Assembly (NCBI GenBank): GCA_017405765.1
Contig: JAFQZS010000050.1
Location: 1 to 64,000, forward strand
Origin: Clostridia bacterium
Lineage (GTDB): Bacteria; Bacillota; Clostridia; Oscillospirales; RGIG577
Reading direction: 5' to 3'
DNA: 64,000 nucleotides
Of this stretch, positions 1 to 64,000 are shown in pieces. Below the pieces are notes generated by a model that saw nothing but the letters and a program-made list of their open reading frames with translations, had not been told where the DNA came from and did no database searches. Within the stretch, counting starts at the first letter, position 1; each line of letters begins with the position of its first letter. The position numbers and the translations under genes were made by a program.

Positions 1-1356
1 CCTCCGCGTCCTCGCACTCCGCAAAAGAGAAGTCGGAAAAATGTCGCAGCACAAAGGTTGCCGTTCTTTTTTCTCTGTCTATATAGGGATGTATCACCTC
101 ATACGAGCCGTCTGCATGGTGGTGGAGAATATTAAGAAAATTAAGGTTTATGCCGTCCGGTATCGGAAGCGACACCTTAACGGGCACCGAAAGCTCTTCG
201 TTCTCCGTTATTATGCTTTCATTCGTTTCTGCGTCCACGATATCCATTGAAAAGCTCACCGTATTCTTATACATAGTCGGCAGTACATGATCGTTTTCGG
301 CTCTGTCGATTTTAAGCACGACCGACTGTCCCGCTTCGGCGTTAAGCCCTGCGCCGATGACCGAAACGTCGTTTTCGTCAATGACGCCGCTCATGTCGTC
401 GGTCACTTCCACTTCCGGCGTTCTTTTCGCAAGCCGTTCGAGCTTGTCGATCAGTGCGGCGGCCTGAGTATTATGGATATCCGCGGTCATATTTACGGCC
501 AGCTTGTCCGTATCAAGATTTCTCACCTGCTCTATTGCGTCCTCGATCTCTTCAGACGTGCTGTCTTCATCTATGTGCTTTGTAATATCATTCAAAGCGA
601 CTGAACTGTCGGAAATATATATAGGCTCACTCATTTCAGACCACTCGCTGCAAAGCGCCGTTGTAAGGTCGCCGCTTATCAGTTTAACCTTAAAGAAGTA
701 ATACCCCGTTCCCCATTTGGCAATGTATGATGGCGGTAATGATGAATCAGTATTCTTAAAAGTCCTTTTCCTTACGGACATGGAATCGGTCCCTCCGATA
801 TCTACGGGCTCTTCATTCAAATCGGGAGAAAAGAATATCCTGGTCTTTGTACCGAATACAAGCTCGGCTTCATCGTAATCCCAGTTCATCATGAACCGCC
901 CTTTTTCAAGGCTCCAAAAAAGTCCGTAAGCCTCGGGGATACGCTCCGTCGGGGCTATAAACTGCCATGTGTCTGACTTTACCGTATTGCTGCTTGCATA
1001 CTCCGTACCGTCGCCCACAGTCTGTACGGTGAAGTAATAATTTCCGCTTTCTTCAAAATTGCTCACGAAAGAAGAATAATAATAATTATATCCGCTGCCG
1101 TAAAAAGTCATATAAGCTATTCTTACATCTTCTTTATCCGTTTCCCGATAAACAGTTACCTTGTATAGGCCTTGTGACAGACTTGCCGGCATATGCGATA
1201 TAAGCCCCGGAAACGGCTCGCCGTACTCGTTTACGCCCATTTAAGACCTGAAGGCTCGTCGAGTATGGTAAGAGAGGCGTCATCCTGTGCAAAAGCCGCA
1301 GGCGCCATCGTAAGAATAAGCATAACACAGAGAAATATTGCCGTCAGTCTTTTCAT
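1..1356 (-). CDS. Secreted protein, partial and apparently frameshifted
   Basis: The start at 1356 has a ribosome site (AGGGTGATG) and encodes a clear signal peptide (MKRLTAIFLCVMLILTMAPA, then AFA-Q). This frame stops at 1231-1233 after about 41 codons. The -1 frame is open from 1240 to the window edge and encodes over 410 residues of a surface-protein-like sequence rich in Tyr, Thr and Asp (YKVTVYRE, NYYFTVQTVGDG), compatible with fibronectin-III-like or Ig-like strands. The two parts look like one gene broken by a one-base loss at about 1231-1243. Otherwise the second part would start at the ATG at 1238-1240, which has no signal peptide and no good ribosome site. The C-terminus lies outside the window. 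The function is unknown to me; an extracellular or cell-surface role is inferred from the signal peptide only. Confidence 0.6.
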
Positions 1357-1392
1357 ATCATCACCCTGTTTTTTAAGTTATTTGCAAACAAG

Positions 1393-1424
1393 GGAAAAGC
1401 GGCCCCGAAAATTGAGGCCGCTTC
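1393..1424 (-). terminator. Terminator after the oxidoreductase gene
   Basis: On the minus strand an AAGCGGCC / GGCCGCTT stem with an A/T-rich loop is followed by TTTTCCC. It begins about ten bases after the stop codon of the fused flavin oxidoreductase. Confidence 0.75.
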
Positions 1425-1433
1425 ATAAAATCA

Positions 1434-4223
1434 TCAGTTTATCTCGTCTCTGAAGGTCTTTAAGAATGTGCTCTTATCGTAGCGTCCGTAAATAAGCTTT
1501 GCAAGCACTTCCTTCGTGGGAACGCTCGCGGCAACCTCAAAGCTCTTTAAAAGGAGGTCGTTTACGCAGTATGCGCCGCCTATAACGTGTCTTACCGGCA
1601 GATCGTTCCACGCATCGTCAACGCTCGACTGAAGCTTTATCGTTGCAAAACCGGGCTTCCATTTCTTATAATCAAACTCGGTGGTGCTCTTTACCATGCT
1701 CGCCTGCTTTCTGTTGTATATGTAGAGGAACATATCCTGCGACTGCTTTTCGTCAAGCGAGGGATTACCGAACAGGCCGTGAGCAATGCGGTTGTTGTAT
1801 TCGCCTATCTCCACTTTTGCGTCGAGAATCTGAACGCCGTGTCTTGCTATCATCACCTTCGCGGTGTTCCCGTCCTTCTGGAACTCAAATTCCGCACCGA
1901 GCTTCTTCGGATATCCGCCGTCGCGTCCTATCTGAGTCGCCATCTCCGCGCCCGCTCCGCCTAAAAGGAGCGCAGCGCAGTACCATCCGAGCTGCTTCTC
2001 ATGATAGCAGAGGATATACATTACGGCTTCCTGATAGGGGCGCGCGAACGAAGGATCGTGTACGTCGCATGCCGAGATCATTACTACGGGCATACTGTAA
2101 GGCTTTAAGGGTGCGGGAAGCGCCTTCTTTATAGCTGCGGGGTCCGTCATGTAGAGCATATACAGACCTTCCTGATTCGACATCATGGAGTAGCTTATGA
2201 ACTTCTTGAGCATCGGAACGGATGCGGCAAAGCCGAACTCCTCATCCTTTTTTACGAAGAGGTTTCTTGCCGTTTCGTAGCCTGTCCTCGTTGCGGGAGC
2301 TATAACGCCGGAGCGGACAGCATTGCCTACAATATGAACGTCTATTCCCTTTTCCTTAAGCTCGTTGTAAAGAGCGTTGTTCGGCTTTTCGCCAAGCGAA
2401 AGCACTACTGCGTCGGCGGGAACCGTAACGTCCTCGTTGCTCTCAAGATTGGTAAGCACGACGCCGTCGGCCTTTATCTCCTTTAATGAATGGAGCATCA
2501 TAAATTTAACGCCGAACTTCCTAAGTCTCATGGATACGTCGCCCACATTGGTGGGGTTTGCGCCCTGACCCGCTCTCTTTACCATGTCGGCGACAGTCAC
2601 CTTATTGCCGCCGGCGCAGAGAAATTCCGCCGTTTCAAGGCCTGTAAGGCCGGCGCCGACAAGCACGATATTCTTATCCTTAAGCTGAGTCTTGCCCGAA
2701 AGCACGTCCTCAACTGTGTATACGTTGTCGTTTTTAATTCCAGGAATGCTCTCCGGCACTACCGGAGTCGCGCCTGTCGCGATTATTACTGCGTCGGGCG
2801 ACTGAGCCTCTATATCGGCCGCCGTTATTTCTTTATTCAGCTCCACCTTAACGCCGAGACGCTCGAATTCGTTTTCGTAGTAGTCGGTCACCCACTGCAT
2901 ACGCTCCTTGTGCGGAGGAATTTTAGCAAGATTTACAGCACCGCCGAGCTTGTCGGCCTTTTCGTAAAGCGTAACGTCGGTGCCGCGCATCGCAAGCGTC
3001 TGAGCCGCGATCATGCCTGCAGGGCCGCCGCCTACGACTATCGCTTTATGACCCTCAGTATCGGGCTTCTCAAATCCGTATTTGTATTCGCGGCCGAGGC
3101 GCGGATTTACGGCGCACTCGAACGGTACGCCCTTCATCATATCCTGCATAAGGCTTCCGAAGCAGTGCATGCACGATATGCACTTGCGTATCTCCTTCTC
3201 GCGTCCCTCCTGCATCTTTCTGCCCCAGTCCTCGTCTGCAAGCCAGCTTCTGCCGGATGCTACGAAGTCCACGATGCCGTTTTCAACATAGGAATTCGCA
3301 ACCTCGGGTTCGCGGATAACGGAAACGGCGATAACAGGCAGCGAAACGCTGTCTTTAACGGCCTTTATAAGATTGCCTCTCCAACCCTGCGGGAAGGATA
3401 TGGGCTCTATCGAGGTAACGCCCGTCTCATACATACCGCAGGTTACGTCAAGCACGTCTATGCCGAGCTTTTCAAGCTCTTTTGATATCTTTATGCCTTC
3501 CTTTAAGTCGATGTACGGCTCTTTTACGCCGGTCTGATTTAAAAACTCGTCAACGGTAAGGCGAACGCTTATCGGGAAATCGGGGCCGCACTTTTCGCGT
3601 ATTCCCTTTATTATCTCGGTGATAAAGCGCATACGGTTCTCAAAGCTGCCGCCGTATTCGTCGTCGCGCTTATTAGTATAGGGGCTTAAAAACTGATTGA
3701 TAAGATAACCGTGAGCGGCGTGTATCTCAACGCCGTCGCAGCCGGCCTTCTTAACTCTTACGGCGCCGTCTATGAACTGCCCGACGAGCTCTTTTACTTC
3801 GCTGTTCTCAAGCGCTCTCGTGGGCTGACGTGAAAGCTTGCACTCGATAGCGGAAGGGGCGGTGCAAAATGGCTCGGAATTGAGCTTTATCATTCCCTCG
3901 CGGCCGGGATGCTGCAGCTGGATGAATATCTTCGTGCCGTGTCTCTGAACGGCCTGAGCAAGACGCGAGAGCGGCTCGATATGTCTGTCCTTCGTTACGG
4001 AAAGCTGACAGAGCGCGCCGGGACCGTGCTCGTCGTTTATACGGGTGATGCCTGTTATGATAAGTCCCGCGCCGCCCTTTGCGCGCGCCTCGTAGTAGGC
4101 TATCATATCCTCTGACGGGGTACCGTCAAGATTGGCAAGACCGTGCTCCATAGCCGTCATTACGAGACGGTTCTTTATCTTTAGTTTTCCTATTTTTCCT
4201 TCCTCAAAAAGCTTTGAATACAT
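1434..4223 (-). CDS. Old-yellow-enzyme-type NADH:flavin reductase fused to an acetoacetate-decarboxylase domain
   Basis: 929 residues. Residues 1-340 are an FMN TIM barrel of the 2,4-dienoyl-CoA reductase / 2-enoate reductase type (HAAHGYLINQF at about 168-178, then a YGGSFENR motif). Cys348, Cys351, Cys354 and Cys370 fit a [4Fe-4S] site, but the spacing (x2, x2, x15) differs from the usual x2-x3-x11. Residues about 393-650 hold FAD (GGGPAG) and NAD(P) (GAGLTG) Rossmann folds. The usual family length is about 650-680. Residues about 670-929 instead match acetoacetate decarboxylase: a DPAAIKKALPAPL start, GYPKKLG with the Lys773-Lys774 pair equivalent to the Schiff-base lysines, and a WNDLPVRHV stretch near the end. 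By family it should reduce activated C=C bonds; a linked decarboxylation is inferred. The ATG has an ideal GGAGGTG site. It has its own promoter and terminator, so it is probably monocistronic. Confidence 0.88.
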   Translation of the reverse strand: MYSKLFEEGKIGKLKIKNRLVMTAMEHGLANLDGTPSEDMIAYYEARAKGGAGLIITGITRINDEHGPGALCQLSVTKDRHIEPLSRLAQAVQRHGTKIFIQLQHPGREGMIKLNSEPFCTAPSAIECKLSRQPTRALENSEVKELVGQFIDGAVRVKKAGCDGVEIHAAHGYLINQFLSPYTNKRDDEYGGSFENRMRFITEIIKGIREKCGPDFPISVRLTVDEFLNQTGVKEPYIDLKEGIKISKELEKLGIDVLDVTCGMYETGVTSIEPISFPQGWRGNLIKAVKDSVSLPVIAVSVIREPEVANSYVENGIVDFVASGRSWLADEDWGRKMQEGREKEIRKCISCMHCFGSLMQDMMKGVPFECAVNPRLGREYKYGFEKPDTEGHKAIVVGGGPAGMIAAQTLAMRGTDVTLYEKADKLGGAVNLAKIPPHKERMQWVTDYYENEFERLGVKVELNKEITAADIEAQSPDAVIIATGATPVVPESIPGIKNDNVYTVEDVLSGKTQLKDKNIVLVGAGLTGLETAEFLCAGGNKVTVADMVKRAGQGANPTNVGDVSMRLRKFGVKFMMLHSLKEIKADGVVLTNLESNEDVTVPADAVVLSLGEKPNNALYNELKEKGIDVHIVGNAVRSGVIAPATRTGYETARNLFVKKDEEFGFAASVPMLKKFISYSMMSNQEGLYMLYMTDPAAIKKALPAPLKPYSMPVVMISACDVHDPSFARPYQEAVMYILCYHEKQLGWYCAALLLGGAGAEMATQIGRDGGYPKKLGAEFEFQKDGNTAKVMIARHGVQILDAKVEIGEYNNRIAHGLFGNPSLDEKQSQDMFLYIYNRKQASMVKSTTEFDYKKWKPGFATIKLQSSVDDAWNDLPVRHVIGGAYCVNDLLLKSFEVAASVPTKEVLAKLIYGRYDKSTFLKTFRDEIN

Positions 4224-4293
4224 TTGCGCACCTCCGAAAATTTTTAAAGTTTATGCCATGATCCGACACCGGTTTTCAAATGTTATTTTATTT

Positions 4294-4322
4294 ATTGTAC
4301 CATATTATGAAAATCAGTACAA
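4294..4322 (-). promoter_or_regulatory. Promoter of the fused flavin oxidoreductase gene
   Basis: On the minus strand TTGTAC (4322-4317) and TACAAT (4299-4294) are separated by 17 bases, about 70 bases before the ATG. This is a sigma-A-type core promoter. Confidence 0.6.
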
Positions 4323-4340
4323 TAATTTTTACTTTAAATG

Positions 4341-4381
4341 TGAAAAAAAGATAAAAGCTTTTAAGCCTTTATCTTTTTATC
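4341..4381 (-). terminator. Terminator after the S41 protease gene
   Basis: A minus-strand hairpin (AAAGATAAAGGC / GCTTTTATCTTT) is followed by a run of eight T and starts next to the S41 stop codon. Confidence 0.75.
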
Positions 4382-5602
4382 TTATTCGCCTTCCAGTATA
4401 TCGAGCGCGGCGCGCATCTGCGGGTCTTCGTTCTCGTTAAGCGCGAATATATGTCTCCTCTGCTCGTCGGAGAGCTCTACTACGACGTCGGGCTCTATGC
4501 CCACGCCTTCAAAATTCGCTCCCGAAGCCGTATAATACATCTCCGTAACTATTGATATCACGCTTCCGTCGCTTAACGGGAAAGTTGAAATGGCGCAGCC
4601 CTTTCCGTACGTCCTCGTGCCGACTATCAGCGCCTTATTATAATCCCTCAGAGAACCCGCGAACAGCTCCGACGCGCTGGCAGTCGATTCGTTAACAAGC
4701 ACGCACATCGGAACGTCTATCTCTTTTGAATCGGAGGCATACACTTTTTCGTGTCCTTCTTTATCTACAAGTTTTACTATATCGCCCTCGGGCAGTATCT
4801 CGTCAAGTACGCTGACTATGCTCTGAAGCCCGCCGCCTGTATTGTTCCTTAAATCGAATATTATACCCGAGAGTCCTGCGCCGTTTGTCAGTTTATCAAG
4901 CTCGTTTAATGCGTCGGTAAAACCGTCGTATGTTACGTCGTTGAAGCTTCTTATGCGTATGTAGCCTATATTCCCCTCAAGCATCCTAAAGTTTACGGCG
5001 TCAACATCTATCGTTTTTCGCGTTATAACAAAGGAAAGCTCTTCCTCTCCCCTTAAAACGTCAAGCTGCACGTCGGTATCAGCCTCTCCCAGCACAAGGT
5101 CAACTCCGTTTTGATATCCCACCTCGTAAACGCTCGTGCCGTCAACTCCGATTATTATATCGCCCGTGAGAAGTCCCGCCTCTTTTGCGGGGGAATCCTC
5201 GTATACTTCGATTATTTCTATGAGGTCGTCATCAGTCGCCGTAGCGGTAACGCCTATACCGGTAAAATGCCCCTCGGTTTCTTCGTTCTGACGCTTTCTC
5301 CCCTCGGCATTCGTATAATAAGAATATCTGTCGCCCAGCGCACGGATATACATAAACAGCGCTACGTCCTCCATATTTTCATGATCGACGACAGTTTCCC
5401 CCTCCGGATTTATATAATAATTGTCTACAATGGCGTTTATTTCGCTTACCTTTGATGCAAGGCCCGAATTATGCGAGGTGAACGCCGATGCCGACGCGCC
5501 CGATTTGAAAAAAAATCCGCACGCCGCTGCCGTTACGATACATACGAGTAGCATGGCCCAGATCAAAGTACCTATGCTTACTTTTTTTCTGTCGTTATTC
5601 AT
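4382..5602 (-). CDS. S41-family carboxyl-terminal processing protease with PDZ domain
   Basis: 406 residues. One N-terminal membrane segment (about 11-32) anchors the protein so that the rest lies outside the membrane. A PDZ domain covers about 110-195 (GIGVTAT, SPAKEAGLLTGDII). The S41 domain follows, with the STASASE motif (catalytic Ser about 309) and the TYGKG lysine about 334, the 25-residue Ser-Lys spacing of Prc/CtpA proteases. By family it trims or degrades exported proteins. It follows the M23 peptidase and FtsEX genes on the same strand but is separated by a possible terminator hairpin, so partial co-expression is likely. Its closeness to an FtsEX-M23 set suggests a role in controlling wall hydrolases; that is inference. 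Confidence 0.9.
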   Translation of the reverse strand: MNNDRKKVSIGTLIWAMLLVCIVTAAACGFFFKSGASASAFTSHNSGLASKVSEINAIVDNYYINPEGETVVDHENMEDVALFMYIRALGDRYSYYTNAEGRKRQNEETEGHFTGIGVTATATDDDLIEIIEVYEDSPAKEAGLLTGDIIIGVDGTSVYEVGYQNGVDLVLGEADTDVQLDVLRGEEELSFVITRKTIDVDAVNFRMLEGNIGYIRIRSFNDVTYDGFTDALNELDKLTNGAGLSGIIFDLRNNTGGGLQSIVSVLDEILPEGDIVKLVDKEGHEKVYASDSKEIDVPMCVLVNESTASASELFAGSLRDYNKALIVGTRTYGKGCAISTFPLSDGSVISIVTEMYYTASGANFEGVGIEPDVVVELSDEQRRHIFALNENEDPQMRAALDILEGE

Positions 5603-5645
5603 ATATCATTTGCCTTTCAAATATTATTTGACTCTTAAAAAGTTA

Positions 5646-5673
5646 TACGCCGCATATATCCATACGCGGCGTA
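5646..5673 (-). terminator. Hairpin between the M23 and S41 genes
   Basis: Perfect 8-bp stem TACGCCGC / GCGGCGTA, followed on the minus strand by AACTTTTTAA. A weak terminator or processing hairpin that may reduce read-through from the ftsEX-M23 operon into the protease gene. Confidence 0.5.
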
Positions 5674-5695
5674 CTTAGGATTTAGTTCTACGGAT

Positions 5696-6874
5696 CTATT
5701 TGAAATAACTCATGGGATTGACGAGCGAGCCGTTTATTCTTATCTCAAAATGGAGATGATTGCCGGTAGCGTATCCCGTAGAGCCCACCGTTCCGACCTG
5801 CTGTCCTTTCGTTACCGTCTGCCCCGTCGAAACGCTTCTCGAGCTCATATGAGCGTAAAGCGTCGTCCTGCCGCCGCCGTGGTCAATGACCACGTAGTTT
5901 CCGTATGCCCCGTTCCGCGTGGATGTGATAACGGTACCGGCGTTTGCCGCCACTATTTTGGTACCTTTCGGCGCGGGCAGGTCTACGCCCGTATGAAGCT
6001 TGTAAACTTTAAGCGTCGGATGAAAGCGCATTCCGAAAGGAGACGATATCGTTGAGTATCCCGGAAGCGGCCAACCGAACACGCCTCCGACGTATTCCTT
6101 CGCGGCCTGCGTTTTCTTCTGTTCGGCTAAGATCCTGTCTATTTCGGCCTGCACCTGATTTGCTTCTTTTTCTGCTATGGAATACTGCTCCTTCAAATAC
6201 GCCTCGTCATTCGTAAGCTTATCTATTATCGCCTGGCTTTCGGCGCTTCTCTGCTGAAGCTCCTGCTGCTTTTCAACGATCTGGGCTTTTGCGTCCTCAG
6301 TTTCGGAGAGGCTGGTCTCAAGTTCGGCCTTTGCGGCCTTAAGCTGCGCGCTCGTGGCCTTCATATCATCAATAAGGCGGTTGTCGCGCTCCATTATGCT
6401 TGTTACAAATTCCATGCGCGTAAGAAACGCAAAATATGAAGTTGATTCTAAAAGCACCTCAAGATATGACGACTCTCCGTCCTCATACATTACGCGAACG
6501 CGCCCTTTAAACTGCGCTATCTGATTGTCAAGCTTTATCTGAAGCTCATCTATCTCCGTCTGCTTCTCGCTTATCTGAGTCTCATAATCGGCAATAAGCG
6601 CGTTTAAAGTCTTGATCTCCTGCTCGGTAAGCGCTATCTCCTGCTCAAGCTTATCTTTATACGCCATTTCATTGCTTTTGTCGTTTTTTATGGCGTTTAT
6701 CTCATTCTGGATTTTCGATTTTTGTGAAGCCAGTGACGTAAGCTGATTTTTCTTTGATGAAATGTCATTCGCTGCAGACGCAGAGAAGTTCGTAGCCATT
6801 GGCAGAACGGCCATAATAAGGAAGGCAACAACGATCACTATTGCAATAACAGCTATCCACTTCTTCTTTTTCAT
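5696..6874 (-). CDS. M23-family (LytM-type) murein hydrolase activator with coiled coil
   Basis: 392 residues. An N-terminal membrane segment or signal anchor (about 6-25) is followed by a long coiled coil (about 35-265, with many K, E, Q and L heptads such as LEQEIALTEQEIKTLNALI). An M23/LytM domain follows (about 270-390) with zinc-site motifs FGMRFHPTL..LHTGVDL, the catalytic YAHM and HLHFEI, so the metallopeptidase site looks intact. It lies 15 bases downstream of ftsX on the same strand. In Firmicutes FtsEX activates a coiled-coil peptidoglycan hydrolase in this position (EnvC/PcsB/CwlO-like logic), so it is the likely partner. The ribosome site is AGGAGGT. Confidence 0.92.
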   Translation of the reverse strand: MKKKKWIAVIAIVIVVAFLIMAVLPMATNFSASAANDISSKKNQLTSLASQKSKIQNEINAIKNDKSNEMAYKDKLEQEIALTEQEIKTLNALIADYETQISEKQTEIDELQIKLDNQIAQFKGRVRVMYEDGESSYLEVLLESTSYFAFLTRMEFVTSIMERDNRLIDDMKATSAQLKAAKAELETSLSETEDAKAQIVEKQQELQQRSAESQAIIDKLTNDEAYLKEQYSIAEKEANQVQAEIDRILAEQKKTQAAKEYVGGVFGWPLPGYSTISSPFGMRFHPTLKVYKLHTGVDLPAPKGTKIVAANAGTVITSTRNGAYGNYVVIDHGGGRTTLYAHMSSRSVSTGQTVTKGQQVGTVGSTGYATGNHLHFEIRINGSLVNPMSYFK

Positions 6875-6889
6875 GTTTACCTCCTTTTA

Positions 6890-7777
6890 TCAGACTTTGA
6901 GGTATTTCCTTATCGCAAATGCGCTGCCTATAACGCCTATCAGTATTCCCACTCCATAGAATATAAGCGCAAGCGTTCCGCTCATCGCACCGAAATCAAG
7001 CAGCTTAACAATATTTATGCCCTCAAATACGTTGTCAACAAAATATGTATATAAGTACCACGAGCAAAAATATGCAAGAGTTGCCGCAAGAAGCCCGATT
7101 ATAAGACCCTCGATGACAAACGGCCACCTAATGAACCAGTTCGTCGCGCCCACGAATTTCATTATGTTTATCTCCTTGCGCCGCGCAACAGTGGCAAGGC
7201 GTATCGTATTGTATATAATGAATACGGAAAGCGCAAGAAGTATAATGAAAAAGGCAAATGCCGCTATCGAAAATACGTTTCTTAGGCTGATTATATTATT
7301 CGTAACAAATTCGTTATGACGTACCTTGATAACGCCGGGGATCATTTTTACCGATTCGGCAACAGCGCCGCTGTCCTCGATATCGTCTACAAAAATTCTG
7401 TAAGAATGGCGTAACGGGTTGTCGCTCTCAAGCTCGGCCATGATATCATCCGCGCCCTCCAGCTGTCCCTCAAATGTCTTTAAAGCCTCGGAATTCGATA
7501 CGAATATGCTCTCCTTTACATGAGGAACGGCGTCAATGACATATTTCAAGTCCTGCGCCTCTTCCAAAGTGAGCACCTCGTCTACAAATGCAACTATCTC
7601 GTCTTGTTCCTCTATATTTTTAAGATTTAAGTCTATATTTTCAGTAGTTAAAATAAATATACCTATTATGACAAGACACGAAAGCAGTATCGCTATCGAC
7701 GCTATACCCATAAAGCCCTGTGTGAAGGTGTTTTTCAGACCTTCTTTAATAAAGTAAAATGCGTTTATTCTTTTCAT
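6890..7777 (-). CDS. ftsX: Cell-division protein FtsX, permease-like
   Basis: 295 residues with the FtsX layout: a membrane segment at about 20-45, an extracellular domain at about 50-160 (EEQDEIVAFVDEVLTLEEAQ), then three C-terminal membrane segments around a cytoplasmic loop (NTIRLATVARRKEINIMKFVGAT). It forms the membrane part of the FtsEX complex that controls septal wall hydrolysis. Its ATG overlaps the end of ftsE by 4 bases (ATGA), indicating translational coupling, and the M23 hydrolase follows directly. The start is fixed by that overlap. Confidence 0.95.
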   Translation of the reverse strand: MKRINAFYFIKEGLKNTFTQGFMGIASIAILLSCLVIIGIFILTTENIDLNLKNIEEQDEIVAFVDEVLTLEEAQDLKYVIDAVPHVKESIFVSNSEALKTFEGQLEGADDIMAELESDNPLRHSYRIFVDDIEDSGAVAESVKMIPGVIKVRHNEFVTNNIISLRNVFSIAAFAFFIILLALSVFIIYNTIRLATVARRKEINIMKFVGATNWFIRWPFVIEGLIIGLLAATLAYFCSWYLYTYFVDNVFEGINIVKLLDFGAMSGTLALIFYGVGILIGVIGSAFAIRKYLKV

Positions 7778-8451
7778 TCCTGCCCGACACCAACCTTATC
7801 GTAAAGAATCTGTCCTCCGTCAAGCTGAATAACGCGTTTTTTCATTCGTCTCACAAGACTGAGCTCGTGCGTTACGACGATTATAGTTGTGCCGCGATCG
7901 TTTATCGCCTGGAAAAGGTCCATTATTTCACGCGACATATTTGGGTCTACGTTACCTGTAGGCTCATCCGCGATAAGTATCGACGGCGAGTTTATTATCG
8001 CTCTGGCTATGGCCACACGCTGCTGTTCACCGCCAGAAAGCTGCGTGGGATAAGCCTTCGCCTTATGCGAAAGCCCCACGAGCGAAAGCACATGAGGCAC
8101 TCTTGCCCTTATCTCCTTAGCCGGCGCGTTTACTATGCGCATGGCAAAAGCCACGTTTTCATATACCGTTTTATTGTCGATAAGCCTGAAATCCTGAAAG
8201 ACTACGCCCACCGTTCTGCGAAGATACGGTATCTGGCTGTTTCTTAAAGTCTTAAGCCTATATTTATTTACTACGACCTCGCCGGAGTCAAACGCTTCCT
8301 GGCGTGTTATAAGTTTAGTTATTGTAGTTTTTCCTGCGCCCGAAGTGCCGATTATGAACACAAATTCGCCCTGATCTATTCTGAAACTAACATTTTCAAG
8401 AGCCTTTGTGCCGTTTGCATACGTCTTGGTGACCTTGTTGAACAGTACCAT
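7774..8451 (-). CDS. ftsE: Cell-division ATP-binding protein FtsE
   Basis: 225 residues. Walker A GTSGAGKTT, signature LSGGEQQR, Walker B ILIADEPTGNVDP and the H-loop VTHE are all present, so it should be an active ATPase. It powers FtsX. The start at 8451 is chosen over an upstream in-frame start because MVLFNKVTKTY is the usual FtsE N-terminus and a GGGGG-rich ribosome site lies just before it. First gene of the ftsE-ftsX-M23 operon, with a good promoter about 90 bases upstream. Confidence 0.95.
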   Translation of the reverse strand: MVLFNKVTKTYANGTKALENVSFRIDQGEFVFIIGTSGAGKTTITKLITRQEAFDSGEVVVNKYRLKTLRNSQIPYLRRTVGVVFQDFRLIDNKTVYENVAFAMRIVNAPAKEIRARVPHVLSLVGLSHKAKAYPTQLSGGEQQRVAIARAIINSPSILIADEPTGNVDPNMSREIMDLFQAINDRGTTIIVVTHELSLVRRMKKRVIQLDGGQILYDKVGVGQE

Positions 8452-8518
8452 TTTAAGACCCCCTTTTGCCCTGCAAAACCGCAGTATACAAACAAGCGTT
8501 TTTTCACCGATTATCGCT

Positions 8519-8547
8519 ATTATAATAATTATGCGCCGACTTTTCAA
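8519..8547 (-). promoter_or_regulatory. Promoter of the ftsEX operon
   Basis: Minus-strand TTGAAA (8547-8542), 17-base spacer, TATAAT (8524-8519), 68 bases before the ftsE ATG. Confidence 0.65.
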
Positions 8548-8653
8548 GCAAAAAAGCGCTTAAAGCCGCAAAATTCACATAACATTCACAAAAAGAAACT
8601 TTTTATTCATAATTATGCCTCGTAATTCGTTATAAGATAAAAAACGCGATATT

Positions 8654-8687
8654 AAAAAAGAACGCGAGATCTCCCCGCGTTCTTTAA
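8654..8687 (-). terminator. Terminator after the CdaR-type regulator gene
   Basis: Stem AAAGAACGCG / CGCGTTCTTT with a T-run on the minus strand. The symmetric A/T flanks could also stop plus-strand transcription. Confidence 0.8.
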
Positions 8688-8722
8688 AGCATCTTAAAAT
8701 ACTTAGCTTATCGTTCGATTTA

Positions 8723-9808
8723 TTAAAACTTTGTCGGATTTGACGTTAAGTATTTCTTTACCATAAGCGCCACTTTGAAAATGATCGCATGGTCGAATTC
8801 TCTTAAATCAAGTCCCGTGATCTTTCTTATTTTTTCTATCCTGTACACAAGCGTATTTCGATGCACGAACAGCTTTCTCGACGTTTCCGATACGTTCAGG
8901 TTATTTTCAAAGAACTTCTGTATCGTAAACAAAGTCTCGTTGTCAAGCGACTCAAGCGAGCCCTTCTTTAATACTTCCTGCAAAAACATCTCGCACAGCG
9001 TCGTGGGAAGCTGATATATAAGGCGGCCTATACCCAGATTCTCATAGCTTATTATAAGCTTCTCCTCGTCGAATATTTTGCCGACCTCGAGCGCTATTTC
9101 AGCCTCCTTGAAGGAGCGCGCAAGATCCTTTAAGTCGGTCACCATCGTGCCGATGCCGACAATGGATTTTACAAAAAGCTCACCGTGCAGCGTATTAACT
9201 ATAGTGCGCGCCGTTTTTTCAAAATCCTTTAGAGTAGCTGTGCTTTTTACTTCGTTTACAAGTACGATATCGTTTTCGTTGATATTTACGACGAAATCGC
9301 GGTTCCTGTTCGGGAACAGATTTGAAATGATGTCAAACACCGAAAAATCGGTCGAATCGATGGTTCGTATAAGAAATACAACGCGGCTCGTATCATTTTG
9401 AAAATGAAGCTCCTTGCTCTTAACGTAAATATCGTCAAAAAGCACGTTGTCTAAAATAATATTCTTTACAAAGGTGCTCTTTTCATATTTTTCATCATAA
9501 TACTGCTTTACGCTGTTCAAAGAAACGCCGATCATATTTGCAAACGTTAACGCAAGCTCGTCCTCACCCTCGACAAAAACGATAAAATCAAGATGCGTTT
9601 TCGTGCCGAAAGGCTTATACGTATATCCGCTTTGAACAAGCTTTTCAAATCCCTGATTTACATTTACGGACACCTCGTCACGTGATGTGCCCATCATAGC
9701 AAGATTAGTGCAGGCGATAACGGTACCTGCTTCATCAAGCACGCCGATAGTGCGGTCAACCGCGTCCTTCATCTCATGTATAACGCCCTGAAACAATCTT
9801 CCCGACAT
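8723..9808 (-). CDS. CdaR/PucR-family transcriptional regulator
   Basis: 361 residues. The C-terminal helix-turn-helix is typical of PucR/CdaR proteins (NVSETSRKLFVHRNTLVYRI, then EKIRKITGLDLREF). The middle (about 140-270) resembles the GGDEF-like linker domain of the family. The N-terminal region (IGVLDEAGTVIACTN) looks like a small sensing domain. By family these proteins activate genes for use of sugar acids, purines or other small molecules; the ligand is unknown. The start at 9808 is chosen over one 33 codons upstream because GGGAGG lies seven bases before it and MSGRLFQGVI fits the family start. The upstream neighbour is an odd ABC ATPase gene on the same strand, separated by a terminator. 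Confidence 0.85.
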   Translation of the reverse strand: MSGRLFQGVIHEMKDAVDRTIGVLDEAGTVIACTNLAMMGTSRDEVSVNVNQGFEKLVQSGYTYKPFGTKTHLDFIVFVEGEDELALTFANMIGVSLNSVKQYYDEKYEKSTFVKNIILDNVLFDDIYVKSKELHFQNDTSRVVFLIRTIDSTDFSVFDIISNLFPNRNRDFVVNINENDIVLVNEVKSTATLKDFEKTARTIVNTLHGELFVKSIVGIGTMVTDLKDLARSFKEAEIALEVGKIFDEEKLIISYENLGIGRLIYQLPTTLCEMFLQEVLKKGSLESLDNETLFTIQKFFENNLNVSETSRKLFVHRNTLVYRIEKIRKITGLDLREFDHAIIFKVALMVKKYLTSNPTKF

Positions 9809-10013
9809 TTTAACCTCCCAAACCGCCGCATCGGATAACAGACTGCTGCCGTCTGCGGTAAATTTTGACGGCGCAAACACCTGACATATGGCTAAAATCT
9901 TATGCAAATCAACTGTATTATGTTATTATGCACAATAATTCTACATAATCTCACATTATATTTTATAGTAAATTCTCAAGAAATACAATACCTTGTCAAA
10001 AGTTTTTTTGCTA

Positions 10014-10055
10014 TAAAAAAGAAAGCGACGAATTTTTGTTCGCGCTTTCTTTTTT
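10014..10055 (-). terminator. Terminator after the ABC ATPase gene
   Basis: Long stem AAAGAAAGCGCGAA / TTCG.CGCTTTCTTT (one bulge) with A-run and T-run flanks, starting just after the ATPase stop codon. Confidence 0.8.
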
Positions 10056-10058
10056 GAG

Positions 10059-11150
10059 TCAAAATATCGTTTTGCCGGTGTCTCTGTCAAATATAAAGAA
10101 TGAGCCTTTGCCTGCCTGAAGAGCAACTTTGTCGCCTTTTTTTATAGTCTCATCTATTGTTATATTTGCTTCAAATAATTTGCTCTTAAAAAGCCCTTTT
10201 CTTACTCCGTTTTCTTCCGTTATCTCTTCTATTCTACCCTTGACGCCCTTTTCCGCGTTTTTTTCGGGCCTTAGCGGATTGCGGCGGATACCTACCGTAA
10301 CTTCGCGTTCAACATAGCTTTTAAGCTTTTTGTTTTCGGGGGCGTCAATAGGTATCACTACAGATGCTTTATCAATAAAAAGCTCCAATCCGCCCTCTTC
10401 GTTCTCATTCAGCACGCCTTCCGTCGTCGTCATATTGAATTTGTTTATAAACTGCGCCACATAGACGTTCGTCGGATTTTCGTAGATTTTTTCAACGCTG
10501 TCTATCTGCTGTATATATCCGTTTTTGAGTACAACGGTACGCGCCTTTATGGCAAGCGCCTGCTCGGGATTATTTGTCGCAACTATCACTGTGTACCTGA
10601 ATTTTTTATTGACCTCTACTATGGCGTTCCAAAAGAGCTCCTGCTCAGGCGACGGAATATCGGGAAACGGCTCGTCTATCAGTATGATCTTAGGCTCCCT
10701 TATCACGGCGCGCGCAAGTATAAGGTTAAAGCTTTCCGCCGAAGTAAGATTCTCCGGAAGCTTTTTAAGCGTATCGGATATGCCCATATCCTCCGCCGTT
10801 TTCATTATCCTGTTATGACGTTCTTCTTTGGAGCACTTAACAAGCCTTAAGCTGAAATCGAGATTATCATATACTGTATGCCCCGGATAAAAAGTATGAC
10901 TGGGAAATATAACGGCGACTTCTCTCTCCTTGGGAAGTAACCCCGCGCAGTTGTGCTGATCTATGAATATTTCTCCTTCATCAGCCGTTTCCAATCCGCA
11001 GATCATATTGATAATGGTGCTTTTTCCCGAGCCCTTCGGACCCGCAAGAACTGTAAGCTCGCCTTTTGTCAGTTCGAGATTGAAATTGGAAACGGCGTTT
11101 ATCCCATTTCCGTAACGTTTTGATACTCCTTTAAGCAATAATCCGGACAT
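10059..11150 (-). CDS. MalK/UgpC-like ABC ATPase with degenerate catalytic motifs
   Basis: 363 residues, laid out like sugar-transporter ATPases: nucleotide-binding domain 1-235 and a C-terminal TOBE-like regulatory domain about 240-360. Walker A (GPKGSGKST) and Walker B with its glutamate (IILIDEP) are intact. The Q-loop reads IFPSHTFYP instead of VFQnyaLYP, the signature LTSAE instead of LSGGQ, the D-loop FPDIP instead of LSNLD, and the switch ATNNPEQ has Asn where His is expected. No permease or binding-protein gene is near. It may bind ATP but hydrolyse it poorly, acting as a regulator or as an orphan sugar ATPase. The start at 11150 has a GGGGGTAA site. The same-strand CdaR-type gene lies 250 bases downstream. 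Confidence 0.82.
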   Translation of the reverse strand: MSGLLLKGVSKRYGNGINAVSNFNLELTKGELTVLAGPKGSGKSTIINMICGLETADEGEIFIDQHNCAGLLPKEREVAVIFPSHTFYPGHTVYDNLDFSLRLVKCSKEERHNRIMKTAEDMGISDTLKKLPENLTSAESFNLILARAVIREPKIILIDEPFPDIPSPEQELFWNAIVEVNKKFRYTVIVATNNPEQALAIKARTVVLKNGYIQQIDSVEKIYENPTNVYVAQFINKFNMTTTEGVLNENEEGGLELFIDKASVVIPIDAPENKKLKSYVEREVTVGIRRNPLRPEKNAEKGVKGRIEEITEENGVRKGLFKSKLFEANITIDETIKKGDKVALQAGKGSFFIFDRDTGKTIF

Positions 11151-11267
11151 CTTTATTACCCCCGTATTTTTTTGCATGAATATATATTACCACAAAAAAC
11201 GATGTGCGGACGTTAAAATGTATCAAATCGGAAAATTTTACTCATTGCACAAAAAACATTTTCAAAA

Positions 11268-11975
11268 TCAATCGATTTTAACAAAAACACTCGCGCGTTC
11301 TTCATCGCTAAGCTCCCTTGCGCTGCCTTCTTTTAAATCATCGGGAAGCCTAAGTCCGCCGAAGGATATGCGCCTAAGCTCGACTACGCTGTTCCCTCTC
11401 GCGCCGAACATTTGCTTTATCTGATGATACCTTCCCTCGCTTATTGTAACTCTTGCGCTGCGCTCTCCCGTTATAACAAGCTCTGCGCTCTTTGTAAGAT
11501 ATCCGCCTTCGATGTATATGCCGTCTTTGAACGCCTTCACATCATCTTCGCCTACCGGGCAAGAAAGCGTAACAAGATATGTCTTTTTTACATGGGACTT
11601 TGGCGACAATGCCTCATGTGCGAACTGACCGTCGTTCGTCAGTATCATAAGGCCCGTTGTATATTTGTCAAGCCTGCCCGCCACGAAAAGCGAGCGGCCC
11701 TTATATTCTTCGGGCAAAAGCTCCATCACGGTGCGCTCGGCCTTGTCTTGTGTCGCGCTTACGTATCCTGCGGGCTTATTTAGCATGATATAAAGATACG
11801 GCTTATACTCAATAGTTCTTCCGTCAAGCGTTACAGTATCGCGCGTTTCGTCTATTTTCATATCGGGCGAGCGCACGGGCACGGCGTTCACGCTTACCCT
11901 CCCCTGTCTTATCAGCTTTTTTATCTCGCTTCGGCTTTCGCTTGTACATTCCGAAAGCATTTTGTCAAGTCTCAT
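11268..11975 (-). CDS. Pseudouridine synthase of the RsuA/RluB/E/F family
   Basis: 235 residues. S4 RNA-binding domain at 1-60 (MRLDKMLSECTSESRSEIKK), then the catalytic domain with the GRLDKYTTGLMILTNDG motif, whose Asp is the catalytic residue. A KTYLV segment and an EGRYHQIKQMFGARGN motif follow, as in 16S rRNA U516 synthase RsuA. It modifies uridine in rRNA. Same strand as the ABC ATPase downstream but with its own ribosome site; no clear operon. RsuA is favoured over RluB/E/F by length; the exact target base cannot be read from sequence. Confidence 0.9.
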   Translation of the reverse strand: MRLDKMLSECTSESRSEIKKLIRQGRVSVNAVPVRSPDMKIDETRDTVTLDGRTIEYKPYLYIMLNKPAGYVSATQDKAERTVMELLPEEYKGRSLFVAGRLDKYTTGLMILTNDGQFAHEALSPKSHVKKTYLVTLSCPVGEDDVKAFKDGIYIEGGYLTKSAELVITGERSARVTISEGRYHQIKQMFGARGNSVVELRRISFGGLRLPDDLKEGSARELSDEERASVFVKID

Positions 11976-12042
11976 GCCGCTACCTCTTTATCATATTTTT
12001 AAGTTTTGAAAATATATATCTTAAAGAAAAGGAAGTGAGTGT

Positions 12043-12516
12043 ATGTTTATTTTTACTTTTAAGGCCACAAAAAAGCGCGCCGTTATATTCTTTATAGCTG
12101 CATGTCTCATTGTCGGCGCTTTTATGTTCGCGCAAAGCCTGCAAAAAAGCGCTTCTGTTTCGGCAGAAGCTGATGAAAAGACGGGGATCTCAAACAATGA
12201 ACAGCGCGTATTCTACCTTGAAAGCATGGGCTATCTCGTAAATCCCGACCCTTTAGAAACAGAAGAGATACAAATACCGGATGACTTCGGCGACGTCTAT
12301 TCGCGCTATAACGAGCTTCAGAAAGCAGTCGGCTTCGACCTTGAGCCATACCGCGGTGAGCACTGCATGAGATACACTTATCAAATACACAACTTCGATG
12401 AAGCCGAATATACCGTATACGCAGATCTCATTACCAAAGACGGACGCGTTATAGGCGGAGACATATGCAGCCGCGAGCTTGACGGTTTTATGCTTCCTTT
12501 AAAGCCGCTCGAATAG
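12043..12516 (+). CDS. DUF4830-like membrane-anchored or exported protein
   Basis: 157 residues. An N-terminal hydrophobic segment (about 12-32) is followed by an extracytoplasmic domain containing GFDLEPYRGEHCMRYTY and a C-terminal GRVIGGDICS segment. This pattern resembles proteins annotated with DUF4830 in Clostridia. It is probably membrane anchored with the domain outside. The function is unknown. The ribosome site is AAGGAAGTGAG. It converges with the metallophosphoesterase gene, only two bases apart, with no terminator visible between them. Confidence 0.75.
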   Translation: MFIFTFKATKKRAVIFFIAACLIVGAFMFAQSLQKSASVSAEADEKTGISNNEQRVFYLESMGYLVNPDPLETEEIQIPDDFGDVYSRYNELQKAVGFDLEPYRGEHCMRYTYQIHNFDEAEYTVYADLITKDGRVIGGDICSRELDGFMLPLKPLE

Positions 12517-12518
12517 CG

Positions 12519-13292
12519 TTACTTGCCCATAAGCGTTACTATCACAAGCTGCTGAGGATTGAATAAGCGCAGCAAATGGCGCTCTATTGCCAATCCCCGG
12601 CTTATTATGAGCTTTAATCCGTCAACATCGTACTCCCCTTCGCTAAGCTCGGGGAAAAGCCCCTGGCCGGAAGAATATAAGCCGCGTTTCTTAAACGGCG
12701 TTCGTATCTGCCCCCCGTGCGTATGACCGCTGAGCGCGGCGTCAAAACCGTATCCCGCAAAGTATCTTGCCATATGCGGCTTATGGAGGAGAAGTATCTT
12801 CGCAAGGCGCTCCGCTTTAAGCGGCTCAAGCGCCTTTTTTGCGTCCTCAAGCCAAAGCTCGGCGCTTTCATAGCCGCTTTCGTCGTCAAGACCGGCCAAA
12901 ATGAATTCGCAGCCCGAAACGTTCAGTCTCACGTATTCGTTAGTAAGCACCTTTATTCCGAACCGCGCCATATCCTCTTTTATCTTAGGCACATCGTCTC
13001 GTCTGTATTCGTGGTTCCCCGTCACGTAGAACGACGGTATGCGGGGCGCAAGCTTTTGTGCAAAAACATACGCGCCGCGCTCGGATATTTTTTCGTCAAC
13101 GATATCTCCGGCAAGCAAGGCAATATCGGGCGACTGTGAAAAAATAAGCGATAAAATGCTGTCTTGCTCGTTTCTGTACATATAGCTGTGAAGGTCGCTT
13201 ATAAGCGCGATCTTAAGCGCGCTCCCCGCAGGCAGCTTTGGCGTGTATATATCAAAATTTGTTACTTCTATATTGCGTTCACGCGTGAACAT
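12519..13292 (-). CDS. Calcineurin-like metallophosphoesterase (YkuE/YaeI type)
   Basis: 257 residues. Metal-binding motifs are in order: SDLHSY, GDIVD, GNHEYR, LLLHKPH and SGHTHGGQ. The order and spacing fit the YkuE-like phosphoesterase family, some of which act on membrane lipids; the substrate here is unknown. The start at 13292 is preferred over one 49 codons upstream because AGGAGA lies ten bases before it and the upstream stretch is not conserved-looking. No signal peptide follows from this start. Confidence 0.88.
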   Translation of the reverse strand: MFTRERNIEVTNFDIYTPKLPAGSALKIALISDLHSYMYRNEQDSILSLIFSQSPDIALLAGDIVDEKISERGAYVFAQKLAPRIPSFYVTGNHEYRRDDVPKIKEDMARFGIKVLTNEYVRLNVSGCEFILAGLDDESGYESAELWLEDAKKALEPLKAERLAKILLLHKPHMARYFAGYGFDAALSGHTHGGQIRTPFKKRGLYSSGQGLFPELSEGEYDVDGLKLIISRGLAIERHLLRLFNPQQLVIVTLMGK

Positions 13293-13383
13293 CAACAAAT
13301 CTCCTTTTTTATATGCATAAACATCCTTAGCTATTATACCAAAGCATTCGCTTCCTGACACACCGTTTTGTAAAAAATATTTA

Positions 13384-13419
13384 TTGATTTTAAAAAAACC
13401 CTGTGATATACTAGGTTTA
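13384..13419 (+). promoter_or_regulatory. rrf2 promoter with TAGGTTTA operator candidate
   Basis: TTGATT (13384-13389), 17-base spacer, TATACT (13407-13412). The octamer TAGGTTTA (13412-13419) begins on the last base of the -10 box and would cover the transcription start. The same octamer recurs at the cysK, hydE and nifS promoters, so this is probably an autoregulatory site. Confidence 0.65.
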
Positions 13420-13437
13420 TAGGGGAGGTATACTAAC

Positions 13438-13863
13438 ATGATGATATCAACAAGGGGGCGTCACGCCCTGAGCGTAATGCTGGACCTTGCAGAGCATGAA
13501 GGACAGGGATCTGTGCCGCTCAAAGATATTGCTGCCCGCCATGAGATCTCGGAAAAATATCTTGAAAGCATTGTGGCTATTTTAAGCAAAGCCGGATTTG
13601 TTTCAGGGGTGCGCGGAAAAGGCGGCGGCTATACTCTCACAAAAGAACCCAATATGTACACTGTAGGAAGTATACTTAAACTTACGGAGCTGAGCCTTTC
13701 GCCCGTGTCCTGCGTGGGAGACAAAGCAAGCGTATGCGACCATGCCGAAAAATGCATTACGCTTCCGATGTGGGAGCGTCTCGACTCCATGATCAATAAT
13801 TATCTTGAAAGCATAACGATATGCGATCTGCTTAACCGCGAATACAACTGCTGTGAAAAATAA
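13438..13863 (+). CDS. Rrf2-family transcriptional regulator (IscR/CymR-like)
   Basis: 141 residues. The N-terminal winged helix-turn-helix (STRGRHALSVMLDLAEH, then EISEKYLESIVAILSKAGFV) is typical of Rrf2. In the C-terminal half three cysteines (SCVGDKASVCDHAEKCITLP) sit where IscR-type members bind an Fe-S cluster, so it may sense Fe-S or cysteine status. It is surrounded by cysK, hydE, mnmA, nifS and nifU. The start follows GGGGAGG by ten bases; a second ATG is adjacent and cannot be excluded. Its promoter and three neighbouring promoters carry TAGGTTTA. The ligand (cluster or CysK complex) is undecided. Confidence 0.9.
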   Translation: MMISTRGRHALSVMLDLAEHEGQGSVPLKDIAARHEISEKYLESIVAILSKAGFVSGVRGKGGGYTLTKEPNMYTVGSILKLTELSLSPVSCVGDKASVCDHAEKCITLPMWERLDSMINNYLESITICDLLNREYNCCEK

Positions 13864-13864
13864 T

Positions 13865-13900
13865 AAAAGTCTCGGATCATCCGTATGACCCGAGACTTTT
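13865..13900. terminator. Bidirectional terminator between rrf2 and cysK
   Basis: Stem AAAAGTCTCGG / CCGAGACTTTT with a 14-base loop. It lies between converging genes and has A/T runs on both sides. Confidence 0.85.
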
Positions 13901-13911
13901 GTTTTTATATA

Positions 13912-14841
13912 TCACTCACTGAACATTGCAGTGGAAAGGTATCTCTCGCCTGTATCCGGAAGCAGCGCGACTATCACTTTCCCCTTGTTTTCGGGACGCT
14001 TTGCAAGCTCCGAGGCAGCCCATAGAGACGCGCCCGACGAAATGCCTACAAGCAGCCCTTCCTCCTTTGCAAGCTCGCGTCCCACCGAAAAGGCGTCTTC
14101 GTGGTCAACGGGGATTATCTCGTCATAGATATCGGTGTTGAGCGTATCGGGAACAAAGCCGGCTCCTATGCCCTGTATCTTATGCGGTCCCGCAGTACCC
14201 TTTGAAAGCACAGGCGATGTAGAGGGCTCGACGGCCACGATCTTAACATTGGGATTTTGGCTCTTTAAGTATTCGCCCACGCCCGTAAGCGTACCGCCAG
14301 TGCCGACGCCGGCTACAAATATATCTACCTTTCCGTCTGTATCTCTCCAGATCTCGGGACCCGTAGTCGCCTTATGTATCGCCGGGTTTGCCGGATTTGT
14401 AAACTGACTGGGGATAAAGCTGTTTTCTATACTCTCCGAAAGCTCCTTTGCCTTTTCAATAGCGCCCTTCATACCTTTAGAGCCGTCGGTTAAAACAAGC
14501 TGCGCGCCGTATGCTTTCAAAAGATTTCTTCTCTCAACGCTCATTGTTTCAGGCATTGTAAGTATTATTTTGTATCCTCTCGAAGCCGCTACCGACGCAA
14601 GGCCTATGCCTGTATTTCCGCTCGTAGGTTCTATTATTACCGCGCCCGGCTTTAAAACGCCCTTCTCTTCGGCGTCGTCTATCATTGCTTTTGCAATTCT
14701 GTCCTTAACGCTGCCTGCCGGATTAAAGTATTCGAGCTTTGCGTAAACATCAGTCAGAAGTCCGCGCTTTTTTGAAAAGCCTTCAAGCTTTAAAAGCGGA
14801 GTATTGCCTATAAGGTCAGTTATTTTATTATATACTTTCAT
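13912..14841 (-). CDS. cysK: Cysteine synthase A (O-acetylserine sulfhydrylase)
   Basis: 309 residues, the normal family length. The PLP lysine is in [11 protein letters not shown]; the TSGNTG substrate loop and a GTGGTLTG phosphate-binding loop are present. It makes cysteine from O-acetylserine and sulfide in the cytoplasm. Its transcript has a long leader (about 140 bases) with a short Cys-ending open reading frame, a hairpin and an operator-like dyad at the promoter, so regulation by Rrf2 and by cysteine supply is plausible. It is transcribed divergently from hydE. Confidence 0.95.
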
Positions 14842-14886
14842 GGTTTATTCTCCTTTTTTATATTTATCTTTATATATATTCGGTTA

Positions 14887-14912
14887 CGCGATGTTTCACC
14901 TTCAACATCGCG
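14887..14912 (-). promoter_or_regulatory. Leader hairpin overlapping the cysK leader-peptide stop
   Basis: Perfect 9-bp stem CGCGATGTT / AACATCGCG with an 8-base loop. The 5' arm contains the last Cys codon (TGT) and the first base of the TGA stop of the leader peptide. There is no T-run, so it is not an intrinsic terminator. A ribosome on the Cys or stop codon would prevent the stem from forming. Confidence 0.6.
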
Positions 14913-14934
14913 CCCAAAGGCTTATCGGTCTCAT
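14902..14934 (-). CDS. Ten-residue cysK leader peptide MRPISLWARC
   Basis: An ATG seven bases after a perfect AGGAGGT encodes MRPISLWARC and stops at TGA. It lies in the 5' leader of cysK, about 60 bases before the cysK ATG. Such a strong ribosome site in a leader, with Cys as the last codon and a hairpin over the stop, suggests a cysteine-responsive leader peptide. It could instead be a chance reading frame, but the ribosome site argues against that. Confidence 0.6.
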   Translation of the reverse strand: MRPISLWARC

Positions 14935-14961
14935 CGAATTACCTCCTTGATTTAATTCCCA

Positions 14962-15016
14962 TTAAACCTAGCTATTTTATAGGCTTAATTATAGCACTCC
15001 TTTTTTCTCTTGTCAA
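14962..15016 (-). promoter_or_regulatory. cysK promoter with inverted-repeat operator
   Basis: Minus-strand TTGACA (15016-15011), 17-base spacer, TATAAT (14993-14988). Immediately downstream lies an imperfect dyad, TTAAACCTA (14962-14970) and TAGGCTTAA (14980-14988), one mismatch in nine, which covers the transcription start. The half-site is the complement of the TAGGTTTA octamer at rrf2, hydE and nifS. A repressor bound here would block transcription. Confidence 0.7.
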
Positions 15017-15041
15017 TACGAATATATATTTTTTCTTTTTC

Positions 15042-15131
15042 TTGACAAAAACAACGATCGGACATACAATTTAATCATATTATTCATATAGGTTTAATAT
15101 ATTTGACGCAGTTTTTGATCAGCTGTATATT
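15042..15131 (+). promoter_or_regulatory. Two hydE promoters flanking a TAGGTTTA site
   Basis: P1: TTGACA (15042-15047), 17 bases, TACAAT (15065-15070). P2: TTGACG (15103-15108), 17 bases, TATATT (15126-15131). The octamer TAGGTTTA lies at 15089-15096, downstream of P1 and just upstream of P2, so one protein could repress P1 and affect P2 differently. Confidence 0.6.
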
Positions 15132-15186
15132 TTATTTGTCTTATATGATATTATAAACGTATAAAGCATTTGGGAGTAACGGACAA

Positions 15187-16242
15187 ATGACGGATTTAAA
15201 AGGCTTGATAAAAAAGCTTAAAGACGAGCGCACGCTTTCGGACAGCGAGCTTAAAGAGATCATGCTTTGCGAAAGCGAAAAAGATGCGCTCTACAGCTGT
15301 GCAGACGACGTAAGGCGTTCCATATACGGCGATAAAGTATATATACGCGGTCTTATTGAATTTACCAATCACTGCAAAAACAACTGCTACTACTGCGGTA
15401 TACGAAGGGGCAATCAAACTCTTTTTCGGTACAGGCTTTCAAAAGACGAGATACTTGAATGCTGCACGGAAGGCTACGCTCTCGGTTTTCGCACCTTTGT
15501 GCTTCAAGGAGGAGAGGACCCTTATTTCAAAGACGACGTGATGTGCGATATCATCTCTGCCGTGCGAGAAAGCTTTCCCGACTGCGCCATAACGCTTTCC
15601 GTGGGTGAAAAGCCTAAAGAGAGTTACCGCGCCTATTTTGAAGCAGGTGCAAACCGCTATCTTCTGCGGCATGAAACTGCCGAAGAAGAGCATTATAAAA
15701 AGCTTCACCCCGAAAGCATGAGTCTTAAAAACAGGAAAAAGTGCCTTTATGATCTGAAAGAGATCGGCTTTGAGGTTGGATCGGGATTCATGGTAGGCTC
15801 GCCTTATCAGACGCTTGACGATCTTGTTGCGGATCTGCGTTTTTTGCAACAGCTTCAGCCTGAAATGATCGGCATAGGACCATATATTACGCATCCCGCC
15901 ACTCCGTTCGCCGATAAGGAAAACGGCAGCTTTCCGCTTACGCTGAGCCTCATTTCCATACTTCGCCTTATGTTCCCCTATGCGCTTATCCCAGCGACAA
16001 CGGCGCTCGGCACTATTCATCCCGAGGGACGCGAGATGGGGCTTCGTGCGGGCGCAAACGTAGTTATGCCTAATCTCTCCCCCGTGCGAACGAGAGCGCT
16101 TTACGAGCTTTATGAGAATAAGATATGCACCGGAGAAGAATCGGCTCAGTGCCTCGGATGCCTCCGACGGCGCATAGAAAGCGCAGGCTACAGGATAGTA
16201 ACAGACATAGGAAGCGCAAAGCGCGACCCCGGGCTTATTTAA
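15187..16242 (+). CDS. hydE: [FeFe]-hydrogenase H-cluster radical SAM maturase HydE
   Basis: 351 residues. The radical SAM cluster motif CKNNCYYCG (C-x3-C-x2-C) is at about 62-70. The sequence has HydE features: a YRLSKDEIL stretch, LQGGEDPYF, the LRHETAEEEHYKKLHP segment and GSGFMVGSPYQT. HydE helps build the diiron subcluster of [FeFe]-hydrogenase. HydF, HydG and a hydrogenase are not in this window. Next to PylB/BioB-like relatives HydE is the best fit. Ribosome site GGGAG. The mnmA gene follows 40 bases downstream on the same strand. Confidence 0.88.
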   Translation: MTDLKGLIKKLKDERTLSDSELKEIMLCESEKDALYSCADDVRRSIYGDKVYIRGLIEFTNHCKNNCYYCGIRRGNQTLFRYRLSKDEILECCTEGYALGFRTFVLQGGEDPYFKDDVMCDIISAVRESFPDCAITLSVGEKPKESYRAYFEAGANRYLLRHETAEEEHYKKLHPESMSLKNRKKCLYDLKEIGFEVGSGFMVGSPYQTLDDLVADLRFLQQLQPEMIGIGPYITHPATPFADKENGSFPLTLSLISILRLMFPYALIPATTALGTIHPEGREMGLRAGANVVMPNLSPVRTRALYELYENKICTGEESAQCLGCLRRRIESAGYRIVTDIGSAKRDPGLI

Positions 16243-16281
16243 CTTAAGTCGGCAATATATAAAAAAGAGGTAACTTTCATT

Positions 16282-17355
16282 ATGAACAACAGGGCAATTA
16301 TTGCAATGAGCGGCGGCGTAGACTCAAGCGTTGCAGCTCTTATCATGAAAGAAAACGGATATGACTGCATAGGCGTTACTATGCGGCTGTTTTCAAACGA
16401 GGATATAAAAGTTTCAAACGAACGCACCTGCTGTTCTCTTGACGATGCGGAAGATGCGCGCGCAGTCGCCCGCTCTCTCGGCATACCGCACTATGTCTTT
16501 AACTTTTCCGATAAATTTAAGGAATATGTTATCGAAAGATTTATATATGCATATGAAAACGGCATGACCCCCAATCCGTGCATAGACTGCAACAGATATC
16601 TGAAATTTGACAAGATGTTCCTTCGCGCGCAAGAGCTCGGCTGCGACCGCGTCGTAACGGGACATTACGCGAGGATCGAATTCGACGAAAAATCGGGACG
16701 ATATCTTTTAAAAAAAGGCTCCGATCCAAAAAAGGACCAAAGCTACGTGCTCTATTCAATGACGCAGGAGCAGCTAAAGCACACGATATTCCCGCTAGGC
16801 GCCATGACGAAAGCGCAGATACGAAAGATCGCCGAAAAAAACGGCTTTGTAAACGCCAAAAAGCACGACAGCCAGGATATATGCTTTGTCCCCGACGGAA
16901 AATATGCCGATTTTATCGAACGATACACGGGCAGAACGTACCCCGAGGGCGATTTTATAGATATAAGCGGACATGTGCTGGGCAGACATAAGGGCATAAT
17001 AAGATACACCGTAGGACAAAGAAAAGGACTTGGGCTTTCCATGCCCGAGCCCGTATATGTGTCAAAAATAGATCCGCTTGATAATACGGTCACGCTTTCA
17101 AAAAACAGCGAGCTTTTTTCAAACGTGCTTATCGCAAAGAACATAAACCTTATCCCCGTAAAAGAAATAACCTCTCCCATACGTCTTACGGCCAAGGTGC
17201 GCTACCGTCATCCCGAGTCTCCGGCTTTAGTCACTCAGCTTGACCGAGACGTCATAAGAGTTGAATTCGAAACGCCGCAGCGCGCTGTTACGCGCGGTCA
17301 GGCCGTCGTATTATATGACGGCGACGTCGTGTTCGGCGGAGGAACTATCGTTTAG
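16282..17355 (+). CDS. mnmA: tRNA-specific 2-thiouridylase MnmA
   Basis: 357 residues, normal length. PP-loop AMSGGVDSSVAAL at the N-terminus binds ATP. The two catalytic cysteines lie in NPCIDCNRYLKF and SQDICFVPDG. It adds sulfur to U34 of tRNA-Lys, -Glu and -Gln, taking sulfur from a cysteine desulfurase; nifS lies 2 kb away in the same island. Probably co-transcribed with hydE (40-base gap) and perhaps with the following C39-like gene (37-base gap). The ATG follows AAGAGGTAAC. Confidence 0.95.
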   Translation: MNNRAIIAMSGGVDSSVAALIMKENGYDCIGVTMRLFSNEDIKVSNERTCCSLDDAEDARAVARSLGIPHYVFNFSDKFKEYVIERFIYAYENGMTPNPCIDCNRYLKFDKMFLRAQELGCDRVVTGHYARIEFDEKSGRYLLKKGSDPKKDQSYVLYSMTQEQLKHTIFPLGAMTKAQIRKIAEKNGFVNAKKHDSQDICFVPDGKYADFIERYTGRTYPEGDFIDISGHVLGRHKGIIRYTVGQRKGLGLSMPEPVYVSKIDPLDNTVTLSKNSELFSNVLIAKNINLIPVKEITSPIRLTAKVRYRHPESPALVTQLDRDVIRVEFETPQRAVTRGQAVVLYDGDVVFGGGTIV

Positions 17356-17392
17356 GCGCGCTAAAAAAGCATTTTATCAAAGGGGCTCTTTT

Positions 17393-18013
17393 ATGAAAAA
17401 TCCGCTTCATTATCAATTATCAGAATACGACTGCGGCCCGACGTCTCTTTTAAACGCTCTGAGCGTACTTTTTGAGCGTGAGGAAATCGCGCCGGATATT
17501 ATACGAAACATTATGCTTTACTCTCTTGACTGCTACACAAGCGATGGCGCACAGGGCAAAAGCGGAACGTCTCATATGGCTATGATGTTTTTAAGCGGCT
17601 GGCTCGACGGCTTGGGAAAAGTGGGATATATGCCTGTTTCCTCAAGATATCTGCGCGGCAAAAAAGTATTTATCGGTCAAGACAGTCTCATAAACGACGC
17701 TCTGAAAAGAAACGGCGTCGCAGTCGTCCGTCTCTTTTACGACGTGGAGCATTATGTTCTCCTTACCGGCGTTCGCGAAGAAAACATACTTATGTTTGAC
17801 CCTTACTACGAAACAGAGGCCTTTCCCCACAGCGATATACATATTACTTTGAACCATCCCACGTTTTATAATCGCATAGTGCCATTCACTTATTTCAATA
17901 AGGAAACCTGCGATATTTATTCGCTGGGCGATCCAAAGCTTCGAGAGGCAGTTATTCTATTTAACGAAACCACAAAGCTTACCGAGGATAGTACGATCGA
18001 ATACTTTATTTAA
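17393..18013 (+). CDS. C39-like cysteine-peptidase-fold protein, cytoplasmic
   Basis: 206 residues. The start at 17393 is chosen because AAAGGGG precedes it and the protein then begins just before the SEYDCGPTSLLNALSVLF motif, which holds the nucleophilic Cys of the peptidase C39 / papain-like fold. A later HYVLLTGV segment supplies the expected His and MFDPYY the Asp, so the triad looks complete. No signal peptide, membrane segment or ABC transporter is present, unlike bacteriocin-exporting C39 proteins. The substrate is unknown. It ends the hydE-mnmA run and is followed by a strong terminator. The odd context (tRNA thiolation, Fe-S genes) gives no clear role. Confidence 0.72.
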   Translation: MKNPLHYQLSEYDCGPTSLLNALSVLFEREEIAPDIIRNIMLYSLDCYTSDGAQGKSGTSHMAMMFLSGWLDGLGKVGYMPVSSRYLRGKKVFIGQDSLINDALKRNGVAVVRLFYDVEHYVLLTGVREENILMFDPYYETEAFPHSDIHITLNHPTFYNRIVPFTYFNKETCDIYSLGDPKLREAVILFNETTKLTEDSTIEYFI

Positions 18014-18051
18014 AAAAGCCACGGGCTTTATTAAAGCTCGCGGCTTTTTTA
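18013..18051 (+). terminator. Terminator after the C39-like gene
   Basis: Stem AAAAAAGCCACGGGCTTT / AAAGCTCGCGGCTTTTTT, with an internal mismatch. It also faces the converging ridA gene and can act in both directions. Confidence 0.85.
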
Positions 18052-18070
18052 TTGATTTGATTTGTTCATT

Positions 18071-18448
18071 CTAAGCGCGCTTATGTGCAATTACCTCTAT
18101 CTCTACAAGCGCGCCTTTCGGAAGTTTTGCAGCTTCCACGCAGCTTCTTGCGGGCTTGTGGGAAAAGAATCTTTCGTATACTTCGTTAAATGCAGTAAAA
18201 TCATTCATGCTCTGTAAAAAGCACATCGTCTTTACAACGTCGCAAAGTTTTGCATCCGCCGCCTTCAAAACGGCTTCGAGATTTTTTATTACCTGCTCTG
18301 TCTGGGCCTTGATGTCGCCGTCAACAAGTGTCCCGCTTTTCGGATCAATGGGTATCTGTCCCGAAGTAAATATAAAACCTCCGGCTTCCACGGCCTGCGA
18401 ATACGGGCCTATTGCTTTAGGGGCATTATTTGTTTCAATAGTCTTCAT
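18071..18448 (-). CDS. ridA: RidA-family reactive enamine/imine deaminase
   Basis: 125 residues, the typical length. It has the N-terminal NNAPKAIGPYSQAVEAGGFIFTSGQ block (quoted in part: APKAIGPYSQAVEAGG) and the C-terminal RSCVEAAKLPKGALVEIEV block, with the Arg that binds the carboxylate of 2-aminoacrylate. RidA hydrolyses reactive enamines released by PLP enzymes acting on serine or cysteine, which fits a cysteine-metabolism island. Its ATG overlaps the tcdA stop by four bases, so the two are coupled. Confidence 0.93.
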   Translation of the reverse strand: MKTIETNNAPKAIGPYSQAVEAGGFIFTSGQIPIDPKSGTLVDGDIKAQTEQVIKNLEAVLKAADAKLCDVVKTMCFLQSMNDFTAFNEVYERFFSHKPARSCVEAAKLPKGALVEIEVIAHKRA

Positions 18449-19191
18449 TTTTCATCACCTGTATCTAAATTGTTTTTTATAATATCCTTTATGACTTCCG
18501 AAGCGATTATAAAACCAACTACCGGAGGCACGAACGATACGCTGCCCGGCGCGTGTCGAGTACCGGACGTCATTTCTTCATCCGGCGCTTCCCCTGCGGC
18601 AAATGAAGCGGGAGGCTCTTTTGAATATACGACTTTTAAGCGCTTTATCCCCCTCATTTTCAGCTCTCGCCGCATTACCCTTGCAAGCGGACATACAGAC
18701 GTTTTATAGATATCCGAAACCTCAAACGCCGTCGGATCAAGCTTATTTCCCGCGCCCATCGAGCTTATTACGGGAACATCGGCTTTGACAGCGTTCTCTA
18801 TAAGACACAGCTTTCCGGTAACGGTATCTATCGCGTCAACTACATAGTCATAATCCGAAAAATCAAACTTATCCGCCGTTTCGGGCGTATAAAAGACCTT
18901 ATGCGTGTTTATCCTTAGATTTGGGTTTATATCAAGGCAGCGCGCACGCGCCGCATCGACCTTATACTGACCTATCGTGCTGTGAAGAGCATGTATCTGC
19001 CTGTTAAGGTTAGTGATACTCACCTTGTCAGAGTCAACGATGTCCAGCGCGCCGACTCCCGCGCGCGCCAGTGCCTCCGCCGTACAGCCGCCAACGCCGC
19101 CGACGCCGAACACGGCTACGCGCGATGCACGAAGACTCTCCATGGCTTTTGTGCCCAATATAAGCTGTGATCTTGAAAACTGATTAAGCAT
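18445..19191 (-). CDS. tcdA: tRNA threonylcarbamoyladenosine dehydratase TcdA (ThiF/E1-like)
   Basis: 248 residues. ATP-binding GVGGVGGCTAEALARAG, followed by DSDKVSITNLNRQIHA and VDAIDTVTGK, as in TcdA/CsdL. It makes cyclic t6A from t6A at tRNA position 37; in E. coli TcdA works with the CsdA/CsdE desulfurase, so its place next to nifS is suggestive. ThiF/MoeB-type sulfur-carrier activation is the alternative, but a zinc CxxC pair typical of MoeB/ThiF is absent. GGGAAGTG ribosome site. It is followed by ridA with a 4-base overlap. Confidence 0.9.
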   Translation of the reverse strand: MLNQFSRSQLILGTKAMESLRASRVAVFGVGGVGGCTAEALARAGVGALDIVDSDKVSITNLNRQIHALHSTIGQYKVDAARARCLDINPNLRINTHKVFYTPETADKFDFSDYDYVVDAIDTVTGKLCLIENAVKADVPVISSMGAGNKLDPTAFEVSDIYKTSVCPLARVMRRELKMRGIKRLKVVYSKEPPASFAAGEAPDEEMTSGTRHAPGSVSFVPPVVGFIIASEVIKDIIKNNLDTGDEK

Positions 19192-19309
19192 TTTTCACTT
19201 CCCGCTGTATTAAATATACTTCTATATTTAAAATAATAGCAAATATATACTAAGCCGTCAACATATGTACTATGCGTTGTGTTCAAGTTCACAAAAAAGC
19301 ATTTTCCTA

Positions 19310-19338
19310 TTGACTTAATAGGTTTATTGCGCTATAAT
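19310..19338 (+). promoter_or_regulatory. nifS promoter with TAGGTTTA in the spacer
   Basis: TTGACT (19310-19315), 17-base spacer, TATAAT (19333-19338). The octamer TAGGTTTA sits inside the spacer (19319-19326), between the -35 and -10 boxes, the expected place for a repressor site. Confidence 0.7.
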
Positions 19339-19400
19339 TCCCTTTAGCAGATAAGACTGCTGTACATCAACTTATTTTATGAACTTCAGAAGGTGATTTT

Positions 19401-20591
19401 ATGCAGATTTATGCAGATAATGCGGCCACAACAAAAATGAGCCGCACGGCAATAGATGCAATGACTGCCTATATGAATGAAGTTTACGGCAACCCGTCAA
19501 GCCTTCATTCGATAGGTCAAACGGCCGCCGAAGCGCTTGAAGACGCCAGAGCGCGCGTAGCTGCCGAACTTGGCGCAAAACCGCGTGAGATATACTTTAC
19601 CTCAGGCGGCAGCGAGGCGGACAATCAGGCTATAATATCAGCAGCGACTTTCGGCGCCAAAAAAGGTAAAAAACATATCGTTTCAACTGCATTTGAACAC
19701 CATGCAGTACTCCACACGCTCGACAAGCTTAAAAAACAGGGCTTCGAGGTAACGCTTTTAGACCCGCACGAATGCGGCATAATCACAGCTTCCGAGGTGG
19801 CCGCCGCAATACGCGACGATACTGCTCTCGTAACCGTAATGTACGCTAATAACGAGATCGGCACGATACAGCCGATAGCAGAGATAGGCGCGGTGTGCAA
19901 GGAACGCGGCGTTATTTTCCATACTGATGCGGTCCAGGCGGTAGGTCATATAAAAATCAATGTTAAAGAGCAGAATATAGATATGCTTTCGCTCTCCGCT
20001 CACAAATTTCACGGCCCCAAGGGCGTTGGCGCGCTCTATTCAAGAGTGGGGATACCGCTTACAAATATCATAGAGGGCGGCGCACAGGAGCGAGGAAAGC
20101 GTGCCGGAACGGAAAATATCCCCGCCATTATGGGCATGGCCGCTGCGCTGGACGAAGCGTGCTCAAAGATAGACGAAAATCGTGATAAGCTTGTTAAAAT
20201 GCGCGACAGGCTCATCGAGGGGCTTTCCGAGATACCTCATTCAATAGTAAACGGCGACAAGACTTGCCGCCTGCCGGGAAACGTCAACATGTGCTTTGAG
20301 GGCATCGAGGGCGAGTCACTTCTCCTTCTTTTGGACGCTAAGGGCGTGTGCGCATCGTCGGGTTCGGCCTGCACTTCAGGCTCTCTCGACCCTAGCCATG
20401 TGCTGTTATCCATAGGGCGCCCCCATGAGATCGCGCACGGCTCTTTAAGGCTCACGCTCTGTGAAGAAAATACCATGGATGAAGTTGAGCATATTATCAA
20501 AGCAGTTAAAGAAGTTGTAGAGTATTTAAGGGAAATGTCACCCGTTTGGCATGATTTAAAGGAGGGCAAAAAACAATATGTTATACAGTGA
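19401..20591 (+). CDS. nifS: Cysteine desulfurase NifS
   Basis: 396 residues. PLP lysine in SLSAHKFHGPKGVG, His in FEHHAVLHTL, and the catalytic Cys in SSGSACTSGSLDPSHVL, a NifS-type (group I) flexible loop. It removes sulfur from cysteine for Fe-S assembly and thiolation. The next gene, nifU, overlaps its 3' end by 14 bases, so the two are co-translated. The promoter has a candidate Rrf2 site. A short hairpin (AGCAG-ATAAGA-CTGCT) lies in the leader. Ribosome site AGAAGGTGA. Confidence 0.95.
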   Translation: MQIYADNAATTKMSRTAIDAMTAYMNEVYGNPSSLHSIGQTAAEALEDARARVAAELGAKPREIYFTSGGSEADNQAIISAATFGAKKGKKHIVSTAFEHHAVLHTLDKLKKQGFEVTLLDPHECGIITASEVAAAIRDDTALVTVMYANNEIGTIQPIAEIGAVCKERGVIFHTDAVQAVGHIKINVKEQNIDMLSLSAHKFHGPKGVGALYSRVGIPLTNIIEGGAQERGKRAGTENIPAIMGMAAALDEACSKIDENRDKLVKMRDRLIEGLSEIPHSIVNGDKTCRLPGNVNMCFEGIEGESLLLLLDAKGVCASSGSACTSGSLDPSHVLLSIGRPHEIAHGSLRLTLCEENTMDEVEHIIKAVKEVVEYLREMSPVWHDLKEGKKQYVIQ

Positions 20592-21015
20592 AAAAGTAAT
20601 GGATCATTTCCAGCACCCGAGAAATGTAGGCATAATCGACGACGCAAGCGGCGTGGGCGAAGTAGGCAACGCAAAATGCGGCGATATCATGAAGATATAC
20701 TTAAAAATCGAAAACGATATCATCACCGACGTAAAGTTCAACACGTTCGGCTGCGGCTCCGCTATCGCAACAAGTTCCATGGCTACCGAGCTTATAAAGG
20801 GCAAGCCCGTTTCCGAAGCGCTCGAGCTTACGAACAGAGCGGTCGTTGAAGCCCTTGACGGACTTCCGGCTCACAAGCTCCACTGTTCCGTGCTTGCCGA
20901 AGAAGCCGTAAAGGCTGCCGTAAAGGATTATTATGACAAAAACGGCATCGAGTATGATCACACTCTCTTCCCCGACTGCGAAAACTGTGATAATTGCGAC
21001 TCTTGTCAGAACTGA
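20578..21015 (+). CDS. nifU: Fe-S cluster scaffold protein NifU (IscU-type) with Cys-rich tail
   Basis: 145 residues. An IscU-like domain covers 1-125, with scaffold cysteines in NAKCGD, NTFGCGSAIA and KLHCSVLAEEA. The C-terminus ends in CENCDNCDSCQN, a tail of closely spaced cysteines not found in standard IscU. By family it receives sulfur from NifS and builds [2Fe-2S]/[4Fe-4S] clusters; the tail may bind metal. The start overlaps the end of nifS, with GGAGG twelve bases upstream. A strong terminator follows. Confidence 0.93.
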   Translation: MLYSEKVMDHFQHPRNVGIIDDASGVGEVGNAKCGDIMKIYLKIENDIITDVKFNTFGCGSAIATSSMATELIKGKPVSEALELTNRAVVEALDGLPAHKLHCSVLAEEAVKAAVKDYYDKNGIEYDHTLFPDCENCDNCDSCQN

Positions 21016-21024
21016 ATAAAATCA

Positions 21025-21067
21025 TAAAAAAGACCCGCTTTTCGCAATGAGAAGCGGGTCTTTTTTG
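21025..21067 (+). terminator. Terminator of the nifSU operon
   Basis: AAAAAAGACCCGCTTTTC / GAGAAGCGGGTCTTTTTT with a 5-base loop. Confidence 0.9.
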
Positions 21068-21080
21068 CGCTTTAGCCCAA

Positions 21081-21112
21081 TAAAAGAAAGCCTTGATTTA
21101 TCAAGGCTTTCT
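21081..21112 (-). terminator. Terminator after tRNA-Trp
   Basis: Minus-strand hairpin AGAAAGCCTTGA / TCAAGGCTTTCT with a 4-base loop, then TTTATT. It starts eight bases after the CCA end of the tRNA. Confidence 0.8.
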
Positions 21113-21119
21113 GCACATT

Positions 21120-21195
21120 TGGCAGGGGCAGTAAGGATCGAACTCACGACACGCGGTTTTGGAGACCGCTGCTCTACCGGCTGAGCTATACCCCT
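21120..21195 (-). tRNA. tRNA-Trp (anticodon CCA)
   Basis: 76 bases folding as a cloverleaf on the minus strand: acceptor AGGGGTA / TGCCCCT, D-arm TAGCTCAGCCGGTAGAGCA, anticodon arm GCGGTCTCCAAAACCGC with loop CTCCAAA (anticodon CCA), T-arm with GTTCGATCC, and an encoded 3' CCA. Confidence 0.97.
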
Positions 21196-21210
21196 TTATG
21201 TGACTATGAA

Positions 21211-21240
21211 AGTATATCACAGTTTTTTTGCTCTTGTCAA
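21211..21240 (-). promoter_or_regulatory. tRNA-Trp promoter
   Basis: Minus-strand TTGACA (21240-21235), 18-base spacer, TATACT (21216-21211), about 15 bases before the tRNA 5' end. Confidence 0.75.
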
Positions 21241-21353
21241 TATTTTTTTCAAAAATCGTATCCGTCATTCAAACCTTTTTCATGTTCGCTTTGTTGACCG
21301 ATCGCCGGATGGGTGATATATTTAAACAAAGACTATGGAGGCGATTTTTCAAA

Positions 21354-22226
21354 ATGATATACGAAGGCACGATATACAGACCGCCGAGCGAAGCATACAG
21401 CCTTATAATACAGCACACTATAGGCTGCGCCAGAAACGACTGTACCTTCTGCTCGATGTATAAGGACAAAAAATTCAGGATAAGAAAGCCGTATGAAGTC
21501 ATTGCCGACCTTGAGGACGTGCGGCGGCGATACCGCGGCCCTGTTGACAAAATCTTTTTAGCTGACGGCGACGCGCTCATAGCGAAAACGGAAGACCTTT
21601 TGACTGTACTCGGCGCAATAAAGCGCATTTATCCCGAGTGCGAACGCGTAACCTCGTACGGTGCGCCTGCGGATATCCTCCAAAAGTCGCCCGAAGAGCT
21701 TGCTGCGCTGAACGAAGCGGGACTTAAAATGGTCTACGTCGGCCTTGAATCGGGCGACGACGTTGTTCTTAAGAATGTGAAAAAAGGCGTAACGGCCGCC
21801 GAGATCGTCGAGGCCGGCAAAAAGCTTCGTGCAAGCGGTATAAAGCTCTCCCTCACCGTGATATCCGGTCTTGGCGGCAGAGCGCGCCTAAAAGAGCACG
21901 CCATACTTTCTGCAAAATGCGTAAGCGAAATAAAGCCCGAATATCTCGGTTTTCTCACGCTTATGGTAATAAAGGGCACCCCCCTTTACGACGACGTGCA
22001 AAGCGGCAGATTTGAGCTTCTTTGCGCGCCCGAGGTGGCTGAGGAAATGATACTCTTTTTAGAAAATGTAGACAGTGAAGGCACCGTATTTCGCTCAAAT
22101 CACATATCTAATTATATAAACCTGCGCGGCACTTTCAACCGCGACAACGCGCGCCTTATTGCGCAGGTAAAGGACGCTATGCGAAACGAAGCGTATAAGC
22201 CCGAATTTTACAGACAGCATCTTTAA
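21354..22226 (+). CDS. Radical SAM protein, unknown substrate
   Basis: 290 residues. The radical SAM motif GCARNDCTFC (C-x4-C-x2-C) is at about 21-29; the four-residue first gap is a common variant in this B12-independent, Elp3-like group. YKDKKFR follows and GLESGDD occurs later in the barrel (S-adenosylmethionine contact). A C-terminal EGTVFRSNHISNYINLRG segment is typical of the group. The reaction is unknown. The start at 21354 has GGAGG ten bases upstream; the frame is open further 5' but without a ribosome site. No operon partner is evident. Confidence 0.85.
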   Translation: MIYEGTIYRPPSEAYSLIIQHTIGCARNDCTFCSMYKDKKFRIRKPYEVIADLEDVRRRYRGPVDKIFLADGDALIAKTEDLLTVLGAIKRIYPECERVTSYGAPADILQKSPEELAALNEAGLKMVYVGLESGDDVVLKNVKKGVTAAEIVEAGKKLRASGIKLSLTVISGLGGRARLKEHAILSAKCVSEIKPEYLGFLTLMVIKGTPLYDDVQSGRFELLCAPEVAEEMILFLENVDSEGTVFRSNHISNYINLRGTFNRDNARLIAQVKDAMRNEAYKPEFYRQHL

Positions 22227-22389
22227 TGCATAAATTATTCCGGACATGTTTCCCTGACTGCTCATTATAATGATCATCATGCATTTTGCCGTGTTGGCGC
22301 GAATTGATTATCACATGGCGCTCAATGATGTTACTCTCCCCTATTGTTTTTTGTATAATCAAACCGACAAACAAAACGGAGGTATTATC

Positions 22390-23187
22390 ATGGAAAAGAA
22401 ATCAGCGCTCATAACCGGCTCAACGGGCGGCCTTGGCTCCTGCTTCGTTAAGCTCCATGCCGAGCGGGGCGGCGACCTCGTTCTCGTTGCGAGAGGAAGC
22501 GAAAAGCTGCAAGCGCAAAAGACCGAAACCGAGGCAAAATACGGCGTGACAGTCCACACAATTGAAGCAGACCTGTCAAATCCGAAAGATGTTGATAGGA
22601 TTTATGCCGTATGCAAGGAAAACGCTTGGAATATTGATTTTCTCATAAACAATGCCGGCTTCGGCGGTCAGGGCAACTTCGCAAGAGAGCGTACGATGGA
22701 GCAGGATATGAGCATGATCTCAGTTAATATAGAAGCACCCACAAGATTGTGCAAGCTTTTTCTCCCCGATCTTATCGAAAGAAAGGGCAAAATACTCAAT
22801 GTATCCTCTACCGCAGCAATTATGCCGGGGCCTCTGCAGGCGGTGTATTACGCGACTAAAGCATATCTCACCAGTTTTTCAAACGCGCTTTGGCGCGAGC
22901 TTAAAGACGCCGGCGTAACAGTCACCGCACTCATGCCCGGCGCAATGCAAACGGGATTTGCAAATGCGGGCGGCCTTGCCGATACGAAGCTTTTTGCAAA
23001 CGCGGTAAAGCCTGACGACGTGGCAAAGGACGGCTACGAGGGAATGCTTGCAGGAAAGCTAAACGTTATATCGGGGCTTCCCGGCTGGCAGTCTCCAATG
23101 ATGAAAATGGCTCCGATGTTCCCAAAAAAGACGATGCTTGATTTTGTATATAATCAGCAGCTCGCGGGCAGCGCCAAAAAGCAATAA
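22390..23187 (+). CDS. Short-chain dehydrogenase/reductase (SDR)
   Basis: 265 residues. NAD(P)-binding TGSTGGLG near residue 10, NNAG at about 95, catalytic Ser in NVSSTAA and YYATKAYL with the Tyr-x3-Lys pair. The PG motif (LMPGAMQTGF) is present. Classical SDR; the substrate is unknown. The ATG follows ACGGAGG. A weak promoter (TTACTC at 22331, TATAAT at 22354, 17-base spacer) lies 30 bases upstream. The AraC-type regulator gene follows 21 bases later on the same strand and probably controls this gene. Confidence 0.92.
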   Translation: MEKKSALITGSTGGLGSCFVKLHAERGGDLVLVARGSEKLQAQKTETEAKYGVTVHTIEADLSNPKDVDRIYAVCKENAWNIDFLINNAGFGGQGNFARERTMEQDMSMISVNIEAPTRLCKLFLPDLIERKGKILNVSSTAAIMPGPLQAVYYATKAYLTSFSNALWRELKDAGVTVTALMPGAMQTGFANAGGLADTKLFANAVKPDDVAKDGYEGMLAGKLNVISGLPGWQSPMMKMAPMFPKKTMLDFVYNQQLAGSAKKQ

Positions 23188-23208
23188 TTACCGTTTGGAG
23201 AAAGAATA

Positions 23209-24183
23209 ATGACGAAGTTCGTACTTGACGGCAGATACGGCGATCTGCTGAAATATCACGGCATAAACCTTGAATGTGTGCTGAAAAAGGCCATGCTTCC
23301 TGCCGATACATTTGCTCACAGGAACACTTTAATGACAGAAGAGCAATATTTTAGGTTTATGGAAGCGTTGGGGACGCTTTCAAACGGAAGCGAGACTGCG
23401 ATAAAACTTGCCTCAACGAATAAAATCGAGAGCTTCTCACCTCCGATTTTTGCCTCATACTGCAGTAAAAATGGGAAAACATGCATTGAGCGTCTTGCAA
23501 AGTACAAAAAGCTTATCGGTCCTTTAGCTTTTAATATAAAAAACGACGTAAAAACGCTGTCCGTTACGCTTGAGTCAGCAGGCGAAAACGAACTCCCGCA
23601 ATTTCTCATAATGTGCGAAATGGCATTTCTCGTCAATATAATAAGAAGCGCAACGGGCGAACATATCTCCCCCGTATACGCCAAGATGGGTCGCCCTGCC
23701 GACAGACTGTTTTCGGATCATCTCGGATGCAGAATAGATAAAGGTGATAATTTAATTGCATTTGAGCTTAAAGACCTTGAAGTGCCGTTCATAAGCCATG
23801 ACGATGAGATGTGGAGTTTCTTCGAGGGAGAGCTTAACAAACGCCTTTCCGATCTCGACGTTGACGACAGCATAAGCGCCCGCGTAAGAAGCGCGCTTAC
23901 CGAACTTTTGCCCTCAGGCGAATGCGGAATTGAAAACGTCGCCGAAAAACTCGGCTTGACAAAGCGAACGCTTCAGCGCAAGCTGAATGAAGAAAACACA
24001 ACGTTCCAAAAGCAGCTTAACGGAACACGGGAGCTGCTTGCAAAGCACTATATCGGAAACACGGATATGAATGCAAACGATATAGCCTTTCTCTTGGGTT
24101 ACGCAGAGCTTAATTCATTTTTGCGCGCCTTTCGTATCTGGACGGGCATGAGCATAAGCGAATATAAAAGCAGCCTGAAATAA
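23209..24183 (+). CDS. AraC-family regulator with arabinose-binding-like N-terminal domain
   Basis: 324 residues. The C-terminal AraC helix-turn-helix pair is clear (ENVAEKLGLTKRTLQRKLNE, then NDIAFLLGYAELNSFLRAFRIWTG). The N-terminal 200 residues match the AraC-binding domain of OruR/ArgR-like regulators (GVPLECVLKKAMLP-type start, a second conserved block around HISPVYAKMGRP). Co-transcribed with the SDR gene (21-base gap). The ligand is unknown. Confidence 0.88.
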   Translation: MTKFVLDGRYGDLLKYHGINLECVLKKAMLPADTFAHRNTLMTEEQYFRFMEALGTLSNGSETAIKLASTNKIESFSPPIFASYCSKNGKTCIERLAKYKKLIGPLAFNIKNDVKTLSVTLESAGENELPQFLIMCEMAFLVNIIRSATGEHISPVYAKMGRPADRLFSDHLGCRIDKGDNLIAFELKDLEVPFISHDDEMWSFFEGELNKRLSDLDVDDSISARVRSALTELLPSGECGIENVAEKLGLTKRTLQRKLNEENTTFQKQLNGTRELLAKHYIGNTDMNANDIAFLLGYAELNSFLRAFRIWTGMSISEYKSSLK

Positions 24184-24277
24184 GAAAAGGCGTCTGATAC
24201 GCGCGCAGAAAAGCTTCTCTATTCTATATTCTACGTACCGGGCAACGCCCTCAAGGCCGAATAAAACTCTCAAAACG

Positions 24278-24311
24278 CAAAAACGGTTCCCTCTCAGGAA
24301 CCGTTTTTATT
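24278..24311. terminator. Bidirectional terminator between the AraC-type and cupin genes
   Basis: AAAAACGGTTCC / GGAACCGTTTTT with a 6-base loop, between converging genes. Confidence 0.88.
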
Positions 24312-24325
24312 CGTAAAAGCTATAC

Positions 24326-24730
24326 TTAGATCTTAAAGCCCATGCCCATAGCGGTCTTGTTTCTGTCCTCGCCTGTCGGCTTGTCGGGCAGGTTGAGCTC
24401 GAAAACAACTGCGGGCTCCTTGAACGGATTGCCGATACCATGGCTCTGGCCTGCGCGAACGTACATGACGTCGCCGGGGCCTACTATGGTCTCTTCGCCG
24501 TTGTCATTGTAGGAAGCGAAACCGGATACCATTACAAATACTTCCTGAGTATTGTCATGCGGATGTAACGGGATGTTGCAACCGGGCATAAGTACGGAGC
24601 GTGCCCACTGATTGAGAGCGCCGTCGGTGTCAGCCTTCGTTGCGATAACGTTCTGAATGCCTGCCTTGTCTTCCGACGGGAACGGATAAACGACCTGCTT
24701 GAACGGATTATCGGTGTATCTTCTGATCAT
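24326..24730 (-). CDS. Single-domain cupin protein, copy A
   Basis: 134 residues. Cupin motif 1 is complete (HPHDNTQEVFVMVSG: His, His, Glu, Gly) and motif 2 is GDVMYVRAGQSHGIGN, so a metal site is expected. The fold is common to isomerases, dioxygenases and binding proteins; the role is unknown. It lies 45 bases downstream of a near-identical gene (copy B). In the first 115 residues only six positions differ; the tails after NLPD have diverged. The ATG follows AAGGAGG. Confidence 0.85.
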   Translation of the reverse strand: MIRRYTDNPFKQVVYPFPSEDKAGIQNVIATKADTDGALNQWARSVLMPGCNIPLHPHDNTQEVFVMVSGFASYNDNGEETIVGPGDVMYVRAGQSHGIGNPFKEPAVVFELNLPDKPTGEDRNKTAMGMGFKI

Positions 24731-24775
24731 TGTATGTGCCTCCTTAAAAAATTATCGTAATAAATAAGCAGCTAA

Positions 24776-25177
24776 TTAGATGTTGAAGCCCATCTTGGAC
24801 GCCTTACCGCTGTCAGTGCCTATAGGAGTATCGGGAAGGTTGAGCTCAAAAACAACTGCAGGCTCCTTGAACGGATTGCCTATAGCGTGGCTCTGGCCTG
24901 CGCGAACGTACATAACGTCGCCGGGGCCTACTATGGTCTCTTCGCCGTTGTCGTTGTAGGAAGCGAAACCAGATACCATTACGAATACTTCCTGAGTGTT
25001 CTCATGCGGATGCAGCGGAACCTGGCAGCCAGGTAAAAGGACTGAACGAGCCCACTGATTGAGAGCGCCGTCGGTGTCAGCCTTCGTTGCGATCACGTTC
25101 TGAATGCCTGCCTTGTCTTCCGACGGGAACGGGAAAACGACCTGCTTGAACGGATTGTCGGTATATCTTCTGATCAT
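24776..25177 (-). CDS. Single-domain cupin protein, copy B
   Basis: 133 residues, paralog of copy A immediately downstream. Metal-site motif HPHENTQEVFVMVSG and second motif GDVMYVRAGQSHAIGN. The pair is a recent tandem duplication. Codon choice is regular and biased as in highly expressed genes. Located just after tuf and its terminator; no strong promoter is visible between them, so read-through from tuf could drive it. The ribosome site is GGGAGG. The substrate is unknown. Confidence 0.85.
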   Translation of the reverse strand: MIRRYTDNPFKQVVFPFPSEDKAGIQNVIATKADTDGALNQWARSVLLPGCQVPLHPHENTQEVFVMVSGFASYNDNGEETIVGPGDVMYVRAGQSHAIGNPFKEPAVVFELNLPDTPIGTDSGKASKMGFNI

Positions 25178-25227
25178 TGATAATTCCTCCCAAATGTTTC
25201 AAAAAAATAGAAAGCCTGTTTTTATAA

Positions 25228-25257
25228 CAAGAGGACTGCCGCCGGACAGTCCTCTTA
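25228..25257 (-). terminator. Hairpin after tuf
   Basis: Perfect 10-bp stem AAGAGGACTG / CAGTCCTCTT. On the minus strand it is followed by GTTATAAAAA, a poor T-run, so termination may be incomplete and feed the cupin genes. Confidence 0.6.
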
Positions 25258-25274
25258 TTCAGTTTATAATCAAA

Positions 25275-26477
25275 TTACTCGTTGATAGCTGCAACAACGC
25301 CGGAACCAACCGTTCTGCCGCCCTCACGGATAGCGAAACGTAAGCCCTGCTCGATAGCGATGGGGCTGATAAGCTCAACATTGATGGTAGCGTTATCGCC
25401 GGGCATGCACATCTCAACGCCTTCTTCAAGCGCGATCACGCCGGTAACGTCGGTAGTTCTGAAATAGAACTGCGGACGATAGTTGTTGAAGAACGGAGTA
25501 TGACGGCCGCCCTCAGCAGTGGTAAGAACGTAAACCTCGCCCTTGAACTTGGTGTGCGGGTTGATGGTGCCGGGCTTTGCAAGAACCTGACCTCTTTCGA
25601 TCTCGTTTCTCTGAACGCCGCGCAGTAAGCAGCCTACGTTGTCGCCTGCTTCGCAGTAGTCAAGAAGCTTTCTGAACATCTCGATACCAGTAACAACGAT
25701 CTTTCTCTTGTCTTCTCTGAGACCAACGAGCTCAACTTCTTCGGAAAGCTTAAGAGTACCTCTCTCAACTCTGCCCGTAGCAACGGTGCCGCGGCCGGTG
25801 ATGGTGAATACGTCCTCGACAGGCATAAGGAACGGAAGATCGCTCTTTCTGTCGGGAGTCGGAATGTAAGAGTCAACTGCATCCATAAGCTCTATGATGG
25901 ACGCGTACTCCGGAGCATTCGGATCGGTGGAAGCGCTCTCAAGTGCCTCAAGTGCGGAACCCTTGATGATCGGGGTATCGTCGCCCGGGAAGCCATACTC
26001 GGTGAGAAGCTCTCTTATCTCCATTTCAACAAGCTCTAAGAGCTCGGGGTCGTCAACCTGGTCGCACTTGTTCATGTATACGATGATGTAAGGAACGCCA
26101 ACCTGACGGGAAAGAAGGATGTGCTCTCTGGTCTGCGGCATCGGGCCGTCAGCTGCGGAAACAACGAGGATAGCGCCGTCCATCTGAGCTGCGCCGGTGC
26201 TCATGTTCTTAACATAGTCAGCGTGTCCGGGGCAGTCAACGTGAGCGTAGTGACGGTTGTCAGTCTCATACTCAACGTGAGCGGTGTTTATTGTGATACC
26301 TCTTGCTCTCTCCTCGGGAGCCTTGTCGATCATGTCATATGCTTCGAACTGAGCCTGACCCTTGAATGCAAGCACCTTGGTGATGGCAGCGGTAAGAGTA
26401 GTCTTACCATGGTCAACGTGACCGATAGTACCGATATTTACATGGGGTTTACTTCTGTTAAATTTCTCCTTTGCCAT
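25275..26477 (-). CDS. tuf: Translation elongation factor Tu
   Basis: 400 residues. GTPase motifs [22 protein letters not shown] and NKCD, plus the switch region RGITI. It brings aminoacyl-tRNA to the ribosome. Last gene of the str operon after fusA, with its own promoter in the 126-base gap. Ribosome site AGGAGG. Confidence 0.99.
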
Positions 26478-26539
26478 GTTTAATCCTCCTTAAATCCTTT
26501 ATAAATAATTATTTTACTCTTAATAATGTTCTATAGATT

Positions 26540-26568
26540 ATTGTATATTTTATTTACACAAAAATCAA
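26540..26568 (-). promoter_or_regulatory. Internal promoter before tuf
   Basis: Minus-strand TTGATT (26568-26563), 17-base spacer, TACAAT (26545-26540). It allows tuf to be made in excess over fusA. Confidence 0.6.
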
Positions 26569-26603
26569 TGATATTTTTTAATTTTCACTAAAGCCGATTG
26601 CAC

Positions 26604-28673
26604 TTACTTGCCGGAGATGATCTTCTCCTGAATGCTCTTCGGAACTTCAATGAAATGGCTGGGCTCCATGGTGTACTGACCGCGTCCCTGAGTGCGCGAA
26701 CGAAGGTCGGTCGCATATCCGAACATCTCGGAAAGAGGTACGTTAGCCTCTATCTGCTGTGCGCCCGGAAGCGCGGAGAAGCCTAATATCTGGCCGCGTC
26801 TAGAGTTTAAGTCTCCTATGACGTCGCCGATATAGTCCTCAGGTACTATACATACGACCTTCATTATAGGCTCAAGTATAGTGGGATCGGCCTTCTTCAT
26901 TGCTTCCTTAAAAGCCATTGAACCTGCGATCTTGAACGCCATCTCGGAAGAGTCTACCTCGTGATACGAACCGTCGTAGAGCGTTACGATAACGTCGACA
27001 ACATTGTATCCCGCAAGTACGCCCGACTCCATAGCGCCCTGAATACCTGCATCGACAGCGGGAATGTATTCCTTCGGAATAGCGCCGCCGACGATCTTGT
27101 TTATAAACTCGTATCCCTTACCGGACTCGTTGGGCTCAACGATGATCTTAACGTGACCGTACTGACCCTTACCGCCCGACTGGCGCGCATACTTGTGATC
27201 CACGTCGACCTTCTTGCGTATCGTCTCCTTATAGGAAACCTGGGGACGGCCTACGTTTGCCTCGACCTTGAATTCACGGAGCAGTCTGTCAACGATTATC
27301 TCAAGGTGAAGCTCGCCCATGCCGGCAATTATGGTTTGACCTGTATCTTCATCGGTATAAGTTCTGAACGTCGGGTCTTCCTCTGCAAGCTTGGAAAGAG
27401 CTATGCCCATCTTTTCCTGACCTGCTTTAGTCTTGGGCTCGATGGCAACTCTTATAACAGGCTCCGGGAATTCCATTGATTCAAGAATTATAGGCGCATT
27501 CTCAGCGCAGAGCGTGTCGCCGGTCGTGGTGTTCTTAAGACCGACGGCTGCTGCGATATCGCCGGAATAAACCGTGGGGATATCTTCGCGGTCGTTCGCG
27601 TGCATCTGTAAAAGACGTCCCATGCGCTCTTTATTTCCCTTTGTCGCGTTTAAAACGCCGCTGCCGGCATTTATCGTACCGGAATATACTCTGAAGAAGC
27701 AGAGCTTGCCTACATACGGGTCGGTGGCGATCTTGAATGCAAGCGCCGAGAACGGCTCTTTATCGTCCGCATGACGAGCCTCTTCCTGCTCGGTGCGCGG
27801 AACGATGCCCTTTATCGGGGGTATATCAAGCGGCGACGGCATGTAATCTACTATGGCGTCAAGAAGCTTCTGAACGCCCTTGTTCTTATAAGAAGTTCCG
27901 CATACTACGGGTACGAACTTATTTACTATAGTAGCTTTACGTATAGCCGTTTTTATCTCGGGTATCGAAAACTCGTGACCCTCAAGATAAAGCTCTGCAA
28001 AATCATCGTCAACATCGGCCAAGGCTTCGATCATCGTCGCGCGATATTCCTCTGCGGTATCCACCATATCTGCGGGGATATCCTCAAGGCGCATATCCTT
28101 GCCGATATCGTCGTAATAGACGTACGCCTTCATTTCAAGCAGGTCGATTATTCCTTTGAAATCGGCTTCAACACCTATCGGAAGCTGAAGCGCGACTGCA
28201 TTGCAGTGAAGTCTGTCGTGCATCATTTTTAAGACTCTGTAAAAATCAGCGCCCATTATGTCCATCTTGTTGATGTATGCCATTCTGGGTACGCCGTACT
28301 TGTCGGCCTGGCGCCATACAGTCTCGGACTGGGGTTCAACTCCACCCTTAGCACAGAAAACAGTAACTGAACCGTCGAGCACTCTAAGTGAACGCTCAAC
28401 TTCAACCGTAAAGTCAACATGTCCCGGGGTATCAATTATATTGATGCGATGGTCGAGCCATCTGCAGGTAGTAGCCGCGGAGGTTATCGTTATACCGCGC
28501 TCCTGTTCCTGCTGCATCCAGTCCATAGTTGCTGAGCCTTCATGTGTTTCGCCTATCTTGTGCGTTCTTCCCGTATAATACAGGATTCGCTCTGTGGTCG
28601 TAGTTTTTCCTGCGTCTATATGGGCCATTATGCCAATGTTTCTAGTCATCTCAAGTGAAAACTGTCTTGGCAT
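26604..28673 (-). CDS. fusA: Translation elongation factor G
   Basis: 689 residues. GTPase motifs [18 protein letters not shown] and NKMD are intact, followed by the EF-G domains II-V (a [10 protein letters not shown]-like motif in domain IV and a [11 protein letters not shown]-like motif near the end). It drives translocation. The start at 28673 gives the usual [14 protein letters not shown] beginning and follows GGAGAGG; an upstream in-frame extension lacks a ribosome site. Between rpsG and tuf in the str operon. Confidence 0.98.
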
Positions 28674-28722
28674 ATGTCCTCTCCTTTCAATACTGCGGTC
28701 AAACAAATCCGCTTAATCGTTA

Positions 28723-29193
28723 TTACCATCTGTAATGTGCAAACGCCTTGTTGGCTTCTGCCATTCTGTGAGTATCGTCCTTCTTCTTGACAGCAGCGCC
28801 GGTATTGTTCACTGCGTCAAGGATCTCGTTTGCAAGGCGCTCGGCCATCGTTCTTTCGCTTCTTGCTCTGGAGTAAACTCTGAGCCAGCGAAGACCAAGG
28901 GTCTGACGTCTTTCGGGACGTACTTCCATAGGAACCTGATAGGTGGCACCGCCGACACGGCGAGCCTTGACCTCGGTCACGGGCATGATATTGTTTAAGC
29001 CCTCTTCAAATACTTCCAAAGGTTCTCTGCTTGTCTTTTCCTTGATGATATCGAATGCATCGTAAACTATACGCTGCGCAACGCCCTTCTTACCGTCATA
29101 CATAATATTGTTGATAAGGCGGGTTACCATCTTCGAATTATACATAGGATCAGGCAAAACATCTCTCTTTGGTACATTACCTCTTCTAGGCAC
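28723..29193 (-). CDS. rpsG: 30S ribosomal protein S7
   Basis: 156 residues, standard length. It starts [16 protein letters not shown] and ends AHYRW, as is typical. It binds the 3' domain of 16S rRNA and nucleates head assembly. Preceded by a 181-base gap that folds into a strong hairpin, a likely feedback site. Ribosome site AAGGAGGG. Confidence 0.99.
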
Positions 29194-29278
29194 TATTCTT
29201 CCCTCCTTCTAAAAATAATAAGCTATCATAGGTACTCGAAAGCCCTTTGCTTCCGCAAGCGCTCGTGAGGTCAATGTT

Positions 29279-29326
29279 GATCCTCCGCCCCAAAAGTGCG
29301 GTCCCGCACCGTTCGGGCGGTGGATC
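29279..29326 (-). promoter_or_regulatory. Structured rpsL-rpsG spacer, candidate S7 feedback site
   Basis: The 181-base spacer contains an extended hairpin: outer stem GATCC / GGATC, middle CCGCCC / GGGCGG and inner GTGCG / CGCAC with a 4-base loop. In E. coli S7 represses its own synthesis from the rpsL-rpsG spacer; a similar role here is inferred from position and structure only. Confidence 0.45.
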
Positions 29327-29374
29327 GACAATCACGCACACTATGCACTTTGCGTCTGAGTTGTTTTGCGTGTC

Positions 29375-29797
29375 CTATTTGCTTGACGCCTTCGGCTTCT
29401 TAACGCCGTACTTTGAACGCGCCTGCATTCTGCCGTTGACGCCCTGCGTATCGAGCGTACCGCGAATAATGTGGTAACGCACACCAGGGAGGTCCTTAAC
29501 TCTGCCGCCGCGAATAAGAACAACGCTGTGTTCCTGAAGGTTGTGTCCTACGCCGGGAATATACGAGGAAACCTCGATACCGTTCGTGAGTCTTACTCTT
29601 GCGACCTTACGGAGAGCCGAGTTAGGCTTTTTCGGGGTCATGGTCTTTACCGTAGTGCAAACGCCTCTCTTTTGCGGAGAGCTCTGGTCTATCGGACGCT
29701 TCTTCAAGGTGTTCATACCCTTTTGCAGCGCCGGAGCCGTAGACTTCTTTATCTGAGTCTCTCTGCCCTTTCTTACTAACTGGTTAAAGGTAGGCAT
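29375..29797 (-). CDS. rpsL: 30S ribosomal protein S12
   Basis: 140 residues. The decoding-site loops [10 protein letters not shown] and [14 protein letters not shown] have the usual residues, including the lysines altered in streptomycin-resistant mutants. First gene of the str operon, downstream of an L7Ae-type gene. Ribosome site AAGGAGG. Confidence 0.99.
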
Positions 29798-29827
29798 TTT
29801 TTTCCTCCTTTCTTTAAAATTTTATAT

Positions 29828-29850
29828 CAAAACGGGACGAGCCCGGTTTG
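29828..29850 (-). terminator. Hairpin between the L7Ae-type gene and rpsL
   Basis: CAAACCGGG / CCCGTTTTG stem with a short loop and a weak following T-rich stretch. It may attenuate read-through into rpsL or be a processing site. Confidence 0.4.
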
Positions 29851-29858
29851 AGCAAAAA

Positions 29859-30116
29859 TCACGCATTGAACGTCGCTGCCGCTGCACAGCCTACGTCTAT
29901 ACCGCACATTTTTCCGAGAGTGCGCATAGACGATACCCATACTATGGGGATATACAGGCTTTCAGAAAGCGCAACTATAGGAGCAATAAGCCGTTTTTCG
30001 GCATCCGATGCAAGATACAGCGTTTTAACGGCGCCGCTTTTTAAAGCCTTCTTTACTTGTTTTATACCGCATATGGCGTTCTCGATCTTTAATGCGTCTT
30101 TAATAAAAGTATGCAT
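29859..30116 (-). CDS. Ribosomal L7Ae/L30e-family RNA-binding protein
   Basis: 85 residues. L7Ae-like fold features: a KQVKKALKSGAVKTLYLASDA segment (in part QVKKALKSGAVKTLYL), then VWVSSMRTLGKMCGIDVGCAAA. In Firmicutes a small L7Ae-type protein (YbxF) occupies this place between rpoC and rpsL and binds kink-turn RNA. The start at 30116 follows AAAGGAG; an upstream in-frame start lacks a ribosome site. Confidence 0.9.
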   Translation of the reverse strand: MHTFIKDALKIENAICGIKQVKKALKSGAVKTLYLASDAEKRLIAPIVALSESLYIPIVWVSSMRTLGKMCGIDVGCAAAATFNA

Positions 30117-30314
30117 TTTATTTACTCCTTTGCAGGCCTGCTGTTTCAAGTACAGCATATGCCCACAGTAATTTATGATACCATTTGATACGGAAAAAAG
30201 TCAATATCTATTCTAACAAAAAAGATTATACCTATACTATATCTTTTCATAATATTGCATAAGGCGATTTTTGCCTGTATTTCTGCGGATTTTCAAGTGA
30301 TGATCCGGCTTATG

Positions 30315-30362
30315 AAAGAAGCGCAGCGAGGATCGTTCATTTCGATCTTCGCTGCGTCTTTA
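30315..30362 (-). terminator. Terminator after rpoC
   Basis: Stem GACGCAGCGAAGATCG / CGATCCTCGCTGCGC on the minus strand, followed by TTCTTTC. It starts ten bases after the rpoC stop. Confidence 0.75.
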
Positions 30363-30371
30363 ATAAATATA

Positions 30372-33300
30372 TTACTGTACTTCTTCAACCTCTATGCCGG
30401 CGTTGTACATTGCCATGCCGGTTCCGGCCGGTATCAGCTTGCCGATTATTACGTTTTCTTTAAGACCTATAAGCGGATCTATCTTGCCCTTAATGGCAGC
30501 ATCGGTGAGAACGCGAGTGGTCTCCTGGAACGAAGCTGCCGAAAGGAACGAATCGGTAGCAAGCGATGCTTTTGTGATACCGAGAAGCACGGGCGAGCAT
30601 ACTGCTTCGCGCAGATCTATCTCCCCTGCCTCGATACGCTCTCTGATCTTTTCGTTTGCAGTCTCAAAATCGCTTATATCGACAAGAGAACCCAAAAGCA
30701 GATCAGTGTCCCCGTTGTCCTCGACTTTTACTTTCTTCATCATCTGGCGAACAACTATTTCGATGTGCTTGTCGTTTATATCAACGCCCTGCATCTTGTA
30801 AACGCGCTGTACCTCCTGGATAAGATACGTCTGCACGTCTACAGCGCTTTTTACCTTTAAGATATCGTGCGGATTTACGGAGCCCTCCGTTATCTCGTCG
30901 CCCAGTTCCACATGCTGTCCCTCAATCACCTTGAGGCGCGAGCCGTATGCGATGGGATAATCTCTCTCCTCTCCGGTCTCCTTATTAAAGATAATAACAT
31001 GGCGCGACTTCTTTATCTCCTCTATGCGCACCTCGCCCGAGATCTCTGCAAGTATTGCGAGATTCTTCGGCTTTCTCGCCTCGAAAAGTTCCTCGACCTT
31101 CGGAAGACCCTGCGTAATGTCGTTGCCCGCAACGCCGCCCGTATGGAAAGTACGCATCGTAAGCTGGGTGCCGGGCTCGCCTATGGACTGGGCCGCTATT
31201 ATGCCGACAGCCTCGCCGATGTTCACAAGGCCGCCGGTGGCAAGGTTGGAACCGTAGCACTTAGCGCATACGCCATGCTTTGCTTTGCATCCCAGCACGG
31301 AGCGTATCTCAAGGCTTTTTACGCCTGCGTCGGCGATCTTTTCTGCCATCGCATAATCTATCATTTCACCCTTGGCAATAAGCAGCTCGCCCGTTTCGGG
31401 ATGAAATACGTCGTGGCATGTAAATCTGCCGGGGAGACGATCCTTTAATTTCTCTATTACTTCGTTGCCGTCGCGTATCTCGGATACGGTTATGCCTCTT
31501 TCGGTGCCGCAGTCGTTCTCTCTTATTATTACCTCCTGCGACACGTCGACAAGACGCCTCGTAAGGTAACCCGATTCGGCAGTTCTTAAGGCCGTGTCGG
31601 CAAGGCCCTTTCTTGCGCCTCTCGAGGATATGAAGTATTCGAGTATATTAAGGCCTTCACGGAAGTTGACCTTTATCGGTATCTCAATCGTGCGTCCGGC
31701 GGTATTTGCCATAAGTCCGCGCATACCTGCAAGCTGGCGTATCTGGTTTATGGAGCCGCGGGCGCCGGAGTTTGCCATCATGTTGATAGGATTAAGGTCG
31801 TCAAGATTGTCCTCAAGCGCCTTCGTTACCTTCTTCGTCGTCTTATCCCATTCCTTAATAACGAGCTGATATCTTTCCTCGTTGGTTATAAGGCCTCTGT
31901 CATACTGGCGCTGTATGCGCTCAACATGCTCTTCCGCCTCATGGATAAGAACGGGCTTTTCGTCGGGCACTACCATATCGGATACGGAGATCGTTATAGC
32001 GCCGCGCGTCGAATATTTAAAGCCTGTGGACTTTATCTTATCGAGCACCTCGGCAGTTTCAGTGGGGCCGTGTATCCTTATGCATCTGTCGATTATCTCG
32101 CCCAGCTTCTTTTTGCTGGTGAGGAATGCTATTTCAAGGTCAAAACGCTTTTCGGGGTCGTTTCTGTCAACAAAGCCCAGATCCTGCGGAATGAACTCGT
32201 TGAATATGAGACGTCCCATAGTTGCGTCGATTATCTTGGAGCACTTTACGCCGTCTATCTCTTTTTCAACTCTTACCTTTATCTTCGCGTGAAGCGTTAT
32301 AAGGCCCTCGCTGTACGCCATCATCGCTTCGTTTACGCTGGAGAACACCTTGCCCTCGCCCTTTTCGCCGTCGCGTACGCCTGTAAGATAATACGAACCT
32401 AATACCATGTCCTGCGTCGGAACGGTAACTGGCTTGCCGTCCTGAGGCTTTAAAAGGTTGTTCGCGGAGAGCATGAGAAATCTTGCTTCGCTCTGCGCTT
32501 CCGCTGAAAGCGGAACGTGTACAGCCATCTGGTCGCCGTCAAAGTCGGCGTTGTACGCCGTACATACGAGCGGATGGAGCTTAAGCGCCCTGCCTTCTAT
32601 AAGGATAGGCTCAAAAGCCTGGATACCGAGTCTGTGAAGCGTGGGGGCACGGTTCAACAGCACGGGATGATCCTTTATAACGTCCTCGAGCGCATCCCAG
32701 ACCTCGGGGCGCACCTTTTCTACCATTTTCTTCGCGCTCTTTACGTTTGTCGCAAGTCCCTTGTCTTCAAGGCGCTTCATTACGAAAGGCTTGAAAAGCT
32801 CAAGCGCCATTTCCTTCGGAAGACCGCACTGATATATCTTAAGCTCAGGGCCGACTACGATAACGCTTCTTCCGGAGTAGTCAACACGCTTACCTAAAAG
32901 GTTCTGTCTGAAGCGGCCCTGCTTACCCTTTAACATATCGGAAAGCGACTTTAAGGGGCGGTTGTTCGGGCCCGTTACGGGGCGGCCGCGCCTGCCGTTG
33001 TCGATGAGAGCGTCAACTGCTTCCTGAAGCATGCGCTTCTCGTTTCTTACTATGATATCGGGAGCGCCGAGCTCCAAAAGCTTTTTAAGTCTGTTGTTTC
33101 TGTTTATAAGCCTTCTGTAAAGATCGTTTAAGTCGCTCGTTGCAAATCTGCCGCCGTCGAGCTGCACCATCGGGCGTATCTCAGGCGGTATAACGGGAAT
33201 GCAGTCGAGTATCATCCATTCCGGCTTGTTGTTGGATATTCTGAAAGCCTCAACTACTTCGAGCCTTTTTACTATGCGCATCTTCTTTTGGCCGGTAGCT

Positions 33301-33887
33301 GTTTTAAGCTCCTCTTTGAGCTCCTCCGAAAGCTCGTCAAGATCTATCTCCTGCAATAGCTTCTTTATGGTTTCCGCGCCCATTCCCGCCTCGAAGCTGT
33401 CCTCATACTTATCGCGCATATCGCGGTATTCGGCTTCCGTAAGCACCTGCTTTTTCATAAGCCTCGTGTCGCCCGGGTCAGTGACAACATACAGCGCAAA
33501 GTAAAGTATGCGCTCAAGTATTCTGGGCGACATGTCAAGTATAAGTCCCATGCGCGACGGTATGCCCTTGAAATACCATATATGAGACACGGGCGCCGCC
33601 AAATCTATATGACCCATTCTCTCTCTGCGCACCTTTGACTTCGTTACCTCAACGCCGCATCTGTCGCACACCTTGCCCTTATAGCGTATGCGCTTATATT
33701 TTCCGCAGTGGCACTCCCAGTCCTTCGTGGGGCCGAATATCCTTTCGCAGAAAAGTCCGTCGCGTTCGGGCTTTAATGACCTGTAATTTATAGTTTCCGG
33801 CTTCTTTACCTCGCCTCTTGACCATCCTCTTATCATTTCGGGAGACGCAAGACCGATTTTTATTGCTTCAAATACATTGTGATCCAA
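30372..33887 (-). CDS. rpoC: RNA polymerase subunit beta'
   Basis: 1171 residues, normal for Clostridia. N-terminal zinc site [20 protein letters not shown], catalytic NADFDGDQM with three aspartates, and a second zinc site ([19 protein letters not shown]). It forms the active centre of RNA polymerase with beta. The start codon is TTG at 33887-33885: AAGGAG lies eight bases upstream and the protein then begins [16 protein letters not shown], the usual N-terminus. The ATG at 33879-33877 is in another frame. 57 bases after rpoB. Confidence 0.98.
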
Positions 33888-33944
33888 ATGAACCGCTCCT
33901 TCTCATTTCATTTGATTTAAATTCACTCATGCGTGGCCGTTTGA

Positions 33945-36900
33945 TCAATCGTCAAAATTCAATTCGCCATGCTGCTCGGGTTCTTTTGCGTCCGGCTCCT
34001 CGGCAGAAAAGCCTATGGAATCAAAATCGAACTCCTGCGCATCATCCTCATCATCTTCAAAGCCGCCGCCTTCAGCGTCAAAGTCGTCCTGCGTAAACAG
34101 TTCGTCTCCCACGCCGCGCATATCGCCGAGCTCTGCTACTGCCACATCCGTCTCATCATCGTCGTCAAGCGATTCTTTAAGCTCTATCTCCTGCATATCT
34201 TTTGCAAGCACTCTGACGTCGAGACCTAAAGACTGCATTTCCTTTATGAGCACCTTAAACGATTCGGGAACTCCCGGCTTAGGCACATTTTGTCCCTTAA
34301 CGATGGATTCATACGTTTTCACACGTCCCACAACGTCGTCGGATTTTACGGTAAGTATCTCCTGAAGCGTGTAAGCCGCGCCGTATGCCTCAAGCGCCCA
34401 AACCTCCATCTCGCCGAATCTCTGTCCGCCGAACTGCGCCTTACCGCCGAGCGGCTGCTGAGTTACGAGCGAATACGGGCCTGTCGAGCGCGCATGTATC
34501 TTATCGTCAACAAGATGGGCAAGCTTTAAGAAGTACATATATCCTACCGTTACGGGGTTGTCGAACGGCTCGCCCGTGCGTCCGTCATAAAGTATGGATT
34601 TGCCGTCGGGAGAAAGACCCGATTCTCTTAAAAGCTGCTCTATGTCCTTCTCGTTTGCTCCGTCGAATACGGGAGTCGCCACCTTATAGCCCAGCTTGTT
34701 CGCCGCATAACCGAGATGCACCTCGAGCACCTGTCCTATGTTCATACGCGAAGGTACGCCCAGCGGGTTTAAAACTATATCGAGCGGCGTGCCGTCCGGC
34801 AGGAAAGGCATATCCTCCTGCGGAAGTATGCGTGAGATAACGCCCTTGTTTCCGTGGCGTCCCGCCATCTTGTCGCCTACCGATATCTTTCGCTTCTGCG
34901 CGATATATACGCGTACGACCTTGTTTACGCCGGGGGTAAGCTCATCTCCGTTTTCGCGGGTGAAAACCTTAACGTCAACAACTATGCCCGACTCGCCGTG
35001 AGGAACTCTTAAAGACGTGTCGCGCACCTCTCTTGCCTTCTCGCCGAATATGGCGCGAAGAAGTCTTTCCTCGGCCGTAAGCTCGGTCTCGCCCTTCGGC
35101 GTTACCTTTACTACAAGAATGTCGCCGGCGCGCACCGTCGCGCCTATTCTTATTATGCCGTTTTCATCAAGATCCTTAAGCGCGTCCTCGCCCACGTTGG
35201 GGATATCTCTCGTTATCTCTTCGGGGCCGAGCTTCGTATCTCTTGCCTCTATTTCATATTCTTCTATATGAATGGAAGTATATACGTCGTCGCGCACGAG
35301 CTTTTCGTTTATTAAAACGGCGTCCTCGTAATTGTAGCCTTCCCATGTCATAAAGCCTATGAGCACGTTCTTGCCCAGCGCCATCTCGCCGTTGTCGGTG
35401 GAGGGGCCGTCAGCTATTACTTCGCCCTTCTTAACGCGCTGTCCGCGGTTCACTATCGGGCGCTGATTTATGCACGTGCCCTGGTTCGAGCGCTTGAACT
35501 TCAAAAGCTTGTGAACTTCTCGTTCTCCCGAATCAAAGCGAACGACTATCTCGTCTCCGCTGACCTTTTCAATTACTCCGTCGTCGCCCGCAAGTCGCGT
35601 AACACACGAGTCCACGGCCACCTTATACTCCATGCCCGTGCCTACTATCGGGGCCTGCGTCTTTAAAAGCGGCACGGCCTGGCGCTGCATGTTGGAGCCC
35701 ATGAGCGCACGGTTTGCGTCGTCGTTCTCAAGGAAGGGTATCATCGCCGTTGCAATTGATACGAGCATCTGAGGAGATACATCCATATAATCGACCTGAG
35801 CGCGGTTTATAAGAAGTATCTCGTCACGATAGCGGGCGTTTACCATCTGGCGTTTAAAGCATCCGTTCTCATCAAGAGGCTCATTGCCCTGAGCTACGAC
35901 GTAGTTGTCCTCAACGTCTGCCGTCATGTATTCTATCTCGTCGGTGACTCTGCCCGTTTCCTTGTCAACCTTGCGATACGGCGCCTCGATAAAGCCGAAC
36001 TCGTTTACTCTTGCGTAAGACGCAAGGTACGATATAAGACCGATGTTGGGTCCTTCGGGCGTCTCTATGGGGCACATTCTGCCGTAATGCGAATGGTGAA
36101 CGTCGCGCACCTCAAAGCTTGCGCGTTCACGCGAAAGACCGCCGGGGCCGAGAGCGGAAAGCCTGCGCTTATGCGTAAGCTCCGCAAGCGGATTCGTCTG
36201 ATCCATGAACTGCGACAGCGGCGACGAACCGAAAAACTCTTTTATGGCCGCAACTACGGGGCGTATATTTACAAGCGCCTGCGGCATTATGGTGTCTATC
36301 TCCTGAGTCTGCACACGGTCGCGTATCGTGCGTTCCATACGGGCAAAGCCTATGCGGAACTGGTTCTGCAAAAGCTCGCCGACCGAGCGCAGGCGACGGT
36401 TGCCGAGATGGTCTATGTCGTCGTCCGTGCCTATTCCGTATGCCAAAGCGTTAAGATAGTTTATAGACGACATTACATCGTCAATGATTATATGCTTGGG
36501 AATAAGATCGTCTATTCTCGCCTTTATTTCCGCCTCTATTTCATCATCGCTGTCTTTTGTTTCTATTATCTCTTTTAAAACGTCGAAGCGCACCTTTTCG
36601 GTTATCTCAAGCTTTTTGGCGATTTCGGGCGAAACGAAGTCGGTAAGCGTTACCATACCGTTGGAGAACACCTTTACTTCCTCGCCGTCAACGTCGAGAA
36701 GCACGAGGGATACGCCTGCGCGCTCTATAGCCATTGCCTTTTCGGCAGAAAGCTTTTCTCCCGCCTCTGCAAGGATCTCTCCGCTCATGGGATCGGCTAC
36801 CGCATCTTTAAGCGTCTTTCCCGCGATTCTTCTGCCGAGCGCAAGCTTTTTGTTGTATTTATATCGTCCTACCTTTGAAAGGTCGTATCTTCTTGCATCG

Positions 36901-37676
36901 AAGAACATGGTGTTCACGAGCGAACGCGCGCCGTCCGTTGTAGGCGGCTCTCCCGGCCTCAGCTTCTTATAAACTTCTATAAGGCCCTCGTCCACGTTTG
37001 TCGTGGTGTCCTTTTCAAGCGTTGCAAGTATACGCGGGTCGTTGCCGAAAATGTCTAATATCTCTTTATTCGTGCCGAAACCGAATGCACGGATAAGCAC
37101 GGTCACGGGTATCTTTCTGTTTTTGTCTATACGCACGAAAAACAGATCATTCGAGTCCGTCTCATATTCAAGCCATGCTCCGCGGTTGGGGATAACGGTC
37201 GTAGCATAAAGGTACTTGCCCGTTTTATCCTGTTCCTTCGTATAATATATGCCGGGCGAACGCACGAGCTGGGACACTACAACACGTTCTGCGCCGTTAT
37301 ATATAAACGTACCTGAGGGCGTCATCTTCGGAAAGTCGCCCATGAAAATTTCCTGTTCTTTTATTTCTCCCGTTTCCTTGTTTGCAAGCCTCAGCTTCAC
37401 CTTTAAAGGAACGCAATATGTCGTATCGCGCTCTTTGCATTCTTCGATATTGTATTTCGGAGTTTCGTCAAGAGTATAATCCACAAAATCCAGAACAAGG
37501 TTACCGGTATAGTCAACTATGGGAGATACATCGCGAAAAACTTCACGAAGCCCCTCCTCCAAAAACCACGCATATGAATTTCTCTGTATCTCGATAAGAT
37601 TAGGCATTTTTAATACCTCGGAGATCTTAGAGAAGCTCATTCTCGTGTTATTTCCGTACTGCACAGGTTTAACCAC
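33945..37676 (-). CDS. rpoB: RNA polymerase subunit beta
   Basis: 1243 residues. The rifampicin region ([20 protein letters not shown], then SALGPGG) has the sensitive-type Gln, Asp, His and Ser. The C-terminus has an unusually acidic tail of about 80 residues ([14 protein letters not shown] and similar) after the normal end of the fold. The start is GTG at 37676 with GGAGTGATG nine bases upstream; a nearby ATG is out of frame. First gene of the rpoBC operon, with a promoter and about 200 bases of leader upstream. Confidence 0.98.
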
Positions 37677-37785
37677 GATCGCATCACTCCATTCACGGTT
37701 AATTAGGTTTCATCCGTCCGATATGCGGCAGATCTTTAAGTCGATATACAGGTTCAGACATAATTGCACTTTTGTTATATATTTT

Positions 37786-37810
37786 CAACAATTTTTTTAA
37801 AAAACTGTTG
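37786..37810 (-). other. Hairpin in the rpoB leader
   Basis: CAACAG TTTTT / AAAAA TTGTTG stem in the rpoB mRNA leader. Not a clear terminator. The 486-base gap 37677-38162 also holds two back-to-back promoters and a 20-codon reading frame (37699-37761, [20 protein letters not shown]) without a good ribosome site. Confidence 0.4.
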
Positions 37811-37836
37811 CAAAATATAAAACCGTCCGTTATAAT
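37808..37836 (+). promoter_or_regulatory. Plus-strand promoter antisense to the rpoB leader
   Basis: TTGCAA (37808-37813), 17-base spacer, TATAAT (37831-37836). It points toward the glycerol-dehydrogenase gene about 320 bases away and overlaps the rpoB leader on the other strand. Function uncertain. Confidence 0.4.
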
Positions 37837-37891
37837 ACGAGTAAGGGCAAGTGTACACCTCTTATCAAAATTGCCGCATATGCAGTTAATT

Positions 37892-37920
37892 AGTTTAACA
37901 CCTTTTTTTATGTTTGTCAA
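37892..37920 (-). promoter_or_regulatory. rpoB promoter
   Basis: Minus-strand TTGACA (37920-37915), 17-base spacer, TAAACT (37897-37892), giving a leader of about 210 bases before the GTG start. Confidence 0.65.
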
Positions 37921-38084
37921 TGCATTTTTATTGCATTCGGCTATTTTTTTTGCGTAAAAATACATATATATTATTTTATACTATATTTATTCAGTGTTTA
38001 CCGCTCTTAAAGAGCTTCTGTCAGTTGTCTCTGTTCTCTTTTTAAGCCTTTTGTATATTTTAACGCTTTTTTCTTTAAAAGAGC

Positions 38085-38113
38085 TTTAAATCCTAAAAAA
38101 ACAAGTGTATAAT
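38085..38113 (+). promoter_or_regulatory. Promoter of the glycerol-dehydrogenase-like gene
   Basis: TTTAAA (38085-38090), 17-base spacer, TATAAT (38108-38113), about 50 bases before the ATG. The -35 box is weak. Confidence 0.5.
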
Positions 38114-38162
38114 AAAAAAATAAGTTACAGACCTTAAAAAAATATACTGGAGGTTTTTTATC

Positions 38163-39257
38163 ATGCTTAGAGTATTAAGAGTACCCCCCAAGTTCATTTT
38201 GGGCAGAAACGCGCTTTGCGAATTAAGACAGCGCTGCGGCGTTGGCAAGCACTATCTCGTTATCGGCGGCAAGAGAGCTCTCGCACAGACGAAGCCGAAG
38301 ATCGAAAAGAGCTTTGAGGGCGCAGACGAGACCGTTATGTTCCATCAGTTCTCCGGACTTTGCAGCTACGAAGAAGTTGCAAGAACCGAAAAAATGATCG
38401 AAGAGAACAATATAGACGTTATCGTAGGCGTAGGCGGCGGCAACGCGCTCGACACCGCGAGAGCTGCAGGCACCAACAAGGGCATCTATGTTATAATGGC
38501 TCCCACCGTAGCCGCTACCGACGCTCCCTGCACGTCCATATCCATGTACTACAAGGAAGACGGCACCGGCATCGCAGGCTACAGCTATTTCCACAAGAAC
38601 CCCGATATGGTCATTGTTGACTCCGAGATAATGGCGAAGGCTCCCGTGCGCTACTTCATCTCCGGTATGGGCGACGCAATAGCTACGTACTTTGAGGGAC
38701 GCACCTGCTACGAGCAGAACGTTCCCACCTTCTCTCAGGGCACTATCTCGAAGACGGGTCTTGCTCTGGCTCGCATGTGCTACGACAACCTTATGGAGAC
38801 GGGTTATCTTGCGCTTCAGGCTGCAAAGAAGGGCGTTGTTACCTCTACGTTTGAAGACTGCCTCGAGTCTACAGTATATTTAAGCGGCGTAGGCGGCGAG
38901 CAGACCGGCGTTGCGGGCGCTCACGGCTTCGGCAACTGGTTCGCTGCATTCCCTGAGGCTCACGATTACTGGCACGGCGAGAAGGTAGCGGTAGGTCTCG
39001 TTATCCAGCTCGTTATGGAGAACGCTCCCGAGCTTGAAGAAGTGCTCGAATTCCTCAACATGGTGGGACTTCCCACGATGCTCTCCGACATCGGCATCAC
39101 CGATCTTGAGGCAGGCGCGGCAAAGATGGCCAAGCTCGTTGACATGAATCCGAACAGCTCCGTTAAGTACACCAAGGGCGACACCTCCTATCAGGCCGTT
39201 TACGATGCGATCATCGCGGCTCAGGAGATCGCTGCAGAATTCAAAGCAGGCTTCTGA
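38163..39257 (+). CDS. gldA: Glycerol dehydrogenase-like, iron-containing alcohol dehydrogenase family
   Basis: 364 residues. NAD-binding GVGGGNALDTARA, metal ligands in GMGDAIATYFE (Asp), GAHGFGNWF and YWHGEKVAVG (His). The order matches GldA, which oxidises glycerol to dihydroxyacetone with NAD+, or works in reverse. Codon use is strongly biased to C-ending and preferred codons (for example AAC, TAC, GGC), unlike most neighbours, so high expression is likely. GGAGG nine bases before the ATG. Monocistronic, with its own terminator. Confidence 0.88.
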   Translation: MLRVLRVPPKFILGRNALCELRQRCGVGKHYLVIGGKRALAQTKPKIEKSFEGADETVMFHQFSGLCSYEEVARTEKMIEENNIDVIVGVGGGNALDTARAAGTNKGIYVIMAPTVAATDAPCTSISMYYKEDGTGIAGYSYFHKNPDMVIVDSEIMAKAPVRYFISGMGDAIATYFEGRTCYEQNVPTFSQGTISKTGLALARMCYDNLMETGYLALQAAKKGVVTSTFEDCLESTVYLSGVGGEQTGVAGAHGFGNWFAAFPEAHDYWHGEKVAVGLVIQLVMENAPELEEVLEFLNMVGLPTMLSDIGITDLEAGAAKMAKLVDMNPNSSVKYTKGDTSYQAVYDAIIAAQEIAAEFKAGF

Positions 39258-39275
39258 TTTTTCCAAAACCGTATT

Positions 39276-39312
39276 AAAGCCCGAAAAACGCGCGTCGTTT
39301 TTCGGGCTTTTC
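39276..39312 (+). terminator. Terminator after gldA
   Basis: AAAGCCCGAAAAACG / CGTTTTTCGGGCTTTT with a 4-base loop. Confidence 0.9.
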
Positions 39313-39327
39313 GTATTCCCGCCGCAC

Positions 39328-39356
39328 TTGCAAACGCGCTCTTTGCTTGATATAAT
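39328..39356 (+). promoter_or_regulatory. rarA promoter
   Basis: TTGCAA (39328-39333), 17-base spacer, TATAAT (39351-39356), 38 bases before the chosen start. Confidence 0.7.
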
Positions 39357-39393
39357 TTATATTATATCGATAAAAAAGGAGGCCGCCGCAGAC

Positions 39394-40713
39394 GTGCAGA
39401 TATCAATGTTTGAAAACAACGTGCCGCGCCCGCTTGCGGCGCGTATGCGTCCGCGCACTTTGGACGAAATAGTGGGACAAAAGCATCTTTTGGGCGAAGG
39501 CAAGGTACTCAGGCGCATAATAGAGCAGGACAAGGTGTCGTCCATGATATTCTGGGGCCCTCCCGGCATAGGAAAAACGACGATAGCAAACGTCATCGCC
39601 GCAAAAACAAAGGCGCGCTTTATAAATTTCTCCGCCGTGACGAGCGGCATCAAGGAAATCCGCGCCGTTATGAACGAGGCCGATCAAAACCGCGCCTTCG
39701 GCGATAAGACCATCGTATTTGTTGACGAGATACACCGCTTCAACAAGGCGCAGCAGGACGCTTTTCTGCCCTTCGTTGAAAAGGGCAGCATAATCCTTAT
39801 CGGCGCGACTACCGAAAATCCGTCTTTTGAGGTAAACGGCGCTCTTCTGTCGCGCTGCAAGGTCTTCGTATTGAAGCCGCTTTCGCCGGACGACATATAC
39901 GAACTTCTCACGCGCGCCGTAAAAAAGTGGTATGAGCTTGAAAAACAGACCGTCGAAATAAGCGAACGCGCGCTTCGAATGATAGCACAATTCGCGAACG
40001 GAGACGCGCGCACGGCTCTTTCAACGTTTGAGATGGCCGTGTTGAACGGCGAGATGGACGGCGACCGCGTCGCCGTGAGCATAGAGACGGTCGAGGAATG
40101 CACCTCGCGCAAGGCGCTTTTATACGATAAGAATGGCGAGGAGCATTACAATATTATCTCCGCGCTTCATAAATCAATGCGGAATTCCGACGCCGACGCC
40201 GCCGTATATTGGCTTGCGCGTATGCTCGAAGCGGGCGAAGACCCGCTTTACGTGGCGCGGCGCGTCGTGCGCTTCGCAAGCGAGGACGTGGGGCTTTCGG
40301 ACCCGCGAGCGCTTGAGATAGCCGTCGCCGCGTATCAGGCATGCCACTTTATAGGAATGCCCGAATGCAGCGTGCATCTTACCGAGGCCGTGATATATAT
40401 GTCGCTTGCGCCGAAATCCAACGCTATGGACGCCGCGTACCTTGCCGCGAAGACGGACGCGCTTAAAACGATAAGCGATCCTGTGCCGCTCGTCATACGA
40501 AACGGCGTAACGAAGCTCATGCGAGACGAGGGATACGGCAAGGGATATATTTACGCGCACGACACGAAGGACAAGCTCTCGGATATGCAGTGTCTCCCCG
40601 ACTCGCTTTTGGGGCGCGAATATTATAAGCCCACCGAAGAAGGGCTCGAGGGCAGGTTCAAAGACAGGCTCTTAAAGATAAAACAATGGAAAAAAGACCG
40701 CGGCGCGAAATAA
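39394..40713 (+). CDS. rarA: Replication-associated recombination protein A (RarA/MgsA)
   Basis: 439 residues from a GTG start. Clamp-loader-like AAA+ ATPase: PLAARMRPRTLDEIVGQKHL, Walker A GPPGIGKTT, Walker B FVDEIHRFNKAQQD and sensor TTENPSFEVN, then the RarA-specific C-terminal tetramerisation part (LPDSLLGREYYKPTEEG). It acts at stalled replication forks. The GTG at 39394 is chosen because AGGAGG lies eleven bases upstream; an ATG at 39406 (MFENNVPRP) is the alternative. Confidence 0.95.
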   Translation: MQISMFENNVPRPLAARMRPRTLDEIVGQKHLLGEGKVLRRIIEQDKVSSMIFWGPPGIGKTTIANVIAAKTKARFINFSAVTSGIKEIRAVMNEADQNRAFGDKTIVFVDEIHRFNKAQQDAFLPFVEKGSIILIGATTENPSFEVNGALLSRCKVFVLKPLSPDDIYELLTRAVKKWYELEKQTVEISERALRMIAQFANGDARTALSTFEMAVLNGEMDGDRVAVSIETVEECTSRKALLYDKNGEEHYNIISALHKSMRNSDADAAVYWLARMLEAGEDPLYVARRVVRFASEDVGLSDPRALEIAVAAYQACHFIGMPECSVHLTEAVIYMSLAPKSNAMDAAYLAAKTDALKTISDPVPLVIRNGVTKLMRDEGYGKGYIYAHDTKDKLSDMQCLPDSLLGREYYKPTEEGLEGRFKDRLLKIKQWKKDRGAK

Positions 40714-40751
40714 ATATGCGTCGTCAATATATATCCGGAGGCTTTGATCAA

Positions 40752-41285
40752 ATGGAAATATTTAGCGGCCGTCCCGCCGACACAACGGGACGAAGCGAAC
40801 GTGAAATAAAGACTTACGATATGCTCGACCGTTTGGGCATAGAATATCAGCGAACCGACCACAACCGCGCGCGCTCGATGAACGAGCTTCACACCGTCGA
40901 CCTTACGCTGGGCATTATGATATGCAAGAACCTTTTTCTTTCAAACAGACAGCGCACAAAGTTCTACCTTCTTATGATGCCCGCAGGCAAGCCCTTTAAA
41001 ACGAGCAAGGTGTCTCCCCAGCTCGGCATATCGAGGCTTAGCTTTGCGCCCGAGGAATACATGGAGCAGTTTTTAGACCTTCATCCGGGCAGCGTAAGCA
41101 TTATGGGACTTATGAATGACCGCGACGGGAAAGTGCAGCTGATAATCGATGAGGACGTTATCAAAGAAGAATATATCGGCTGTCACCCCTGCGAAAACAC
41201 GACGAGCCTTAAAATAAAGACGGAGGATATTTTAGAGCGCTTCCTCCCCGCCGTGGGCCACGAGCCGATAATAATAAAGATATAG
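40752..41285 (+). CDS. Prolyl-tRNA deacylase ProX (YbaK/INS-like)
   Basis: 177 residues. YbaK/ProX editing-domain features: LGIEYQRTDHNRARSMNEL, a MICKNLFLSNRQRTKFYLL block (quoted in part: KNLFLSNRQRTKFYLL) and GCHPCENTTSLKI near the end. It removes wrongly attached amino acids (usually Ala) from tRNA-Pro. The start at 40752 has GGAGG ten bases upstream. 38 bases after rarA; probably co-transcribed. Confidence 0.92.
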   Translation: MEIFSGRPADTTGRSEREIKTYDMLDRLGIEYQRTDHNRARSMNELHTVDLTLGIMICKNLFLSNRQRTKFYLLMMPAGKPFKTSKVSPQLGISRLSFAPEEYMEQFLDLHPGSVSIMGLMNDRDGKVQLIIDEDVIKEEYIGCHPCENTTSLKIKTEDILERFLPAVGHEPIIIKI

Positions 41286-41290
41286 CTTTT

Positions 41291-41316
41291 GCCGCGATTT
41301 TTTCGCGGCTTTTTTG
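41291..41316 (+). terminator. Terminator after the ProX gene
   Basis: GCCGCGA / TCGCGGC stem with a T-rich loop, then six T. Confidence 0.85.
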
Positions 41317-41351
41317 TTTACATTCTGTTAATTATTTTTTTCACAAATCAC

Positions 41352-41380
41352 TTGAATATTTTAATATTACATTGTACAAT
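41352..41380 (+). promoter_or_regulatory. Promoter of the ECF-coaX operon
   Basis: TTGAAT (41352-41357), 17-base spacer, TACAAT (41375-41380), 75 bases before the ATG. Confidence 0.6.
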
Positions 41381-41455
41381 ACAAGCGTATTCGGTATTTC
41401 CAAAATATTTGCGCTGCACCCGCACATGGGGCAACAGCAAGGAGGACGAATTATT

Positions 41456-42097
41456 ATGAACAACACAGCAGGAAGTTCTAAGATCCGCTGGATGGTAGGC
41501 GTCGCGCTGATGGCTGCCATCATCATCATTCTGGCGAATACGCCTTTGGGGCTTATCCAGCTCCCGATCATCAAGGCGACGACCGTTCACATTCCCGTCA
41601 TTATCGGCGCGATACTGCTGGGCCCGCTGGCAGGCGGTATCCTCGGCGGCGTGTTCGGTATCTGCTCGCTTGTAAGCAACACCGTAGCTCCCACCCTGCT
41701 TTCCTTCGCCTTTTCTCCCTTTTTGAGCACCACCGGCGTACCCGGCGCGCTTAAAGCCGTTTGGATAGCCGTAGGCTGCCGCATACTTATAGGCGTTGTA
41801 GCCGGATGGGTATGGAAAGCATTTTCCCGCTCGAAGGTAAATGATTTCGTTGCGCTTCCGATCGTAGGATTTATCGGCTCGATGACTAACACGATACTCG
41901 TTATGGGCAGCATTTACGTGCTTTTCGCACAGCAGTATGCCGAAGCGAGAAACGTGGCTCTCACCGCCGTATTCTCCCTCGTTATGGCTACTGTAACGGC
42001 TTCCGGCATACCTGAGGCGATCGCCGCAGCAGTGCTCGTGACCGTAATAGGCAAAGCGCTCTTAAAGGCTTTCGGCGGACGCTTTATCAAAAACTGA
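41456..42097 (+). CDS. ECF-transporter substrate-binding (S) component, probably pantothenate (PanT-like)
   Basis: 213 residues with about six hydrophobic segments and the early IKATTVHIPVIIGAILLGPLAGGILGG stretch (in part TVHIPVIIGAILLGPLAGG), typical of ECF S-components. It binds a vitamin outside the membrane and passes it through with a shared EcfAA'T module, not present here. The next gene, 18 bases downstream, is coaX, which acts on pantothenate, so pantothenate is the likely substrate. AAGGAGG ribosome site. Confidence 0.85.
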   Translation: MNNTAGSSKIRWMVGVALMAAIIIILANTPLGLIQLPIIKATTVHIPVIIGAILLGPLAGGILGGVFGICSLVSNTVAPTLLSFAFSPFLSTTGVPGALKAVWIAVGCRILIGVVAGWVWKAFSRSKVNDFVALPIVGFIGSMTNTILVMGSIYVLFAQQYAEARNVALTAVFSLVMATVTASGIPEAIAAAVLVTVIGKALLKAFGGRFIKN

Positions 42098-42115
42098 TAC
42101 CGGAGGAAAAACATC

Positions 42116-42877
42116 ATGCTCTTGGCAATCGACGCCGGCAATTCAAATATCGTTGTCGGTCTTATTGAAAACGACGAGATAGTAAAGGTTTTCAGGATCT
42201 CCACTGATACGAGCAAAACGGCGGACGAGTATCTTATATCTTTCCGTCAGCTTATGGATGTGGGCGGCGTTGACTATAAAAAGATCGACGGCGCAATAAT
42301 ATGCTCCGTAGTGCCTCCGATAAAATCGGCGCTCACGGGAGCCGTAAAAATGCTTACGGGACTCGATCCGCTAATAGTAAGCGCAGAGCTCAACACGGGG
42401 CTTTTGATAGATATAGACAATCCCGCGCAGCTCGGAAGCGACCTCATAGCCGACGCTGTGGCAGCAGTCAGCGATTATACGCTTCCCGCCATAGTTTTCG
42501 ATATGGGCACCGCAACAACGATATCCGTGATAGGCAAAGACTCACGCTATTTGGGCGGAGTTATCATGCCGGGGCTCAGGCTTTCCTTGAACGCGTTAAG
42601 CTCGCATACTTCCCAGCTCCCCAAGGTATCCATAGAGGCTCCCGAAAGCTGCATCGGCCGCAACACCGTTGATTGTATGAAGAGCGGCAGCATTTTCGGC
42701 GCGGCGTCGATGATGGACGGAATGATAGAGCGCATTGAAGACGAGCTGGGCGAGGAAGCCTCGGTCATAGCGACGGGCGGTCTTTCTCAGTACGTAGTTC
42801 CCGAATGCAGACGCGAAATAGTATACGACGAAAACCTTCTTCTTCGCGGTCTCAACAAAATATATAAAATGAATTAA
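42116..42877 (+). CDS. coaX: Type III pantothenate kinase
   Basis: 253 residues, normal length. N-terminal DAGNSNIVVGL (phosphate-binding) and the FDMGTATTISVIG and GGVIMPGLRLS motifs of CoaX. It makes 4'-phosphopantothenate, the first step to CoA. Same operon as the ECF S-component. CoaBC, the next enzyme of the pathway, is encoded 2 kb away on the opposite strand. CGGAGG ribosome site. Confidence 0.96.
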   Translation: MLLAIDAGNSNIVVGLIENDEIVKVFRISTDTSKTADEYLISFRQLMDVGGVDYKKIDGAIICSVVPPIKSALTGAVKMLTGLDPLIVSAELNTGLLIDIDNPAQLGSDLIADAVAAVSDYTLPAIVFDMGTATTISVIGKDSRYLGGVIMPGLRLSLNALSSHTSQLPKVSIEAPESCIGRNTVDCMKSGSIFGAASMMDGMIERIEDELGEEASVIATGGLSQYVVPECRREIVYDENLLLRGLNKIYKMN

Positions 42878-42920
42878 GTAAGCTTATCCGTTATACCGAA
42901 TACGAGACGAATACGAATAT

Positions 42921-42953
42921 AAAGCCCCGCCGAATAAAACGGCGGGGTTTTTC
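42921..42953 (+). terminator. coaX terminator, first copy
   Basis: CCCCGCCG / CGGCGGGG stem with a 7-base AATAAAA-type loop, then TTTTT. A near-identical copy lies 305 bases downstream (43226-43258). Confidence 0.9.
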
Positions 42954-42985
42954 AGTGTGTCAAAAAACTACTTTTTGACACACTG
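42953..42985. repeat. Perfect 14-bp inverted repeat after coaX
   Basis: CAGTGTGTCAAAAA / TTTTTGACACACTG with a 5-base loop. It has no trailing T-run and is not a standard terminator. It lies directly before the left terminal repeat of the 42986-43225 element. Confidence 0.7.
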
Positions 42986-43225
42986 CAGACTTTCAAAAAA
43001 GAGGGGCCAATGCTTAAAAAAACGGCGCGTCGGCGTATTTTTATACGGCAGAGGCGTTTTTTAAGGATAGATGAAAACCCGCCAAAAACGTAAGCTTTTT
43101 GGCGGGCAAAACCAACTCAAGAATATTAAGCTTTTTATGTTGGCTTGTTTAAAGATATTGAAACAGCTTTAATGATTTAATGAAAAAATGTTTTTTCATC
43201 GGTGGGGCTCTTTTTTGGCAGTCTG
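42986..43225. repeat. 240-bp noncoding hairpin element with terminal inverted repeats
   Basis: The left end CAGACTTTCAAAAAAGAG and the right end, read on the other strand, CAGACTGCCAAAAAAGAG match in 16 of 18 bases. Inside are at least four more hairpins: 43014-43073 (CTTAAAAAAACG / CGTTTTTTAAG), 43078-43106 (CCCGCCAAAAA / TTTTTGGCGGG, perfect), a CCAAC / GTTGG stem, and 43180-43199 (ATGAAAAAA / TTTTTTCAT, perfect). No reading frame. It is flanked by two copies of the coaX terminator. It could be a small nonautonomous mobile element or a structured RNA. Confidence 0.5.
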
Positions 43226-43258
43226 AAGCCCCGCCGAATAAAACGGCGGGGCTTTTCA
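43226..43258. repeat. coaX terminator, second copy
   Basis: It shares 26 identical bases (GCCCCGCCG-AATAAAA-CGGCGGGG and flanks) with the hairpin at 42921-42953. The two copies are direct repeats bounding the hairpin element and the 14-bp palindrome. Confidence 0.8.
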
Positions 43259-43262
43259 TACA

Positions 43263-43299
43263 AGCGAAAAAGCGTACGCCTGTGCGTACGCTTTTCGCT
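43263..43299 (-). terminator. Terminator-like hairpin after the lipoprotein gene
   Basis: AGCGAAAA GCGTACGC / GCGTACGC TTTTTCGCT with one bulged base. It lies downstream of the lipoprotein gene on the minus strand, with no clean trailing T-run. Confidence 0.55.
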
Positions 43300-43341
43300 A
43301 AAGACTTCATGATATGAATATGAAAGGGAAAAATGAATTAT

Positions 43342-43959
43342 TTACTCAGCTGCATCTGCCGTAAGGCTCGTTATAATAGCAATTACGTCAGCGTCGTCGG
43401 GCGAAATGGTATTGCCGTCAGTGGGCTGCCAGATATCTACCGCAAAATAGCCTTCGCCGTCAACGGCACTAAGAGACGTAAGGTTCATGCTCGAGCTGTA
43501 AGCGCCCTCTGCGCCGCTCCACTCGCGATCGCCTATCGTTACGCCTGCAACTTCCTCATAGGAATCGAACACGCCGGTCACGAGATAGTACGAACCGCTT
43601 GCGCTGTAAGTAATGTCTATGCCGGGCTTTCCGTACATATCGTCTTCGCTGGTCGCGCCCTTATATACCTTTAACTTGCCGGGCTCGGACTGCGGGAATG
43701 CCTTCCAGCCGTCGGGAACCATTACGCTGAATGCGCCGGTGTCGCAGATCTCGCCGCCTGCAACCGAAGCTGCAGCGTCCGCAGCGGCGTCAGCTGCTTC
43801 GTCAACTGCTGCCGATGCGTCGTCAACTGCTTCGTCAACTGCTTCCTGCGCCTGATCTGCCGCGTCCTCAGCCTTCTTCTGGCTGCTGCATGCCGTAAAA
43901 GCAAATACGCACATAGCAAGCGCAAGTATGAGGGCTAAAACCTTAAAACTTTTCTTCAT
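43342..43959 (-). CDS. Lipoprotein with Ala/Asp-rich linker
   Basis: 205 residues. Lipoprotein signal peptide with the lipobox FTAC and Cys24 as the likely lipidation site. Residues about 28-68 are almost only Ala, Asp, Glu, Val and Ser (DDASAAVDEAADAAADAAAS), encoded by short imperfect DNA repeats, probably a helical spacer. The rest (about 70-200) is a globular domain with FSVMVPDGWKAFP and YFAVDIW, like small surface lipoprotein domains. It is tethered outside the membrane. Function unknown. AGGAGGAAG ribosome site. The long leader holds two terminator-like hairpins. Confidence 0.85.
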   Translation of the reverse strand: MKKSFKVLALILALAMCVFAFTACSSQKKAEDAADQAQEAVDEAVDDASAAVDEAADAAADAAASVAGGEICDTGAFSVMVPDGWKAFPQSEPGKLKVYKGATSEDDMYGKPGIDITYSASGSYYLVTGVFDSYEEVAGVTIGDREWSGAEGAYSSSMNLTSLSAVDGEGYFAVDIWQPTDGNTISPDDADVIAIITSLTADAAE

Positions 43960-44054
43960 TTCTTATCTTCCTCCTTGATGTTTTTTCGGGAAATGTATAT
44001 AAATTTTATCCCTTACAGCTTAATATGCATAGTCAAAAAGCATTATGCCAAAAC

Positions 44055-44105
44055 AAAAAAGCACAACGTCAGAGGCTTTTATAAGCCTTTGATATCATGC
44101 TTTTA
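44055..44105 (-). terminator. Second terminator-like hairpin in the lipoprotein leader
   Basis: Minus-strand AAAAGC ... AAGGCTT / AAGCCT ... GCTTTTTT, lying between the promoter and the lipoprotein ATG. Confidence 0.5.
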
Positions 44106-44144
44106 TCTTATATGTATTCGTTTTTTCGAGTATATCTCCGTGCG

Positions 44145-44192
44145 AAAAAAGACAGAATTATTCTGTCTGTCTGTCTGTCAGTGAAAATCATA
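44145..44192 (-). promoter_or_regulatory. Lipoprotein leader: GACA repeats and first terminator-like hairpin
   Basis: Downstream of the promoter (TTGACA 44214-44209, 16 bases, TATGAT 44192-44187) the transcript begins with four GACA repeats (44163-44180), then AGACAGAA / TTCTGTCT (44150-44168) and six T. This is an intrinsic-terminator shape within 50 bases of the start site, so the gene may be controlled by attenuation. The gap 43960-44314 holds no gene. Confidence 0.5.
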
Positions 44193-44314
44193 CCCGAACG
44201 TTTCATAATGTCAATACTCCGAATAAATAAAACCGTGCAAAATTTTTTACAAGCATATTATACATAAACACTATACGTTTTTCAAGTCTTTTGACGAAAA
44301 AAACGCCGTTTCGG

Positions 44315-44815
44315 CTATAAAGCCTTCTGCCTAAGTATACCTTCGTAAAGTCCGTCCACGCACGTTCCGCACGGCGTATATCCCCTTACGGCGTAATAAT
44401 ACTTAAGAGGCTCGTTGCCGACCGCCGAGTCAAGCCGCATATAATCCATGCCGTTAAGCTTTGCGTACGTCTCCATGCGCTCAAGAAAAACGGAGCCCGC
44501 TCCCTTTTTTCTTATGTCCGAAGCAAAATTATGAAGATAATACGCTTTCACGTCGTTTTCTGGCCATCTTTCGTCTTGGGTCTTTATAACTGCCGCCGCT
44601 GCAAGCGCGCCGTCATACATATCTATAAGAACGAACACGCCTCCCCTTTTTCTGTATCCCTCGTAGTACTCCAAAGGATATACTTCGGTATAATGAGTCT
44701 TGTTCCACTGCTCTATGCCCACCTCGTCCATCCAGCGTATGCGCGCCTCTATGAGTGAAAACATGAGCGGCAGCTCATCTTTTTTTATTCTTCTGAATAT
44801 ATACCTTTCGTCCAT
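44315..44815 (-). CDS. GNAT-family N-acetyltransferase
   Basis: 166 residues. Acetyl-CoA-binding pattern NFASDIRKKGAGSVFLERME and the following YMRLDSAVGNEPLKYYYAVRGY, as in GNAT proteins. The substrate is unknown. It begins six bases after the coaBC stop, on the same strand, so it is probably in the same operon, though without obvious functional linkage. Confidence 0.88.
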   Translation of the reverse strand: MDERYIFRRIKKDELPLMFSLIEARIRWMDEVGIEQWNKTHYTEVYPLEYYEGYRKRGGVFVLIDMYDGALAAAAVIKTQDERWPENDVKAYYLHNFASDIRKKGAGSVFLERMETYAKLNGMDYMRLDSAVGNEPLKYYYAVRGYTPCGTCVDGLYEGILRQKAL

Positions 44816-44821
44816 TTACAT

Positions 44822-46018
44822 TTACAGACCCATCTTTTCCGCGATCATCGTAAGCAGAACATCCGCCGCATCTTCCTTAGATAAAAGCGGTAGCTCTCTC
44901 GCCTCGCCGCGCGTTATTACCGTGAGGATATTCGTATCCCCCGCAAAGCCCGCGCCCTTGACTTTCACGTTGTTTGCGGCTATCATGTCGAGATTCTTCT
45001 TTTCAAGCTTCTTTTTCGAGTTTTCGACCATGTCGCGCGTTTCCATCGAAAATCCGCATAAGAACTGGCCTTCGCGCTTCATGCTTCCCAGGGTCGCTAT
45101 TATATCCTTCGTGCGCTCAAGCTCTATCTTCATATCGCCGTCGCTCTTTTTTATCTTGTCCTCAGCGGCAACTGCCGGTCTGTAATCGGCCACAGCCGCC
45201 GCTTTTATAACTATATCGGCTTTGTCGAAGCGGCTTACAACGGCGTCGTACATATCCTGTGCCGAAACGATATTTACTACCTCTACGCCCTCGGGCGGCG
45301 CTATCGATACGGGGCCGCTCACAAGCGTGACGCGCGCTCCCCTTAATGCGGCGCGCTTTGCTATCGCATAGCCCATCTTTCCGCTAGAATGGTTAGTTAT
45401 ATACCTTACGGGGTCTATAGCTTCGCGCGTCGGCCCCGCCGTAACGATGATATTCTTCCCCGCAAAATCCTTCTTTTCGTAAAGCGCGCGCTCAATACAC
45501 TCAAGCATCGTCTGCGGCTCGACCATTTTGCCAAGTCCCACCGCGCCGCAGGCGAGCCTGCCGCCGACGGGACCTATTATCTCCCAGCCGTATTTTTTAA
45601 GCGTTTCTATATTGTCCTGCGTCACGGGATTTTCGTACATCGCCGTGTTCATCGCGGGCGCGATGAGCTTTTTGCAGCGGCACGCAAGCGCGACCGTAGT
45701 GAGCATATTGTCGGCGATGCCGTGCGCAAGCTTTGCAATCGTGTTGGCCGTAGCGGGAGCTATTATAAGCACATCCGCCGAATCGGCAACGGCTATATGC
45801 TCCGTTTCCATGGTGAAGTTTCGGTCAAACGTGTCGATAAGGCACTTGTTCTTACTTAGGCTCTCCATCGGTATCGGCGACACTATCTTTTCTGCCGCTT
45901 CTGTCATGATAACGCGCACGTTCGCGTTCTTTTTTACGAGCATGCTTACGAGATTCGGTATCTTATAGGCGGCTATACCGCCGGTTATCCCTATTACTAC
46001 AGTTTTTCCGGAAAACAT
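44822..46018 (-). CDS. coaBC: Phosphopantothenoylcysteine decarboxylase / phosphopantothenate-cysteine ligase
   Basis: 398 residues, bifunctional. The N-terminal CoaC flavoprotein domain (1-185) has GITGGIAAYK, the PATANTIAKLAHGIADNML motif and PAMNTAMYENP. The C-terminal CoaB domain (186-398) has TAGPTREAIDPVRYITNHSSG (in part TREAIDPVRYITNHSSG) and KIKKSDG. It converts phosphopantothenate and cysteine to phosphopantetheine. The start at 46018 follows GGGGAGG; an upstream in-frame extension of five codons has no ribosome site. Operon with the GNAT gene. Confidence 0.96.
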   Translation of the reverse strand: MFSGKTVVIGITGGIAAYKIPNLVSMLVKKNANVRVIMTEAAEKIVSPIPMESLSKNKCLIDTFDRNFTMETEHIAVADSADVLIIAPATANTIAKLAHGIADNMLTTVALACRCKKLIAPAMNTAMYENPVTQDNIETLKKYGWEIIGPVGGRLACGAVGLGKMVEPQTMLECIERALYEKKDFAGKNIIVTAGPTREAIDPVRYITNHSSGKMGYAIAKRAALRGARVTLVSGPVSIAPPEGVEVVNIVSAQDMYDAVVSRFDKADIVIKAAAVADYRPAVAAEDKIKKSDGDMKIELERTKDIIATLGSMKREGQFLCGFSMETRDMVENSKKKLEKKNLDMIAANNVKVKGAGFAGDTNILTVITRGEARELPLLSKEDAADVLLTMIAEKMGL

Positions 46019-46114
46019 TTTAATCCTCCCCAAAAAGACTTGTTTTGATTATATTTTATCATAAAGCGGCGCTTTAGTATACACTTTTTATTTTTTGACG
46101 TTGAAGCTTTATTG

Positions 46115-46144
46115 TTGACTTTTATATGCCCCAGACTTTATAAT
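46115..46144 (+). promoter_or_regulatory. Promoter of the MoxR-VWA operon
   Basis: TTGACT (46115-46120), 18-base spacer, TATAAT (46139-46144), 32 bases before the ATG. Confidence 0.6.
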
Positions 46145-46175
46145 TAAATCAAATATGTTTAAAGGTGGTAAGCAA

Positions 46176-46991
46176 ATGGAATTTACGCAATTTAAGGGCA
46201 GCGAAGAATATGTAGTATCAAAAGAACTTACTGATGCTGTCAACATAGCAATGGCTCTTGAGAAGCCGCTTCTTATAAAAGGCGAGCCCGGCACAGGTAA
46301 AACCATGCTCGCGCAGGCCATCTCGAACGCACTCGGCATGGACCTTATAATATGGAACATAAAATCAACGACGAAGGCGCAGGACGGCCTTTATGTATAC
46401 GACGTCGTACAGCGTCTTTACGACAGCCAGTTCGGCGGAAACAGTGTTGACGATATAGAAAAGTATATCTCTCTCGGCAAGTTGGGCGAGGCGTTCGCCT
46501 CCGACGAGCAGAAGGTGCTTCTTATAGACGAGATAGACAAGGCAGACCTCGAATTCCCGAACGACCTTCTTTGGGAGCTTGACAAGATGGAGTTCTATAT
46601 TCCCGAAACGGGCAAGACCATCAAGGCAAAGCACCGTCCGATAGTTATTATAACCTCGAACGCGGAAAAGGAACTGCCCGGCGCTTTCCTTCGCCGCTGC
46701 ATATTCCATTATATAGAGTTCCCGAACGAGGAGCTCATGCGCGAGATAGTAAAGGTGCATTATCCCGACCTTGAGGAGAATATTCTCGCTCATGTTATGG
46801 AAGCCTTCTATTGGATACGCTCCCTGCCCGATATCCAGAAGAAACCCTCTACTTCCGAGGTCATCGACTGGATAGCTGCAATACAGGCGGCAGGCATCCC
46901 CTATGATACGATACGCGAAACGATACCGTTTGCCGGCGTGCTTTTAAAGAAGAACGAGGATATAGACCAGATGCACGCGAAACTCGGCTGA
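46176..46991 (+). CDS. MoxR-like AAA+ ATPase
   Basis: 271 residues. Walker A GEPGTGKTML, Walker B VLLIDEIDKAD, sensor-1 IITSNAEKELPGAFLRRC with the arginine finger. The N-terminal KPLLIKGEPGTGKT pattern and length fit the MoxR/CoxD group, whose members act as chaperones that load metals or assemble complexes, usually with a VWA partner. The VWA gene follows 16 bases downstream. The client is unknown. The start at 46176 follows AAAGGTGG. Confidence 0.92.
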   Translation: MEFTQFKGSEEYVVSKELTDAVNIAMALEKPLLIKGEPGTGKTMLAQAISNALGMDLIIWNIKSTTKAQDGLYVYDVVQRLYDSQFGGNSVDDIEKYISLGKLGEAFASDEQKVLLIDEIDKADLEFPNDLLWELDKMEFYIPETGKTIKAKHRPIVIITSNAEKELPGAFLRRCIFHYIEFPNEELMREIVKVHYPDLEENILAHVMEAFYWIRSLPDIQKKPSTSEVIDWIAAIQAAGIPYDTIRETIPFAGVLLKKNEDIDQMHAKLG

Positions 46992-47007
46992 TATTGGAGG
47001 TTTTTTT

Positions 47008-48195
47008 GTGTTTGAACCTTTCTTTTACCTGTTGAAATCTCGCGGCGTTCCCGTATCCTTAAACGAGTGGATGACTCTTACCGAGGCTCTCGACAAGGGA
47101 CTCGGCGGATCGAGCTTTACGGGCTTTTATTACCTTTGCCGCAATATACTCGTTAAAACGGAGTCCAATTTCGACAAGTTCGACGCAGCCTTTCTTGATT
47201 ATTTTAAAGACGTGCCCTTCCCCGGCGAGATACCCGAGGAATTCCTTAAATGGCTCAGCCGCAAGCAGGTCAAGACGACCGAGATAGACAAAAAGCGCTC
47301 AGCATGGCTTGAGGATCTTACGCTTGAGCGCATGGAAGAAATGCTTAAAGAGCGCTTAACGCAGCAGAAGAAGGAGCATAATAAAGGCAAGTTCTGGGTC
47401 GGCACGCGCGGTGTAAGCCCCTTCGGCCACAACGGCGCCGCTCCCGTAGGCATTAGAGTTGCAGGTCAGGGGCGTCACGGCGGTGCGCTCACCGTTGCAG
47501 GGGAACGCAGATACCGCGACTGGAGCAACGACAACACGCTTGATACACGCCAGTTCGTTATGGCGTTTAGGCTGCTCAGACAGTATTCATCGCGCATAGA
47601 AGCGCCGAAAACGGAGCTCGACATAAACCAGACGGTACGCGAGACCTCAGATAATGCAGGCAATCTGAAGATAGTTTACGGCAGACCGAGAAAGAATACC
47701 GTAAAGCTTCTCCTGCTCATAGATTCGGGCGGCTCGATGGAGTATTACAGCAAGCTTTGCAGTATGCTTTTCCAGGCGGCGATGAAGAGCAATCATTTCA
47801 AGGATCTTAAGGTATATTATTTTCATAACTGCATATATTCAAGGCTGTATACGGAACCCACTTTGGATCCGACGAAGATCATCAAAACAGAGCGCATGAT
47901 GAAAAACATTTCGCCTGAGTATAAGGTCATAATCGTAGGCGATGCGTTCATGGCGCTCGACGAACTTGATTTCAGAAGCTATTACAGCTACGACGCCGGC
48001 GAAAATTCAAGCGGTCTTGAGTGGCTCAGAAGGATAAAAAAGAGATATCCCCATACAATATGGTTAAATCCCTCCTTCCAAAGCCTGATAAACAGAAAAA
48101 GCGAATCGCGCCGCGTGATCGAAAACGAAATAAAGATGTACCCGCTCTCCCAGCAGGGACTTGCTGCAGGTCTTAAAAAGCTCTTGAGAGACTAA
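47008..48195 (+). CDS. VWA-domain protein of the CoxE type, partner of the MoxR ATPase
   Basis: 395 residues. GTG start seven bases after GGAGG. The C-terminal VWA domain carries a MIDAS motif, LLIDSGGSMEYY (Asp-x-Gly-x-Ser), and a later Asp in IVGDAFM. The N-terminal 200 residues are helical with a charged region (KERLTQQKKEHNKGK) and a Gly-rich KFWVGTRGVSPFGHNGAAP segment. Such proteins recruit clients for MoxR ATPases. Same operon as the ATPase; followed by a strong terminator. Confidence 0.9.
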   Translation: MFEPFFYLLKSRGVPVSLNEWMTLTEALDKGLGGSSFTGFYYLCRNILVKTESNFDKFDAAFLDYFKDVPFPGEIPEEFLKWLSRKQVKTTEIDKKRSAWLEDLTLERMEEMLKERLTQQKKEHNKGKFWVGTRGVSPFGHNGAAPVGIRVAGQGRHGGALTVAGERRYRDWSNDNTLDTRQFVMAFRLLRQYSSRIEAPKTELDINQTVRETSDNAGNLKIVYGRPRKNTVKLLLLIDSGGSMEYYSKLCSMLFQAAMKSNHFKDLKVYYFHNCIYSRLYTEPTLDPTKIIKTERMMKNISPEYKVIIVGDAFMALDELDFRSYYSYDAGENSSGLEWLRRIKKRYPHTIWLNPSFQSLINRKSESRRVIENEIKMYPLSQQGLAAGLKKLLRD

Positions 48196-48207
48196 AGATT
48201 ATTTAAT

Positions 48208-48256
48208 AAAAAAGCTTTGGCAGAATGCGTTCTTACGCTTTGCCGAAGCTTTTTTG
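48208..48256. terminator. Terminator between the VWA and recombinase genes
   Basis: AAAAAAGCTTTGGCA / TGCCGAAGCTTTTTT stem. It overlaps the last codons of the converging recombinase gene and can work in both directions. Confidence 0.85.
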
Positions 48257-48865
48257 TTCCTGCGCTTTCAGCTCTTCCGTCCTCACCCACTTAAGGAACG
48301 TCTTATGAGTGATACCCATTCTGTTCGACGCTTCTCTTGCAGAAATACGGCCTTCCATATATTTTGATTTTATTTCATTAAAACCATGCGGGGGCTTCTT
48401 CGGTCTTCGCCCCAACTTTACCCCGTTCGCCTTTGCCGCCGCTATTCCTTCAGCCTGCCTCTGTCTTATAAACTCACGTTCCGTCTGCGCCACATAGCTT
48501 AAAAGCTGCAAAACTATATCGGCAATGACCGTGCCCGTAAGGTCCTTTTTCCCCCGCGTGTCCAAAAGCGGCATGTCCAGCACGACTATCGCCGCATTTT
48601 TATCCTTCGTTATTATCCGCCACTGCTCCAATATCTCTTCGTAGTTTCTTCCCAGTCTGTCAATGCTTTTTATCACCAGCGTATCGTTTGGCTTCAGATT
48701 ATTTAGCACACGAATATATCCGGGACGATCAAAATCCTTTCCCGAGAGCTTATCGCCGTATATATTTCTCTTTTCTATGCCGAACTCTCTCATTGCCTCG
48801 ATCTGACGTTGTTCATTTTGGTCATGCGCCGACACGCGGATATAGCCGTATGTAATATTTTTCAT
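48233..48865 (-). CDS. Small serine recombinase (resolvase/invertase family), orphan
   Basis: 210 residues. Catalytic N-terminal domain: YIRVSAHDQNEQRQ with the nucleophilic Ser, then the GDKLSGKDFDRPGY and KSIDRLGRNYEEI motifs. A C-terminal helix-turn-helix follows (ISAREASNRMGITHKTFLKW). Length and layout match Hin/Tn3-type resolvases. No transposase, cargo or clear recombination-site repeats lie next to it, so its target is unknown; it may be a relic of a mobile element or a DNA invertase acting elsewhere. The start at 48865 follows ACGGAGG. Confidence 0.92.
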   Translation of the reverse strand: MKNITYGYIRVSAHDQNEQRQIEAMREFGIEKRNIYGDKLSGKDFDRPGYIRVLNNLKPNDTLVIKSIDRLGRNYEEILEQWRIITKDKNAAIVVLDMPLLDTRGKKDLTGTVIADIVLQLLSYVAQTEREFIRQRQAEGIAAAKANGVKLGRRPKKPPHGFNEIKSKYMEGRISAREASNRMGITHKTFLKWVRTEELKAQEQKSFGKA

Positions 48866-49004
48866 AGTATAACCTCCGTTGGCCAATGATGCTTTTTTGT
48901 CTCATTATACTTATATTACCCTTCGATATTTTTCACATATTTTCTTAGAAAAAGGTGTTATTTCTGCATTTTTCACCGAAAAGAAAAAAATATGCGCAAA
49001 TATA

Positions 49005-49033
49005 TTGACATCATTTTACTTGGCGATTATAAT
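49005..49033 (+). promoter_or_regulatory. amt promoter
   Basis: TTGACA (49005-49010), 17-base spacer, TATAAT (49028-49033), a near-perfect core promoter. The predicted transcription start is at about 49040, 190 bases before the ATG. Confidence 0.8.
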
Positions 49034-49042
49034 GCGAATTGT

Positions 49043-49058
49043 AAAACAAAGGCGTTTT
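49043..49058 (+). promoter_or_regulatory. First hexaloop hairpin in the amt leader (ANTAR-like)
   Basis: AAAAC - AAAGGC - GTTTT: a 5-bp stem with a six-base loop having A at position 1 and G at position 4. Its 3' arm overlaps the 5' arm of the first terminator, so the two structures exclude each other. Confidence 0.55.
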
Positions 49059-49088
49059 TAAGCATATCCGCTTAAAAACGTCTTTTTT
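49053..49088 (+). terminator. First terminator in the amt leader
   Basis: Perfect 11-bp stem CGTTTTTAAGC / GCTTAAAAACG with a 6-base loop, then TCTTTTTT, within 50 bases of the start site. Confidence 0.8.
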
Positions 49089-49116
49089 GTTTTAAGCTCA
49101 TAATGATCCGCGCGGC

Positions 49117-49132
49117 AAGACAACGGCGTCTT
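49117..49132 (+). promoter_or_regulatory. Second hexaloop hairpin in the amt leader (ANTAR-like)
   Basis: AAGAC - AACGGC - GTCTT: a 5-bp stem with a six-base loop, again A1 and G4, and GGC shared with the first loop. The loop and 3' arm form part of the second terminator's 5' arm, so formation of this hairpin would prevent termination. Confidence 0.6.
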
Positions 49133-49161
49133 CGGGAATACTCCCAAAGGCGCCGTTTTTT
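49122..49161 (+). terminator. Second terminator in the amt leader
   Basis: AACGGCG.CTT.GGG / CCC.AAG.CGCCGTT stem with a 6-base loop and six T, 68 bases before the amt ATG. Confidence 0.8.
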
Positions 49162-49229
49162 GAGTTTAAAACATGTTTTTTCTAAAAGCCGTTCATTATA
49201 GCGGCAAACATTATAAGGAGATGATATAA

Positions 49230-50987
49230 ATGGATGACGTAATTAGAGAGTTGGTTTCTGCCTCTGCGTCCGAACAGGTCTTCGGCGTGTGGTTTCTTAT
49301 AGGAGCCGCACTCGTATTCTGGATGCAGGCAGGCTTTGCAATGGTAGAGGCCGGTTTTACGCGGGCAAAGAATACGGGCAACATCATAATGAAGAACCTT
49401 ATGGACTTCTGCATCGGCACTGTTGTTTTCATACTCATTGGCTTCGGCCTGCTGATGGGAGAAGACGTTCTGGGCTTTATAGGAAGACCCGGCTTCGACC
49501 TGTTTACGGCATACGCGGATTTCGATTTTTCCGGCTTTGTATTTAACCTGGTATTTTGCGCCACTACCGCTACTATCGTTTCGGGCGCGGTGGCAGAACG
49601 CACCAAATTCCTTTCTTACTGTGTTTATTCTGCCATTCTCTCGGCGCTTATATACCCCATAGAGGCGCATTGGATATGGGGCGGAGGCTGGCTTTCGCAA
49701 ATGGGTTTTCACGATTTTGCGGGCTCCTGCGCCATACATATGGTCGGCGGTATATCGGCCTTAATAGCCGCTAAGATACTCGGTCCTCGTATAGGAAAGT
49801 TTACTTGCGACAAAAACGGAAAAGTTACAAAGGTAAACGCCTTCCCTGGCCACAACATTGCTCTCGGCGCTTTGGGCGTTTTTATCCTTTGGCTCGGATG
49901 GTACGGATTTAACGGAGCTGCAGCGACTACCGTTGACCAGCTTGGCTCGATCTTTCTTACGACTACCGTTTCCCCCGCAGTTGCTACCGTCGTATGCATG
50001 ATATTTACATGGGTAAAATACGGCAAGGTAGACGTTTCGATGTGCCTTAACGCTTCGCTTGCGGGACTCGTTGCGATAACCGCAGGCTGCGACGTTACGA
50101 GCGCCTCGGGAGCGGCTGTCATCGGCGCGGTCGCAGGCTTGCTTGTCGTATTCGGCGTATGGCTTCTCGATCATAAGCTTCATATTGACGATCCCGTCGG
50201 AGCAGTTGCGGTTCACGGAATAAACGGCATTTGGGGCACATTGGCCGTTGGACTGTTCGCAACTTCCGACGCGCCGGGATATGCCGTTTCAAATGCATCG
50301 GGCGAAACGCTTACAGGCCTTTTCTACGGCGGCGGATTTGAGCTTTTGGGCATACAGGCTTTGGGCTTTGTCTGTGTTTCGGCATGGACAGCAGTGACAA
50401 TAACGATTGTTTTCCTTATTATCAGACATACGATAGGTCTTCGCGCTTCAAAAGAAGATGAGCTTGCGGGCCTCGATGCATCGGAGCACGGTCTCCCCTC
50501 TGCATATGCCGGCTTTGCAATGCTGCCCGATTACGTTGACGAGGGTGCTGCGCCCGTCGTCGTTTCGGGTGATATTCCCGTTTCCGAGGCCGTTCCCGTA
50601 AGAAAAATGCCCGTTTTCAGCGATGATAGACCTAAATTCACAAAGGTCGAGATAATCTGCAAGGAATCTCGCTTTGAAACGCTTAAAAATGCGCTTATGG
50701 ATATAGGCATAACAGGAATGACGGTATCGCACGTTTTAGGGTGCGGGCTCCAAAAGGGCAAGCCCGAATTTTACCGCGGCGTTCAGATGGAGGCCACTTT
50801 GCTTCCCAAAATACAGATAGACATCGTTGTAAGCAAGGTGCCCGTCCGCAGCGTTATTGAGACCGCGAAAAAAACGCTCTATACCGGACATATAGGCGAC
50901 GGCAAAATATTCGTCTACGACGTTGAAAACGTAGTAAAGGTGCGCACCGGCGAAGAAGGCTACGATGCGCTGCAGGATGTGGAATAG
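49230..50987 (+). CDS. amt: Ammonium channel fused to a P-II regulatory domain
   Basis: 585 residues. Residues 1-415 form an Amt channel with eleven membrane segments (HMVGGISAL and VHGINGIWG carry the pore histidine pair; FWMQAGFAMVEAGF near the start). A linker (about 420-470) leads to a C-terminal P-II domain (about 472-585) with a T-loop GCGLQKGKPEFYRGVQ, including the Tyr of uridylylated P-II proteins, and a GDGKIFVYDV B-loop. Standard Amt and GlnK are separate proteins; here the gate is tethered. By family the P-II part blocks the channel when nitrogen is plentiful. Leader with two terminators and hexaloop hairpins. Confidence 0.95.
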   Translation: MDDVIRELVSASASEQVFGVWFLIGAALVFWMQAGFAMVEAGFTRAKNTGNIIMKNLMDFCIGTVVFILIGFGLLMGEDVLGFIGRPGFDLFTAYADFDFSGFVFNLVFCATTATIVSGAVAERTKFLSYCVYSAILSALIYPIEAHWIWGGGWLSQMGFHDFAGSCAIHMVGGISALIAAKILGPRIGKFTCDKNGKVTKVNAFPGHNIALGALGVFILWLGWYGFNGAAATTVDQLGSIFLTTTVSPAVATVVCMIFTWVKYGKVDVSMCLNASLAGLVAITAGCDVTSASGAAVIGAVAGLLVVFGVWLLDHKLHIDDPVGAVAVHGINGIWGTLAVGLFATSDAPGYAVSNASGETLTGLFYGGGFELLGIQALGFVCVSAWTAVTITIVFLIIRHTIGLRASKEDELAGLDASEHGLPSAYAGFAMLPDYVDEGAAPVVVSGDIPVSEAVPVRKMPVFSDDRPKFTKVEIICKESRFETLKNALMDIGITGMTVSHVLGCGLQKGKPEFYRGVQMEATLLPKIQIDIVVSKVPVRSVIETAKKTLYTGHIGDGKIFVYDVENVVKVRTGEEGYDALQDVE

Positions 50988-50999
50988 CGTATATATTAC

Positions 51000-51031
51000 A
51001 AAACCGGCGTGCCGCAAAGCGCGCCGGTTTT
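51000..51031. terminator. Terminator between amt and the cobalamin operon
   Basis: AAAACCGGCGTGC / GCGCGCCGGTTTT stem between converging genes, usable from both sides. Confidence 0.85.
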
Positions 51032-51034
51032 ACG

Positions 51035-51595
51035 TTACAAAAAGACTATCGTCTTCCCGTTATATCGTCCCCGTATGTATTCCCCGTTTTTTATGTGATA
51101 TTCATAAAAATCTCGCTTCGGCGTCGCGCGCGCCTCGAGTATCGCCATTATCACCCCTCCGTGGATCACAAACGCGGCACTTGAGCCGTCGGGCACGCTT
51201 CTAATCGCTTCATCAAAGGCTTTTACGCATCTTTCCTTAAAGTGCGCAACACTTTCACCATTCGGTATATCGGAGAGGCAGCCCGATTCGACCCACGCGC
51301 GGTATTCGGGGCAGCATTCTAGCTCGCGCGCCGTCTTTCCCTCGAATATGCCGAAGTCAGTCTCCTTAAAGCCTTCGTACATGATAAATCGCCTCTTCGG
51401 AAATATAAGCTCTGCAGTTTCGTAAGTCCGCTTCATCGGGCTTACAAAAATATGATCGGGGGTAAATCCCTCTTTTTTAAGCGACAGCGCCTGTTTTATG
51501 CCCTCCGCACAAAGCGGCTCGTCCGTTCGTCCGACGTATCGCCTCAAAAGATTGCCCGCCGTCGCTCCGTGGCGGATAAATATAACGTCGATCAT
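51035..51595 (-). CDS. cobC: Histidine phosphatase, probable alpha-ribazole-5'-phosphate phosphatase
   Basis: 186 residues. Phosphoglycerate-mutase fold: IRHGATAGN with the phosphohistidine, a SPMKRTYETAEL Arg and a FVIHGGVIMA His. The ATG overlaps the cobS stop by four bases. Being the last gene of a cobalamin operon, its likely job is removal of the phosphate from alpha-ribazole phosphate or adenosylcobalamin 5'-phosphate (CobC). The start at 51595 is chosen because of this overlap and the canonical MIDVIFIRHG beginning. Confidence 0.85.
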   Translation of the reverse strand: MIDVIFIRHGATAGNLLRRYVGRTDEPLCAEGIKQALSLKKEGFTPDHIFVSPMKRTYETAELIFPKRRFIMYEGFKETDFGIFEGKTARELECCPEYRAWVESGCLSDIPNGESVAHFKERCVKAFDEAIRSVPDGSSAAFVIHGGVIMAILEARATPKRDFYEYHIKNGEYIRGRYNGKTIVFL

Positions 51596-52356
51596 CTTAT
51601 AAGAGCTCCTATCAATACGCCGGCAAGGCATAAAAGCTCGCAGACTTCTAAAAAAAAGCCCGCCGTATCGCCGGTAACTCCCCCAAACTGCTTCATTGCC
51701 GTATGTGTGTATAAAAGCACCCACAAAACCGAAAGCACGGCGGCAAAAATGCCGCACGGCGGCGATATTATTATCATAAGCACGCACGCAGCCGCCGCTG
51801 TTATAAGCGCCGCAAGCTCCGCTTTCGATTTTTCGGTGCTTTCGGTATAGTAAAGAAGCATGCCCATGCCTCTCGCATTCGGAAGCCGCAACGCCAAAAA
51901 GGCCGAAAGCGCGCGCGATATAATGAACACAGGAAAAGCCGCAGAAAAAGCCCTCAATATATACAGCTCGTTTGTCAGCGCGAAGTATATTATAAAATAT
52001 ACTACGATATAGATAAGAGCAAAGGCTCCCGTGTGAGGGTCCTTCATTATTTCAAGCTTTCGTTCGCGCTCTCTGTGCGAACAAATCGCATCCACCGTGT
52101 CCATGTAACCGTCGAGATGAATGCCTCCCGTTATAATTACAGGCAAAGCGGACGCGACAGCCGAAAACATAATACCGCTTAGTCCTGCGGCAGCTGAAAG
52201 CTTATACCAGACTAAAAGAATAACGCCGATTATAACTCCGACTGCCGGAAAAAAGCATATGGCGTATTTCATCGTGCGTTCGTCAAACCGAGACTGCGGC
52301 ACGGGTATCGCGCTGTAGGTTGACAGCGCGGTAAGAAACGCTTTAAAAAATATCAT
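51592..52356 (-). CDS. cobS: Adenosylcobinamide-GDP ribazoletransferase (cobalamin synthase)
   Basis: 254 residues, an integral membrane protein with about six segments. The family motif GGIHLDGYMDTVDAICSHRERERKLEIMKDPHTGAF (in part GGIHLDGYMDTVDAICSHRE) holds the Mg-binding Asp residues. It joins adenosylcobinamide-GDP with alpha-ribazole. Its 5' end overlaps cobU by 14 bases and its 3' end overlaps cobC by 4. Confidence 0.95.
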   Translation of the reverse strand: MIFFKAFLTALSTYSAIPVPQSRFDERTMKYAICFFPAVGVIIGVILLVWYKLSAAAGLSGIMFSAVASALPVIITGGIHLDGYMDTVDAICSHRERERKLEIMKDPHTGAFALIYIVVYFIIYFALTNELYILRAFSAAFPVFIISRALSAFLALRLPNARGMGMLLYYTESTEKSKAELAALITAAAACVLMIIISPPCGIFAAVLSVLWVLLYTHTAMKQFGGVTGDTAGFFLEVCELLCLAGVLIGALIR

Positions 52357-52864
52357 TTTCTGAGCCTTTCACATATAAATGTTTTTTATTCTTCATTATG
52401 ATAACAGCGTTCGCCGAATTTGAAAGCTTTTCGTTCAATTCGTTAAGCGCGCTGATATAGTGCGCGGTATCTTTATCAAAGCCTTCTTCGGTAAGTCCCG
52501 ATATGGTAACGGCAACGAGGATATCGCATCTGTCCTTAAGCTTCAGAATATCGGAATAAACGCTTTCCAAAGAACCCCTGCCTTCAAAAACAGTGTTCGC
52601 AAGCAGATTAGACACATCCTCAAGAAGCACGGCGCTATAGCGCGCGATATCTGCATCGCTCACCGAATACTGAAGCTCAAGAGTTTTAAAGCCGTATCGT
52701 GCGCGCGCAGCCTTATGCTTTTTTATACGTTCATGGTTTTCTTCGGTCACCGGCGTCATCGTCGCTATATAATATCGCTTTTCGCCGCTTTTTAGAATAA
52801 GCTGTTCGGCAAACGCGCTTTTGCCGCTGTTGTTTTCGCCCATTACAAGCACAAGCCTGCCCAT
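52343..52864 (-). CDS. cobU: Adenosylcobinamide kinase / guanylyltransferase
   Basis: 173 residues. The P-loop is GENNSGKSAFAE where CobU usually has GGxRSGKS, a small deviation. HERIKKHKAARARYGFKTLE holds the conserved His-x-x-Arg-x-x-x-His pattern, including the guanylated His. It activates adenosylcobinamide for joining the lower ligand. The start at 52864 follows GGGAGG. Overlaps cobS. Confidence 0.88.
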   Translation of the reverse strand: MGRLVLVMGENNSGKSAFAEQLILKSGEKRYYIATMTPVTEENHERIKKHKAARARYGFKTLELQYSVSDADIARYSAVLLEDVSNLLANTVFEGRGSLESVYSDILKLKDRCDILVAVTISGLTEEGFDKDTAHYISALNELNEKLSNSANAVIIMKNKKHLYVKGSENDIF

Positions 52865-52896
52865 TATATCCTCCCGCAATTTATGATACGCTAAGC

Positions 52897-53967
52897 CTAT
52901 ATTTCGCGCCTTATATCTTCAAGGTACGAATCGTCAATACCCGCCTCATCAAACGTCGCCATATTATTGACGACCTCGCACGAAGCTCTAAGCGCCGCAA
53001 GCGCGAACGGGCAGCCGCTGCCCTCGCCAAGGCGCATATCGAAATCAAACAGCGGTCTAACTTTAAGCGCCTTTGCCGCCTCTTTATACCCTAGTTCAAC
53101 AGATGCATGGCTTGGTATCAGATATCCCAAAACGTTCGGACAAAGCTTTACGGCGCAAAGTGCGGAAACAATGGAAATAAAACCGTCGATGACTGCAGGC
53201 TTTTTAAAATATGCCGCGCCTAAAAACGCGCCGCACATTGCCGCTATATCAAATCCGCCGACTTTTGAAATGACGTCTAAAACATCGTTCTTATCCGGCC
53301 TGTTTATTTCTAAGGCGGCGCGTATAACTGCTTTTTTGTTTTCAAAAGCCGCGTCAGTAAGACCGCCTCCGCGCGACGTCACGCTTGTTACATCTGTATC
53401 CAAAAGCGCGCAAAGCACCGCAGAGGCCGTTGTCGTATTTCCTATACCCATCTCCCCTATACCTACGGCGTCGGCTTTTGTTATCTCCACAACTTCAAAG
53501 CCCGTAAGCACAGCCCTAAGCGCCTGATCTCTTGTCATGGCTGCGCCTGTCGAAATGTCATGCGTACCATAGGCTATCTTTTTATTTATTACATCCGTGC
53601 ATGAAACATCGCCGTTTATGCCCACGTCGCAGACGGTCACGCCGCAGCCGAAAGTCTTAGCCAAAACAGCGGCTCCCGTTCTGCCCTGTGCAATATTTAC
53701 GGCTTGCTTTAACGTAACGCTCTGCGGCGCGCTCGATACGCCTTTTGAAACAACGCCGTTGTCTGCGGCGAACACCAGAAGCTGCGTCTTTTTTATCTCA
53801 TTGTGGACCTGTCCCGTTATCCCCGCTGCCTGGACCGACAGCGCTTCAAGCCTTCCCAAGCTTCCAGGCGGCTTTGCAAGCCTGCTTTGACGCTCTCTCG
53901 CCGCATCCATTGCCGCCGTATCGAGCGGGCGCACCGAAGCTTTAAGATAGTTTAACCTTTTCTCCAT
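52897..53967 (-). CDS. cobT: Nicotinate-nucleotide-dimethylbenzimidazole phosphoribosyltransferase
   Basis: 356 residues, the usual size. Family motifs KPPGSLGRLEALSVQAAGITG near residue 31 (in part PPGSLGRLEALSVQAAG), FAADNGVVSKGVS, GEMGIGNTTTASAV and LGEGSGCPFAL with the catalytic Glu. It makes alpha-ribazole phosphate from dimethylbenzimidazole or another base. The ATG follows AAAGGAGAGG. Confidence 0.96.
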   Translation of the reverse strand: MEKRLNYLKASVRPLDTAAMDAARERQSRLAKPPGSLGRLEALSVQAAGITGQVHNEIKKTQLLVFAADNGVVSKGVSSAPQSVTLKQAVNIAQGRTGAAVLAKTFGCGVTVCDVGINGDVSCTDVINKKIAYGTHDISTGAAMTRDQALRAVLTGFEVVEITKADAVGIGEMGIGNTTTASAVLCALLDTDVTSVTSRGGGLTDAAFENKKAVIRAALEINRPDKNDVLDVISKVGGFDIAAMCGAFLGAAYFKKPAVIDGFISIVSALCAVKLCPNVLGYLIPSHASVELGYKEAAKALKVRPLFDFDMRLGEGSGCPFALAALRASCEVVNNMATFDEAGIDDSYLEDIRREI

Positions 53968-53981
53968 ATACGCCTCTCCTT

Positions 53982-54503
53982 TTAAAATTCCACTCCGCGG
54001 CGTGCCGCTATACCTCTGTCGTAAGGATGCTTTATTTTCTTCATTTCGGTAACATAATCGGAAAGATCTATAAGCGCATCAGAGGGATATCGCCCCGTCA
54101 ATACAAGCTCGAGGCCTGCGGGCTTTCTCTTTATATAATCCGTAAGCATCGCCTCCGAAATGAGCTTATGGCTGCAGGCCGATATTATCTCGTCAAGTAT
54201 AAGCATATCCACTCCGTTTTCGCTCTTTTTTACTGCATTTTTAAAAAGCTCGCAGTAGGCGTGCGCGGCTTCTTTTCTTTCTTCATCGCTCATATGCTTA
54301 AAAAAACCGTAATTCTTTTTGCATACTTCTATGCTGATATTCTCAAACTTTTCGAGAGCCTTTATTTCCGAAGATGAGCCGTCCTTTAAAAACTGCACGA
54401 ACAAAACGCGCATGCCCGCGCCTGCCGCGCGCAAAGCAAGCCCTGCGGCGGCAGTCGTTTTACCCTTGCCTTCTCCGCAGTAAATGTGCAAAAGCCCCGC
54501 CAT
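53982..54503 (-). CDS. cobO: Corrinoid adenosyltransferase CobA/BtuR/CobO type
   Basis: 173 residues. P-loop CGEGKGKTTAAAGLALRA, followed by VLFVQFLKDG and LDEIISA. It transfers the adenosyl group of ATP to cob(I)yrinate diamide. The ATG at 54503 follows AGAGG by seven bases; a GTG two codons earlier is next to the ribosome site and less likely. Two bases after cbiP. Confidence 0.94.
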   Translation of the reverse strand: MAGLLHIYCGEGKGKTTAAAGLALRAAGAGMRVLFVQFLKDGSSSEIKALEKFENISIEVCKKNYGFFKHMSDEERKEAAHAYCELFKNAVKKSENGVDMLILDEIISACSHKLISEAMLTDYIKRKPAGLELVLTGRYPSDALIDLSDYVTEMKKIKHPYDRGIAARRGVEF

Positions 54504-54505
54504 AT

Positions 54506-55969
54506 TCACACCTCTTTATTCAAAATACGATAAATAAGCTCCATATCTATGTTTTCTCTGACGATACGGGCAAGCAAGTCGTACTCACGTTCTTTATACA
54601 CTTTCGTATCGTAAGCATTAATGAGAGACGGATCTACACCTTTTTCGGCGCAGAGCGCATGAATAATGCGTTCGCTTATCCCTTCGGCGTCGAATATGCC
54701 GTGTATATACGTGCCGTAGACGTTTCCCTTCCCCGAAAGAGGCGAAGACTCTTGTGCGCTTCGTCCCATGTGTATCTCATATCCCTCGTAAGAAAGGCCG
54801 TTCAAAGAAGAAAGCACGCCCTCAACTGAGGAAAAAACGCCTCTTGTCTGCGTCTGCACCTTATCTTTAAAAAATACCGTATCCATATCAAGCATCTCCA
54901 TGCCTCGCACGGACGACGTATTTTCGCTTTCGCTGCCTCCCTCGTCCGTAATGCTTCGTCCGAGCATCTGATATCCGCCGCAGACGCCCATAACGGGCGT
55001 ACCGTTTGAAGCCGCATGCTTTACGGCTGCCTCAAGTCCGCGCGATCTAATCCACTTTAGATCCTCTATCGTGCTTTTCGTACCAGGTATCATTATCATA
55101 TCCGCACCCTCAAGCTCGCGCGGATGCGTTACGTACCTTAACGATACGCTGTCGTAGCGCTCAAAGGGCGAAAAATCGGTAAAGTTGGAAATGCGCGGCA
55201 GGCGTATTACGGCAATATCTATGAGCCTTCTCTTTTTATCGTTCGAAAAGCGCTTTGTTAAGCTGTCCTCGTCGTCAATGTCGATATTCATATACGGTAT
55301 GACCCCCGCTACTGGAACGCCGCAAAGGTCCCTTAAAATATCAAGTCCCGGTTCAAGTATCGTTCTGTCGCCTCTGAATTTATTTATGACCGTCGCCTTT
55401 ATTCGGGCGCGCTCCTCGCCTGATAAAAGCGCCACCGTGCCGTAAAGCTGCGCGAACACGCCGCCGCGGTCTATATCTCCGACCAGCAGTACGGGCGCGT
55501 CTACCATGCGCGCAAGCCCCATGTTCACGATATCGTCTTTATTTAAATTTATCTCCGCCGGACTTCCCGCGCCTTCTATCACTATAACGTCGTATTCTTC
55601 GGAAAGGCTTTCATACGCCGCCATTATATCGGGGATAAACTCACGCTTTTTTTTATAGTATTCCGCAGCTCTCATATTGCCCAAAACGCGGCCTCCGACG
55701 ATGACCTGACTTCCCATATCCGTAGTAGGCTTTAACAGTATGGGGTTCATCCTTACGTCAGGCGCAATGCCGGCCGCCTCCGCCTGTACTGCCTGTGCGC
55801 GCCCCATCTCGCCTCCGTCGGACGAAATAAAGGAATTAAGCGACATATTCTGGCTCTTAAACGGCGCGGCGCGAAGTCCGTCCTGCCTGAAAATGCGGCA
55901 TAATGCGGCGGCAAGCAAGCTTTTCCCCGCGTTTGACATTGTACCCTGTATCATAATATTCTTAGCCAT
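54506..55969 (-). CDS. cbiP: Cobyric acid synthase
   Basis: 487 residues. N-terminal P-loop-like IMIQGTMSNAGKSLLAAALCR, GAGSPAEINL, and a C-terminal glutamine-amidotransferase-like domain with GVCGGYQMLG carrying the nucleophilic Cys and a later GYEIHMG His region. It amidates four carboxylates of adenosylcobyrinate diamide. Its ATG overlaps the cobD gene by 8 bases. Confidence 0.97.
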   Translation of the reverse strand: MAKNIMIQGTMSNAGKSLLAAALCRIFRQDGLRAAPFKSQNMSLNSFISSDGGEMGRAQAVQAEAAGIAPDVRMNPILLKPTTDMGSQVIVGGRVLGNMRAAEYYKKKREFIPDIMAAYESLSEEYDVIVIEGAGSPAEINLNKDDIVNMGLARMVDAPVLLVGDIDRGGVFAQLYGTVALLSGEERARIKATVINKFRGDRTILEPGLDILRDLCGVPVAGVIPYMNIDIDDEDSLTKRFSNDKKRRLIDIAVIRLPRISNFTDFSPFERYDSVSLRYVTHPRELEGADMIMIPGTKSTIEDLKWIRSRGLEAAVKHAASNGTPVMGVCGGYQMLGRSITDEGGSESENTSSVRGMEMLDMDTVFFKDKVQTQTRGVFSSVEGVLSSLNGLSYEGYEIHMGRSAQESSPLSGKGNVYGTYIHGIFDAEGISERIIHALCAEKGVDPSLINAYDTKVYKEREYDLLARIVRENIDMELIYRILNKEV

Positions 55970-57023
55970 ATCTTTTCTCCAAAACAGCGTTTGTGAGCGC
56001 TTTGATAAGAGCTTCGTTGTCCTTTTGTATTCTTACCGACGCCCTGTACCAACCCTCTCCCAGTCCATGAAAATCTGCGCAGTTTCTTATGGCTATCCCC
56101 TGCTCTTTAAGCGGGATATGAAGTCCCTCTTCGCCGTAAAACATAAGAAAATTCGCGTCTGACGGGCATACCCAAAATCCCAGCCCTTCAAGCTCCTTTT
56201 TAAGCCATGACCTCTGTATTTCTATGAGCGAACGCGCGCTTTTTAAAAAATCTGTCTCGCTTAGAGCCGCAAGACCGGCCTCCTGCGATATTACCGACAC
56301 ATTCCACGGCTGTACCTCGCAAGACATCTTTGAGATAAGTTCGCTGTCGCTTGTAAGCGCATATCCCAGGCGCGCTCCCGCCATGCCGAAATTCTTTGTA
56401 AATGCCTTCAGAATAAACAGGCCGGAACATTCCGAAATATACCTTTTCAGGCTTTCGCCTCCGTTTGTAAGGTCAAGAAAGCACTCGTCTAAAAAAAAGG
56501 CCGTTCCCGTGTCGACGCAAAGATCGAGTATCTTGATCAAAGTGCGCTCGGATATAAGCCTTCCCGTCGGATTGTTTGGATTGCATAAAAATACTGCGTC
56601 GGGAGATTTTTCTTTTATAAAATCAAGAAATCCTTCCCCAAGGGCAAATCCGTTCTCACGCGCAAGTTCATATCTGTATACTTCGCAGCCCGCGCGCCCG
56701 AGCGCCCTTTCATACTCCGAAAACGTGGGCGCAGTCAAGACTGCGCGCCCCGGCAAAAGCGCGCCGCAGTAAGCGTATATAAGCTCTGACGCGCCTGCGC
56801 CGAAAATGATATTCTCTTTTTTTATATTCTCATACTCCGCGACAGACTCAGTAAGTCTGCGGCAATAAGGGTCGGGGTAAACGTGTATGCGCTCGGCTGC
56901 ACGGCGAACGGCATCTTTAACGCTTTCGGGCGTTCCTAGCGGATTAATACTCGAGGAAAAGTCAAGCGTGATGTTTCCCGAGTATATATCGCCGCCATGG
57001 GGATTTTTTGTATTATAAAGCAT
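55962..57023 (-). CDS. cobD: L-threonine-O-3-phosphate decarboxylase CobD (class I aminotransferase fold)
   Basis: 353 residues. HGGDIYSGNITLDFSSSINPLG near the start (in part LDFSSSINPLG), CNPNNPTGRLI, and the PLP lysine in FILKAFTKNFGMAGARLGYA. It makes (R)-1-amino-2-propanol phosphate, the linker of cobalamin, used by CbiB, encoded just upstream. A histidinol-phosphate aminotransferase is the main alternative, but context favours CobD. Confidence 0.9.
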   Translation of the reverse strand: MLYNTKNPHGGDIYSGNITLDFSSSINPLGTPESVKDAVRRAAERIHVYPDPYCRRLTESVAEYENIKKENIIFGAGASELIYAYCGALLPGRAVLTAPTFSEYERALGRAGCEVYRYELARENGFALGEGFLDFIKEKSPDAVFLCNPNNPTGRLISERTLIKILDLCVDTGTAFFLDECFLDLTNGGESLKRYISECSGLFILKAFTKNFGMAGARLGYALTSDSELISKMSCEVQPWNVSVISQEAGLAALSETDFLKSARSLIEIQRSWLKKELEGLGFWVCPSDANFLMFYGEEGLHIPLKEQGIAIRNCADFHGLGEGWYRASVRIQKDNEALIKALTNAVLEKRYG

Positions 57024-57035
57024 TGCGTTTTCCCC

Positions 57036-57998
57036 CTATATGATAATAATGATTTTGATCGTGCAAAATACCATAAGCGTGATGACCGACGTCAAATATA
57101 AAAGGCGGCAGGCGCGCGCTATGTCTTCATTTTCTATATCTCTTGTATCGTCGCCGATATACGGTTTTTCGTGGAACGTTCCGTGATACCATGCGCCGCC
57201 CCCAAGGCGTATGCCCAAAAGACCTGCGCATACCGATTCCGTCTGAGCGGAATTTGGGCTTTTGTGATTATATCTGTCTCTTTTAAATATCTTCACGCCG
57301 CCGTTTGCGTCAAATCCCAAAATCGCGCCTGCAGCGAGCATAAAAAGCGCCGAAATGCGCGCCGGTATGAAGTTAAATACATCGTCGGCTCTCGCCGCGA
57401 ACGCACCTATATTTTTAAACGGCGGATCGGTATATCCTATCATCGAGTCCATTGTATTTACGGCTTTGTAAAAAAAGCCAAGCGGCGCGCCGCCTATTGC
57501 CAAAAAAAACATAGGCGCGACCGCCCCGTCCGATGTGTTCTCCGCGACCGTCTCAACTGCGGCGCGTATTATGCCCGCCTTGTCAAGCCTTTCCGTATCT
57601 CGCCCCACGATCATTGATACGGCGTGTCTTGCTCTTTTGGTATCGTCGTCGCAAATCGCCCTGTAAACCTTCATGCTCTCGTCTTTTAAGGACTTAACGG
57701 CAATTATCTGCCAGCACATAAAGCTTTCTGCGGCCAGCCTAAGCCATGGGCTTATTTGCATTAAGACGATAAGTATAATAAGCGGCGCACATGTTGAAAC
57801 GGCGGCCGTAATAAACCAAAGGCAAACGCCCGCCGCCCTTTCTCCCGCCGCTGTTTTCGGAAAGACCCGAAGCAGCGCGCCTTTAAGTGCGCTTATAAGC
57901 TTTCCCATAAATACGACCGGATGAGGGAAACCGTGCGGGTCCCCAACGATAAGATCAACTATAAAGCCTATTATAAAAGCGGCAAGCGACAGGATCAT
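57036..57998 (-). CDS. cbiB: Adenosylcobinamide-phosphate synthase CbiB
   Basis: 320 residues, a membrane protein. DLIVGDPHGFPHPVVFMGKLI at the start (in part GDPHGFPHPVVFMGKLI), VETVAENTSDGAVAPMFF and AVNTMDSMIGY are family motifs. It attaches aminopropanol phosphate to cobyrate. Overlaps the upstream cbiJ/E/T stop by four bases. The start has no strong ribosome site of its own and probably relies on coupling. Confidence 0.96.
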   Translation of the reverse strand: MILSLAAFIIGFIVDLIVGDPHGFPHPVVFMGKLISALKGALLRVFPKTAAGERAAGVCLWFITAAVSTCAPLIILIVLMQISPWLRLAAESFMCWQIIAVKSLKDESMKVYRAICDDDTKRARHAVSMIVGRDTERLDKAGIIRAAVETVAENTSDGAVAPMFFLAIGGAPLGFFYKAVNTMDSMIGYTDPPFKNIGAFAARADDVFNFIPARISALFMLAAGAILGFDANGGVKIFKRDRYNHKSPNSAQTESVCAGLLGIRLGGGAWYHGTFHEKPYIGDDTRDIENEDIARACRLLYLTSVITLMVFCTIKIIIII

Positions 57999-59986
57999 AA
58001 CGCTTCCTTCTTTGTCTGCATCGAAAATATGTATATCGGGTTTTCGGCGCGCATGAGAGTGTGCTCTCCGGCCGTTTTTGCGCGCGCCGTGCTTAAAGAT
58101 ACGACCTCTGTATATGTAAATCCGAGATCTTTCATCAAAGAGTTGAGCTGTGATACGGTTTCAAGGGAAACTGCAGTCGCAACTATGCGTACATTCGGGT
58201 TTTTTTTAAGCAAAACATCTGCGATATCTTTTATATGCCCTTCGCTTCCGCCGATAAAAGCGTGGGTAGGCGTTGGAAGATCCTCGCACGCTTCAGGCGC
58301 CAAGCCTCTTATCACCGTAATATTATCTAGGCCGAAGCTCTCCTTGTTTTTTTCTATAAGCTTTGCCGCTTCTTCTCTTTTTTCTATTGAATATACGTGT
58401 CCGCTTTCCAAAAGGCGCGCCGCCTCAACGGACACGGAGCCGGTGCCCGCGCCTATATCCCAAAGAACGGAGCATTCACAAAGCCTAAGCTTTGAAAGGC
58501 ATACCGCACGCACCTCGCTTTTTGTCATGGGTATTGACCTGCCGTCGCTTTCAGGGCGCGAAAAAGCGTTGTCAGGCAGACCGAAAATAAAGCTTTTCTG
58601 TGCGCGGTCGTTTTCTATAAGCGCCGCGCACAGCGAGTCGTATTTGCCGTCTTTAAGCTCCATAGCCGTACCCGTAGTCACCTTTTCATCTTTATACCCC
58701 AGCCGTTCTCCGATGCTTACCTTAACGAAACCGAGACCCGCTTCCGAAAGCGTTTTACATAAGCCTTCGGCTGTGTTCTCTCCTCCTAAGAGTACAAAAA
58801 GACGGCGGTTGTTTTTGACCTTATTTGCAACGCTGCATTCTCTTCCGTGAAGGCTTAAAAACGCAGCGTCGTCATACGGCGTCTTAAGCGCAGCGCAAAG
58901 GTATGAAAGTGAGCTGATTCCCGGTATTACCTTTACATCGCAAAAAGAAAACTTATTTATAAGCTTTTTTGCACCGCTGAAAAAGCCCGTATCGCCTGAC
59001 ATGACTGCCGCAAATCGTGTATACTCCTTATGCGATGATATAAACTTGGCTATATCATCGGAGGATACGGCCTCATAACAAGGCTTATTTTTGTCGCTTA
59101 CCGCACATAAAAGGCGCTTTGCGCCTATTATGCAGTCCGAATCCTTCAGTGCAATTGCCGCGTCGGACGTAAGCGTGCCTTCGTTTCCCATGCCCATACC
59201 TATCACAAAGACAAGCGGCCTCAAAGCTATGCCCAAGCGCTCTTTTAAAAGCTTCACCGCTTCAGAAAAAGCAAGACCTTCATCTTCTTTGGGGCGTCCT
59301 ATCACCAAAAGGCGCGCGCCCGTTTTCTTCGCCGCTTCAAGCTTTTCATAAAAGCCTCCCGCGCTTCCTCCGTCCTTTGTTACAAGATATACGGCTTTGG
59401 TCATTTTTATCGTTGCTATGTTCATTTCTTCGGAAAACGGGCCCTGCATGGCTATTATATGCGAGGGCAAAACACCGGCGTCTCTGCATTGCTTAAGAGA
59501 AGACTCTGCGGGGATCACGCGTACGTAAGCTCTCTCCTTAAAGCCTGTCACAGAGGAAAAGCGCCCTATATCTTTTACTCCCGTTGTAAAGAGTATATTG
59601 CCTTCTCTTTTACTGAGATGATCTGCCGCGTCCGACACGCGGTCAAAGAACGCGATATCATTTGAAACCTCGGACTCTGCGCGTTTTATTCTTATATATT
59701 CCAGACCGGCAGAATGCGCAGCTCGCTTTATATTCTCCGTTGCCTTATCTGCATAAGGATGAGTAGCGTCTATAACGGTATCAAAGCGCGATTTTTGAAA
59801 AAGCTCTTCCATTTCGCCATATTCCATGCGTCCCGTCATCACATCTATCGTCTTTTTCGGCGCAATAAGCATTTTTGCATAATCGGTCGCAACGCATGCG
59901 GTAATGCGAACATCATCATATTCGCCAAATATTTCAATGAGCCTTCGCCCTTCAGTTGTTCCTGCAAAAATGCATATATTATACAT
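57995..59986 (-). CDS. Three-domain fusion CbiJ-CbiE-CbiT
   Basis: 663 residues. Residues 1-250 match precorrin-6A reductase CbiJ/CobK (IFAGTTEGRRLIEIF at the start, then TGRMEYGEME and DATHPYADKATENI). Residues about 255-450 are CbiE, a C5 methyltransferase (VFVIGMGMGNEGTLTSDA, then GDTGFFSGAKKL, VIPGISSLSYL). Residues about 460-663 are CbiT, the C15 methyltransferase/decarboxylase (MTKSEVRAVCLSKLRL, WDIGAGTGSVSVEAARL). CbiE-CbiT fusions (CobL) are known; the added N-terminal reductase makes one chain for successive steps. Overlaps cbiH by 8 bases and cbiB by 4. Confidence 0.93.
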   Translation of the reverse strand: MYNICIFAGTTEGRRLIEIFGEYDDVRITACVATDYAKMLIAPKKTIDVMTGRMEYGEMEELFQKSRFDTVIDATHPYADKATENIKRAAHSAGLEYIRIKRAESEVSNDIAFFDRVSDAADHLSKREGNILFTTGVKDIGRFSSVTGFKERAYVRVIPAESSLKQCRDAGVLPSHIIAMQGPFSEEMNIATIKMTKAVYLVTKDGGSAGGFYEKLEAAKKTGARLLVIGRPKEDEGLAFSEAVKLLKERLGIALRPLVFVIGMGMGNEGTLTSDAAIALKDSDCIIGAKRLLCAVSDKNKPCYEAVSSDDIAKFISSHKEYTRFAAVMSGDTGFFSGAKKLINKFSFCDVKVIPGISSLSYLCAALKTPYDDAAFLSLHGRECSVANKVKNNRRLFVLLGGENTAEGLCKTLSEAGLGFVKVSIGERLGYKDEKVTTGTAMELKDGKYDSLCAALIENDRAQKSFIFGLPDNAFSRPESDGRSIPMTKSEVRAVCLSKLRLCECSVLWDIGAGTGSVSVEAARLLESGHVYSIEKREEAAKLIEKNKESFGLDNITVIRGLAPEACEDLPTPTHAFIGGSEGHIKDIADVLLKKNPNVRIVATAVSLETVSQLNSLMKDLGFTYTEVVSLSTARAKTAGEHTLMRAENPIYIFSMQTKKEAL

Positions 59987-60710
59987 TTTTATACCCTCTC
60001 GGCGTTATCATATTTTCGTTTATTATCTTTGTTTCTGAGTTTCCAATAAAAACAGTTGAAAACATATCGACTGTTTCGTCTCTAAGCTGTAAAAGCGAAA
60101 GTATTTTCCGGCTTTCGTTGTCTCTCCCCACGTTTCTTGCTATGCCGCAGACGCGATCCTTCGGAAGTATCTTTAAAAGCGTTTCGCAAGCCCTTTTCAA
60201 ATGATCGGGGCGCGCACGTCCCCCCGGATTATATATGACGATAGCCATATCGGCCCAGGCCGCCGCGCTAAGGCGCCTTTCTATCTTCTCCCACGGCGTC
60301 AGGCGGTCGCTTAAGCTTATCACGGCAAAATCGTGCGATATCGGCGCGCCTAAAAGCGCTCCCCCGCTCAAAGCGGCGGTAACTCCCGGTATTACCCGTA
60401 TCTGTGGCGCCAAGCTTTCGCCTCTTAATTCATATATAAGCGCGGCCATGCCGTATACTCCGCTGTCTCCCGAGCATACGACGGCTACCGTCTTTCCCGC
60501 GCTTGCAAGCTCTATTGCGATACGGCAGCGCTTTACCTCCTCTGTCATCGGCGTACTGATAAACTCTTTTTCGGGATAATGGTCTCGTATAAGCTCGGTA
60601 TATACGCCGTAACCTATTATAACGTCGGCGGCTCTCAGCGCGCTGTCTGCTCTCTTGGTCATATCCCCGCGGCTCCCCGGACCTATGCCCACCACATAAA
60701 GCTTACTCAA
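59979..60710 (-). CDS. cbiH: Precorrin-3B C17-methyltransferase CbiH
   Basis: 243 residues. It starts with TTG inside the end of cbiG (TTTGAGTAA), with GGAGG six bases upstream, giving LSKLYVVGIGPGSRGDMT, the proper tetrapyrrole-methylase start; no ATG fits. GDSGVYGMA and VIPGVTAALSGGALLGAP are family motifs. It catalyses ring contraction and C17 methylation in the anaerobic pathway. Confidence 0.93.
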   Translation of the reverse strand: MSKLYVVGIGPGSRGDMTKRADSALRAADVIIGYGVYTELIRDHYPEKEFISTPMTEEVKRCRIAIELASAGKTVAVVCSGDSGVYGMAALIYELRGESLAPQIRVIPGVTAALSGGALLGAPISHDFAVISLSDRLTPWEKIERRLSAAAWADMAIVIYNPGGRARPDHLKRACETLLKILPKDRVCGIARNVGRDNESRKILSLLQLRDETVDMFSTVFIGNSETKIINENMITPRGYKNV

Positions 60711-61725
60711 AGCACACCTCCGTATTTTCGGCCGCAACCGCAACAGTCACGCCGCCTGCAGCCGTTTTCTTCACTACAAGCTCGTGCGCGCCCGCCATTG
60801 CGGCGCGTTCGCATACGTTGTCAACTCCCGTAACGCTTTTTACAAAATCAGACGCGACAAAATCGCCCTCTACAGCGCGAAGCTCTTTTGCGCCGTAAAC
60901 AACAAGCGGCTTTCCCTCAGCGCGGCAATAGCTTATAAGCCCCGGCTCATTTGCCTTTAGATCTATAGTCGAATAAAGCTTTACAGCGCGCTTGTCTATG
61001 CCCTCGCGGGAAAAAACGTTCTCTATGGCTTTCTTTATCTGCTCTGCGCTTGTTCCTTTTTTACACCCTATGCCCACATGAAGGATAACGGGAATGAGGC
61101 AAAGCGTTTTTTCAAACGGCGCGGCGCCTGTTTTATAGCTTATAAGTATACCTGTATCGCCCCGAGCATTTATTTGTATGCCTCGGGGATAATCTCCTTT
61201 TACCGGGAGATCGCATATCATCGGCACATCGCGTTCAAGTATTGCCGCCGACACCGTCTTTACAAGGCTTATATCTCCAATGACAAATCCGTTCTTTTTT
61301 GCCCATGCATCGGGCGAAAACCTATGATTTATATCAGTTGCCGTTGTTATTACGGGAGTCGCCTCTAAATATTCGGACAGCTTCAGCGCAAGCGCGTTTG
61401 CCCCGCCTATATGTCCCGATAAGATCGGTATCACAAAGCGTCCCAGCTCATCTATAACTATAACTGCAGGGTCTGTCTGCTTGTTATGAACATACGGCGC
61501 TATATTTCTTACGGCAATGCCGCAGGAGCCGATAAAAACGAGTGCGTCCGCCTTGGAAAAGAGCTCTTTATATAAGTCGGCGGACAGGCTTTGTATCGTA
61601 ATAAGTCCCGCTTCTTTCAATCTTTCGGGAACGAAAATGCAAACCTCACAGTCCTTAATGCAGGCTTTAAGCCTTATTGCCAAAGCGCGTCCCCTCTTAC
61701 TGTATGCAAAAATTGCGATCTTCAT
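60703..61725 (-). CDS. cbiG: Cobalt-precorrin-5A hydrolase CbiG
   Basis: 340 residues. N-terminal part with FIGSCGIAVRNIAPY and LSGHIGGANALALKLSE, C-terminal CbiG domain with HVGIGCKKGTSAEQIKKAI. It removes the C20-derived acetaldehyde unit from cobalt-precorrin-5A. It overlaps cbiF by 4 bases and cbiH by 8 bases. Confidence 0.95.
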   Translation of the reverse strand: MKIAIFAYSKRGRALAIRLKACIKDCEVCIFVPERLKEAGLITIQSLSADLYKELFSKADALVFIGSCGIAVRNIAPYVHNKQTDPAVIVIDELGRFVIPILSGHIGGANALALKLSEYLEATPVITTATDINHRFSPDAWAKKNGFVIGDISLVKTVSAAILERDVPMICDLPVKGDYPRGIQINARGDTGILISYKTGAAPFEKTLCLIPVILHVGIGCKKGTSAEQIKKAIENVFSREGIDKRAVKLYSTIDLKANEPGLISYCRAEGKPLVVYGAKELRAVEGDFVASDFVKSVTGVDNVCERAAMAGAHELVVKKTAAGGVTVAVAAENTEVCFE

Positions 61726-62477
61726 TTTTTCGCCTCTCGGTATTCTGTACTGAACGCAGGATCGTATAAAAGCGAACGTAAATACTCATCGCCCAAAACG
61801 TTCCCAACTATTATAAGCGCAGTCTTTTCTATATTGTTTCGTCTTACGGTATCATAAAGCGTGCCCACACTGCATCGAAGTATCTTTTCGTCAGGCCAAG
61901 ACGCCTTGTACACAACTGCTGCGGGCGTGTCTTCGCTCCATCCGCCCAAAATAAGCTCGCTTTGAAGACTTTCGCAAAGCGACGCGCTTAAAAAGATCAC
62001 CATGGTCGCCTTATGCGCCGAGAGAGCGCGCACCGACTGCGCATCAGGCACGGGCGTTCGTCCCGCCGCGCGCGTGATTATCACGCTTTGGCTTACGCCG
62101 GGAAGCGTATACTCCGCTTTAAGCGAAGCCGCAGCCGCCGAAAACGAGCTGACTCCCGGGCATACCGAAAACTCTATTCCAAGCTTAAAGAGCGCGTCAA
62201 ACTGCTCCCTTACGGCGCCGTAAAGACACGGATCTCCCGTATGAAGACGCACCGTTGTCTTTCTTTCTCCCTCCGCCCGTTTTATGACGTCTATCACCTC
62301 ATCAAGCGTCATCTTCGCGCTGTTAAATATTCTGCAGTCTTTTTTTGCATATGAAAGAAGCTCGGGATTTACAAGAGATCCCGTATATATTATAATGTCG
62401 GCTTCGCTCAAAAGGCGCGCGCCTCTTATCGTTATAAGGTCAGGCGCGCCGCTTCCCGCTCCTACGAAGTAAACCAT
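61722..62477 (-). CDS. cbiF: Cobalt-precorrin-4 C11-methyltransferase CbiF
   Basis: 251 residues. MVYFVGAGSGAPDLITIRGA start, HTGDPCLYGA, VCPGVSSFSAAAASL and the TRAAGRTPVP motif, all typical of CbiF/CobM. Methylates C11 of the corrin precursor. Five-base gap after cbiD, four-base overlap with cbiG. Confidence 0.96.
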   Translation of the reverse strand: MVYFVGAGSGAPDLITIRGARLLSEADIIIYTGSLVNPELLSYAKKDCRIFNSAKMTLDEVIDVIKRAEGERKTTVRLHTGDPCLYGAVREQFDALFKLGIEFSVCPGVSSFSAAAASLKAEYTLPGVSQSVIITRAAGRTPVPDAQSVRALSAHKATMVIFLSASLCESLQSELILGGWSEDTPAAVVYKASWPDEKILRCSVGTLYDTVRRNNIEKTALIIVGNVLGDEYLRSLLYDPAFSTEYREAKK

Positions 62478-62481
62478 GGTA

Positions 62482-63609
62482 TTACTCCTTTACTATCTTC
62501 TTAAAAAGACTTTGCGCGTTTTCGCTTTCGCATAAAAAGCCGTGCTGTCTTGAAAACATTATAACACCTGCTTCGGCTTTTCCCGATATGCGTGCGCTTA
62601 TATTTGATTCGATGCGCTGCATTATTCGTCTCAGCGTATTATCATAAACATTGTTTTCTTTTAGAATATCAAGCGCCGCATCGCATGTGGGACACTCAAG
62701 AATTCGCTCCATTTGATTTGGAAAAATCCCCTGAGTGCCGGCATTGGCGGCTATTATCTCCATTCGGCAGTCTCCGTATTTTGAGTGAGTATTGAACATC
62801 CCTCCGGCAAGCTTTACAAGTTTGCCCATATGGCCTATGATGAGTATGCCTTTAAAACCGAACATAACGGCCAAATCTAAAGCGTCTCCTATAAAATTAG
62901 AGGTGACCACCGCATATTTTTCATCTGCTCCCAGGCTTTTTATATATTCAATACCGTAATTTCCGGGCGCAAGCATTACATATTCCTCACCGCTCTCTTT
63001 TCTCTCAGAAAGCTCCAGACGTATCGTTTCTATAAGCGCCTGTTCGCTCATCGGTTCCACGATCCCGGTAGTTCCGAGTATAGATATGCCTCCCACTATC
63101 CCGAGGCGGGAGTTTAGAGTCTTTTTTGCAATGCTCTCGCCCTCGGGCGCGGATATCAGCACCGAAAGCCCGCCCCTGTGATCGGTGATACGGCAAACCT
63201 CCAAAAGGTTATCTCTTATCTGGCGGCGCGGGCCGGAATTTATCGCCGCCTCGCCCACGTTTCTGTCAAGTCCTCTCTTAGTCACGCGGCCTATGCCGCG
63301 TCCGCCTTCGATAAGTATTTCGGGCGCAGATATGCGCGAAACCTCGGCAAAAATATATATCCCGTCGGTTATGTCGGGGTCGTCGCCGCTGTCTTTTTTA
63401 ACGGCGCATTTTACCGAGTTTTTATCTATGCTTATTTCTTCTATGTCAAGCGTTACATTTATCCCCTTAGGCGTTGATATAGTTATCTTTTCAAGCCTTC
63501 TGCCCGTAAGAAGCATCCATGCCGCCGCCTTTGACGCTGCCGCGGCGCATGTGCCCGTAGTATATCCAAGCCTTAAACGCTTTCCGTCTTTATTTATATA
63601 CTCTCTCAT
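62482..63609 (-). CDS. cbiD: Cobalt-precorrin-5B C1-methyltransferase CbiD
   Basis: 375 residues. LRLGYTTGTCAAAASKAAA near the N-terminus and GGTSILGTTGIVEPMSE-like motif (sequence here GGISILGTTGIVEPMSEQA), both CbiD hallmarks. It methylates C1 in the oxygen-independent route. It marks the pathway as anaerobic. Four bases after cbiC. Confidence 0.96.
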   Translation of the reverse strand: MREYINKDGKRLRLGYTTGTCAAAASKAAAWMLLTGRRLEKITISTPKGINVTLDIEEISIDKNSVKCAVKKDSGDDPDITDGIYIFAEVSRISAPEILIEGGRGIGRVTKRGLDRNVGEAAINSGPRRQIRDNLLEVCRITDHRGGLSVLISAPEGESIAKKTLNSRLGIVGGISILGTTGIVEPMSEQALIETIRLELSERKESGEEYVMLAPGNYGIEYIKSLGADEKYAVVTSNFIGDALDLAVMFGFKGILIIGHMGKLVKLAGGMFNTHSKYGDCRMEIIAANAGTQGIFPNQMERILECPTCDAALDILKENNVYDNTLRRIMQRIESNISARISGKAEAGVIMFSRQHGFLCESENAQSLFKKIVKE

Positions 63610-63613
63610 ATCT

Positions 63614-64000
63614 TCACCGCATTATCTGATAAAGAAGCGCGTTTACAACAGCGGCCGCAACGCTGCTTCCGCCCTTTCTCCCGCGAGCAACGATATGCGG
63701 CATGTCCGACATAATGATAAGCTCTTTACTTTCCGCTACGTTTACAAATCCCACGGGAACGCCTATCACCAACGCAGGCCGAATGTGCCCTTCATCGCAG
63801 AGCTCCTTTAGTCGTATAAGAGCGGTAGGCGCGTTGCCTATGGCAAAAATACACGATTTTTCTATGTGCGAAGCCTTTTCCATCGACACAGCCGCTCTCG
63901 TTATGCCGCGCGCTTTCGCCTCGGAAGCCACATCTTCATCAGACATAAAGCAATGTACGCGCCCGCCCAAGCGTGAAAGCACGCTCTTATTTATGCCGGC
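63614..64000 (-). CDS. cbiC: Precorrin-8X methylmutase CbiC, partial
   Basis: The frame is open to the window edge; the visible C-terminal 128 residues begin AGINKSVLSRLGGRVHCF. Family motifs are SDEDVASEAKARGITRA and IGNAPTALIRL, then VIGVPVGFVNVAESKE. It moves the C11 methyl group to C12, giving hydrogenobyrinate/cobyrinate. The N-terminal part (about 80 residues) is outside the window. First visible gene of the cobalamin operon. Confidence 0.95.
   Translation of the reverse strand, partial: AGINKSVLSRLGGRVHCFMSDEDVASEAKARGITRAAVSMEKASHIEKSCIFAIGNAPTALIRLKELCDEGHIRPALVIGVPVGFVNVAESKELIIMSDMPHIVARGRKGGSSVAAAVVNALLYQIMR

Follow-up and report, generated by a model that had tools for sequence, protein, structure and literature searches.

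RNA hexaloops with an A at the first and a G at the fourth loop position (A1/G4) are the known ligand of ANTAR domains. EutV-type RNAs have two hexaloops, separated by a linker of 5–12 nt, both of which are required for antitermination (PMC3369931, PMC8934654). With a linker of 3 or 14 nt, EutV-dependent induction is strongly reduced in vivo, and antitermination in vitro is lost altogether once 20 nt are added (PMC3369931, PMC8934654). As for the actinobacterial ANTAR targets, they are defined as a dual stem-loop with a linker of 2–25 nt (PMC8164766). For Firmicutes and Proteobacteria, ANTAR target RNAs have also been predicted at nitrogen genes, ammonium transporters included (PMC3369931), and NitR, an ANTAR antiterminator of Clostridium saccharobutylicum, is reported in a review to induce GS/GOGAT genes when nitrogen is limiting (PMC6316151, after Stutz et al. 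2007).

The window analysed here, i.e. the whole stretch of 64,000 nucleotides at positions 1 to 64,000 of contig JAFQZS010000050.1 of a Clostridia bacterium (assembly GCA_017405765.1), carries two A1/G4 hexaloops in the leader of an ammonium transporter gene (amt). The first-pass annotation had described there a strong promoter followed by hexaloops overlapping terminators 1 and 2 (T1 and T2); its coordinates and description proved accurate, and the arrangement is far beyond chance expectation (Table 1). With a probability of about 0.76, this leader consists of two tandem ANTAR-dependent attenuators, in which each terminator has its own single hexaloop and no recruitment hairpin (P1) is present. 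The basis of this reading was computed: it comprises both alternative structures with their covariation, conservation, the position of the promoter, the presence of an ANTAR gene, its co-occurrence with the element, and the nitrogen regulon.

Compared with EutV/EutW of the Enterococcus faecalis eut operon, the locus shares an A1/G4 hexaloop on a short stem that overlaps the 5' arm of an intrinsic terminator, an ANTAR protein encoded in the genome and a target gene tied to nitrogen. It differs in that the eut RNAs combine P1 and P2, whereas here one hexaloop per terminator is found at the 5' end of the transcript, in tandem units 58 nt apart; also, EutV is a phosphorylated response regulator, whereas the ANTAR protein of the window genome has a degenerate receiver. 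NitR is comparable as an ANTAR protein linked to the genes of GS and GOGAT, the ANTAR gene of the window genome adjoining glnA in a GOGAT cluster; this comparison covers protein and target genes as given in the review (PMC6316151). The predicted targets of Firmicutes and Proteobacteria (PMC3369931) and of actinobacteria (PMC8164766) likewise have A1/G4 hexaloops before nitrogen genes, but both searches demanded a dual stem-loop, by which the layout found here was excluded.

Table 1. Features of the amt leader and of the gene behind it (positions are those of the window)
Feature	Position	Strand	Details and evidence
Sigma-A promoter TTGACA-17-TATAAT	49005–49033	+	Consensus matches 12/12; same distance to hexaloop 1 in relatives
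Predicted transcript start	near 49040		About 7 nt past TATAAT (promoter match only)
Hexaloop hairpin 1 (putative antiterminator 1), aaaac-AAAGGC-gtttt	49043–49058	+	Loop 49048–49053; sequence, A1/G4 enrichment, stem covariation
Intrinsic terminator 1 (T1) with U tract	49048–49091	+	Hairpin part about 49048–49085, then U tract; terminator covariation, model R1 E = 1.1e-7
Linker between both hairpins	49059–49116		Exactly 58 nt; loop to loop 74 nt
Hexaloop hairpin 2 (putative antiterminator 2), aagac-AACGGC-gtctt	49117–49132	+	Loop 49122–49127; sequence, kept in two leaders of the same genus (L004 and L005)
Intrinsic terminator 2 (T2) with U tract	49122–49161	+	Hairpin part 49122–49157, then U tract; model R1 E = 4.3e-7
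Controlled gene: ammonium transporter (Amt) with C-terminal P-II domain fusion	49230–50987	+	Pfam PF00909, PF00543; ORF

At T1 and T2 alike, the 5' arm of the terminator consists of the hexaloop together with the 3' strand of its stem, so that in both units hexaloop and terminator are mutually exclusive, as is general for ANTAR target RNAs. The general definition also extends to the loops, both of which begin with A, have G as their fourth base and are carried by a stem of 3 bp or more. The folding z-scores are -6.7 for T1 and -3.9 for T2, with none of 200 shuffles folding equally well. The hexaloop hairpins alone reach -0.5 and -3.2 kcal/mol vs. -23.4 and -27.6 kcal/mol for the terminators, and a bound factor would therefore be needed to hold them. 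When growing 5' fragments were folded, hexaloop 1 was present at 20–24 nt and again at 36 nt, and T1 by 40–44 nt.

Concerning the surroundings of the leader, the Amt–P-II fusion places the transporter and its own regulator domain in one chain, so that transporter and nitrogen sensor are made together. The nearest upstream gene is a divergent serine recombinase gene (Mpi/resolvase-like; 48233–48886, minus strand). On the other side, amt is neighboured by a minus-strand gene run (51035–57023) that looks like a cobalamin-biosynthesis cluster, its genes resembling CobS, CobU, CobT, CobA, CobQ and CobD; this assignment of the gene run goes by the appearance of the sequence only.

Leaders of amt were gathered from 59 related genomes and from 80 named contigs, mostly of uncultured gut and rumen Clostridia (e.g. 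Lachnospiraceae, Butyrivibrio and Roseburia), giving 109 leaders in all. Among terminator-overlapping hexaloops with a stem of at least 4, A1/G4 was found in 54 of the 109 leaders, every other combination at loop positions 1 and 4 in at most three, and A1/G4 numbered 0–1 in dinucleotide-shuffled leaders. A slightly looser definition gave 82 units, distributed over 69 leaders (57 with one unit, 11 with two and 1 with three), with A1, A2 and G4; the loops are thus conserved among relatives, a point on which the earlier proposal of an ANTAR target had been made to depend.

Covariation was first measured on loops chosen without any stem condition (n = 86), against column shuffles. Stem pairs 2–5 are formed in 81, 79, 68 and 55 of the 86 loops, for shuffled means of 65, 42, 41 and 36, and show many compensatory types; pairs 6–8 are at baseline, from which a hexaloop stem of 5 bp follows. 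What the leaders have in common is a hairpin of 5 bp, closed by a C-G pair, with the loop AANGRN, mostly AAAGGC. On one and the same alignment (alignment A1), the covariation score is 0.62 for the hexaloop stem (0.24 shuffled; slid controls at most 0.11) and 0.61 for the terminator stem (0.23 shuffled). Covariation of both mutually exclusive stems on a single alignment is as expected of a switch.

Two leaders of the same genus, L004 and L005, keep the double arrangement, with a loop spacing of 72–73 nt. Beyond the two units shared with the window, L004 has a third one, ggc-AAAGGC-gcc (L004:1394–1447, plus strand), and the number of units thus varies within one genus. In the L073 and L200 leaders, which are otherwise identical, loop position 1 is G for A (GAAGGC and GACGGC). 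As for leaders without a unit, several of them (e.g. L062, L064 and L067) show amt directly after a reading frame ending ...YWPFPTYGDLLFSVR, which was taken for the end of GS III. With GS III read as directly preceding amt, the leader would sit upstream of GS III in such loci, and elements before GS III do occur in genomes of that kind.

The position of the unit relative to the promoter is equally constrained. The -10 box ends at most 20 nt from the hexaloop stem in 53 of the 69 first units, and transcription covers a median of 5 nt, and never more than 14 nt, ahead of the stem, with the start assumed about 7 nt past the -10 box and predicted from promoter matches only. So near the start, an upstream hairpin cannot be accommodated. 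A partner in the EutV position, i.e. an A1/G4 hexaloop 16–40 nt upstream, was found for 4 of the 82 units, below the 12% obtained at random positions in the same leaders, nor was there enrichment at 10–45 nt upstream; this search covered A1/G4 hexaloops only. Near the ANTAR genes of the short loci L034, L036, L039 and L043, no classical dual hexaloops were found. Tandem leaders repeat the entire hexaloop–terminator unit, with linkers mostly of 34–61 nt and outliers of 101 and 213 nt, and the 58-nt linker of the window is typical among them.

These observations bear on the view of the leader as a classical EutV-type P1–P2 pair with a very long linker, in which hexaloop 1 would recruit the ANTAR dimer and pass it on to hexaloop 2, T1 being secondary. 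Two A1/G4 hexaloops do exist, and their spacing is conserved in the genus (72–74 nt), but this view is unlikely: the second hexaloop lies behind 58 nt instead of the tolerated 5–12 nt, when a linker of 14 nt or an added 20 nt is already enough to cripple or abolish EutV function, and hexaloop 1, unlike a recruitment hairpin lying upstream of the terminator without overlap, overlaps a covarying terminator of its own. Also, only one hexaloop is present in most relatives and in all other targets of the window genome. The first-pass annotation had likened the two hexaloops to the paired stems bound by ANTAR antiterminators, and in the sense of a stretched P1–P2 pair this did not hold up; its further suggestion, of a separate action of each hairpin with the terminator that it overlaps, is preferred, since most relatives have a single hexaloop–terminator unit from which the partner hexaloop is absent. 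Within the open-access literature, a geometry with a single hexaloop for each terminator, placed at the 5' end and often the sole one, appears to be new. Judged from their sequences, the leaders look like single-hexaloop sites acting on the transcribing polymerase.

A search of the genome for an ANTAR-domain response regulator had been named as a check. Exactly one ANTAR protein is encoded (P0002, 189 aa; 59 bits), with a C-terminal ANTAR domain (PF03861, 56 bits, residues 133–184). Its gene directly follows the one for glutamine synthetase and precedes purF and carAB, the surrounding cluster being that of the split glutamate-synthase genes. The check thus succeeded as to the presence of the protein and failed as to an ordinary phospho-accepting regulator, the acidic pair being absent from the receiver and the phospho-acceptor position being occupied by Asn. 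In an alignment of P0002 with 29 relatives, most of the 30 proteins have Asn at the phospho-acceptor position, 3 have Asp, and the N-terminal acidic pair is kept only in L036; the residue aligned with the aromatic of EutV that stacks on G4 (Tyr164) is Tyr or Phe in 29 of the 30. The closest solved relatives are AmiR (1qo0) and Rv1626 (1s8n). AmiR resembles P0002 in having a receiver incapable of phosphorylation, a pseudo-receiver governed by a partner protein; that partner is AmiC, whereas beside the P0002 gene no such partner gene was seen. The leader of the GOGAT-glnA-ANTAR cluster itself shows the same order of promoter, hexaloop and terminator, with one hexaloop (atgaac-AAAGGC-gttcat), which suggests positive autoregulation.

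A covariance search for the motif, one of the checks named in advance, ranked both amt units first and second in their own genome, a result that is not independent, the model having been trained on amt leaders only; nitrogen genes were also matched, and the matches at GS III, asnA and nifH genes are, by the same token, independent support. Behind the amt units came asnA (C41:51310) and a PPDK_N gene (C47:5376), with further matches at the GOGAT leader (C41:51097) and a peptidase C26 gene (C36:5616). All the matches kept have a hexaloop and an adjacent TTGACA-type promoter, which amt unit 2 shares with unit 1, and the asnA, GOGAT, peptidase C26 and PPDK_N leaders carry a single hexaloop each. 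The asnA gene and the GOGAT-glnA-ANTAR cluster are divergent (C41:51097–51362; L002, about 16598–16863), with one unit per leader, about 150 nt apart. Downstream of C47:5376 (L145), an unusual protein is encoded, in which the PPDK ATP-binding domain was recognised. Note that terminator-like matches of the model, e.g. C9:20393 and C9:48223, were set aside as ordinary terminators, having no hexaloop or no adjacent promoter.

Among the relatives, 28 of 29 located matches are found in front of a GS type III, amt, asnA or peptidase C26 gene, with Pfam confirmation for one GS III and one AsnA and assignment by sequence likeness for the rest; the lone exception lies before a DNA-binding response regulator gene. 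An even sample of the phylum gave few strong matches, before GS III, asparagine-synthase-like, amt and nifH genes, as well as before a corrinoid-protein-like gene and one unidentified small gene. The nifH leader (L210, genome G142) seemingly has two tandem units, gc-AAAGGC-gc and ggc-AATGGA-gcc, with loops 41 nt apart. In gene content, the predicted regulon fits the nitrogen regulon of NitR.

The element and the ANTAR genes largely occur together. The element is present in 36 of 39 ANTAR-positive vs. 5 of 20 ANTAR-negative genomes (Fisher p = 2e-7) and, in good assemblies only, in 33 of 36 vs. 2 of 13, although the genomes compared are related members of one order and such p-values therefore overstate independence. 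ANTAR is present in each of the 17 genomes that have a hexaloop in the amt leader, and in all 8 distant genomes of the phylum sample with a match, against 65 of 119 overall. Conversely, the 95% complete genome G017 (L196) has a perfect element before asnA while an ANTAR protein was not detected, possibly owing to an assembly gap, and four other ANTAR-negative genomes have model matches, two of them being 55–60% complete. These five cases would fit a nitrogen attenuator read by another RNA-binding protein or a small molecule, the link with ANTAR reflecting shared ancestry of nitrogen gene sets. We consider this quite unlikely, given that the A1/G4 hexaloop is a known ANTAR ligand, that co-occurrence is strong and that one ANTAR gene lies inside a controlled cluster, an ANTAR protein of Clostridium being moreover reported to control GS/GOGAT genes. 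It is very improbable that T1 and T2 are ordinary terminators of neighbouring or read-through transcripts, with the small hairpins arising by coincidence. AAAGGC...GCCTTT is common as a terminator base, and the covariance model matches ordinary terminators in the window genome as well, but those matches come without hexaloop stem and promoter. The upstream recombinase gene being divergent, T1 and T2 are not the end of another gene and sit between a perfect promoter and amt; the specificity for A1/G4 would be left unexplained, and covariation of the hexaloop stem contradicts coincidence. Attenuation of another type, by a riboswitch, a T-box or a leader peptide, has just as little to recommend it. 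Alternative structures before a nitrogen gene are its usual setting; yet the Rfam scan of the window returned only tRNA at the gathering threshold, all matches in the leader being far-below-threshold chance ones, and the conserved part, a hairpin of 16 nt plus a terminator whose sequence varies, is too small for a ligand pocket. Unit 1 also starts a few nucleotides past the predicted start, which leaves a leader peptide before T1 no room.

Two tandem attenuators, each with its own hexaloop, are thus retained as the preferred reading. Nitrogen-controlled antitermination, as proposed by the first-pass annotation, is likewise favoured at the sequence level by the ANTAR gene, the conserved loops, covariation, co-occurrence and the nitrogen regulon. 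The mechanism would probably be a variant of ANTAR antitermination that controls nitrogen assimilation without a recruitment hairpin, through a NitR-like protein. The polymerase would start about 7 nt past TATAAT, and the first 20 or so nucleotides would yield the 5-bp hairpin with the loop AAAGGC. When nitrogen is plentiful, this hairpin would remain unheld, its loop and 3' strand would go into T1 and transcription would stop. Under nitrogen shortage, the hexaloop would be bound by the sole ANTAR protein of the genome, which is NitR-like and has a degenerate receiver, and T1 would be blocked. On reaching unit 2, with the loop AACGGC and T2, the polymerase would be subject to the same decision again before the Amt–P-II fusion gene, and the two units, acting as gates in series, would be expected to lower leakage and to steepen the response. 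That one hexaloop is sufficient, as we infer, runs against EutV, the only well-tested system, because EutV needs both hexaloops and a short linker.

More tentatively, and at somewhat less than even odds, these leaders may represent a distinct class of ANTAR targets, in which a single 5'-end hexaloop serves as recruitment site and antiterminator at once, without P1. Such a class would provide the main nitrogen control of amt, GS type III, GOGAT, asnA and some nif genes across Clostridia. Its reader would be an ANTAR protein with a degenerate, non-phosphorylated receiver, nitrogen being sensed via another partner (e.g. glutamine synthetase, the PII domain or glutamine), and tandem copies would act as serial gates.

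In front of their nitrogen genes, many gut Clostridia show this single-hexaloop layout, and the published searches in the open-access literature would pass such leaders over, as they used the published definition of ANTAR targets, with two hexaloops and a short linker. If one 5'-terminal hexaloop suffices, the recruitment hairpin would not be generally needed, and the role of P1 would become directly testable by setting EutV-type against single-hexaloop leaders. In that case, a nitrogen regulon and its probable master regulator could also be assigned for a large number of uncultured gut Clostridia.
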